This document shows, one piece after another, positions 1-34,509 of a stretch of DNA of 34,509 bases. Numbering within the stretch: position 1 is the stretch's first letter; each line of letters begins with the position of its first letter. The stretch lies in the NCBI GenBank assembly GCA_021817225.1, contig JAKAVR010000018.1, forward strand, positions 1 through 34,509. Direction: 5' to 3'. Source of the DNA: Thermoplasmata archaeon (GTDB lineage Archaea; Thermoplasmatota; Thermoplasmata; Sysuiplasmatales; Sysuiplasmataceae). A model generated the notes under the pieces. That model saw only the letters and a list, made by a program, of their open reading frames with translations. It was not told the DNA's origin and did not search any database. The position numbers and the translations under genes are program-made.

Positions 1-105
1 ATGCTTGAGAACAGGGAGAAGAGGAAGAGGGACAAGAGAACGGCAAGGAGGAGGGTCATCTGGAAATTCAGGACACAGAACTCAGTTATTGAAACACGGC
101 ACTAG
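1..105 (+). CDS. C-terminal tail of an unidentified protein (partial)
   Basis: An open frame runs from the first base to a TAG at 103-105 and encodes 34 residues, very rich in Arg and Lys. The window happens to begin with ATG, so this could be a tiny ORF, but a truncated 3' end of a gene lying outside the window is more likely. It converges on the histidine kinase, whose stop lies 12 bases further on. No family is recognised; the basic tail would suit a nucleic-acid-binding protein, but that is a guess. Confidence 0.3.
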   Translation: MLENREKRKRDKRTARRRVIWKFRTQNSVIETRH

Positions 106-116
106 TGCCCTGACCA

Positions 117-2693
117 TTATGTGACTAAGTGGAGGGGGGACTCTTCATTTGCCCGCGCTTTGTTGGCCGCTGGTTCGGAATGCGGCAAAAAGCGCAGGGT
201 AAATACGGTGCCCTTGCTATGGTCTCCCGTGATGCGGGGGCCTGCGCTGATGCTCCCTCCAATGCTCTCCATTATCGCTTTCGCAAGTGAAAGGCCAATG
301 CCGCTGCCTGAAGAACCAGTGCTGAATCTGTTGAAGATTGTGCCCAGTCGCTCGGGTGATATTCCGCGGCCGTTGTCAGTCACCGACACCAGAATGTTGC
401 CGTTTCCGTCATCGCCTTCTCGGTGCGAAGCGACCGATATTTCCACCGTCTCGGAGCCGTTGTATTTTATTGCATTAATAAAGAGGTTGACGAACACTTC
501 CTCAAGAAGGTCCGTCCCACGGACCATCTTCGCCTTCACGTCAAATGAGGTACGGATGTCCAGCCTCCTCTGGGAATATGTGGATGAGACTGTCGAGATG
601 GCATGTGTTACCATCGTTTCGAGGTCTGTCTCTCTCAGTTTCAAATTCTCTGAATTGCCCAGTTTCACAAGCTGCAGTACGTCGTTGAGAAACCTGCCAG
701 CGTGGTCCACGGAAGCGATGGTGTTTTCCACCAGTGAGAGCTCTTTTGCTGAAAGCGGTATGCCGGAAACGAGCCATGACTTAAGCAGTGACATGTTGAG
801 TGAAATCGGCTGGAACATGTTCTTCAGGTCGTGAGCCACGATGTTTGCCCTCATCTCGGAAGCCCTCTGGCTTGCTGCCAGTCCGTTGTAGAGTTCTATG
901 TTTCGGAGGGCCATCGACACGATATCAGCCACTATGCTGATCACCTGAGTGTCGTTTGTGTCGAAATCATCCGGTCTGGTGGACTCTATGTCCAGGACCG
1001 CCGTGCAAGTACCGTCGACCATTATTGGCGTCGCATATTCGCTCTTAGTCCTGTTTTCAAGAAGGCCGAAATAGTAAGGGTCGTGGGCAGTGTCGCCTGT
1101 CATGTATGGCTTCAGTGTCAGCGCACAATGCGCCACTATTCCTTTGCTGGGAGCCATCCACGTGTTTTCATCAACCGGGGATGAAATGCTGCCGTTGAAC
1201 CTCCACGACTCAAGTTTCAGCCCTTTCTCGTTGAAGTTCACCCAGATGCTTGCATCGCTGTAGCCAAGCCTTTCGGAAACAAGTTCACAGACGGTGTCAT
1301 AGAGTATCTTTGAGTCCCTTATGTCCATCAGCCTGTGCGAAGCCTCAACCAGTGTCAGCAGGCGAAGCGTCATCATGCTCTGCTTTTCAGACAGGTCATT
1401 AGCAAGCATTTCGGACTTGATTAGCCATGAAAGATTTGATATGAATGTAAGCTCGGACTGTTCCCATCCCGTATCTCCGTGCCTCATCACGCCTGTTATC
1501 TCGAATCTTCCGTCAAATGACATGTAGACAGAAGCCGCGAATTCATTACCCATTATTCTCGAGAGATTCACAGAGGCATCGTTTTTCTGCGTGCTGTCGA
1601 ACAGCATCTGCTCCCCTACCCGAACGTAGGCCCTCAGGTCCGATTCAAAAGCTTCTACAGGACTCAGTCCGCTTGTCCCATCAGTGAATGAGCTGACCAG
1701 TCGCCAGGCGGTGCAGTCATCGGAGCTGTACGAGAAGGCCGTCGACCCCGGGAAGGCAAGGGAAAGGAGAGAAAGACCTGAACTTTGCGCTCTCACATCC
1801 GACGGACTGTCAATTCTCCTGTCAAGCCCGGGTCTGTAGTCGTTGAGGAGTCCCATCAGGCGGATTGTCTTCCTCTTCTCCCGCTCTTCCTGAAGTATCA
1901 CTCCCCAGAGAGGAAAAACTGGAGCGCCTGCAAGAGACGCTCCAGCGAGCACAGCAGACCGGAGGGAGCCAAAAGGGTAAAACCTGTACATTGCCATCGA
2001 GAATGTGATCAGCACAACAAAGGCGGTAATTCCTATCAGCGTCTTCCCTATCTCCGCATTCTGCATTCTCCTCTGAATGACCAGGTAGGACGTGACTGAG
2101 AGGGCGGCAATAACAAGAAGCATGTCGGAAGCAGCAAGCCCGCCAGGGAAGAAGTTGGCAGGAAGTACTATCGGGGAAGAGCGGCTGCTCACGCTTGTGA
2201 GAGTCACAATCTTCAACAACGAAACTGCCAGCGTTGCTGCCGCCAGTTGGACTTTGGTTGCAGATTTTATCCATCCAAGCAGGAGATACAATGCAAGAAG
2301 ATCGATGGATACAGAAAAGACGAGATAAGTGGTGAATCCCTGCACGAGCCAGTCTGTGTTCAGAAGGGAACTCGGATGGAAGAAGAGAAACTCAACGGAT
2401 GTGTATACTTCCCAGGTCAAAGCTTCCATCATGATGAAGAAGGCAACAAAAAGCAGCGGTGTGTGTTTCAGCAAATACCTCCTGAGATAGAGTATTACTG
2501 CCAGAAGAAGGGTGGCAGCCGTTATGCCGTAGAAAAAAACGGAAACCTGCGTCCTGTATTCTGACAGGAATGAGAGCGGGGCCGCTGTTGATGCAGCCAA
2601 CAGTATCAGAATGAAAATGGCAGGAACATACCACCCTATGAGCGGCTCCCCCAGCTCATCCCTGAGCAGCCTCCCGATCCTGTTCACTGTCAA
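117..2693 (-). CDS. Membrane-bound sensor histidine kinase with 7-8 TM segments and a GAF domain
   Basis: An 858-residue protein-histidine kinase. Hydrophobic segments fill residues about 20-270 and form a multi-pass N-terminal sensor. A poorly defined region follows (290-430), then a GAF domain (about 445-605), a HisKA dimerisation helix with phospho-acceptor His621 in HDLKN, and an HATPase_c domain with N-box FVNLFINAIKYN (Asn740), G1 box VTDNGRGI (about 771-778) and G2 box GSGIGLSLA (about 796-804). All boxes needed for ATP binding and autophosphorylation are present, so it should be active. The start is a TTG at 2691-2693, three codons after an in-frame stop; a GTG two codons downstream is an alternative. 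A TATA-like box about 27 bases upstream fits leaderless transcription. No response regulator lies nearby, so the partner is unknown. The ligand cannot be read from the sequence. Confidence 0.9.
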   Translation of the reverse strand: MTVNRIGRLLRDELGEPLIGWYVPAIFILILLAASTAAPLSFLSEYRTQVSVFFYGITAATLLLAVILYLRRYLLKHTPLLFVAFFIMMEALTWEVYTSVEFLFFHPSSLLNTDWLVQGFTTYLVFSVSIDLLALYLLLGWIKSATKVQLAAATLAVSLLKIVTLTSVSSRSSPIVLPANFFPGGLAASDMLLVIAALSVTSYLVIQRRMQNAEIGKTLIGITAFVVLITFSMAMYRFYPFGSLRSAVLAGASLAGAPVFPLWGVILQEEREKRKTIRLMGLLNDYRPGLDRRIDSPSDVRAQSSGLSLLSLAFPGSTAFSYSSDDCTAWRLVSSFTDGTSGLSPVEAFESDLRAYVRVGEQMLFDSTQKNDASVNLSRIMGNEFAASVYMSFDGRFEITGVMRHGDTGWEQSELTFISNLSWLIKSEMLANDLSEKQSMMTLRLLTLVEASHRLMDIRDSKILYDTVCELVSERLGYSDASIWVNFNEKGLKLESWRFNGSISSPVDENTWMAPSKGIVAHCALTLKPYMTGDTAHDPYYFGLLENRTKSEYATPIMVDGTCTAVLDIESTRPDDFDTNDTQVISIVADIVSMALRNIELYNGLAASQRASEMRANIVAHDLKNMFQPISLNMSLLKSWLVSGIPLSAKELSLVENTIASVDHAGRFLNDVLQLVKLGNSENLKLRETDLETMVTHAISTVSSTYSQRRLDIRTSFDVKAKMVRGTDLLEEVFVNLFINAIKYNGSETVEISVASHREGDDGNGNILVSVTDNGRGISPERLGTIFNRFSTGSSGSGIGLSLAKAIMESIGGSISAGPRITGDHSKGTVFTLRFLPHSEPAANKARANEESPLHLVT

Positions 2694-2713
2694 CCTATGC
2701 TACCGCCTTTGTG

Positions 2714-2724
2714 ATAATATAAAG
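2714..2724 (-). promoter_or_regulatory. TATA-like box of the histidine kinase gene
   Basis: On the minus strand the bases read CTTTATATTAT, centred about 27 bases before the TTG start at 2693. This is the archaeal TBP spacing and implies a leaderless or nearly leaderless mRNA. Confidence 0.5.
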
Positions 2725-3035
2725 TGACGCCATTTCTCGCAACCGTATTTAAGTCTGCCAGTCCAATTATCCGATGACCAAATCATATCAGTGCCGTGCA
2801 AAGACCTGAGCAGAATGCAGAAGCATACGTTGCAAGGACACTGGTTTGATTTTACTGGCCAGCCACCGGGAATTCCGGGTTCGTCGACTTATTCTCATTT
2901 GGATTAAGAGTGCATCATTCGGGAGCTGTCTCAGTGTGACCGGATAGCTGGTAGGGGCAGCGCCGAGTTCCCCAGTGCGTTCCTTATCCTCTCAGGCTGC
3001 CAAAGAACGGCAGAACACTCGCATGGGACAGAGGA
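2725..3035. other. Decayed intergenic stretch without an intact gene
   Basis: No intact gene is visible. A TATA-like box (TATTTAAG, 2746-2753) sits 25 bases before an ATG at 2774, but that frame stops after 11 codons. The next ~150 bases carry another short frame reading like a broken ORF (RRLILIWIKSASFG). This is probably the remains of a gene or insertion sequence next to the transposase relic that follows. Basis: sequence reading and inference. Confidence 0.35.
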
Positions 3036-3901
3036 ATGGTGTCGCCGTCCCATATAGCAGATGCAACGGCTCTTGGATGGAAGCAGATATGAGGCCCGCC
3101 AAAGAGCCTGAAAGCTGCCAGACATGTTCTCGATGAGACAGATGTGCAGCAGAGACCGGAGATGCCGGTGAGGTCAACAGCACACTCCCTGACATATGCT
3201 GCAGGAAAGGAGGCGGCGGTGTTTGGTAAGAGTCGTTCGATTGCAGTGTACCGTGACATGGAGAAAGGTGTCAGGAACGATGCGCCCAAATCCATTGGCG
3301 CCTAACTCGACAGACTCGCTGTCGACGGCGGGAACTGGTCCGAGGCAAAGCTGCATTCGAAGATAGGAGCCATTGCAGGCGAATGGCCCGGCTACATTGA
3401 CATAAGAGTCCGGAGGAAAGGGAACGGAAGGAGGATTGAATGGAGTTACAGGCAGCACATACTCCGTGCCGCTGAAAGAGCAGACGGTAAGTTCGCCATA
3501 CTCCCGACCGACGACAGCCTCAGTGCTGCAGAGATGGTGAGCACGTATCTCGAGAAGGACTACATAGAGAAGGTTTTCAGGCGCCTGAAGACAAATGAGC
3601 AGATGGAGCCTGTGCGCCACAGGCTGGAGAGGAGGGTCGGGGCCTACATCTTCCTTCTTGTGCTGTCATACAGGATTGCATCAGCACTGCACTGGAAGAT
3701 GTCACCCGTGTCTGAAGGCAATGCATGGGGTGCATGGATGAATTGCTCAGGAAGCTGTCCAGAGTGGAAAGGGTTGAAATCTCACTTGGCAGGGAGAGCA
3801 GGGTGTGGTATCTCAACCTGATGCCTGACGCGAAGAAAGAAGTTGCAAAACCCGGGTATGTGGCACTGTTTTCAGAAAATGTGAAAAGCAAAAGAATGTA
3901 G
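3036..3901 (+). pseudogene. Relic of an IS1634/IS4-type transposase
   Basis: One reading frame can be followed from about 3036 through in-frame stops TGA (3090-3092) and TAA (3303-3305) to about 3720. There a frameshift moves the reading into the frame that ends at TAG 3899-3901. The part from 3306 on reads as the C-terminal third of an IS1634-like DDE transposase: a segment ending SLSAAEMVSTYLEKDYIEKV, then VFRRLKTNEQMEPVRHRLER and a hydrophobic GAYIFLLVLSYRIASAL helix; the family's usual YxxxxxIExxFRxLK block is clear. The last part, after the frameshift, carries the typical terminal VWYLNLMP stretch. The DDE core ahead of it seems missing, so the gene has stops, a frameshift and probably an internal deletion. 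Inactive. Confidence 0.7.
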
Positions 3902-4024
3902 CAGGTAATTATCGACACCATTCAGGTCATGAGATACGCTTCAGAGCATCCCTAATCGGCCTTCACTCCTGAACTATGCATCACGACCAAAAACTTCGCA
4001 GAAGAAGAGAGGCGAGCTGTTCGA

Positions 4025-4433
4025 TTGATCCTAATGCTTGACACAGACTACTGCATTGACCTGATCAGAAAGAATGCATTCAGAGACAGGAGCCTTCCAT
4101 GGATCAGAACACATGAGGCAGGTGACTTGGGAATTTCGGTGGTGGCTCCTGCCGAATTGGAATATGGTGCACAGAAGAGTTTAGAATCGGGAGAGAAACA
4201 AGAGAGCCTTGGACAAATTCCTCCTGCCTCTGGAGGTGGCCGAATTTGGCAATGATGCCGCAGTTTGTTATGGAAAGATTGGGGCCAGCCTTGAAAAGAG
4301 CGGAAAACCAATGTGGTCGCTGGATATGCTAATCGGAGCAACAGCAATGGCACTCAACATTCCTCTTGTTACAAACAACGTGAAGGAATTCGGGAGAATT
4401 CAAGATCTCGAAATTCAGCAGCCAAGTGTGTGA
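4025..4433 (+). pseudogene. vapC: Frameshifted VapC-type PIN-domain toxin
   Basis: Two overlapping frames together make one PIN-domain ribonuclease. The first (TTG 4025 or, better, ATG 4034) begins MLDTDYCIDLIR, holding the first catalytic Asp, and includes ISVVAPAELEYGAQKS with the conserved Glu. The second begins at about 4203, carries LDKFLLPLEVAEF, SLDMLIGATAMAL (third acidic site) and LVTNNVKEF, and ends at TGA 4431-4433. The shift lies around 4197-4205, near AACAAGAG, and is equivalent to one extra base. All acidic active-site residues survive, so the break is recent or a sequencing error. No complete VapB antitoxin precedes it, only about 120 bases between it and the transposase relic. 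A free toxin without antitoxin would be harmful, which fits loss of function. Confidence 0.75.
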
Positions 4434-4557
4434 GCAGGGCTGCCATCGGTATTCAAAAGATCAGGGTCCATTCCAATGAGGATTTGATGCTCTCAAATCT
4501 CATGTAAGCTAATGTACATTTATGTGCGTCAGGAAATACTCGTGTCGTATATGGATA

Positions 4558-4632
4558 TGGGCCCGAAGAGATTTGGACTCTTGACCTCCCGGTTATCAGC
4601 CGGGCGCTCCAGCCTGGCTAAGCTACGGGCCC
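4558..4632 (-). tRNA. tRNA-Ile (anticodon GAU)
   Basis: On the minus strand the acceptor GGGCCCG (4632-4626) pairs with CGGGCCC (4565-4559); the discriminator is A and no CCA is encoded. The D arm is GCTT/GAGC, the anticodon stem CCCGG/CCGGG around loop CTGATAA (anticodon GAT), and the T arm AAGAG/CTCTT around TCCAAAT. All stems pair and there is no intron. The GAU anticodon reads AUC/AUU isoleucine codons. A TATA-like box lies about 26 bases upstream. Confidence 0.93.
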
Positions 4633-4652
4633 TCAAAACAGAAAAGTCGGCA

Positions 4653-4664
4653 CTAATTAAAACC
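4653..4664 (-). promoter_or_regulatory. TATA-like box of tRNA-Ile
   Basis: The minus strand reads GGTTTTAATTAG, centred about 26 bases before the tRNA 5' end at 4632, the standard archaeal spacing. Confidence 0.45.
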
Positions 4665-4724
4665 TTTGTCAGCCGAGTCCGAGGAACACGATCCAAATCC
4701 TTCTAAGCCCGAACTTATTCAGCC

Positions 4725-5948
4725 ATGACGACTCATGTTGCGCTGAATTCCGCCTATTGCACAATGCAACTTTTAAACATGTCAGCAGATATGGTTGCCA
4801 TGCAATTCCCACCCCTCCCTAGAGGAAAGAATTCCGAAGATACACTGAAGCGCAGAAAAATCCTGGAGGAAACCTTAAAGCTGAAGTTCAGGCACCTGAC
4901 GAACAATTCTCTAAGCGCGGAGGCCGCATCCAAGAATATTGAGAATTTCATTGGTGTTTCACAGGTTCCGCTCGGAGTCGTGGGCCCTCTCCATGTGAAA
5001 GGTCAGAACGCAAGGGGAGCATACTATATTCCCATGGCAACCACCGAGGGAGCGCTGCTCGCCACTGTAAACAGGGGATGCTCAGTTGTCACGGCATCGG
5101 GCGGTGCTACCTGCAGAATTATAAGGGATGAAATGACGAGGGCGCCCATCCTGCGGGTGGATGACATAGAACATGGAATCAAGGTAATCAACTGGATAGG
5201 CAGGAATATGGAGACGCTCAGGCGCGCGACTGCGAAGACCACGAGCCATGGAGAGCTGGTTTCGGCCGAGCCGTACCTTAGCGGCCGGAATCTTTTCATC
5301 CGGTTCAGCTTTGCCACCGGAGATGCAATGGGCATGAACATGGCAACGATTGCATCCCAGCAGATGTGTGATATGATCGAGAAGAAGACAGGTGCGAAGA
5401 CAATATCAGTTTCAGGAAACATGTGCACCGACAAGAAGGCCGCCGCAATCAATTATATTGGTGGAAGGGGGAAGAGTGTGCTTGCCGACGTAAACGTCCC
5501 GGAGTCGGTAGTTGTCGAAAAACTCCATGCAAGCTCGGCGGAAATAGCGGAAGCAGCAACTAGAAAGAACCTGGTTGGAAGTGCAATGGCACTGTCAATG
5601 GGTTTCAATTCTCATTTTGCCAACATGGCCGCCGCGCTTTTCATTGCCACGGGACAGGATGCCGCACAGGTCGTCGAGGCCAGTATGGGCATGTCAATTG
5701 CAGAGTCAACGGATTCCGGGCTGTATTTCTCCGTCAGGATTCCATCTCTTGAGGTTGGCACCGTGGGAGGAGGGACTGGACTGCCCACGCAGCGCGAAGC
5801 GCTCGAAATCATGGGTTGCGCAGGCTCTGGTAAGTCGCCGAAATTCGCTGAGATTGCCGCAGCCCTCATACTTGCCGGAGAACTCTCAACGCTTGCGGCC
5901 CAGTCAAGAGGAGAATTGGCCGCCGCCCACAGCAGCCTTGCGCGCTGA
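4725..5948 (+). CDS. hmgA: 3-hydroxy-3-methylglutaryl-CoA reductase (class I)
   Basis: Reduces HMG-CoA to mevalonate with NADPH, the committed step to archaeal isoprenoid lipids. Visible class I marks (numbering from 4725): ENFIGVSQVPLGVVGPL (73-89), catalytic Glu108 in TTEGAL, Lys in TDKKAA (237/238), Asp312 in GQDAAQ, and the C-terminal catalytic His402 in AAHSSLAR. The family is usually 400-430 residues; this frame gives 407. The start is uncertain: the first 20-25 residues are atypical, and a better TATA-like box (CTTTTAAAC, about 4769-4777) points to the ATGs at 4791 or 4800. Glycerate kinase follows 63 bases downstream on the same strand, so co-transcription is possible, though the pathways are unrelated. 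Confidence 0.93.
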   Translation: MTTHVALNSAYCTMQLLNMSADMVAMQFPPLPRGKNSEDTLKRRKILEETLKLKFRHLTNNSLSAEAASKNIENFIGVSQVPLGVVGPLHVKGQNARGAYYIPMATTEGALLATVNRGCSVVTASGGATCRIIRDEMTRAPILRVDDIEHGIKVINWIGRNMETLRRATAKTTSHGELVSAEPYLSGRNLFIRFSFATGDAMGMNMATIASQQMCDMIEKKTGAKTISVSGNMCTDKKAAAINYIGGRGKSVLADVNVPESVVVEKLHASSAEIAEAATRKNLVGSAMALSMGFNSHFANMAAALFIATGQDAAQVVEASMGMSIAESTDSGLYFSVRIPSLEVGTVGGGTGLPTQREALEIMGCAGSGKSPKFAEIAAALILAGELSTLAAQSRGELAAAHSSLAR

Positions 5949-6011
5949 ACAGGTGGGTCTGGTCTGATAAAGAATGCAGTCGGCCTGAAAGATGCCCTGC
6001 CGTCACTTGAC

Positions 6012-7244
6012 GTGGGATGGCTTGATGAATGCATGGAGAAGACAATCGGTTATGTTTCACCGGGCCCAAGCCTGAGAAGATTCCTTGCTACTGCATCAGG
6101 CAGGAGGGTGCAGAAAGAACTTTTTGGAGAGTTGGGCCGCATAAATGTATTTGGCGCCGGGAAAGCTTCCGCCAGGTTTGCAGAATCCTTCACGGGTCTT
6201 TTCAACAATGTGGAGTCGTGCGAGATGAACGGTCCTGAGTCATACCGCTGCGGCAAGGTAAAGGTGCAAAAGTGCCCCCACCCGCTGCCCGATGCTGAAA
6301 CTGTGAAGAACACAGCTGCAATTGTTGAATCGGCTGAGCAGAGCGACGAGGACGCTGCAGTTGTGTTCCTCCTGAGCGGTGGCGCCTCATCGATGTTCGC
6401 ACTCCCGCATGAGCTGACGAGCCTGTATGAAAAACGCGAGATCAGCAGGCTGCTCATGAACAGGGGAGCCAGCATATCAGAGCTCAACTGCGTGAGGAGG
6501 CACATTTCGGCGGTTAAGGGCGGCCGATTTGCAGCGAAGCTCTATCCAAGGAGGATGCATACTTTCTTGATCTCTGATGTTCCGACCGGAATCATCGAAG
6601 ATGTTGGTTCCGGGCCAACTTTGCCGGACAGGACGACTTGCGCGGATGCGCTGCGTGTTCTGCGCAAGTACCGTCTTTTAATGAAACTCGAAAGGCGCAC
6701 AAGAGCGGGGCTCGAGAATCGCCGGCTCGAGTCGATGAAGCTGGGCGATGCTGAGGTTTCGCACTCCGCCGTCCACACCGTGGCGTCCAATGCAGATGCG
6801 ACAGCGCGCTTTGCCTCAATGAGCAGAAAGTACGGCTTGCATGCGGCAGTCCGCGAAAACGCACTTGCAGGCGACCCTCAGAAGGCAGCGAAGCGACTGA
6901 TAGCAGAAGGGAGAAGAGTGATCGGCGGAAGGGGAATTCTTGTCGCAGGAGGAGAAATGACTCTCGGTGTCCCCGAAGGTGCTCGAGGGGGCAGATGCCA
7001 GCATTTTGCTCTTGCCGGCTCCCCCCATCTCAGGAAGGACGAATTTCTGATCGCTTTTGGAACAGACGGAGTGGACGGAAACAGCAGGTTTGCAGGTGCG
7101 GTCGGTTTCCCGTCGGATAATGAACCGGCCAAGTATCTGCGCAGCCGCGAGAGCGAAGAATATTTTGAGAATACAGGGACGGGCATAGTTACCGGAAGAA
7201 CGGACACAAATGTATGCGACATCTACGTCTACTGCAGGCTCTGA
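6012..7244 (+). CDS. Glycerate kinase, MOFRL (class II) family
   Basis: ATP-dependent phosphorylation of D-glycerate. In Thermoplasmata such enzymes form 2-phosphoglycerate and link the non-phosphorylative Entner-Doudoroff route to lower glycolysis (established for relatives; inferred here). Family motifs are all present: INVFGAGKAS near the N-terminus, VFLLSGGASSM, RRHISAVKGGRFA, LISDVPTGIIEDVGSGPT, then the C-terminal MOFRL domain with ILVAGGEMTLG and FGTDGVDGNSRFAGAV. The 410-residue length is typical. The GTG start at 6012 places DECMEKTIGYVSPG where the family has its usual first helix; upstream the frame stays open to the hmgA stop but has no better start codon. The 3' end overlaps the convergent methyltransferase gene by 16 bases. 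Confidence 0.9.
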   Translation: MGWLDECMEKTIGYVSPGPSLRRFLATASGRRVQKELFGELGRINVFGAGKASARFAESFTGLFNNVESCEMNGPESYRCGKVKVQKCPHPLPDAETVKNTAAIVESAEQSDEDAAVVFLLSGGASSMFALPHELTSLYEKREISRLLMNRGASISELNCVRRHISAVKGGRFAAKLYPRRMHTFLISDVPTGIIEDVGSGPTLPDRTTCADALRVLRKYRLLMKLERRTRAGLENRRLESMKLGDAEVSHSAVHTVASNADATARFASMSRKYGLHAAVRENALAGDPQKAAKRLIAEGRRVIGGRGILVAGGEMTLGVPEGARGGRCQHFALAGSPHLRKDEFLIAFGTDGVDGNSRFAGAVGFPSDNEPAKYLRSRESEEYFENTGTGIVTGRTDTNVCDIYVYCRL

Positions 7245-8119
7245 TGCCGTGCACCATCGTCTTCGGAACCGGTCGGTGAATAGAACATATCAAGCCTTCT
7301 GCATGACTCCTCCAGATATGCCCCGTCTATCTCATACCCCTTGAAAGACACACCAAGGCGTGCACAGGCGACCGCTGTTGCACCTATTCCCATAAACGGA
7401 TCAAGCACAACGAGCCCTTCCGTGAGCCCGTGAAGGCGTATGCACATCTCAGGCAGCTTTACAGGAAATGAGGCGGGATGGGGCCTCTGCTCCCTTGTCC
7501 TTATTGTCTCATATGGAATGAACCAGATGTTTCCACGGTCCCTGAGGTCCCTGCCTGCGGACTTCCACCTGCCGATGTTCGACTTGTCCTTGTACGGAAC
7601 GCCGATGGAAAGCTTGTCAATCGTCCTTGCGCCATCATGGGTGAAGTGGAACACGTATTCCTGGAAGTCATTGAGATACCGCTTGCTGACGATAGGTTTG
7701 AAGTGCCCGGTGGAAATCAGAGAAGTGCTGCCGTCCGCTTCCTGAAGATCAAGTGATATGGACTTGACCCAGTGAATGACATTCTGCAGCCTCATTGAAT
7801 TGGAGACGGCCCTCGCAACATCCCAGGGCAGCCATGGATCCTCAAGAGTTCCACCTACGTTCAGGAAGAGCGATCCATCCAAATCAAGGATTCTGGAGAC
7901 ATCGCGCCCAAAGGACTCCATCCATGAAATGTAGTCATGCCTTGGCATTCTGTCCACGTGGACGCCATACTTCTTGCCTATGTTGTAAGGCGGCGAGGTA
8001 ACAACTACATCCACGGAACGGGGGTCCATTCTTGACATGGCCGCCATTGAGTCGGCCAGGTAGAGCTCAATGCTGCCACCTCCGCGGCTGCCATAGGTCC
8101 TGAATGGCTTATCGCTCAT
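7229..8119 (-). CDS. Site-specific DNA methyltransferase, beta-type (probably N4-cytosine)
   Basis: SAM-dependent DNA methyltransferase. Motif IV is VVVTSPPYN (residues about 38-46), and the SAM-binding motif I, DPFMGIGATAVACARLG, comes near the C-terminus (about residue 255), so the domain order is that of the beta group. TSPPY rather than DPPY favours N4-methylcytosine, but N6-adenine cannot be excluded. Start: the frame is open to an ATG at 8170, but the ATG at 8119 is chosen because GAGG lies 7 bases ahead of it on the minus strand. The protein is then 296 residues. No restriction endonuclease or specificity gene is adjacent, so it appears to be an orphan methylase used for epigenetic marking or protection. 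It is convergent with, and overlaps, the glycerate kinase gene. Confidence 0.87.
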   Translation of the reverse strand: MSDKPFRTYGSRGGGSIELYLADSMAAMSRMDPRSVDVVVTSPPYNIGKKYGVHVDRMPRHDYISWMESFGRDVSRILDLDGSLFLNVGGTLEDPWLPWDVARAVSNSMRLQNVIHWVKSISLDLQEADGSTSLISTGHFKPIVSKRYLNDFQEYVFHFTHDGARTIDKLSIGVPYKDKSNIGRWKSAGRDLRDRGNIWFIPYETIRTREQRPHPASFPVKLPEMCIRLHGLTEGLVVLDPFMGIGATAVACARLGVSFKGYEIDGAYLEESCRRLDMFYSPTGSEDDGARHQSLQ

Positions 8120-8230
8120 TTTTTTTCCTCTTTCAAGAAACGGCCGTCCAGCGTGCATTACATATTGCAATAATACACTATTCCCGTTCTCAGTGCGGCA
8201 AATAATTAATAAAATTAGTAAACGATTAAG

Positions 8231-8242
8231 CTTAATAACTTA
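8231..8242 (+). promoter_or_regulatory. TATA-like box upstream of the SDR gene
   Basis: CTTAATAACTTA lies about 34 bases before the ATG at 8271, within an AT-rich stretch (8200-8242) that separates two divergent genes and probably holds both promoters. Confidence 0.35.
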
Positions 8243-8270
8243 CCAGCCCCTTCTGTACCCAGTGATTCAA

Positions 8271-8945
8271 ATGGATGTAAAGAAAACCCTGCTTGTGACT
8301 GGCGGTACGTCCGGAATTGGAAATGCAACAGTCCACCTCTTCATTGCAAAGGGATGGAATGTGGTCACATGCGGCAGGGACACGGGTGCCATTGCAAAAC
8401 TGCAATCCGAGTTCGGAGACGACAAATTCCTTGGCCTTACAGCAGACATTAGGCTTGAAAACCATGTCTCCAGCATTCTGGAGGAAACGCGCAGGCGGTT
8501 TGGCCTGATAGATGTGTGTGTTCTCAACGCGGGGACACTGGGACCCGCGCCGCTTCCCCCCGTGCTGAAAACGGACATGATGGAACTGAGGCGGACATAT
8601 GAAACGAATGTGTTTGCGAACTTCAACTTGATGAAGAAAATAGCTGGAATCCTAAGGTCACCCGGTCTGATTGTGCACATGACATCGGATGCTGCAGTCC
8701 AACCGTATCCCGGCTGGGGAGCTTATGGTTCATCAAAGGCAGCTATGAGACAGCTTGTGGAAATCCTGAGGGAGGAGAGCAGGGGCACCGGCCTGAGTGC
8801 AATCAATTTCGACCCGGGCGATGTTGATACTCGAATGCATGCTCTTGCAGTCCCTGATGCCGACAGGAACGCCCTGAGAAAAACATCAGACGTTGCCCTC
8901 GAGCTGTATGCGTTGATTCTGAAGGAACTTGAGGTGAATCAATGA
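8271..8945 (+). CDS. Short-chain dehydrogenase/reductase (SDR)
   Basis: A Rossmann-fold NAD(P)-dependent oxidoreductase of unknown substrate, 224 residues. The sequence shows the cofactor motif VTGGTSGIG (about 9-17), the structural NAG motif (VLNAG), catalytic Ser in HMTSDAAVQ, and the active-site YxxxK as AYGSSKAA. The frame is open further upstream, but the ATG at 8271 puts the first beta strand (KKTLLVTGG) directly after the start and has an upstream TATA-like box, as usual for SDRs. The stop overlaps the next gene by ATGA (8942-8945), so it is translationally coupled to the QueA-like gene. It could supply or remove a carbonyl in the same pathway, but nothing in the sequence shows this. 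Confidence 0.88.
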   Translation: MDVKKTLLVTGGTSGIGNATVHLFIAKGWNVVTCGRDTGAIAKLQSEFGDDKFLGLTADIRLENHVSSILEETRRRFGLIDVCVLNAGTLGPAPLPPVLKTDMMELRRTYETNVFANFNLMKKIAGILRSPGLIVHMTSDAAVQPYPGWGAYGSSKAAMRQLVEILREESRGTGLSAINFDPGDVDTRMHALAVPDADRNALRKTSDVALELYALILKELEVNQ

Positions 8946-9988
8946 GCAGATATCAGTCAGGACCGAGGCATCAATTCCAGGTCTGGGATTCTCACCTCCC
9001 ACCCGAATTCTATGGACGCAGCAGGGATGATGTCAGCCTGCTGGTCATCGAAAATGCGTCCGGAACGTATTCATCGGCCAGGTTCGCCGAACTGCCTGAG
9101 TTCCTCAAAAGGGGGGATATTCTTGTGTTCAACGACAGCGCCCTGGTGCCGTCGTCTCTCCCCGTGTTCGATGTTTCAAGAAGGCAGCAAGGTTGGCTTA
9201 ACGTAGGGACTTCAAGATTGAACGGGAAGATACTCGTCGAACCCCGGCCAAAGTCATTCAACAGGATGCAGACGGAAGAGGGCAATGTGCTCGCTGTCAT
9301 TGGAAACGGCAGGGAAATAGAACTGTCCAGAAGACACAGCACATTCTCCAGATTCTTCTGGGCCGATGCCCGCATGGGAGAAGATGAACTCAGGGAAATG
9401 CTTGGAAGGTATGGTGCACCTCTGACATACGACCACATACCGTTCAAGCTCCCCCTGAGCTTCTACTCCACCGTCGTTTCCAGGGTGCCTGGTTCGGCGG
9501 AGTTTCCTTCCGCTTCGAGGCCATTCAGCAGAAGAGTAATGGCATCCCTTCGGCAGAAGGGAATACTGCAGGCGTACCTGACTCTTCACTGCAACCTGAG
9601 CCCGCTTGAGCCGGACGAATTCAGCAGCTCGCCCTTCCTCCCTGACGAGTATTATGAAATACCCGAGGCCACGGCCACGGCAGCTGAGGAGGCAAGGGAC
9701 TCCGGCGGCAGGGTCATAGCGGTGGGTACATCGGTGGTGAGGGCACTCGAGTCGTCGTACCGGGGCAGAATTGTGCCGGGCAGTGGGACCACGGACCTGT
9801 TCATCAGGCCGGGACGCAGGCCGAAGTCCGTTGATGGACTGCTGACCGGCCTCCACGATCCGGAAAGTTCACATGTGGAGATGATTTCGGCGTTTCTCGA
9901 TGATTCGCTGCTGAGGTCCGCATACACCACCGCATCCGCAATCGGGTTTCAGTGGCATGAGTTTGGAGACCTTTCGCTTATAGCATGA
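8942..9988 (+). CDS. QueA-like S-adenosylmethionine:tRNA ribosyltransferase-isomerase homologue, divergent
   Basis: A 348-residue member of the QueA family (COG0809). In bacteria QueA moves the ribosyl part of SAM onto preQ1 in tRNA to make epoxyqueuosine. Recognisable blocks: RSRDDVSLLVI (about 26-36), HIPFKLPLSFYSTVVSRVPG (165-184), LHCNLSPLEPDEF (215-227), IAVGTSVVRALES (about 256-268), TDLFIRPGR, DGLLTGLHDPESSHVEMISAF and the terminal FGDLSLI. The bacterial core motif PTAGLHFT is replaced by PSASRPFS (189-196), and HVGLGTF by HCNLSPL. Archaea normally make archaeosine, not queuosine, so the substrate may differ. It overlaps the SDR gene by 4 bases. Family assignment is firm; function is uncertain. 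Confidence 0.82.
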   Translation: MSRYQSGPRHQFQVWDSHLPPEFYGRSRDDVSLLVIENASGTYSSARFAELPEFLKRGDILVFNDSALVPSSLPVFDVSRRQQGWLNVGTSRLNGKILVEPRPKSFNRMQTEEGNVLAVIGNGREIELSRRHSTFSRFFWADARMGEDELREMLGRYGAPLTYDHIPFKLPLSFYSTVVSRVPGSAEFPSASRPFSRRVMASLRQKGILQAYLTLHCNLSPLEPDEFSSSPFLPDEYYEIPEATATAAEEARDSGGRVIAVGTSVVRALESSYRGRIVPGSGTTDLFIRPGRRPKSVDGLLTGLHDPESSHVEMISAFLDDSLLRSAYTTASAIGFQWHEFGDLSLIA

Positions 9989-10052
9989 CAGTTCTGCCGC
10001 TGATCACCTGGGAGGGCGCCGGTCCCGGGTCAGTTTGTCCGGCTGCAATATG

Positions 10053-10062
10053 CATATATAAT
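10053..10062 (+). promoter_or_regulatory. TATA box of pheT
   Basis: CATATATAAT lies 27 bases (centre to ATG) before the pheT start at 10085. It is one of the clearest TATA boxes in the window and fixes the start as leaderless. Confidence 0.6.
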
Positions 10063-10084
10063 CTTCATCAGATGAGCGCAGTCG

Positions 10085-11716
10085 ATGCCTGTAATCGACA
10101 TACAGTATGATGAACTTAGGCAACTTTCGGGCCTGGAAAAGGACAAAGTGTGGTTCATTGAAAGGATTCCAATGACGGGCGCAAGCTTTGAGGGAATCGA
10201 GGGAAATGCGCTGAGATTTGAATTCTTTCCAAACAGGCCCGACCACTACTCCGTAGAAGGCATCGCAAGGACAATGAAGTCGCTCTACTCGGAAAGCACC
10301 GCCCTTCCCGAATACAGCTCGTCACCGGGACAGTATGCGTTGAGCGTGGATGAGAATGTGAGTGACATCAGGCCCGTGATCGTCGGAGCCGTGATAAAGA
10401 ACCTTGAATTCAACCAGGGAATGCTCAAATCACTGATAGACCTGCAGGAGAAGCTTCACCTGACCATCGGCCGGAAGAGGCGGAAGGTCGCAATAGGGAT
10501 ACATGACATGTCCGCCATCACTTTCCCCCTCAAATACGCCGCATACGCAGGAGCCTCCTACTCGTTTTCACCCCTTGGATTCGACAGGGAAATGACGCTT
10601 TCTCAAATAATTGCCGAGCATGAAAAGGGGCAGGAGTACGGCTGGATTGTGGGTGGCGGCCCCTACCCGCTGATCACGGATGCGGGAGGCAGGGTACTTT
10701 CAATGCCACCGATCATAAACGGAAACATGACACAGCTCACGGATCGCACGAGGAATGTGTTCATCGACGTTACAGGGACGAGCGAGGAGGCGTGCAGCGG
10801 TGTGCTCAACATAATCAGCACCGCCCTTGCAGACAGGGGCGGCAGCATTTGCGACGTCACTATCGAAAGCGGAGGAAGGAAGAGGAAGACACCTGACCTT
10901 TACAGACGGGCTGTAGATGTCAGCCTCCGCTCATTGAATGAGATGCTGGGCGTTTCAATCGACGGAAACCTTGCAATCAGACTGCTCAGGCGGATGGGCC
11001 ACTTCTGCGAGCTGAAGGGCGAGAAAATCGAAGTCAGTGTGCAGCCTTTCAGGATGGACATAATGCATCCTGTCGACATCATTGAAGACGCTGCAATCAG
11101 CTACGGCTATGACAACTTCGGTGTCAGCCCGCCGACATCTCAGACAGTCGGCGGATTGACAGGTATGACTTCCGCCTCCGAGCTTGTTTCAGAGATCATG
11201 ATCGGTTACGGCTATTCACAGGTCATAACATTCATGATTTCCGGCACGCACTCCGAGTTCGACAGGATGTTTGTGCCAGAATCGGAGTCAGTCAGCATTC
11301 TGAACCCCGTTCTTGAGGAAAGCAACATACTGCGACTGTCGCTGCTGCCTGGGATGCTCCTCCTTCTCGAGGCAAACAAGCACAACGAGCTCCCGCAGAG
11401 GATATACGAGATCGGTGACGTCCACCGCCCGGGGCGTACAAGGTATTTCACTGCTGTGAGCATTCACCCAAGGGCCACTTTCGCGGAAATCAAGTCTCTG
11501 GCGGACGCCATAGGAAGGGACCTGAAGCTCGGACTCAAAACGGCCGAGTCCGGGGACACTCGTTTCATCGCGGGAAGACAGATGTCAATCTTGCGCGATG
11601 GTGAAGCTGTGGGCATCTTCGGCGAACTGCATCCCGAAGTGATTACAAACTTTAATCTCTATAATCCCATTGTCGCCCTCGAGATGGACCTCGACAAGGC
11701 ACTCAGGCTGAGGTAG
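10085..11716 (+). CDS. pheT: Phenylalanyl-tRNA synthetase beta subunit
   Basis: Beta chain of the alpha2-beta2 enzyme that charges tRNA-Phe. The 543 residues match the archaeal/eukaryotic-type beta chain, shorter than bacterial PheT. N-terminal region: VWFIERIPMTGASFEG and LRFEFFPNRPDHYSVEGIAR (typical B1 region, about 23-60). Central B3/4-like editing region: GRKRRKVAIGIHDMSAI. B5 domain: about 280-360, with MDIMHPVDIIEDAAISYGYDNF. C-terminal catalytic-like fold: ILNPVLEESNILRLSLLPGML and EIGDV. The start is the ATG 27 bases after a strong TATA box. pheS is not in the window. The last three codons and the TAG stop fall inside the 5' end of the following tRNA-Ser gene, a 10-base overlap. Confidence 0.95.
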   Translation: MPVIDIQYDELRQLSGLEKDKVWFIERIPMTGASFEGIEGNALRFEFFPNRPDHYSVEGIARTMKSLYSESTALPEYSSSPGQYALSVDENVSDIRPVIVGAVIKNLEFNQGMLKSLIDLQEKLHLTIGRKRRKVAIGIHDMSAITFPLKYAAYAGASYSFSPLGFDREMTLSQIIAEHEKGQEYGWIVGGGPYPLITDAGGRVLSMPPIINGNMTQLTDRTRNVFIDVTGTSEEACSGVLNIISTALADRGGSICDVTIESGGRKRKTPDLYRRAVDVSLRSLNEMLGVSIDGNLAIRLLRRMGHFCELKGEKIEVSVQPFRMDIMHPVDIIEDAAISYGYDNFGVSPPTSQTVGGLTGMTSASELVSEIMIGYGYSQVITFMISGTHSEFDRMFVPESESVSILNPVLEESNILRLSLLPGMLLLLEANKHNELPQRIYEIGDVHRPGRTRYFTAVSIHPRATFAEIKSLADAIGRDLKLGLKTAESGDTRFIAGRQMSILRDGEAVGIFGELHPEVITNFNLYNPIVALEMDLDKALRLR

Positions 11717-11805
11717 CTAAGCCCGGTTCAAGGCGCCGGCCTTGAGATGTGACAGGAAAGCCGGTGTCGCTCTGCGACTCGGGAGTTCAAATCTCCCCCT
11801 CAGCG
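11707..11805 (+). tRNA. tRNA-Ser (anticodon UGA) with a 12-nt intron
   Basis: The acceptor GCTGAGG (11707-11713) pairs with CCTCAGC (11798-11804); the discriminator G (11805) is typical of serine tRNA, and only CC of the CCA is encoded. The long variable arm GTCGC-TCT-GCGAC shows a class II tRNA. The T arm is GGGAG/CTCCC around TTCAAAT. The anticodon stem CCGGC/GCCGG encloses 19 instead of 7 bases. Removing 11747-11758 restores loop CTTGAGA with anticodon TGA (11743-11745). The 5' end lies within the pheT coding sequence, and no well-placed TATA box is seen inside pheT, so it may be cut from the pheT transcript. Confidence 0.88.
11747..11758 (+). other. 12-nt intron in tRNA-Ser at position 37/38
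   Basis: ATGTGACAGGAA interrupts the anticodon loop after base 37. CTTG (11741-11744) can pair with CAGG (11753-11756), leaving a 3-base AAA bulge before the anticodon stem. This is a relaxed bulge-helix form recognised by archaeal splicing endonuclease, with the 3' cut expected inside AAA. Confidence 0.75.
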
Positions 11806-11864
11806 CCTTTCATAATGCTGCTTCGTGCGCGCTCAGGAGTGTTGTTTCATCTGGCAGGGGGGAC

Positions 11865-12878
11865 TCAATTGTGTGCGGATGAAGAAACGGTTGTCCTGTC
11901 TGCGTAGAGCTTCGCATTAATCCTGGGTATGAGGGCGGAAATTACGGCCTGAACCGTGAGCTGCCTCCTGCTTATCTTGCCGTGAGACAGGTATCCGATT
12001 GCACCCTTTTTTGAACCAATGTCCCTTATGCCGCTGACTCTCGACATCACTTCCCCGATGCTCTTCCCCTTCGACACTTCATCCAGGACTGTGGAAGGGT
12101 ACGAAAAGCCCATTCCATGACCGCTTGTGACGGCGCCGCCCCTGTCCATTATTACACAGTATTGCACGTCGTATGCCGAATTCAGTTCCTCCACGGTGAA
12201 CAGGCCGGCCTCTATCCCGATTCCCAGGTCGTTGTCCCTGAGAGATTCCCTGGCCCTCGTCAGGGCGCCCCTTATTGTTTCAGCGCCGAATGGCTGTTCG
12301 GCAACGCCTGAGGATATCCCGTAAGACCTGAAATTCGCCCGCCCTATCTCCCTGCCATAGAGTCCGAACGCGTCCTTGACAGCACCTGATTTGACCCTGT
12401 TGGCTGAACCGATTCCCACGGAAAGCGGGCGGAGCAGTTTTCCCCCTGCGTCGCAATCACCGCCCAGAACACGCGTAGAACTCAATGGAATTCCGTTGAA
12501 AGAGCGCAGCAGTGGCACAACATATGATATCAGAGGCGCGAATCCGTTCCGCTCCCTGATTGAGTTTATTTCCCCGACCCTGAAAGCAGTTGCTTCGGAG
12601 ACCACGATTGCCTTCAGCCCTTTCAGCCTGGTGGAGTAACCGTACGGGTCCTCGAGTTCGGAGATTTCGAATTTGCCACCGAGCCTGCCGCATGCCCGCT
12701 CAAGAGACTTGAGTCTCGTTTCGTACGGCACGACATATTTCCTTGCGCCGGCAGCCATCTTGTCAGAAGTCAGGCCAATGTACACTCTGGAACCGATGGC
12801 AAATGCAAGCCTGAGCATTGATAAATGCCCCTGGTGAAGGCTGTTGAAGGTACCGCCCATGCAGACCGAACCGCTCAT
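11865..12878 (-). CDS. coaD: Fusion of archaeal phosphopantetheine adenylyltransferase and DUF84 (YjjX-like) NTP phosphatase
   Basis: A 337-residue two-domain protein. Residues about 1-145 are an archaeal-type pantetheine-phosphate adenylyltransferase (coenzyme A synthesis) with CMGGTFNSLHQGHLSML (HxGH as HQGH), IGLTSDKMA and the ISSTxxR-like LSSTRVLGG. Residues about 155-337 are a DUF84 domain beginning LSVGIGSANRVKSGAVKDAFG, with IGIEAGLF, GHGMGFSYP and GAIGYLSHGKISR; characterised members hydrolyse inosine and xanthosine triphosphates. The frame is open upstream to 12992, but the ATG at 12878 directly precedes the nucleotide-binding strand and overlaps the stop of the zinc-ribbon gene (ATGA, 12875-12878). 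The fusion may join CoA synthesis with nucleotide pool cleaning or simply share expression; this is inference. Confidence 0.9.
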   Translation of the reverse strand: MSGSVCMGGTFNSLHQGHLSMLRLAFAIGSRVYIGLTSDKMAAGARKYVVPYETRLKSLERACGRLGGKFEISELEDPYGYSTRLKGLKAIVVSEATAFRVGEINSIRERNGFAPLISYVVPLLRSFNGIPLSSTRVLGGDCDAGGKLLRPLSVGIGSANRVKSGAVKDAFGLYGREIGRANFRSYGISSGVAEQPFGAETIRGALTRARESLRDNDLGIGIEAGLFTVEELNSAYDVQYCVIMDRGGAVTSGHGMGFSYPSTVLDEVSKGKSIGEVMSRVSGIRDIGSKKGAIGYLSHGKISRRQLTVQAVISALIPRINAKLYADRTTVSSSAHN

Positions 12879-13075
12879 CTGAAGTACCCCAGATAGACAA
12901 GGATGGCTATCAGGAGCAGGATCATCATGAGGTAGTAGGTGTAAAGCTGGTTTCTCCTTCTCCTGAGCTTCATCCTGTGCTGAGTTTCGCACTGGCTGGA
13001 ACAGAAGGTTGCGTCAATCGGAATTGCCTTGCCGCATTCCTTGCAGTGCTTGTGAGGTGGTATCTTCTCAGGCAT
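12875..13075 (-). CDS. Small zinc-ribbon protein with one C-terminal TM helix (DUF2116-like)
   Basis: 66 residues. Two CxxC-type pairs, HCKECGKAI and FCSSQCETQH, form a zinc ribbon. A basic linker MKLRRRRNQ follows, then one hydrophobic helix (about residues 44-63) ending in YFR. This is the layout of the archaeal DUF2116 family, whose role is unknown. The frame is open to 13159, but the ATG at 13075 removes an unrelated 28-residue extension and fits homologues. It is translationally coupled (ATGA) to the PPAT-DUF84 gene, a pairing that suggests co-expression. The tail anchor would place the ribbon on the cytoplasmic face if the N-terminus stays inside; this is inferred from the basic residues before the helix. 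Confidence 0.8.
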   Translation of the reverse strand: MPEKIPPHKHCKECGKAIPIDATFCSSQCETQHRMKLRRRRNQLYTYYLMMILLLIAILVYLGYFR

Positions 13076-13138
13076 CGAATCGCATCCTTGACTGTCTGCC
13101 CTTTTTGGCAAGCGGCAGGCATCCCGGTCCCGGCTACT

Positions 13139-13157
13139 GTCCTGTGCTAAACAGGAC
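13139..13157. promoter_or_regulatory. Inverted repeat before the deoxyhypusine synthase promoter
   Basis: GTCCTGT-GCTAA-ACAGGAC is a perfect 7-bp inverted repeat with a 5-base spacer. It lies directly ahead of the TATA-like TTATTTCTAA (13161-13170) of the dhs gene, in the gap between two divergent genes, where a repressor or activator would bind. Confidence 0.45.
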
Positions 13158-13189
13158 AAGTTATTTCTAATGTTCGCATATGTAAATCC

Positions 13190-14137
13190 ATGGCTTTCAA
13201 CGGTCGATCGCGCAAGGTCGCGGATATCCGGCTGGAAGAATGCAGTAACCTGTGGGACCTTACGGAACAGATGTATGCTTCGGGCGGCTTCACTGCAAAG
13301 AAGATCGGGGAAGCGGTGAGGATACTTGAAAAGATGGTCAATGATGATGCATATGTCTTCCTCTCCTTTCCGGCGGATATCATATCCACCGGTGCAAGAG
13401 GCATAATAAGAGATCTTGTGAAGCGGAAATTGGTTTCAGCAATCATAACGACCTGCGGGACGCTTGACCATGATCTTGCGAGAAGCTGGAAACCATATTA
13501 CCACGGTGATTTCCTTCTTGACGATGCGTCATTGCGGAAGAGGAAGATCAACAGGCTTGGCAACATACTGATCCCCGATTCAAGCTACGGGCTTATTCTT
13601 GAAAACAAGCTGATGCCTTTTCTTAAAAAAATGTACGACAACGGCGTAAGGAAACTGGCAACATACGAGCTCACGGACAAGCTTGGTGAATACGTGGGCT
13701 CGGAAGACAGCATTCTCTACTGGGCGCACAAGAACAGCATTCCCGTCTTCGTGCCAGGCATAACGGACGGTTCCGTGGGCTCCCAGCTCTGGATGTTCTG
13801 GCAGGAGCACAAGGATTTCCAGATAGACTTGCTGAAGGATGAGCACATGCTTTCCGATATAGTGTTCTCGGTCAAGAAGGCGGGCGCACTGATGATAGGA
13901 GGTGGAATTTCAAAGCATCACACGATATGGTGGAATCAGTTCAGGGGCGGCCTCGACTACGTCGTCTACCTCACCACCGCACAGGAATTCGACGGAAGCC
14001 TCTCAGGGGCTCCTGTCAGGGAGGCAATCTCGTGGGGGAAGGTGAAATCTGCTGCCAGGCACGTGACTGTTGAAGGAGACGCAACCGTCACTCTTCCGCT
14101 TATAATAGGCTCGCTTTTCACCAGGCTGCGCAGGTGA
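13190..14137 (+). CDS. dys: Deoxyhypusine synthase
   Basis: Transfers the aminobutyl group of spermidine to a lysine of initiation factor aIF5A, using NAD. The 315-residue length is normal for archaeal enzymes. The catalytic lysine is Lys242 in GGGISKHHT, followed by the highly conserved RGGLDYVVYLTTAQEFDGSLSGA block. NAD-site segments include SFPADIISTGARG, ITTCGTLDHDLAR and VPGITDGSVGSQLW. The ATG at 13190 has a TATA-like box 25 bases upstream and hence is probably leaderless. The next gene starts within a few bases of the stop, so the two form an operon. aIF5A itself is not in the window. Confidence 0.95.
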   Translation: MAFNGRSRKVADIRLEECSNLWDLTEQMYASGGFTAKKIGEAVRILEKMVNDDAYVFLSFPADIISTGARGIIRDLVKRKLVSAIITTCGTLDHDLARSWKPYYHGDFLLDDASLRKRKINRLGNILIPDSSYGLILENKLMPFLKKMYDNGVRKLATYELTDKLGEYVGSEDSILYWAHKNSIPVFVPGITDGSVGSQLWMFWQEHKDFQIDLLKDEHMLSDIVFSVKKAGALMIGGGISKHHTIWWNQFRGGLDYVVYLTTAQEFDGSLSGAPVREAISWGKVKSAARHVTVEGDATVTLPLIIGSLFTRLRR

Positions 14138-14141
14138 CTTG

Positions 14142-14621
14142 ATGATGGATGAAGAGAGCTTCCGCAGGGCTGAGGATGAGTTCTTCAGCAGGATTGCCGC
14201 AGCCAGGGGCATGGACGAACTGTCATCCATGACCGTTGCTCTCCTCCATGACCTCTTTCCTCATTACGGCTGGACAGGCATTTACTGGCTGAGGGGCAAC
14301 ATTCTGAAACTCGGACCGTGGAAAGGGCCTGAGGCAACGGAGCACGTTTCAATACCGCTCGGCTCGGGAGTCTGTGGCGCCGCTGCATCCAGCGGAAGGA
14401 TTGAAAATGTGCCGGATGTGAACGCAGACGGCAGATACCTTGCCTGCTTCCTGCACACAAGATCGGAGATAGTTGTGCCGCTCTTCTCGGGCGGAAGGGT
14501 GATAGGGGAAATTGACATAGATGGGGACCAACTCGCAGCCTTTGGTGCGAGGGACGAGTCCTTCCTGAAGAGAGTGGCGAATCTTTTCGAGGGAGCACCT
14601 GGAATCGTGGAAGGCACATAG
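14142..14621 (+). CDS. GAF-domain protein resembling free methionine-R-sulfoxide reductase
   Basis: 159 residues forming one GAF domain of the fRMsr (YebR) type, which in characterised members reduces free methionine-R-sulfoxide. The order WTGIYWL, LKLGPWKGPEAT, LGSGVCGAAA, NVPDVNADGRYLACF, RSEIVVPLF and VIGEIDIDGD follows the family closely. Two of the three active-site cysteines are kept, in VCG and YLACF; the first, usually in GPxAC, is replaced (PEAT). Reduction chemistry with the remaining pair is plausible but unproven. Possible starts are TTG 14139, ATG 14142 and ATG 14145; AGGTGA at 14131-14136 favours an ATG. The gene follows deoxyhypusine synthase directly and is probably translated from the same mRNA. 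Confidence 0.8.
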   Translation: MMDEESFRRAEDEFFSRIAAARGMDELSSMTVALLHDLFPHYGWTGIYWLRGNILKLGPWKGPEATEHVSIPLGSGVCGAAASSGRIENVPDVNADGRYLACFLHTRSEIVVPLFSGGRVIGEIDIDGDQLAAFGARDESFLKRVANLFEGAPGIVEGT

Positions 14622-14668
14622 TTGCCCCTACGTGGGAATTCAAGCCAACAAGGAGGCAGGCGATCAAG

Positions 14669-15811
14669 TTGAAGATTGCGCAGCTGACACCATACTACAA
14701 CCCTCACCACGGAGGCGTAGAAAGCTTCGTGCGTGACCTGTCTACGCAACTGTCGGCCAGGGGGCATGATGTGACAGTCATCACTTCATGGTATGACAGA
14801 TCACTCGCCGAAAGAGAGGAGGCGGACGGTGTCCGCATAATACGCGTGCCCCTTGTCGCCACAATCCTTAGAACACCCATACCGTGGGGACTCAAGCATG
14901 TCTTCGAGCGGGAGCGCTTCGACATAGTCCATTCACACACACCATCGCCAAGCTTTGCATACATACCCGCAAGGAAGCTGATGAAATCGGGCGTGCCCAC
15001 CGTGGTCACATATCACTGTGATTCCGACATACCCTCAAGGATGAGCTCCCTGTTTGTGAGAGGGGTGGACAGATTCGTCACTCGCAGGATCATTCAGAGG
15101 TCGACGAAGGTCCTTGTGACCACGAAGACATACTCATCCACTTCTTCGAACGTGTGGACTATCGAGCCCGAGATTGTGCCGGTGAGCGCCAACACGGACC
15201 GCTTTCATCCCGATCGGGAAGACAGGGCAAGGACAAGGCGAAAGTTCAACCTTGAGGGCAGGAAGGCAGTGCTGTTTGTGGGGAGGCTCGTCAGGCACAA
15301 GGGTGTACAGTTTCTGATAGAATCCATGAGGTACCTCCCAGATGACTGTGTGCTTCTCATTGCAGGCGAGGGGGAATACTCCGGAACACTGGGCAGAATC
15401 ATCAGGGGACTAGGTGTCGGTGGCAGGGTTTTCATGCTTGGAGGCGTACCGGACAATCTGCTTCCTTCGCTCTACAGGGCAGCCGATGTAGTCGTGGTGC
15501 CATCCACTGCAAGACTTGAGGCATTCAGCATTGCAGCCATTGAGTCAATGGCAAGCGGCACGCCAGTGCTCGTCAGCAACATACCGGGTGTCAGGGAAGT
15601 CATAGAGGACGGCGTCCACGGGCTGAGGAGCGAACCGATGGATCCGAGGAACATAGCGGACAGGCTGAAGGAACTCCTGTCGAATGAGGAACTCAGGCGG
15701 AGGATGGGCGAAAATGGTGTTAAGCGTGCTGCAGAATTCTCAATTTCTTCAGTCGCCGAGAGAATGCTTTCAATTTACAGCGGGCTTCTGAAATCAGACA
15801 ACCCTGAGTGA
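14669..15811 (+). CDS. Glycosyltransferase, GT4 family (GT-B fold)
   Basis: 380 residues. The N-terminal domain begins MKIAQLTPYYNPHHGGVESF with the glycine-rich acceptor-side loop. The C-terminal donor-binding domain has AVLFVGRLVRHKGVQFLIESM and the retaining-GT4 EX7E motif as EAFSIAAIESMASGTPVLVS, followed by PGVREVIEDG. It transfers a sugar from a nucleotide donor, probably to a lipid or S-layer/cell-surface glycan; the donor and acceptor cannot be read. The start is TTG at 14669 with AGGAGG 12 bases upstream (14651-14656). The 3' end overlaps the convergent JAMM gene by 18 bases. It may belong to the dhs transcript (47-base gap). Confidence 0.9.
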   Translation: MKIAQLTPYYNPHHGGVESFVRDLSTQLSARGHDVTVITSWYDRSLAEREEADGVRIIRVPLVATILRTPIPWGLKHVFERERFDIVHSHTPSPSFAYIPARKLMKSGVPTVVTYHCDSDIPSRMSSLFVRGVDRFVTRRIIQRSTKVLVTTKTYSSTSSNVWTIEPEIVPVSANTDRFHPDREDRARTRRKFNLEGRKAVLFVGRLVRHKGVQFLIESMRYLPDDCVLLIAGEGEYSGTLGRIIRGLGVGGRVFMLGGVPDNLLPSLYRAADVVVVPSTARLEAFSIAAIESMASGTPVLVSNIPGVREVIEDGVHGLRSEPMDPRNIADRLKELLSNEELRRRMGENGVKRAAEFSISSVAERMLSIYSGLLKSDNPE

Positions 15812-16213
15812 GAAAGGCTGCCCCTTCTTGTCATAGGCCGTCCAGTTCGTCACGCCGAACGGGTACCCGACTATTATGTGCAGCCTGCCGACAGAGCTGA
15901 AAAGACGGAGGTCCGGGACGCTGGGCATCCTGTTACCCGAGGGGTGGGAATGCACTGTGCCTACCGTACTGAAGTCGCCGAGTATGCCATGGTAGTTGAA
16001 GTTCGCAGAATGGAAGTTGCTCTTGGTGCCCGGTATGATCGTGAGCTCGTATATCGTATCACCGCTCGCCCTCAGGCCAGCGGCGAACTCGTTTGGAAGG
16101 GAGGACTTCGCAGCCTCCATTACAGCCTCCAGCAACTGGAGCCTGATGCACTTTACATCTGCCGCCGCGCGCCCTGGAAGTCTTCTCCTGCTGAACATGG
16201 GCATATTGCTCAT
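15794..16213 (-). CDS. JAMM/MPN-type zinc metalloprotease
   Basis: 139 residues. The JAMM motif is complete: Glu42 in NEFAAGL, then VHSHPSGNRMPSVPDLRLF with His88, His90, Ser98 and Asp101 (H-x-H-x7-S-x2-D). Archaeal stand-alone JAMM proteins, such as the Haloferax one, remove ubiquitin-like SAMP proteins from targets or their precursors; this role is inferred. The spacing is canonical and the domain fills the protein. The start ATG (16213) overlaps the NAD kinase stop by ATGA (16210-16213), so translation is coupled. The link of a deconjugating protease with NADP metabolism is unexpected. Other JAMM roles, such as RadC-like, are less likely given the small size. Confidence 0.87.
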   Translation of the reverse strand: MSNMPMFSRRRLPGRAAADVKCIRLQLLEAVMEAAKSSLPNEFAAGLRASGDTIYELTIIPGTKSNFHSANFNYHGILGDFSTVGTVHSHPSGNRMPSVPDLRLFSSVGRLHIIVGYPFGVTNWTAYDKKGQPFSLRVV

Positions 16214-17007
16214 CCCGTGAGCTTGCTGTGGACCCTCCGGTAGAAATCGAAGTCGAACCTGACGAACCGGGCCCTGCTCGACGCAGATGAAAACTCCAGC
16301 CTCTCATTCCCCGCCAGGCCGATTTCAACCTGTCCGTCAATGACAAGCATGCACTGTCTCTCGCCCTCAATCCTGAGCCTTATATCGGAGTCTGCCCCGC
16401 AGACTATTGGCCTGGACGAAATGCCGTACGGGGCGAGGGGTGATATGAGAATGACGGATGCGGACGGATCCACGATGGGTCCGCCGGCCGACAGGGAGTA
16501 TGACGTGGAACCGGTTGGTGTCGACACTATTATGCCGTCCGACCTCACGAGGCCGACCCTGTTCCTGCCGACGGATATCTCAAAATGCCTTACCTTCCCT
16601 ATGGAGGAGCTGTGCACGACAGCTTCGTTCACAGCATCCTGTACAGCCCTGCCGTCAATCTTTGTTGAAACCTTGAGCTTCTCCTCTATCCTGAACTTCC
16701 CGTTCCTCAGCCTGCTGAACACATCAGGAAGCGTGTCCTTCCTCGATTCAGTCAGGAAGCCTACATTGCCGGAGTTTATCCCAAGGAGCGGCATGCCGGT
16801 GCTCATGAACGTCTTCAGCATTGTGCCGTCTCCGCCAATCACAATAAGGACGTCTGCATCCAGCTCAGACAGGCTGACACCCTTCCTCCCGAACCTTTTC
16901 GCCGTCTCCTCCTCCATCACATCGCCCCGGCGAAGCAGCTTGACGCATGATTTTGCAATCCTGAGCGAGCCCGGAAGTTCCATGTTCGCATAGAGGCCGA
17001 TTCTCAA
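16210..17007 (-). CDS. nadK: NAD kinase
   Basis: Phosphorylates NAD (or NADH) to NADP. The 265 residues carry GGDGT (58-62), LLGINSGNVGFLTE (74-87), the conserved NEAVVHSSSIGK and the catalytic-core DGIIVSTPTGSTSYSLSAGGPIVDP. A C-terminal beta domain ends in ERLEFSSASSRARFVRFD. The start overlaps the stop of the FBPase/IMPase-type gene (ATGA, 17004-17007) and the end overlaps the JAMM start, so the gene sits in the middle of a tightly coupled operon. In Methanocaldococcus jannaschii an NAD kinase and an IMPase-like NADP phosphatase are fused in one protein, which makes this neighbourhood functionally meaningful. Confidence 0.95.
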   Translation of the reverse strand: MRIGLYANMELPGSLRIAKSCVKLLRRGDVMEEETAKRFGRKGVSLSELDADVLIVIGGDGTMLKTFMSTGMPLLGINSGNVGFLTESRKDTLPDVFSRLRNGKFRIEEKLKVSTKIDGRAVQDAVNEAVVHSSSIGKVRHFEISVGRNRVGLVRSDGIIVSTPTGSTSYSLSAGGPIVDPSASVILISPLAPYGISSRPIVCGADSDIRLRIEGERQCMLVIDGQVEIGLAGNERLEFSSASSRARFVRFDFDFYRRVHSKLTG

Positions 17008-17777
17008 AGGGAGAGCCTCCGCATGGACCGGTCGCCAACGGCGATCACGCTTTTCCTGTCAGCCATGTCGAAGCGCATGTCCATGATATTCCCTGTCATG
17101 TCGAAAACCTCCCCGCCCGCCTCACGGAGTATGAGCGAGGAGGCAGCTATGTCAACTATCCTGAGGGCGTGTTCGCTGTCCACACTTCTCATGTAGAAAA
17201 CGTCCGCACTTCCCGAAGCGATCAGGCACATTTCCAGCGCTGCAGATCCGAACGACCTGACAATCGAACTTTTACGCATTATGTCGTATGCATTTGCAGA
17301 TGCGTTAGTTCCCACATAGACGAGGAAGACCGATTTCTTTTCATCAAACAGGCGGGTGTGGATGGGCCCCTCGTTGCATGTTGCCCCCTTTCCCTTCTCA
17401 CCGTAGTAGACATCCCCCGTTACTATATTCATTACAAGTCCGTATTTTATGCCTGACAGATTCCTTGATCCGACTGCGAGGGAAACGGAAAAGAAGGGGA
17501 GGTTGTTGATGGCATTCCTGCTTCCGTCAATCGGGTCTATGACGAGCGTTTCGGCCGCACCCTTATCCACGTAGGCCGATTCCTCGCTCAGTATGTTGAG
17601 CCTGAGAGCCAGGCGTTCGACAGCATCCATCGCAGCCTTTTCGGCCACAGCGTCCACCCCATAGCTCGGGGCACCGTCTACGCCCCGGCCCACAATTTCA
17701 GATGCGCTCGCCTTTCCCAGAACAGGCAGCACAGCATTCCTCACAGCCGAGGCAATTTCCGTTAATTCAGACTTCAC
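17004..17777 (-). CDS. Inositol monophosphatase / fructose-1,6-bisphosphatase family phosphatase (possible NADP phosphatase)
   Basis: 257 residues of the Mg-dependent, lithium-sensitive phosphatase fold. Metal-binding motifs: SEES (64-67), VIDPIDGSRNA (79-89) and RIVDIAA with Asp209. The last replaces the usual WDxAA, but the Asp ligand is kept. Archaeal members act as inositol-1-phosphatase, fructose-1,6-bisphosphatase or NADP phosphatase. The direct ATGA overlap with NAD kinase favours a role in NADP/NAD balance (inference). The start is GTG at 17777; a TATA-like GCTTTAAGC (17797-17805) lies about 24 bases upstream, so this is probably the leaderless first gene of the FBPase/IMPase-nadK-JAMM operon. 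Confidence 0.88.
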   Translation of the reverse strand: MKSELTEIASAVRNAVLPVLGKASASEIVGRGVDGAPSYGVDAVAEKAAMDAVERLALRLNILSEESAYVDKGAAETLVIDPIDGSRNAINNLPFFSVSLAVGSRNLSGIKYGLVMNIVTGDVYYGEKGKGATCNEGPIHTRLFDEKKSVFLVYVGTNASANAYDIMRKSSIVRSFGSAALEMCLIASGSADVFYMRSVDSEHALRIVDIAASSLILREAGGEVFDMTGNIMDMRFDMADRKSVIAVGDRSMRRLSL

Positions 17778-17850
17778 ACCATTGGAATAACATAGGTGCT
17801 TAAAGCATTCTCCTTCCCGCCGGCCCGGAAAATCGTGGCGAAGGACCTTT

Positions 17851-18333
17851 TCACTTCAGGTTCAATCTCATCTCTGTCGTGTCCCCAAAGCCGAACTTCT
17901 CATAGAGGGGCCGCCCGAATTCCGAGGAATGGAGTGTCATGCGCTCAACGCCCCTTTCCCTGAGGTATGCAATGGCAGCCTGAAGTATGGCCGATGCCAC
18001 ACCCTGTCTCCTGAAATGCTGTTCGGTGTACATCGCCATCAGGTACCCTTCCTCAAACCTGTTCAGGCCGAGCTTCGGCTCAACATCCCGGATCCAGACG
18101 CAGCCGCTTCCTGCGACAGTCCCTTCTGACTTTGCTATGAAAGGCGTTACGCATCCCTTCTCGATTCCAGCGCTCAGCCACTCCCTGTATGGAGGGATGC
18201 GGGCCATTATCTCGTCTGCACTCCTGGCGCTTACTTCACTCCAGAGCTTCAACCTGTGCTGCATGAGAACATCGATATCGTTGACGGTTCCTCTTGTCAC
18301 GCAGACGGCGAAGCTTTCCATCATGCTGTTCAC
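17851..18333 (-). CDS. GNAT-family N-acetyltransferase
   Basis: 160 residues in one GNAT domain. The acetyl-CoA pyrophosphate loop is RRQGVASAIL (motif A), preceded by the beta strand EEGYLMAMYTEQHF and followed by the helix AIAYLRERGVERMTL and the terminal GRPLYEKFGFGDTTEM (motif B). The N-terminal LMQHRLKLWSEVSAR is a common first helix in this family. The substrate is unknown. The start is GTG 18333 or, equally, ATG 18324; a TATA-like CATTTAACATG (18354-18364) suggests initiation near 18333. The 12-base palindrome ACAACCGGTTGT overlaps the GTG. It lies 73 bases upstream of the phosphatase/nadK operon on the same strand and is probably transcribed alone. Confidence 0.85.
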   Translation of the reverse strand: MNSMMESFAVCVTRGTVNDIDVLMQHRLKLWSEVSARSADEIMARIPPYREWLSAGIEKGCVTPFIAKSEGTVAGSGCVWIRDVEPKLGLNRFEEGYLMAMYTEQHFRRQGVASAILQAAIAYLRERGVERMTLHSSEFGRPLYEKFGFGDTTEMRLNLK

Positions 18334-18343
18334 AACCGGTTGT
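18332..18343. promoter_or_regulatory. 12-bp perfect palindrome at the GNAT start site
   Basis: ACAACCGGTTGT spans the expected transcription start and GTG start of the GNAT gene, in the intergenic space shared with the divergent fibrillarin gene. The position suits an operator; no binding protein can be named. Confidence 0.3.
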
Positions 18344-18434
18344 CAGACGTTGAGCATGTTAAATGATTGTGTCGCCGGGGAAACTCGCAGCCCCCCGGTA
18401 AGTTAAATTACGGACAATTGCTGTAGCATCCATA

Positions 18435-19121
18435 ATGCCTCCAGGACACACTGCGGGTGAAAATCAACCAATCCTGCCGCAGAACACTATTTTTCATGAC
18501 GGGAAGCTGTATACACTGAACAGCGCCCCCGGATGGCGTCTTAGGGGACAGCCTGTCATGGAAGTGGAGGGAAGGGAGTACAGAAGCTGGAGCCCGTTTA
18601 CAAGCAAGCTGGCCGCATTCACAATGCTGGGAGGAAGCATGCTCCCGTTCCACGGTTCACGGAAAGTCCTGTATCTTGGCGCCTCATTCGGAACAACAGT
18701 GAGCCACGTCGCCGATATCCTTCCCGATGCCACAATCTATGCCGTCGAGATGGCCAGGGAACCCTATGTCGGATTGCAGGAAGTAGCGGCCACGCACCAG
18801 GGCATAATACCCATCATGGATGATGCGTTTCACCCCGAACGCTATTCAGCAGTCGTCGAAGGGCCCGATATTGTCATCGAGGACATAGCGCAGAAGAACA
18901 TGCTCGACATACTTGTCCGCAATATCGAGTCCTTCAGGTCGATCCGTGCCTTCTTCCTTGTTGTGAAATCAAGAAGCATAGACTCCTCCGCCAGCCCCGA
19001 ACGCATATTCGAGGAGGAGAAAATGAGGCTGGAGTCCCGTCTGAAGTGCAATGTTTCGATGAAGGACATCTCGAGATATGAAAGGGACCATGCCGTCCTG
19101 TCCGGCATTGTCCCGGGGTGA
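18435..19121 (+). CDS. flpA: Fibrillarin-like rRNA/tRNA 2'-O-methyltransferase
   Basis: Catalytic subunit of the archaeal C/D-box RNP that methylates ribose 2'-OH in rRNA and tRNA, guided by small RNAs, with Nop5 and L7Ae. 228 residues, the usual length. Visible: the entry motif YRSWSPFTSKLAAFTMLGG with Lys58, the SAM site KVLYLGASFGTTVSHVADI (77-95), AVEMAREP, PIMDDAFHPERY, DIVIEDIAQKN, FLVVKSRSID with Lys178, and ERDHAVL with the catalytic His. So the K-D-K-H tetrad seems complete. A TATA-like AGTTAAATTA lies 25-30 bases before the ATG. Nop5, often adjacent in archaea, is not here. Confidence 0.95.
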   Translation: MPPGHTAGENQPILPQNTIFHDGKLYTLNSAPGWRLRGQPVMEVEGREYRSWSPFTSKLAAFTMLGGSMLPFHGSRKVLYLGASFGTTVSHVADILPDATIYAVEMAREPYVGLQEVAATHQGIIPIMDDAFHPERYSAVVEGPDIVIEDIAQKNMLDILVRNIESFRSIRAFFLVVKSRSIDSSASPERIFEEEKMRLESRLKCNVSMKDISRYERDHAVLSGIVPG

Positions 19122-19155
19122 AGTCACATGCACGGGCCCGACCGCCCCTTCAAAG

Positions 19156-19166
19156 TTTTTTATATG
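19156..19166 (+). promoter_or_regulatory. TATA box and hairpin leader of the coiled-coil gene
   Basis: TTTTTTATATG (19156-19166 region) is a strong TATA box about 62 bases before the chosen ATG (19223). That leaves a short leader containing the hairpin CCGCGG-GCATAG-CCGCGG (19189-19206). Confidence 0.45.
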
Positions 19167-19222
19167 CGGCTCCGGTTATGTGTAACATCCGCGGGCATAG
19201 CCGCGGGGAGCTACCGACTGCA

Positions 19223-19444
19223 ATGCTAGGCGGGAACCAGGGCGGCATAGAAAGGAAGATCAAGAGGCTGAATGCAATCAGGGCCGAATATGAAGATGAC
19301 CTGCAGGACCTGAAGAAGCGGCTGAAGAATGATTCCATCACAAAGGAAAAGTACGAACGACTCTCCGCACTGACAGAGTCCAAGGTGGACAAGATCCTGT
19401 CGCAGGTCAAGAAGCTCAGGGAGCGGAGAGAGAAGTTCGATTAG
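19223..19444 (+). CDS. Small coiled-coil protein, function unknown
   Basis: 73 highly charged residues, with heptad-like spacing of Leu/Ile from IERKIKRLNAIRAEYEDDL to the end (KVDKILSQVKKLRERREKFD). It also has the short-helix pattern DDLQDLKKRLKNDSITKEKYERL, which resembles the SHOCT-type oligomerisation motif (LxxLxxdGiITxeEFexkK). The protein is probably all helical and oligomeric. The ATG at 19223 is preferred over in-frame upstream starts because the upstream residues are unlike the rest and the TATA box lies at 19156-19166; GGGGAG (19204-19209) could help ribosome binding. No function can be assigned. It lies downstream of flpA, but with its own promoter. Confidence 0.7.
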   Translation: MLGGNQGGIERKIKRLNAIRAEYEDDLQDLKKRLKNDSITKEKYERLSALTESKVDKILSQVKKLRERREKFD

Positions 19445-19523
19445 GCGCGCATTGGCTGTTTTCATGCACTCGCTGCGCTCCCCTGGGGCAAGTGTTTAAT
19501 TCAGTGGGCCGGAATCCGATATC

Positions 19524-20384
19524 ATGGCAGTGGAGAGCAGTGCAATCGGGGGCAGCGGGGTCGTGACCGGGCGCCTTGCCTCAAAGCTCGATTTGCTCCG
19601 GGACTCGGTAAGGCGCAGGGGAAGTATTGTCATCGGGCTGTCTGCAGGCGTCGACAGCACCCTGCTTGCAAAAGTCTCATTCATGGAACTTGGAAGCTCC
19701 GCCGTCGCTGTCACCGCTGTTTCTCCGTCCCTTTCATCGCATGACAGGGAGCTTGCTTCCGAAAACGCAAGGGAGATAGGCATCCGCCATGTTCTGATTG
19801 AGACAAACGAGATGGAAAAACAGAGCTACACGGCCAACGACTCGACGCGCTGCTTCCACTGCAAGACGGAGCTGTCTGCGGGACTCTGGTCCTTCGCACG
19901 AAGGGAAAACTTCTCGTCCGTAGCCCTTGGTGTGAATGCATCCGATGCAGCAGACTTCAGGCCCGGCATCAGGGCTGCCCAGGAAAGCGGAATGTGCTTT
20001 CCGCTGAAGGAATGCGACGTGACAAAGGACGAGGTGAGGGAACTTGCCAGGCAGCTCGGCCTCAGCGCCCATGACAGGCCGTCCAATTCATGCCTTTCAT
20101 CCCGTGTCCAGTATGGCCAGAAGATAGACGAGCGCACCCTCCGCATGGTTGAGGAGGCTGAAGACGTCCTGCGCAGGCTTGGGGTACGGAACTTTCGCGT
20201 CAGAGTCCACGGGAATGTTGCGAGAATAGAGGTGGATGCCTCATCCCTTCCATCCATTGTCGAGGAAGGCGCAAGGAAAGAAATCGTGGAGAGGTTCAGG
20301 GCAATAGGTTTTCTCTATGTTGCACTGGACCTTGAGGGTTTCAGGTCTGGAAGCATGAACCTGCCGATCAGGAGCATCCAGTAG
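19524..20384 (+). CDS. larE: LarE-type ATP-dependent sacrificial sulfur transferase
   Basis: A PP-loop ATP pyrophosphatase of the LarE family, which activates a pyridinium carboxylate by adenylylation and inserts sulfur to build the nickel-pincer cofactor. 286 residues. PP-loop: VIGLSAGVDSTLLAK (37-50; the usual SGGVDS is SAGVDS). Then RCFHCKTEL (109-117), NASDAADFRPGIRAA, and the sulfur-donor region DRPSNSCLSSRVQYG with Cys190, equivalent to the sacrificed Cys176 of Lactiplantibacillus LarE. The extra cysteines of Fe-S type LarE are not seen near the C-terminus (RVRVHGNVARIEV), so it looks like the sacrificial type. A TATA-like GTTTAAT lies about 27 bases upstream. LarA, LarB and LarC are absent from the window. 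Confidence 0.88.
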   Translation: MAVESSAIGGSGVVTGRLASKLDLLRDSVRRRGSIVIGLSAGVDSTLLAKVSFMELGSSAVAVTAVSPSLSSHDRELASENAREIGIRHVLIETNEMEKQSYTANDSTRCFHCKTELSAGLWSFARRENFSSVALGVNASDAADFRPGIRAAQESGMCFPLKECDVTKDEVRELARQLGLSAHDRPSNSCLSSRVQYGQKIDERTLRMVEEAEDVLRRLGVRNFRVRVHGNVARIEVDASSLPSIVEEGARKEIVERFRAIGFLYVALDLEGFRSGSMNLPIRSIQ

Positions 20385-23300
20385 TGCTGCCGCAGTTCAG
20401 GCACTTGTAGCAGCTGCCGTTTCTGACAGTCACATGGCCGCAGACAGAGCAGAATGGCGCATCCTGATCGAACATCAGGCTCCTGTCCATCAGGTCCGCG
20501 GCGGGAGCGTGGCGTTCAGCAGCGAACTCGTCCAGGGATCTTGTTGCAGGGTGTATGAATGAGGGCCTGCCCTGCTCCTCGTGCTTGTTCTCATCCACCG
20601 ACTTCTTCACCTGGACAAAGTCAGTGCGCCCGAGGTACTCCATTCCGAGAACCCTGAATATGAAGTCCAGGACGGATGTGCAGCTCCTTATGTTCGGGTG
20701 GTCTGTTATTCCCTGTGGTTCGAACCTCGTGAAGGTGAACGAATTAACGTACTTCTCAAGCGGCACGCCATACTGGAGGCCTATGGAGACTGCGATTGCA
20801 AAGCCGTTCAGTATGCTCCTGTACGATGAACCCTCCTTGTACATGTCTATGAATATCTCGCCGAGCTTGCCGCCTTCATACTCCCCCGTCCTCAGGAAGA
20901 GCTTGTGCCCGGATATCGTTGACTCAAGAGTGAATCCGCCGCGCATCTTTGGAAGTTCCTGCCTTACACTGCGCGGAAGCTCCCCCGCCCCCCGTGCAGC
21001 AACAGTGCCGGAGCTCAGCGGCTGGGAGGCCTTCGAGCCGTCCCTGTAGATTGCTATTGCCTTCAGGCCCATCTTCCAGGCGTCGACGTAAACATCCTGC
21101 ACATTCTCCCATGTGACGTGGGAGGGCAGGTTGACTGTTTTGGATATCGCTCCGGACATGAACGGCTGCACTGCGGCCATCATCTTCACGTGTCCCATTG
21201 GAGCTATGTAGCGTGTGCCCCTGCCGCTTTTGTTTGCGCAGTCGAATATGGGCAGATGCTCGCTCTTGACATCAGGCACAAGCTCCATTGCCTGTACCCC
21301 GTTGACATAATCCCTTGCGGCGTCTATCTGCTCCCTGTCAAATCCAATATCCACGAGCTCCACCTCCGAGAGATGGGGTGTGAGGTCGTCAAGCGAGTGC
21401 GTCCTCTGCACGTATTCCACAGCTTCCCCTATCTGTTCGTCTGTAAGGCCCCTTGCAGCAAGACCCTCGGCATTGACGAATGGACAGCCCTCCAGCGTTC
21501 CACGGCCGACAAGCGTCTTCACGATCCTGTCCACCTTGTCGCCGGGGTAGCCGAGGCGCCTGAGCGCAACTTCCACCGACTTGTTTACTATCTTGAAATA
21601 CCCGCCGCCTGCAAGTTTCTTCCACTTGACGATTGCAAAGTCTGGTTCAATGCCCGTTGTATCGCAGTCCATCAGCAGGCCTATGGTCCCGGTTGGCGCC
21701 ACATTCGAGGCCTGTGCGTTCCTGTAACCGTACTTTTCACCGAGCTTGATGCACTCGTTCCAGTCGTCCATGGCGGCCTTCAGGATGCCTTCTTCGACAT
21801 GCCTGCTGTCGACTCTGTAGAGAGCATCCCTGTGCATCCTCATCACGTTGAGCATCGGTTCCCTGTTGAGTGCGAAGGATGCGAATGGCCCGAGTATTGA
21901 GGCAACTTCAGCGGATGTCCTGTAGCAGTGCCCTGTTATTATTGCAGAAACAGCGGATGCGAATGCCCTTGCCTCCTCGCTGTCATACGCATAACCAAGA
22001 AGCATCGCGGTCGTCCCCATGTTCGCGAAGCCGAGGCCGAGCGTCCTGTATATGTGACTGTTGTACGCTATTTTCTGCGTCGGGTATGATGCAAGATCCA
22101 CTATGATGTCCATCGCAGTGGTGAACACCCTTATCGTGTGCCTGAACCCCTCGATGTCAAACTTTCCGCTTTCATCCACAAACCTTGCGAGGTTGAGGGA
22201 TGCAAGGTTGCATGCCGTGTCATCCAGGAACATGTATTCCGAGCAGGGGTTGGAAGCGTTGATTCTCCCGGAATTGGAGCATGTGTGCCATTGGTTGATG
22301 GTCGTGTCAAATTGCATACCCGGATCCGCAGAGGCCCAGGCAGCCCTGCTTATCGTCTCCATCAGCTCCCTTGCCCTGAAAGTCCGGGACACCTCGCCGG
22401 TTGTCCTGTGCACTGTGTTCCACGTGCCGTCCTTCAGGAATGCATTCATGAAATCATCTGTGACACGGACGGAATTGTTTGAATTCTGGCCCGAGACAGT
22501 GAGATATGCCTCGCCGTTGAAATCGGATGGGTATCCCTCCTTTATGAGGGCCCTGACCTTATCCTCCTCCTTCACCTTCCAGTTTATGAACTGCGTGATT
22601 TCGGGGTGGTCTATGTCCAGTATTACCATCTTGGCCGCCCTTCTCGTTGTTCCGCCGGACTTGGTTGCACCTGCACCGGCATCTAGCACCTTCAGGAAGG
22701 ACATGAGGCCCGAAGAGGTGCCGCCACCGGAAAGCTTCTCGTCCGATGCCCTGATCCTTGAGAAATTGGTTCCGGTGCCAGAACCGTACTTGAAAAGGCG
22801 AGCCTCATTCTTGACCAGCTCGAAGATAGACATCAGGTCATCGTCGACAGACTGAATGAAGCATGCCGAACACTGTGGCCTGCTGTATGAATCCTGCTGG
22901 TTGACAGCCTCCCCCTTGCTGAAGTCCCATGCCCAGTTTCCACCGCTGCCTGTGATGCCATACTGGTGGTAAAGCCCGACGTTAAACCAGACTGGCGAGT
23001 TGAATGCAGCAAACTGATGGACAAGCATGTAACTGAGTTCAGATTCAAAGTTCATGGCATCCTGCCCGGAGAAATAACCGTACGACTCTCCAGCCGTACG
23101 TATTGTGTGTGCCACCCGGTAGACAAGCTGCCTGACGCTTCTTTCCGAACCGCCTTCGGGGACACCTGCCTTCCTGAAATATTTGGAGACAGCAATGTCA
23201 ACCGCAAGCTGGCTCCAGTCTTCCGGCGCCTCGATGTTTTCCATGCTGAAAACAACACTGCCGTCCGGCTCCGTGATCTTGGAATTGCGCACTGCCCACC

Positions 23301-23478
23301 TGACGGTTGAAAAAGCATCCTCCCCTGGCGCCGTAAAGCGCCTGTCGAATTTCATAAGCTTCGCTGCCTTCTTCTCATCCTTTGCAGGGTCCATCATGTC
23401 CACATCACTTCTTCCGGCCCCTTCCTCGGCATACCTGCGACTACTGGGTTCACCACCCATCACTCTCTCAGTTTCCAT
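20368..23478 (-). CDS. nrdJ: Adenosylcobalamin-dependent ribonucleoside-diphosphate reductase (class II)
   Basis: Makes deoxyribonucleotides for DNA synthesis using vitamin B12. 1036 residues. The N-terminal ten-stranded barrel entry has the redox Cys in YSRPQCSACFIQSVDDD (about 195-210). The radical-site finger is SNPCSEYMFLDDTACNLASL (catalytic Cys about 413), and APTGTIGLLMDCDTTGIEPD follows the conserved PTGT. An insertion typical of archaeal/bacterial NrdJ precedes VKMMAAVQPFMSGAISKTVN. A TSCPD domain (about 860-960) and a zinc-binding tail, CSVCGHVTVRNGSCYKCLNC, complete it; the tail probably re-reduces the active site. The ATG at 23478 has GGAGG 11 bases upstream. The 3' end overlaps larE by 17 bases (convergent). 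A B12 supply is therefore needed; no B12 gene is in view. Confidence 0.95.
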   Translation of the reverse strand: METERVMGGEPSSRRYAEEGAGRSDVDMMDPAKDEKKAAKLMKFDRRFTAPGEDAFSTVRWAVRNSKITEPDGSVVFSMENIEAPEDWSQLAVDIAVSKYFRKAGVPEGGSERSVRQLVYRVAHTIRTAGESYGYFSGQDAMNFESELSYMLVHQFAAFNSPVWFNVGLYHQYGITGSGGNWAWDFSKGEAVNQQDSYSRPQCSACFIQSVDDDLMSIFELVKNEARLFKYGSGTGTNFSRIRASDEKLSGGGTSSGLMSFLKVLDAGAGATKSGGTTRRAAKMVILDIDHPEITQFINWKVKEEDKVRALIKEGYPSDFNGEAYLTVSGQNSNNSVRVTDDFMNAFLKDGTWNTVHRTTGEVSRTFRARELMETISRAAWASADPGMQFDTTINQWHTCSNSGRINASNPCSEYMFLDDTACNLASLNLARFVDESGKFDIEGFRHTIRVFTTAMDIIVDLASYPTQKIAYNSHIYRTLGLGFANMGTTAMLLGYAYDSEEARAFASAVSAIITGHCYRTSAEVASILGPFASFALNREPMLNVMRMHRDALYRVDSRHVEEGILKAAMDDWNECIKLGEKYGYRNAQASNVAPTGTIGLLMDCDTTGIEPDFAIVKWKKLAGGGYFKIVNKSVEVALRRLGYPGDKVDRIVKTLVGRGTLEGCPFVNAEGLAARGLTDEQIGEAVEYVQRTHSLDDLTPHLSEVELVDIGFDREQIDAARDYVNGVQAMELVPDVKSEHLPIFDCANKSGRGTRYIAPMGHVKMMAAVQPFMSGAISKTVNLPSHVTWENVQDVYVDAWKMGLKAIAIYRDGSKASQPLSSGTVAARGAGELPRSVRQELPKMRGGFTLESTISGHKLFLRTGEYEGGKLGEIFIDMYKEGSSYRSILNGFAIAVSIGLQYGVPLEKYVNSFTFTRFEPQGITDHPNIRSCTSVLDFIFRVLGMEYLGRTDFVQVKKSVDENKHEEQGRPSFIHPATRSLDEFAAERHAPAADLMDRSLMFDQDAPFCSVCGHVTVRNGSCYKCLNCGSTTGCS

Positions 23479-23798
23479 GACTAGTGCAACCTCCCATCAT
23501 TAATTTTTTCCCCGCTTTCCCGGAGAATGGTAATATGTTTATCCAGCGCAACAGCGAACGTAATCCGATCCCAACAAATACACAAAGGAATAACCCGATT
23601 AAGGTATCCCCCAGCACCCCATACGTGCCCGGTGAAGGTCGCGTTATGTTGAGATTGATATATATTGGTATTTGAACTCGGTTTGTGGGAAGAGCCTAAT
23701 CATGTTGATATTCGGATAGCTTATCATAATAGTATTCATTATTGTATTCAGATTATGATTCAGATTGCTATCCAGTGCAGGACCGCCAATGTTCAGCC
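23479..23798. other. 320-base intergenic region between nrdJ and the SAM hydrolase gene
   Basis: No gene is seen. It holds a nested hairpin (23714-23773) and a strong TATA-like sequence on the minus strand (reads CCAATATATATC, 23657-23668) about 180 bases from the nrdJ ATG. A second, weaker one (TAAACATATT, about 23532-23541) lies nearer. Use of the distal box would give nrdJ a leader of about 150 nt. Confidence 0.5.
23714..23773. repeat. Nested AT-rich inverted repeat
   Basis: The outer arms GGATAGC (23714-23720) and GCTATCC (23767-23773) are perfect complements. Inside them ATCATAAT (23723-23730) and ATTATGAT (23752-23759) also match perfectly. Together they form a long imperfect hairpin starting 25 bases past the stop of the minus-strand SAM hydrolase gene. 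It could be a terminator, an RNA element or a small mobile-element remnant. Confidence 0.55.
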
Positions 23799-24620
23799 TC
23801 AGAACTTGAGCTTTTTGAAGGCCAGTTCTGTTCCGAACTGGCACGCAAATAGCTGCTGTGCACTGCCTCTTGAAACTGCGACTTCGACATTTCCGTGGGA
23901 ACCAACCAGGACAACGGGGCTGCCGGATTTCACATCTGAATAGGTCTTCCTGAATTCCACCACCTGCGTGACGTCGCCTGAATTGACAGATATCCTCTCA
24001 CCTGTCTTGAAGAGTTTCACAAAGTCCTCGGATCTTATGTTTGTTATTATGTTGCCGAAACCGTCGGCATAGACGCATATGCCCGAAAGCCCCAGCGGGA
24101 TTTTTCTCATCTCTCCAAAGCTGAGGTCGTTGGGGATCTTCAGCGCAGGACCGATCTTCTCGAAAGGTTCGCCTGAAGCCATGTATGCTGCAGCCGGAGC
24201 AAAGACATCCCTCCCGTGAAATGTGTTGGAGACAGACTGCTTCTGCACCTTGCCTATGTTAATTTCCCTGACTTCGGGCTTGCCGCAAGATTTCGCCGCT
24301 GGCATGAGGACCCCGTTGTCCGGACCCACGAAGAAGAACTTCCCGGACCTGACAGCTATCGGTTTCCTGGGAGAACCAACACCGGGATCGATGACAACGG
24401 TGTGGATTGTTCCCGCGGGGAAGAAAGGAACAACGCTTCGTAGTATGAAGGCACCGGCCTGGATTGACTGGGGCGGAACATCATGTGTGATGTCCACTAT
24501 CTCCGCGTCGACCCTTGCAAGGATTACACCCTTCATCGAACCGACGTATCCTCCCGCAAAACCGAAATCGGTGAGCAGCGTTATAAGCGGACGATGTAAA
24601 GCAGGACTGTCTTTCTCCAA
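23799..24620 (-). CDS. S-adenosyl-L-methionine hydrolase (adenosine-forming), DUF62 family
   Basis: 273 residues of the SAM hydroxide adenosyltransferase family, which splits SAM with water to adenosine and methionine; the same fold is found in fluorinase and chlorinase. Motifs: ITLLTDFGFAGGYVGSMKGVI (13-33), VDITHDVPPQSIQAGAFIL, FFPAGTIHTVVIDPGVGSPR, FFVGPDNGVL and NTFHGRDVFAPAAAYMASG; then the C-terminal beta domain with YADGFGNIITNI. The short loop rather than a fluorinase-type insertion supports the hydrolase. The start is TTG at 24620, with GGTGG a few bases upstream. It may act to limit SAM or to recycle methionine; the RidA gene just upstream on the same strand is also a metabolite-repair enzyme. 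Confidence 0.9.
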   Translation of the reverse strand: MEKDSPALHRPLITLLTDFGFAGGYVGSMKGVILARVDAEIVDITHDVPPQSIQAGAFILRSVVPFFPAGTIHTVVIDPGVGSPRKPIAVRSGKFFFVGPDNGVLMPAAKSCGKPEVREINIGKVQKQSVSNTFHGRDVFAPAAAYMASGEPFEKIGPALKIPNDLSFGEMRKIPLGLSGICVYADGFGNIITNIRSEDFVKLFKTGERISVNSGDVTQVVEFRKTYSDVKSGSPVVLVGSHGNVEVAVSRGSAQQLFACQFGTELAFKKLKF

Positions 24621-24718
24621 TTAAACCACCGCGGATAAATATGAAAACAATTATAATATGATTTGTCCGGCAACGACGGCCGGAAGATGTGGCCCGGCCG
24701 CCTGCCGTGCCCGTTGAT

Positions 24719-25108
24719 TCATGGGCCGTTTATCGCGATCGCCTCGATTTCAACCTTTGCTCCCCTTGGGAGCGCGGCAACCTGGACGGTGGATCTGGCT
24801 GGTTTGGTTTCTCCGAAAAAACCGCCGTAGGCGGCATTGACCTTTTCAAAATCCTGCAGGTTTGTCAGGAAGATTGTGGTCTTGACGATGTTCCGGAGTG
24901 AGCTGCCGGCGGCTTTCAGGACAGCCTCAATGTTTTTCAGGCATGTTTCAGCCTGCACCGATGCATCATCCGACACCAGTTTTCCGCTTGTCCTGTCGAG
25001 GCCAAGCTGCCCGGAGCAGAAAATGAAGTTGCCAGCCCTGACGGCCTGGGAGTACGGTCCGATCGCCTGAGGGGCAGAATTGCTGTTTATCGATTCAACC
25101 AACTGCAT
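24719..25108 (-). CDS. ridA: RidA family enamine/imine deaminase
   Basis: Hydrolyses reactive 2-aminoacrylate-type enamines formed by PLP enzymes, protecting other enzymes. 129 residues form one Rid domain. Motifs: SAPQAIGPYSQAV (N-terminal), FIFCSGQLGLD, TCLKNIEAVLKAAGSSL, VVKTTIFLT-like VKTTIFLTNLQDF, and the signature RSTVQVAALPRGAKVEIEAIA with the substrate-binding Arg and the conserved Glu. The ATG at 25108 gives the usual MQLVESINSNSAPQ N-terminus; the frame extends five codons further to 25123. It lies about 100 bases upstream of the SAM hydrolase gene on the same strand, but each probably has its own promoter. Confidence 0.93.
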   Translation of the reverse strand: MQLVESINSNSAPQAIGPYSQAVRAGNFIFCSGQLGLDRTSGKLVSDDASVQAETCLKNIEAVLKAAGSSLRNIVKTTIFLTNLQDFEKVNAAYGGFFGETKPARSTVQVAALPRGAKVEIEAIAINGP

Positions 25109-25192
25109 GCACCGGCGGGGCAATGGCGCAATTAAGAGAAAACACTTGTGGAAGGGGTTTGTTTAAGTGGTTTGAATGTGAAGTGCAGGGGC

Positions 25193-25357
25193 TCAGGCCC
25201 TGTTATTGTGGGACATCCTCTTGAAGAGAGAGACGACCCTGTTGTGGCTGTGCTTCCTTCCGTTGAGGGCTTTGCTCTCCTCTATAGCCTTCAGGTTGAG
25301 GTAATCCTGAGCTGACCTTGCATACACTTCTGTTGAATATATTATGTCATACTGCAT
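25193..25357 (-). CDS. 54-residue small protein, function unknown
   Basis: A short frame encodes 54 residues, starting MQYDIIYSTEVYARSAQDYL and ending SHNNRA. The N-terminal half is a mixed acidic stretch; the C-terminal half is basic and His/Asn-rich (LNGRKHSHNRVVSLFKRMSHN). No family is recognised. Support for a real gene: GAGGTG 7 bases before the ATG (25365-25370, minus strand), a good TATA box (minus strand reads GGTTATATACT, about 25408-25418) about 55 bases upstream, and a neat fit between ridA and the divergent Lrp gene. The presence of a ribosome-binding site and leader contrasts with the leaderless neighbours, perhaps pointing to higher or regulated expression. Confidence 0.65.
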   Translation of the reverse strand: MQYDIIYSTEVYARSAQDYLNLKAIEESKALNGRKHSHNRVVSLFKRMSHNNRA

Positions 25358-25407
25358 AGTTTTACACCTCTTTGTTAGGTATTCACTGATATTAACTGAA
25401 TATTATT

Positions 25408-25418
25408 TAGTATATAAC
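25408..25418 (-). promoter_or_regulatory. TATA box of the 54-aa gene
   Basis: The minus strand reads GGTTATATACT. With transcription starting about 26 bases on, the mRNA would have a leader of about 30 nt containing the GAGGTG ribosome-binding site. Confidence 0.5.
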
Positions 25419-25457
25419 CCTATTGAATGAATTCCCTGCATTGAAAATGAAGCCGGT

Positions 25458-25477
25458 TTTTCATTTGCTGATGAAAA
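25458..25477. promoter_or_regulatory. Inverted repeat at the Lrp promoter (candidate auto-operator)
   Basis: TTTTCAT-TTGCTG-ATGAAAA is a 20-bp perfect inverted repeat with 7-bp arms. It abuts the TATA-like AAGCTTTAACC (25476-25486) of the Lrp gene, where TFB and TBP must bind. Lrp/AsnC proteins bind such dyads and often control their own genes. Confidence 0.5.
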
Positions 25478-25511
25478 GCTTTAACCGAACAAATGACGAT
25501 ACATTCGGGAA

Positions 25512-26036
25512 ATGGACGAAAAAGACATCTCGATTCTCGCACTGCTACAGCAGGACGCTAGGATGCCGCTCAAGGAAATAGGCGAAAGGGTCGGACTCGC
25601 TGCGCCCACGGTCCACGAGCGAATCCAAGCCATGCTACGGCAGAACGTGATCTCAGGCTTCACCACGATCATAGATCCGAAGAAAGTCAACCTGGACATT
25701 ACATCGTTCATAATGCTGTATTTCAAGACCGGGGGTTCCCTGGGCGACCCGAAGGTCATAGAACTCATAAACAGCATAGATGACATTCAGGAATGCTTTC
25801 ATCTGGCAGGCGACGAAGACCTCATAATCAAGATCAGGACAAAGAACATGACTACGCTGGAGGACATTATACTCAGGCTGTCGAAGTCCGGGCATTTCAG
25901 CCGGACGAAGACAATCATTGCCCTTTCCACTGTCAAGGAGAGCGTTGCCCTGAATCTGGGGCACTTCATTGAAAAGGGAACGAGGGAGAAGCAGGAGAGG
26001 ACAAGGCAGGCGGCAGTTGAAACGGAGACTGCCTGA
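25512..26036 (+). CDS. Lrp/AsnC-family transcription regulator
   Basis: 174 residues. The N-terminal helix-turn-helix (about 1-55) reads MDEKDISILALLQQDARMPL, KEIGERVGLAAPTVHERIQA; the RAM (ligand/oligomer) domain spans about 65-145 with GGSLGDPKVIELINSIDDIQ, CFHLAGDEDLIIKIRTKN and TIIALSTVKES. A charged tail of about 25 residues extends beyond the usual end. It probably senses an amino acid or acts as an architectural regulator. The ATG at 25512 lies about 31 bases after a TATA-like box, and a perfect inverted repeat overlaps that promoter, suggesting autoregulation. It is divergent from the 54-aa gene, which may be a target, and is followed after 35 bases by the protease gene. Confidence 0.93.
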   Translation: MDEKDISILALLQQDARMPLKEIGERVGLAAPTVHERIQAMLRQNVISGFTTIIDPKKVNLDITSFIMLYFKTGGSLGDPKVIELINSIDDIQECFHLAGDEDLIIKIRTKNMTTLEDIILRLSKSGHFSRTKTIIALSTVKESVALNLGHFIEKGTREKQERTRQAAVETETA

Positions 26037-26071
26037 TTTCAACAAGCCGGTTCTTGCTGCTGGAGGCAACA

Positions 26072-27220
26072 ATGGAAGAGACCGGAACACCTGTCTACCC
26101 GTATGAGTACGACAAGGACAAGAGGGCCATCTCGAAGAGACTGTCCAGGGCACACTTCAGGCTCAATCTGATTTCAACTCTCTTCGGCGCCGCGATCCTT
26201 CTTGCGCTTGTATTCACGGGAGCGTCGGAATCATACTCGCAGGCGCTTGCCCACTACCCCTGGCAGTGGACCGTTGCCCTGTACAGTGCAACACTGATTT
26301 CATTTTTCTTCCTGATTGAGCTGTTGTTCTCATTCGCAAGGTACAGGCTGAGGAGGAAGTATGGCATGACGACGCAGTCTATGGGCAGGTGGCTTGAAGA
26401 CCAGGCCAAGGGGTACACCCTCTCCCTGCTTCTTTCCTTACCGGCTGTCGAATTTCTTTTCCTTCTCATACTTGACGAACCGGGCTACTGGTGGTTCATC
26501 GCAGCATCAGTCTACATAATACTGAGTTTCTGCTACTCCACACTTTTCCCGCTCCTGTTCGCAAGATTCTTCTATCAGATAAGACCCCTCCAGGATGGTG
26601 AGGTGCGGGACAGGGTGAAGAGGCTGCTTTCATCAATTGGGCTCGAAAGATTTGAGGTCTTCACACTGAATGAAAGTTCAAGATCCCGTGGCGCCAATGC
26701 ATTTGTTACCGGCATCGGTGGCAGGAAGAGGGTGGTGATATTCGATAATCTTCTGAATGCTTTTGCACCACCGGAGGTCGATTCGATCGTTGCGCACGAA
26801 CTCGGCCATTATGTCAAACGGGACACGACAGTTTCAATGGTCATGGGGGTAGCAACAACATACGTTTCCGCTTACCTGATGTATCTCACGCTTGCCTTCG
26901 CATTGGGAAGGGGGGTTGTATATTCAGCCCTGGACCCGACGGTTCTGCTTTGGTTCGTCCTTTTCACCGGGATTCTGGGGTTCGCTCTTTCTCCACTGAT
27001 GAACGCCTTCTCAAGGAGCAGGGAGAGGAGGGCCGACATGTTTTCACTCGACCTGACACGGGACCCCGTAGCGTTCATTTCAGGCGAGAAGCGGCTCTGC
27101 GACGTCAACCTGATGGACGAATCGGTGAAAGGGCTCAGGAAGATATTCTTCGCAACCCATCCCTCCACGCTTGAAAGGGTAGCGATGGGTGAAAACTGGA
27201 GGCCTTCGGGGCTGAAATAG
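26072..27220 (+). CDS. M48-family membrane metallopeptidase (Ste24/CAAX protease-like)
   Basis: 382 residues. The zinc site is VAHELGHYVKRD (HELGH at about 242-246), with the third ligand Glu in SRSRERRADMFSLDL, as in Ste24 peptidases. Hydrophobic segments lie at about 33-50, 66-92, 114-135, 141-165 and, flanking the active site, 253-280 and 290-312. The N-terminal multi-TM half followed by a cytosolic-face active site is the Ste24 layout; HtpX is shorter at the N-terminus. In archaea the substrate is unknown, and it is likely to be membrane protein quality control. The ATG at 26072 is chosen over an upstream in-frame start (26054) because GGAGG lies 5 bases before it. It follows the Lrp gene closely and may share its transcript. 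Confidence 0.9.
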   Translation: MEETGTPVYPYEYDKDKRAISKRLSRAHFRLNLISTLFGAAILLALVFTGASESYSQALAHYPWQWTVALYSATLISFFFLIELLFSFARYRLRRKYGMTTQSMGRWLEDQAKGYTLSLLLSLPAVEFLFLLILDEPGYWWFIAASVYIILSFCYSTLFPLLFARFFYQIRPLQDGEVRDRVKRLLSSIGLERFEVFTLNESSRSRGANAFVTGIGGRKRVVIFDNLLNAFAPPEVDSIVAHELGHYVKRDTTVSMVMGVATTYVSAYLMYLTLAFALGRGVVYSALDPTVLLWFVLFTGILGFALSPLMNAFSRSRERRADMFSLDLTRDPVAFISGEKRLCDVNLMDESVKGLRKIFFATHPSTLERVAMGENWRPSGLK

Positions 27221-27248
27221 AGAAAGTTGAAATATCCAGAACACCCCT

Positions 27249-27668
27249 TTGAAAAATGGGGAGAAGACGAAAGAATTCGGAGTTCTTGTCAACAACAGGG
27301 ACAGTGGGCTCGCGGAGCTGACGGAAATTCTTGGAAACAACGGTGTGAACATTGTCACACTTTCGATGAGTTCTGACGGCAGCAGCCAGCAGCATGTCCG
27401 CCTGATCACATCTGACGAATCGACCTGCAGGCAACTTCTGAAGCAGATGAAGTATCAGTTCGTGGAAGAGGAGATACTCACTGTCACCATAGAGGACAAA
27501 CCGGGATCACTTGCGAAACTGCTCAGGAAACTCAAGAGGTCCTCAATCGGCGTGAAATCTGTCTACATCATCAACAAAAAGGCCGGCAAGGTGGAATTTG
27601 TCGTTGGTGTCGACAACGTGGAAGAGGGCAGAAAACTCCTGTTTGAGAAGCTTGGCCTCGAGCACTGA
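27249..27668 (+). CDS. Tandem ACT-domain protein
   Basis: 139 residues making two ACT domains. The first (about 9-68) reads EFGVLVNNRDSGLAELTEIL, GNNGVNIVTLSM, HVRLITSD; the second (about 75-137) reads LTVTIEDKPGSLAKLLRKLK, SIGVKSVYIIN and VEFVVGVDNVEEGRKLL. ACT domains bind amino acids or other small ligands; a stand-alone pair without an enzyme domain is usually a regulatory partner. The start is a TTG at 27249; no in-frame ATG exists nearby, and AAATAT about 20 bases upstream could be the TATA box. It ends exactly where the convergent iscA stop begins (27668/27669). The Lrp regulator two genes upstream also senses small ligands; whether they work together is open. Confidence 0.85.
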   Translation: MKNGEKTKEFGVLVNNRDSGLAELTEILGNNGVNIVTLSMSSDGSSQQHVRLITSDESTCRQLLKQMKYQFVEEEILTVTIEDKPGSLAKLLRKLKRSSIGVKSVYIINKKAGKVEFVVGVDNVEEGRKLLFEKLGLEH

Positions 27669-27998
27669 TCAAGCAGTGAAAGACTGTCCGCAGCTGCAGG
27701 TCGTCTTGGCGTTAGGATTGTTGAAAGTGAAGCCAGATCCCTGCAGAGAGTCAACGTAGTCAATCTCTGTGCCTTCAAGATATGTTGCGCTCTCCCTGTC
27801 AACGACTACCTTCACCCCATCCTTCACGACCTGAAAATCGTTGAGCACATCTACCTTGCTGTCAAAGCTCAGGCCGTACTTGAATCCGCCGCAACCTCCA
27901 CCTGCAATGTATACCCTGAGGGCAGGCTTCTGGTTTTCGTCAGGCACGAGTGCCTTCACCTTGGCAATTGCCCTTTCCGTGAATATGACATCAAACAT
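27669..27998 (-). CDS. A-type iron-sulfur cluster carrier (IscA/HesB/ErpA family)
   Basis: 109 residues. The three cluster-binding cysteines are in the usual places: Cys36 in GGGCGGFKYG, and Cys101 and Cys103 in the C-terminal CSCGQSF. The protein holds or delivers Fe-S clusters to target enzymes. The start ATG at 27998 has a ribosome-binding site (GGTGA on the minus strand, a few bases upstream) and an AT-rich TATA region (minus strand AAATATAAATATTA, about 28036-28050). It is convergent with and abuts the ACT gene. No SUF or ISC scaffold gene is seen in the window. Confidence 0.93.
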   Translation of the reverse strand: MFDVIFTERAIAKVKALVPDENQKPALRVYIAGGGCGGFKYGLSFDSKVDVLNDFQVVKDGVKVVVDRESATYLEGTEIDYVDSLQGSGFTFNNPNAKTTCSCGQSFTA

Positions 27999-28092
27999 TT
28001 ACAGTCACCTTTATTCAGGCTCTTTAGTGGAGCAATTAATATTTATATTTTGACCGTGAAATGCGGCAGGTAGCGATGCTTCGCACCGGCGC

Positions 28093-29130
28093 TCACCTTT
28101 CACCGACCAGCAGGACCGCCTTTCCCACCTGCTCTGCCGACTCTATGTAATCCTGTGCGGCTGCTGCCTCGCGAAGTGAAAAAACGCGTGCCACCACAGG
28201 ATCCAGCCTCCTGTCGAACACAAGGTCCATCACCGTTTCAAACTCGGCCGCGTTGCCCATTGTGGAACCAATTATCTGCAGCTGCTTCCAGAAGATGAAA
28301 CCCAGGTCAGCTGCCACGGCGCCTCCTGAAGTCCGGCCGTAATTCACAAGCCTGCCTCCCTTTCTCAACGACCTGAGTGTGTCCTTCCACAGGGCCGATC
28401 CTACAGAGTCGATTGCTATGTCGAAGCCGCCATGCCTGCTTTCGTCCAGGTACTTCTTCGCCCAGCCTTCCCCTTTTGTAACTATAACATCGTCAGCACC
28501 AATTCTGAGCAGCGCGTCCGCCTTTTCCTCGGTGCGTGTTGTGGCAACCACCCTGGCATCGTACAGCTTCGCGATCTGCATTGCTGCAGTCGACACTCCA
28601 CCGCTGCCACCCGTAACAAGGACAGAGTCGCCGAAGCCGATTCGTGCCCTGCCCACAAGTGCGTGCCATGCGGTGAGATAGACGAGGGGCGCAGCAGCCG
28701 CCTTCACGATTGGAAACCCGGAGGGAACCGTCTTGACATTCCTGGCCGGGACTGCAACATATTCGGCATATGCACCGGGCATGTGCTCCCCTATGATTCT
28801 GAAATGTTCGCACAGCGGCTCCTCTCCCCTCCTGCAGTAGGCGCACTGTCCGCAACCCGTCCCGGGATTGACTATGACTGTCTGCCCCCTGCGTATTCTC
28901 TCCACCCCGGCGCCTGTATCCTCGACAACACCGACCGCATCGCAGCCGCCAATATGCGGAAGCTGGACCTTCACGCCTGCCGAACCGTCCCTCACCGTTA
29001 TGTCCAGGTGGTTGACTGAGGTTGCATTTACCCTGATTAGCACATTATCATGGCCCGGCTTCGGAATATCAACATCTTCCATGGACAGCTCGTTTGAGGA
29101 GCCATGTCTGCGAAATGTGACAGCCTTCAT
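28093..29130 (-). CDS. MDR-superfamily zinc-type dehydrogenase/quinone reductase
   Basis: 345 residues. GroES-like N-terminal domain (MKAVTFRRHG, LIRVNATSVNHLDITVRDG, HIGGCDAVGVVEDTG), a structural zinc lobe with four cysteines (GCGQCAYCRRGEEPLC), then the Rossmann domain with DSVLVTGGSGGVSTAAMQIA for NAD(P). The first catalytic-zinc cysteine is replaced (SVNHLD), so catalytic zinc binding is probably lost and the protein may act as a quinone or enoyl reductase. The MKAV start at 29130 is the standard MDR start; an upstream in-frame ATG (29157) exists. It diverges from the HTH-like gene, with an inverted repeat between them. The substrate is unknown. Confidence 0.87.
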   Translation of the reverse strand: MKAVTFRRHGSSNELSMEDVDIPKPGHDNVLIRVNATSVNHLDITVRDGSAGVKVQLPHIGGCDAVGVVEDTGAGVERIRRGQTVIVNPGTGCGQCAYCRRGEEPLCEHFRIIGEHMPGAYAEYVAVPARNVKTVPSGFPIVKAAAAPLVYLTAWHALVGRARIGFGDSVLVTGGSGGVSTAAMQIAKLYDARVVATTRTEEKADALLRIGADDVIVTKGEGWAKKYLDESRHGGFDIAIDSVGSALWKDTLRSLRKGGRLVNYGRTSGGAVAADLGFIFWKQLQIIGSTMGNAAEFETVMDLVFDRRLDPVVARVFSLREAAAAQDYIESAEQVGKAVLLVGER

Positions 29131-29200
29131 GCTGCGCCGATCTTTCCCTGCGTCCATGATTTCATGAAGAACGGTGAATGTACTTTGAAGTTGCGCACAC

Positions 29201-29219
29201 GATCATGCTAAATTTGATC
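29201..29219. promoter_or_regulatory. Inverted repeat in the divergent MDR/HTH intergenic region
   Basis: GATCA-TGCTAAATT-TGATC is a 5-bp-arm inverted repeat with a 9-base AT-rich spacer. It is placed between the promoters of the dehydrogenase gene and the small HTH-like gene and could be the operator of the latter. Confidence 0.3.
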
Positions 29220-29270
29220 AGAATATTTTACGATGTTCCAAGCGCCGTTCAACGCTTGAACCAAAATGGG

Positions 29271-29279
29271 AATATAAGG
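29271..29279 (+). promoter_or_regulatory. TATA box of the HTH-like gene
   Basis: AATATAAGG lies 26 bases before the ATG at 29301, ideal archaeal spacing for a leaderless mRNA. Confidence 0.55.
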
Positions 29280-29300
29280 TAAGGCCTTTGTCAGGCGCTG

Positions 29301-29636
29301 ATGATCGGAGAGGAGAACCAAACAAGATTTTCATCCGAATTGTTTGGGGAAGGCAAAATATGGCTCTCTGCTGACTTCAGGACAGAACTGCTGAACACGG
29401 CAATAGATAAGGCTGGAAGCATAAACCAGCTTGGAAGGGTGCTTGGATACAGATCAAGGGTCCACCCCGGATGGAGCGTCAGGCAGCTTCTCACGGGCGC
29501 CCAGCCATTCACCTACCAGCGGCTCGTAACCCTGTCAGAGTATACAGGGTATCCAATGGACAGGATAATGAAGTACCAGGTGCCGAGGAGAAGGGCTCTC
29601 AATCACCAGAACTTCGTGACAAGGGCTGATCTCTGA
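29301..29636 (+). CDS. Small helix-turn-helix-like protein, family not recognised
   Basis: 111 residues. The middle (about 25-90) reads as a five-helix HTH-like fold: DFRTELLNTAIDKAGSINQL then GRVLGYRSRVHPGWSVRQLL and a third helix PFTYQRLVTLSEYTGY. This resembles the XRE-type pattern in which 'LGxxxS..' is followed by a recognition segment and 'G...ip...L..L....g'. The tail is basic (PRRRALNHQNF), suiting DNA binding. I cannot name the family. The start is well supported by an ideal TATA box. It diverges from the MDR dehydrogenase with an inverted repeat between them, so it may regulate that gene. Confidence 0.7.
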   Translation: MIGEENQTRFSSELFGEGKIWLSADFRTELLNTAIDKAGSINQLGRVLGYRSRVHPGWSVRQLLTGAQPFTYQRLVTLSEYTGYPMDRIMKYQVPRRRALNHQNFVTRADL

Positions 29637-29710
29637 AACTGATCGTCCCGTCCGTCCACCCGGAAGACAGGCACAATGCAGGCAGATCGACAGCAGAGGC
29701 CGGCAAAACA

Positions 29711-29720
29711 TTTTAAAAGA
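29711..29720 (+). promoter_or_regulatory. TATA-like box of the thioredoxin reductase gene
   Basis: TTTTAAAAGA lies about 31 bases before the ATG at 29746. Confidence 0.45.
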
Positions 29721-29745
29721 GACTGCACTAGTAACACCGATACAG

Positions 29746-30678
29746 ATGCCTGAAGAAGTGAGAAATCTTGTCATAATAGGGTCCGGACCGGCCGGGCTGA
29801 CCGCCGCGATATACGCATCAAGGTCACTGCTGAAGCCGCTGGTGGTAGCAGGGAGAACGCCGGGGGGACAGCTGATGATCACAAGCGAAGTGGAAAATTT
29901 CCCCGGTTTTCCGGAAGGGATAATGGGCCCTGACCTCATGGTAAAGATGAGGGAACAGGCCGAGAAGTTCGGGACCGATTTCCTGGACGACGATGTCACT
30001 TCCGTTGATTTCGGGAAGAGGCCTTTTGAGCTCAGGGTAGGGGACCGCACCCTTCTTGCAAGAACGGTAATAATTGCCACAGGGGCAAGCGCACTCTGGC
30101 TCGGGATAGAGTCGGAAAAGAGGTTCATGGGGAAGGGCGTTTCAGGATGCGCGACTTGCGACGGTGCATTCTTCAGGAACGTCCCGCTTGCGGTCATCGG
30201 CGGAGGGGATTCGGCACTGGAGGAGGCTCTCTTCCTTACAAGATTCGCCTCAAGCGTGACCATTGTGCACAGAAGGGGTGAGCTTCGTGCATCCAAGATA
30301 ATGGTCAAAAAGGCGAAGGAGAACGGGAAGATTTCGTTCATCTGGGATTCTGTTGTCAAGGAGATTGTGGGCGACAGGACTGTCAGCGGGGTGGTCCTTC
30401 AGAATGTGAAGACCGGGGTGGAGACGAAGCTTGATGTCAAGGGTGTGTTTGTGGCAATTGGTCACAAGCCCAACACGGAAGTATTTGCTGGCCAGCTTCC
30501 GCTGGACGAGAAAGGGTATATCAGGTTGAAACATGGAAGCAGCACCGAGATAGATGGCGTTTTTGCATCCGGGGATGTCCATGACCACAGGTACAGGCAG
30601 GCCATAACAGCTGCAGGATGGGGATGCGTCTCAGCGCTTGACGCACAGAAATACCTGGAGGAGCACATCGCGGGCTGA
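29746..30678 (+). CDS. trxB: Thioredoxin reductase
   Basis: FAD-dependent enzyme that reduces thioredoxin. 310 residues. FAD site IIGSGPAGLTAAIYAS (10-25), the second FAD motif ATGASALWLG (111-120), redox-active CATC (Cys135, Cys138) in GCATCDGAF, the nucleotide-binding GGGDSALEEA (152-161), and the terminal FASGDVHDHRYRQAITAAG that contacts FAD. The sequence VHRRGELR (174-181) matches the HRRxxxR pattern of NADPH users; the Thermoplasma acidophilum enzyme is reported not to use NADPH, so the present one may differ. Its electrons would supply thioredoxin for the ribonucleotide reductase and the Msr-like protein nearby (inference). Confidence 0.94.
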   Translation: MPEEVRNLVIIGSGPAGLTAAIYASRSLLKPLVVAGRTPGGQLMITSEVENFPGFPEGIMGPDLMVKMREQAEKFGTDFLDDDVTSVDFGKRPFELRVGDRTLLARTVIIATGASALWLGIESEKRFMGKGVSGCATCDGAFFRNVPLAVIGGGDSALEEALFLTRFASSVTIVHRRGELRASKIMVKKAKENGKISFIWDSVVKEIVGDRTVSGVVLQNVKTGVETKLDVKGVFVAIGHKPNTEVFAGQLPLDEKGYIRLKHGSSTEIDGVFASGDVHDHRYRQAITAAGWGCVSALDAQKYLEEHIAG

Positions 30679-30689
30679 GATGGTGCATG

Positions 30690-31784
30690 TCACGAGGCGG
30701 AAGGCAGAAGTATGGTAACAAAATTGTATGCCTTTCCCTCATGCTCGGAAACGCTTATTGAAACGCTGCCTTCGTAACGTTTGCTGAGCATAATCACAGC
30801 CATAAGATCAGCATTGCCCCTCAGCAGTGTGTCCATGTCGTCCACACGGGACATGGACTTCGGCATCGGGTTTGCGGGCAACCCCTCAGGAGCTATTGTG
30901 ACCACAACCGATCTCTTGAGAGTCAGTGCCTCCCTCGCTGTCACGTGGAATTTGTCGAATGCTCTGTTCATACCTGCGACGAATGAAACGGCATGTTCGA
31001 AAAGGTCAGGGAGATGCGCATCCGCGAGGACCGAGATATTTTCCTGCATGCTGACGGAAGAGGCTATGTGCCTCCCGTTCTCATTTCCGGATTTTGCCAT
31101 TCCCTCCTTTGCGGATGACAGGATGTCCTGGGGCTTGACCGTCATCTCCTCAACGCTCCCCTTGGCGAGCTGTGCAAGTTTTGAAAATGAGTTTATGAGG
31201 TTTCCGACCGTCTTGGACTGGATGAGTATGTTATCAATGATCTTCCTGTTCTGGGGCGCAGCCGCTCCCCTGAGCAGTTCCGAGAATGTGAGTATCGCCT
31301 GGTTCAGGTCCCCTATGTCATGCTCCATGATCTTGTTTATCATCTCGAGATACTGCGCATATTCGTGAAGCCTCTTCTCGAGAGTATTCCTTTCGACAAT
31401 CAGTGCTGCGCCCTCGTATGACGCCTTCACTGCATCAGGCAAATGGTTTGTGTACCCCGGCTCCCTCATCACAATCTGTACCGTCCCCTTGCCCGCATAG
31501 TTCAGATACTTCAGAGGTTCGTCCGTGACAATCACAAAGGGCAGGTTGGCTGTCGCTGTGAGAAGCGAAAGGAATTCCTTCTCGCTTTCCTGCATGAACG
31601 GCAATTCCAAAACGGCCACGGAACCGAAACCAATGGAATGAAGCGAAAGCGCATAGGAAAGCGGCGATAGAGAAGAAGCCCTCATGCCGGGGATTGACGA
31701 GATGCAGTCTATGTCGTGCCTGTACTTTGCCTCGTCCTCTGTGACGACATAAACCTGCAGTTCCGGTCTGTTGGCTGTGACCAT
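30690..31784 (-). CDS. Degenerate receiver/histidine kinase-like signalling protein
   Basis: 364 residues. The N-terminal region (about 8-110) resembles a receiver fold (LQVYVVTEDEAKYR, VAVLELPFM, PFVIVTDEP, VQIVMREPG). The phospho-acceptor Asp seems replaced by Glu60, and the loop after strand 4 lacks the usual pattern. A coiled region follows, then a HisKA-like helix with His155 in MEHDIGDLNQAILTFSELL, as in archaeal kinases. The C-terminal part (about 235-364) is placed like an HATPase domain, but no clear N, G1 or G2 boxes are visible (VDDMDTLLRGNADLMAVIML only). So it may accept phosphate but probably cannot make it. The ATG at 31784 has a TATA-like box (minus strand AATTATAAGC, about 31808-31818) about 28 bases upstream. 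Partner unknown. Confidence 0.7.
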   Translation of the reverse strand: MVTANRPELQVYVVTEDEAKYRHDIDCISSIPGMRASSLSPLSYALSLHSIGFGSVAVLELPFMQESEKEFLSLLTATANLPFVIVTDEPLKYLNYAGKGTVQIVMREPGYTNHLPDAVKASYEGAALIVERNTLEKRLHEYAQYLEMINKIMEHDIGDLNQAILTFSELLRGAAAPQNRKIIDNILIQSKTVGNLINSFSKLAQLAKGSVEEMTVKPQDILSSAKEGMAKSGNENGRHIASSVSMQENISVLADAHLPDLFEHAVSFVAGMNRAFDKFHVTAREALTLKRSVVVTIAPEGLPANPMPKSMSRVDDMDTLLRGNADLMAVIMLSKRYEGSVSISVSEHEGKAYNFVTILLPSAS

Positions 31785-32141
31785 ACAATGTCAAATTTCA
31801 CACTTTTGCTTATAATTGTTTCTTTCATTGTTTCTTTGCGCGGAACTCAGCTTGCCTCCAAAAAACACACGGCCAGGGCAGAGGCCTTCCAAATAGGGAA
31901 CCACGCCCCTCCTTTGTCCTCCCCCTCCATGTAGCCTGATCGCCGATGCAAACAATGCTGGCAGGACGCAATCAAGCCATTCATGCATTGGTGCACGTCC
32001 TGACTGCCTAATCGCCTTCCCATGTTCGCACCATGGTACAGGCGGCCTTGCATGCAAACCGCCTGCTGCACCGGAATGCAGCCAACCCATCCCGATCGGC
32101 TCCCGCAAGTGATAAGAATGCTATCACATTCACATTGTGCG
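31785..32141. other. 357-base intergenic region with three inverted repeats
   Basis: No convincing gene. The first 40 bases hold the minus-strand promoter of the kinase-like gene. Further on: CAGGACG (31962-31968) with CGTCCTG (31996-32002), CAGGCGG (32039-32045) with CCGCCTG (32059-32065), and GTGATA (32109-32114) with TATCAC (32122-32127). The last lies 15 bases before the aminotransferase ATG and could be an operator; the first two could belong to a structured RNA. Confidence 0.45.
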
Positions 32142-33239
32142 ATGAAAAGGAAAATACTGATGCACATGGGCCCGTCAGTGGGAAATTACAAGGTAACGCT
32201 TGCCGGTGTTACTGAAAACGTGGGGTTTGCATCGCCCGAATTCATATCGGCGATGAAAGAATGCCTTGACGGAGTCAACGAAGTGATGGGCGCCGGCAGC
32301 GACTACATGCCTTTCATCATTCCAGGCAGCGGCACAGCCGCAATGGAAAGCACCGTCACCTTTCTGCGGAAAGGGGACAGGGTGCTCGTCCTCAGCAACG
32401 GTGTGTTTGGGGACAGATGGTCGCGTATTTTCGAGAGGTACCCTGTGAAGGTGGATTATCTTAATGGCAGGGCAGGCGAGACAGTCCTGCCTGAAGATGC
32501 GGGAAAACTCGCCTCTGTGAACAAATACAGATTAACGGTGATGACGCATGTGGAGACGAGCACAGGCGTCAGGGCACCGGTGCATGAACTCATTCATAGT
32601 GTCAGGGCATCATCCGAGATAGTGGCAGTGGACGGTGTTGCAAGCGTCGGTGGAGAGAATGTAAGCGCTAAAGAATGGGATGCGGACATCGTTCTGACAG
32701 CCAGCCAGAAGGCAATAGGCGCACCCCCCGGCCTCGGCCTTCTTGTTGTCAGGAAGAGCCTTCTCGGGGTCGCCGGCAGCGACAGGATATCAAGCTTCTT
32801 CCTTGACCTGAACAACTGGGCTCCGGTAATGCAGGGGATGCTCGACATGAAGGGTGGATACTTTGCAACGCCCCCAATTTCCACAATATTCTCGCTCAGG
32901 GAGGCTTTCAGGCTGGCGAGGGAGGAAGGACTCTCGAAGCGTATAGAAAGGCATGCCTCTGCGGCAGGAGAAATCAGAAGCGGGGTCCAGGAGCTGGGAC
33001 TGGGCATAGTGGCGGGGGATGGATTGAGAAGCAACACGGTCACTGGTGTAAGGCTCGATGGAATAGATGCGGCAGAGTTCGTAAAAAAGTGCGCGGACAG
33101 GGGAGTCGAATTCGCAACCGGTGTGCATCCTGAGCTGAAGGGGAAGTACTTCAGGATAGGGCACATGGGCTGGGTGACCGACCTCGACGTGACCGCGGCG
33201 CTTGAAGTGATAAAACAGGTTCTGCACGAAATGCGTTGA
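32142..33239 (+). CDS. Class V aminotransferase (alanine/serine-glyoxylate aminotransferase family)
   Basis: 365 residues, PLP-dependent. It begins MKRKILMHMGPSVGNYKVTL (the family's 'xxxPGPs' entry) and has the phosphate-binding segment PGSGTAAMESTV (61-72). HVETSTGVRAP, IVAVDGVASVG (Asp164 to the pyridine N) and the Schiff-base lysine Lys190 in ADIVLTASQKAIGAPPGLG follow. The C-terminal small domain has YFRIGHMGWVTDLDV. Relatives move amino groups from alanine, serine or phosphoserine to glyoxylate or pyruvate; the exact pair is not visible. The frame is open to 32022, but the ATG at 32142 begins the conserved core, with a dyad just upstream. It stands alone; downstream 300 bases lack a gene. 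Confidence 0.9.
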   Translation: MKRKILMHMGPSVGNYKVTLAGVTENVGFASPEFISAMKECLDGVNEVMGAGSDYMPFIIPGSGTAAMESTVTFLRKGDRVLVLSNGVFGDRWSRIFERYPVKVDYLNGRAGETVLPEDAGKLASVNKYRLTVMTHVETSTGVRAPVHELIHSVRASSEIVAVDGVASVGGENVSAKEWDADIVLTASQKAIGAPPGLGLLVVRKSLLGVAGSDRISSFFLDLNNWAPVMQGMLDMKGGYFATPPISTIFSLREAFRLAREEGLSKRIERHASAAGEIRSGVQELGLGIVAGDGLRSNTVTGVRLDGIDAAEFVKKCADRGVEFATGVHPELKGKYFRIGHMGWVTDLDVTAALEVIKQVLHEMR

Positions 33240-33539
33240 CGTATCGCGCTTGGCCTTCCTGAATGGTACACCTCCCGAATGCGGAGACAGGCAAATGCCG
33301 GATGCACCATGACAGGAGCAACCGAACATGGAAGCCGATACTGAAGTTGTGAAGCGGGCGGAGGGGAAGGCGGCCGGGAAGCGCTCCAAAGCAGACGGCA
33401 TTTGAGGAGCGGCCGCGGCACACGGCATGTGTGGCACACTTCCCGGTCATATTCCACTCAACGCCGGCAAGCAACCCAGCGTAGTCTGTCTGAATGATTA
33501 TGGCACTCGGAGGTTCTGATTGAATCCTCAAGGTCTTAT
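33240..33539. other. 300-base intergenic region after the aminotransferase gene
   Basis: No convincing gene. A 25-codon frame (33329-33406) has a weak ribosome-binding-site-like GACAGGAG, but nothing else supports it. Two hairpins follow: CGCTCC (33382-33387) with GGAGCG (33406-33411), and CACAC-GGCAT-GTGTG (33419-33433). They may terminate transcription or belong to an unknown RNA. Confidence 0.35.
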
Positions 33540-33767
33540 ATGTATAAACGGATGACAGAACAGGGGGAGAGTCCCTTGCTGACTCTGAAGGGTGGGAAAG
33601 CGTCGCTGGGCATTATGATGTTCGCTCTATTTGCAGTATTGATCATGCTCTTGAGTGCTTTTGGTGTGGTTACAGTTCCACTGAGGCTGTCAAACCGTCG
33701 AATTGAAAATGTTTCGCCACACTCGCCAAATGGCATTCCAGGGGCTGTAGATGTAGCAGCAAACTGA
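33540..33767 (+). CDS. Small membrane protein, function unknown
   Basis: 75 residues from the first ATG, or 71 from the ATG at 33552. One hydrophobic helix (about 22-44, SLGIMMFALFAVLIMLLSAF) is followed by a polar C-terminus. The TATA-like TCTTATATGTAT (33533-33544) overlaps the first ATG, so if used the mRNA would begin near 33565 and neither of these starts would be on it; the true start could be an ATG within the helix, or another promoter is used. No family recognised. The single helix near the N-terminus resembles a signal anchor or a pilin-like segment, but no processing site is evident. Confidence 0.4.
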   Translation: MYKRMTEQGESPLLTLKGGKASLGIMMFALFAVLIMLLSAFGVVTVPLRLSNRRIENVSPHSPNGIPGAVDVAAN

Positions 33768-33783
33768 ATTCAAGCGAGGTGTA

Positions 33784-33794
33784 AGAGATATATC
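33784..33794 (+). promoter_or_regulatory. TATA box of the truncated hydrophobic ORF
   Basis: GAGATATATCC lies 28 bases before the ATG at 33817, ideal spacing for a leaderless gene. Confidence 0.4.
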
Positions 33795-33816
33795 CTCTGT
33801 AAGCCTTCTTACAAAA

Positions 33817-33897
33817 ATGTTAGCCGTTATTGTAATTGTACTTATAATATTATCAGTTTTGAGGGACGTGTACACATTTTGCTGTAATTTTGAATAG
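33817..33897 (+). pseudogene. 5' remnant of a hydrophobic gene cut by the IS256 element
   Basis: An ATG 28 bases after a good TATA box opens a 26-codon frame beginning MLAVIVIVLIILSVL, a membrane or signal segment. From about 33861 the codons belong to the left end of the IS256 element, and the frame stops at TAG 33895-33897. The likely reading is that the element inserted after codon 15 of a real gene. The rest of that gene would lie beyond the right end of the element, outside this window. Confidence 0.35.
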
Positions 33898-34509
33898 ACC
33901 CTGTACCTTCACTCTTGAATCATTAGGAGTGAATCAGAATGGACGTACAGGGCATAGAGAATAAGGAAATCAAGGATATAATAGCTGAGTATCTGGAAGG
34001 GAATGAACAGGGAATGCGTGAACTCATGACATGGTTTCTCAACCAGGTCATGGATCATGAGGCGGAACAGCAGTCAGGAGCCGGCAGATACGTAAGGGGA
34101 AATGGCAGAAGAGCTCACAGGAACGGACACAGGGAACGGACACTCAACACAAGGCATGGACTCCTACAGCTGTCCAAGCCACAGCTGAGGGAGTATCCAT
34201 TCAGGACAAAGGTCTTCGAAACATACTCCCGAGTTGAGAATGCACTCACCAGTGTCATCATGGAATCGTACATCCAGGGTGTTGCCACACGGGATGTACG
34301 CAGTATCGTTGAGCAGCTGGGTGTGGAGAACATATCGCCATCCACAGTGTCGAGGATGGCAAAGGAACTGGATGCAGCCGTTCACCAGTTCCTCGACAGG
34401 CCCATCGATGATGAGATTGCATTCCTCATCGTCGATGCTTCATATTTCAAGGTGAGGGACGGTGCAAGATACGTGTCAAAGGCACTGTTTGTCGTTGCCG
34501 GTATTCGAG
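33861..34509 (+). mobile_element. IS256-family insertion sequence (left part; runs off the window)
   Basis: The left end is placed at about 33861 from the sequence GAGGGACGTGTACACATTTT, of the GTGTACAC-AATTTT kind often seen at IS256-family ends. The transposase gene follows about 78 bases in. The right end and target duplication lie outside the window, so the exact boundary cannot be proved. Confidence 0.55.
33939..34509 (+). CDS. IS256-family (mutator-type) transposase, partial
   Basis: Open to the window end: 190 residues of a protein usually about 400 long. It starts MDVQGIENKEIKDIIAEYLE with AGGAGTGA 6 bases before the ATG. The family N-terminus is clear: RYVRGNGRRAHRNGHRERTL (the 'R..yRNGyr.R' block), then VFETYSRVENALTSVIMESY, the IQGVATRDVRSIVEQL helix-turn-helix, SPSTVSRMAKEL, and the first catalytic Asp in AFLIVDASYFKVRDGARY. 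No stop or frameshift occurs in the visible part, so the element may be active. It is unlike the decayed transposase at 3-3.9 kb and probably arrived later. Confidence 0.9.
   Translation, partial: MDVQGIENKEIKDIIAEYLEGNEQGMRELMTWFLNQVMDHEAEQQSGAGRYVRGNGRRAHRNGHRERTLNTRHGLLQLSKPQLREYPFRTKVFETYSRVENALTSVIMESYIQGVATRDVRSIVEQLGVENISPSTVSRMAKELDAAVHQFLDRPIDDEIAFLIVDASYFKVRDGARYVSKALFVVAGIR

Follow-up and report, generated by a model that had tools for sequence, protein, structure and literature searches.

How can a tRNA gene work that begins inside the last codons of a protein-coding gene and carries 12 bases too many in its anticodon loop? The question is raised by positions 11707-11805 (plus strand) of a 34,509-nucleotide stretch of DNA (the window) from an uncultured Thermoplasmata archaeon related to Ca. 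Sysuiplasma. An earlier note, made from the letters alone, had read the locus as a tRNA-Ser(UGA) gene with a 12-nt intron. The Rfam tRNA model (RF00005) matches exactly this interval, discriminator base included, with 44.5 bits against a gathering threshold of 29. ARAGORN run with introns allowed reports a tRNA-Ser(TGA) with a 12-nt intron, and run without introns detects no tRNA-Ser(UGA) at 11707-11805; the reading of the earlier note is thus upheld by both programs. The sequence fits a cloverleaf with the acceptor stem GCTGAGG/CCTCAGC, the T-arm GGGAG-TTCAAAT-CTCCC, the UGA anticodon, the long variable arm of an archaeal class II tRNA-Ser and G73 at 11805; CCA is not encoded. The only other tRNA gene in the window is an intron-free tRNA-Ile. 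A second, intron-free tRNA-Ser(UGA) elsewhere, which the earlier note had named, together with silence of this copy, as one observation that would speak against its reading, was not found among the 39 tRNAs of the genome (95% completeness). The next-best DNA matches are the tRNAs Ser(GGA) (80%) and Ser(CGA) (76%).

The intron, ATGTGACAGGAA, was placed at 11747-11758 (plus strand), between tRNA positions 37 and 38. The anticodon stem CCGGC/GCCGG surrounds CTTGAG^ATGTGACAGGAA^A, and removal of the 12 bases leaves the loop CTTGAGA, which is that of most intron-free relatives. In the alignment of family members the intron coincides with the divergent stretch. We compared eight genomes of the family (the Ca. 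Sysuiplasma group), a comparison that the earlier note had suggested, and found the same architecture in every one: an intron of 12-14 nt and the overlap with pheT are kept in 8/8, and the layout is identical in the nearest named relative, Ca. Sysuiplasma superficiale (L091). Because the architecture recurs in all eight, it is more than chance, and the idea of a chance insert was rejected. The tRNA exons vary at a single position among the eight genomes, whereas pheT identity falls to 50%; the intron differs in length and sequence. It might be argued that the 12 bases are no intron but an enlargement of the anticodon loop in a gene copy that is decaying or nonfunctional. When the whole precursor is folded without constraints, its minimum-energy structure indeed departs from the cloverleaf, D-loop bases pairing with the anticodon loop. 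However, a decaying copy would hardly be the sole Ser(UGA) gene of the genome, nor keep nearly invariant exons with variation limited to the insert, nor carry that insert at 37/38 as do 17 other tRNA genes of the same genome; we regard this explanation as scarcely credible. Judged from these sequence comparisons, 11707-11805 is very probably this archaeon's one functional copy of the tRNA-Ser(UGA) gene, from which the 12-nt intron at 37/38 would be spliced out.

Archaeal tRNA introns at 37/38 are recognised through a bulge-helix-bulge (BHB) motif (reviews PMC4090602, PMC4033280). In the minimum-energy fold, exon bases CTTG (positions 32-35 of the tRNA; 11741-11744, plus strand) form the 5′ strand of a central 4-bp helix beside the anticodon stem, with intron bases CAGG (11753-11756, plus strand) as its 3′ strand. 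It is followed by a 3-nt 3′ bulge, AAA (11757-11759, plus strand), which contains the 3′ splice site. Position, central helix drawn from anticodon-loop exon bases and 3′ bulge are all as in the strict motif (hBHBh′). The inner helix h′ that would close a 3-nt 5′ bulge is absent in contrast to that motif; an open 8-nt loop, AGATGTGA, holds the 5′ site, within an intron of only 12 nt. Since the inner helix is missing and the loop open, the motif is a bulge-helix-loop and not a full BHB, and the relaxed CTTG/CAGG pairing that the earlier note had considered possible is borne out by the fold. The same motif was obtained when six family sequences were folded singly; the helix is interrupted in one genome (G006). 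Across the eight genomes the central helix is paired in 31/32 cells, with U-G/U-A alternation; the exon strand being invariant, pairing is kept from one side and is not two-sided covariation. For the same reason shuffling statistics are uninformative for this helix. A sliding control does bear on it: when the partners were moved by 1-3 columns, 11-51% of cells were paired, against 98.6%.

Might the intron nevertheless be effectively canonical in vivo, a minimal inner helix forming so that the splicing enzyme meets an ordinary BHB substrate? It has the canonical central helix and 3′ bulge, and some family members allow one or two additional pairs. But the inner segment TGTGA permits at most one pair, which would close a 3-nt loop, all eight loop bases are unpaired in the predicted fold, and the inner helix is likewise missing from several further introns of this genome. 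A canonical substrate thus appears unlikely to us, and we retain the bulge-helix-loop for what follows.

The intron is one of many. Inserts at 37/38 are present in 18/39 tRNA genes of the genome, 14 of them 12-17 nt long, and two other family members (G003 and G004) have a nearly identical set of intron-containing tRNAs. Nearly all 37/38 introns of the genome keep three or all four pairs of the central helix, and the inner helix is missing in many. The intron of tRNA-Ser(UGA) had been described as close to the minimum size for archaeal splicing; with four 12-nt introns in the genome, its size is not special here. In addition, two tRNA genes have apparent D-arm inserts, judged by eye: a tRNA-Ala(CGC) (L008:523-610, minus strand), of which 18 D-loop bases are hidden by the covariance model, and a tRNA-Thr(GGT) (L029), where the insert comes on top of a 12-nt 37/38 intron.

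Which enzyme would cut such introns? One EndA gene was found (L039:715-1779), encoding a protein of 354 aa. PF02778 and PF01974 each match it twice in a single ORF, so that one chain holds two N-domain/C-domain repeats, the organisation of an α′2 enzyme. The second repeat keeps the catalytic Tyr, His and Lys and the bulge-binding Arg, and FRAY, AHARF and RVAHGVRK align with the enzymes of A. fulgidus, A. pernix and ARMAN-2. The alignment shows neither of the features of broad-specificity EndA, a CSL insertion or an ASL with Tyr-Lys. The loop between YG and LxE, FYGNAMGPGLQIS, is short as in A. fulgidus and holds no lysine; the A. pernix CSL is about 10 residues longer, and the Tyr-Lys of ARMAN-2 is missing. 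A two-repeat EndA without insertion is also present in the other members of the class Thermoplasmata that we examined. The genome further has genes for the RtcB ligase and for an archaeal RNase P RNA.

Published reviews confine α4 and α′2 EndA to strict BHB motifs and describe their hosts as poor in tRNA introns, which all sit at 37/38 (PMC4090602, PMC4033280, PMC6379350). The (αβ)2 and ε2 enzymes of Crenarchaeota, Nanoarchaeota and ARMAN cut relaxed bulge-helix-loop introns, and a CSL or an ASL grafted into A. fulgidus EndA broadens its range (PMC6379350, PMC12397907). The present genome resembles those lineages in its relaxed motif class and its high share of intron-containing tRNAs; it differs from them in that the host is a member of the Thermoplasmata and the sole EndA gene found encodes a two-repeat α′2 enzyme without CSL or ASL. 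With the α′2 enzymes of A. fulgidus and T. acidophilum (PDB 1R0V/2GJW, 2OHC) it shares two repeats per chain with the catalytic residues in the second. A. fulgidus EndA, however, accepts strict BHB substrates only (PMC12397907), and many introns here are relaxed. An α′2 EndA without specificity loops, found together with many relaxed introns, is not what the published rule would lead one to expect, and on genomic grounds the lineage therefore looks like an exception to it. We lean slightly towards the broader claim that, in the Ca. Sysuiplasma family and perhaps more widely in Thermoplasmata, bulge-helix-loop introns are routinely processed by an α′2 EndA with neither the crenarchaeal nor the ARMAN loop, in which case the rule that only (αβ)2 and ε2 enzymes process relaxed introns fails. 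This mismatch of intron type and EndA type is the most notable point of the analysis and lay outside the view of the earlier note. Taken as a tRNA intron alone, the 12-nt insert is of a known kind; what is notable is an intron-rich genome with a loop-less α′2 EndA, together with a conserved borrowed stop codon. In this family, where the α′2 EndA has no known specificity loop, introns occupy almost half of the tRNA genes, most are 12-17 nt long and many are without an inner helix; a single purified EndA and a single 99-nt RNA would suffice for a direct test of the enzyme-intron co-evolution model.

The second feature of the locus is its overlap with pheT (10085-11716, plus strand), an ORF for the phenylalanyl-tRNA synthetase beta subunit (TIGR00471, 529 bits). 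As the earlier note had stated, the tRNA 5′ end and the stop codon are shared: the last 10 nt of pheT are the first 10 of the tRNA, the final codons CTG AGG are acceptor-stem bases, and the stop TAG (11714-11716, plus strand) is U8-A9-G10. The overlap is exactly 10 nt, and the stop identical, in 8/8 family genomes. The stop is not the only one borrowed in this way. In tRNA-Leu(UAG), U8-A9-G10 serves as the stop of a gene for an RNA-binding protein (PF01877) in 3/3 genomes checked (G000, G003 and G004; tRNA at L026:455-540 and upstream frame at L026:534-1001, both minus strand, likewise L269 and L237). A literature search returned nothing directly on tRNA genes that overlap pheT or supply a stop codon. 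These two cases indicate that protein genes and tRNAs can share bases over long evolution, and they raise the question how a single transcript serves both. In a relative within the class (G014, locus L050), the pheT frame enters tRNA-Ser(UGA) by 38 nt and stops at the anticodon TGA.

A tRNA-Ser lies just downstream of pheT in 13/22 sampled Thermoplasmata families, as Ser(GGA) in one and otherwise as Ser(UGA) or some form of it, and in none of the loci labelled Archaeoglobales or Methanosarcinales. In many families of the class outside the Ca. Sysuiplasma group the two genes are separated by a spacer, 5 to about 190 nt long, and in others the tRNA is missing there. Since the spacer is found in many families outside this one and the overlap is family-wide within it, the two genes have long been neighbours in the class, and the overlap arose later, when the spacer was lost. 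The family ancestor would have lost the spacer, kept in most related families, and pheT would have adopted the conserved U8-A9-G10 as its stop. The idea that pheT is functionally paired with its cognate tRNA was rejected, the tRNA being Ser and not Phe; the link between a synthetase subunit and a tRNA seen by the earlier note is old synteny.

How is the tRNA transcribed? The earlier note had found no well-placed TATA box and suggested dependence on read-through of pheT. We derived a box A motif from the regions upstream of the other tRNA genes of the genome (consensus AGTTATATA, start near -36). No box A was found at -45 to -20 of tRNA-Ser(UGA), where the score of -5.0 is the lowest of 39 upstream regions; the other tRNA genes score -0.8 to 9.5 over the same positions, most of them above 4. 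Scores at the usual distance are also low for this tRNA in all eight family genomes (-7.9 to 2.3). The first half of the suggestion thus holds. The second half, dependence on read-through, is not established, because a box A-like element, ACTTTAATC, sits inside pheT at -58 (11649-11657, plus strand; motif score 5.9) and is a candidate promoter. A score of at least 5 is reached in only 1.1% of pheT coding windows, and 7/8 family genomes have an element at -58 or -49 with a score of 4.9-7.4, the element of G007 being weak (2.6); across the family the maximum within -75 to -45 ranges from 2.6 to 7.4.

Under strict read-through the tRNA would have no promoter of its own and come solely from pheT transcripts; the RNase P cut would destroy the pheT stop, and tRNA output would compete with PheT synthesis. 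The lack of a box A at the usual distance, here and throughout the family, is what such an arrangement predicts. The recurrence of the upstream element argues against it, given how rarely pheT coding windows score so high. The element overlaps codons of a conserved NF(N/D) protein motif and may for that reason be accidental. Codon choice speaks against strict read-through as well: TTT and AAT stand at the element in 6/8 genomes, whereas pheT genes prefer TTC (127 to 49) and AAC (96 to 46). We consider read-through as the sole source a serious possibility, though one with less than an even chance, and an internal promoter in pheT, predicted from motif and codon usage, somewhat more likely.

From what the DNA itself displays, namely the gene, its intron and motif, the overlap, their conservation and the genes for EndA, RtcB and RNase P RNA, we infer a course of maturation that includes splicing, promoter use and removal of the pheT stop. 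RNA containing the tRNA would be made from the candidate promoter inside pheT (the -58 element, giving a leader of about 20-30 nt) or by read-through. RNase P would trim its 5′ end, EndA would cut the 12-nt intron out of the bulge-helix-loop formed by CTTG with CAGG, and RtcB would ligate the exons into a body of 87 nt, followed by addition of CCA. On a read-through RNA, cleavage by RNase P would take the stop codon away from pheT; a given molecule could then be an intact pheT message or a tRNA precursor, not both.

Other observations concern pheT-linked tRNAs in the class and the genes around this one. At four loci (L051, L053, L059 and L066) the tRNA-Ser(UGA) near pheT seems to bear one or two introns, placed in the D-loop, the anticodon loop or the T-loop, and the EndA of these families also has two repeats without insertion. 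Partial or rearranged copies of tRNA-Ser ends lie 3′ of pheT at L055, L059, L060, L062 and L063; they may be remnants of integration sites or partial duplications. In the window, pheT is preceded by a QueA-like ORF (PF02547, 205 bits; 8942-9988, plus strand), unexpected in an archaeon, QueA belonging to bacterial queuosine synthesis. On the other side, a fused pantetheine-phosphate adenylyltransferase/NTP phosphatase gene (11865-12992, minus strand) ends towards tRNA-Ser(UGA).
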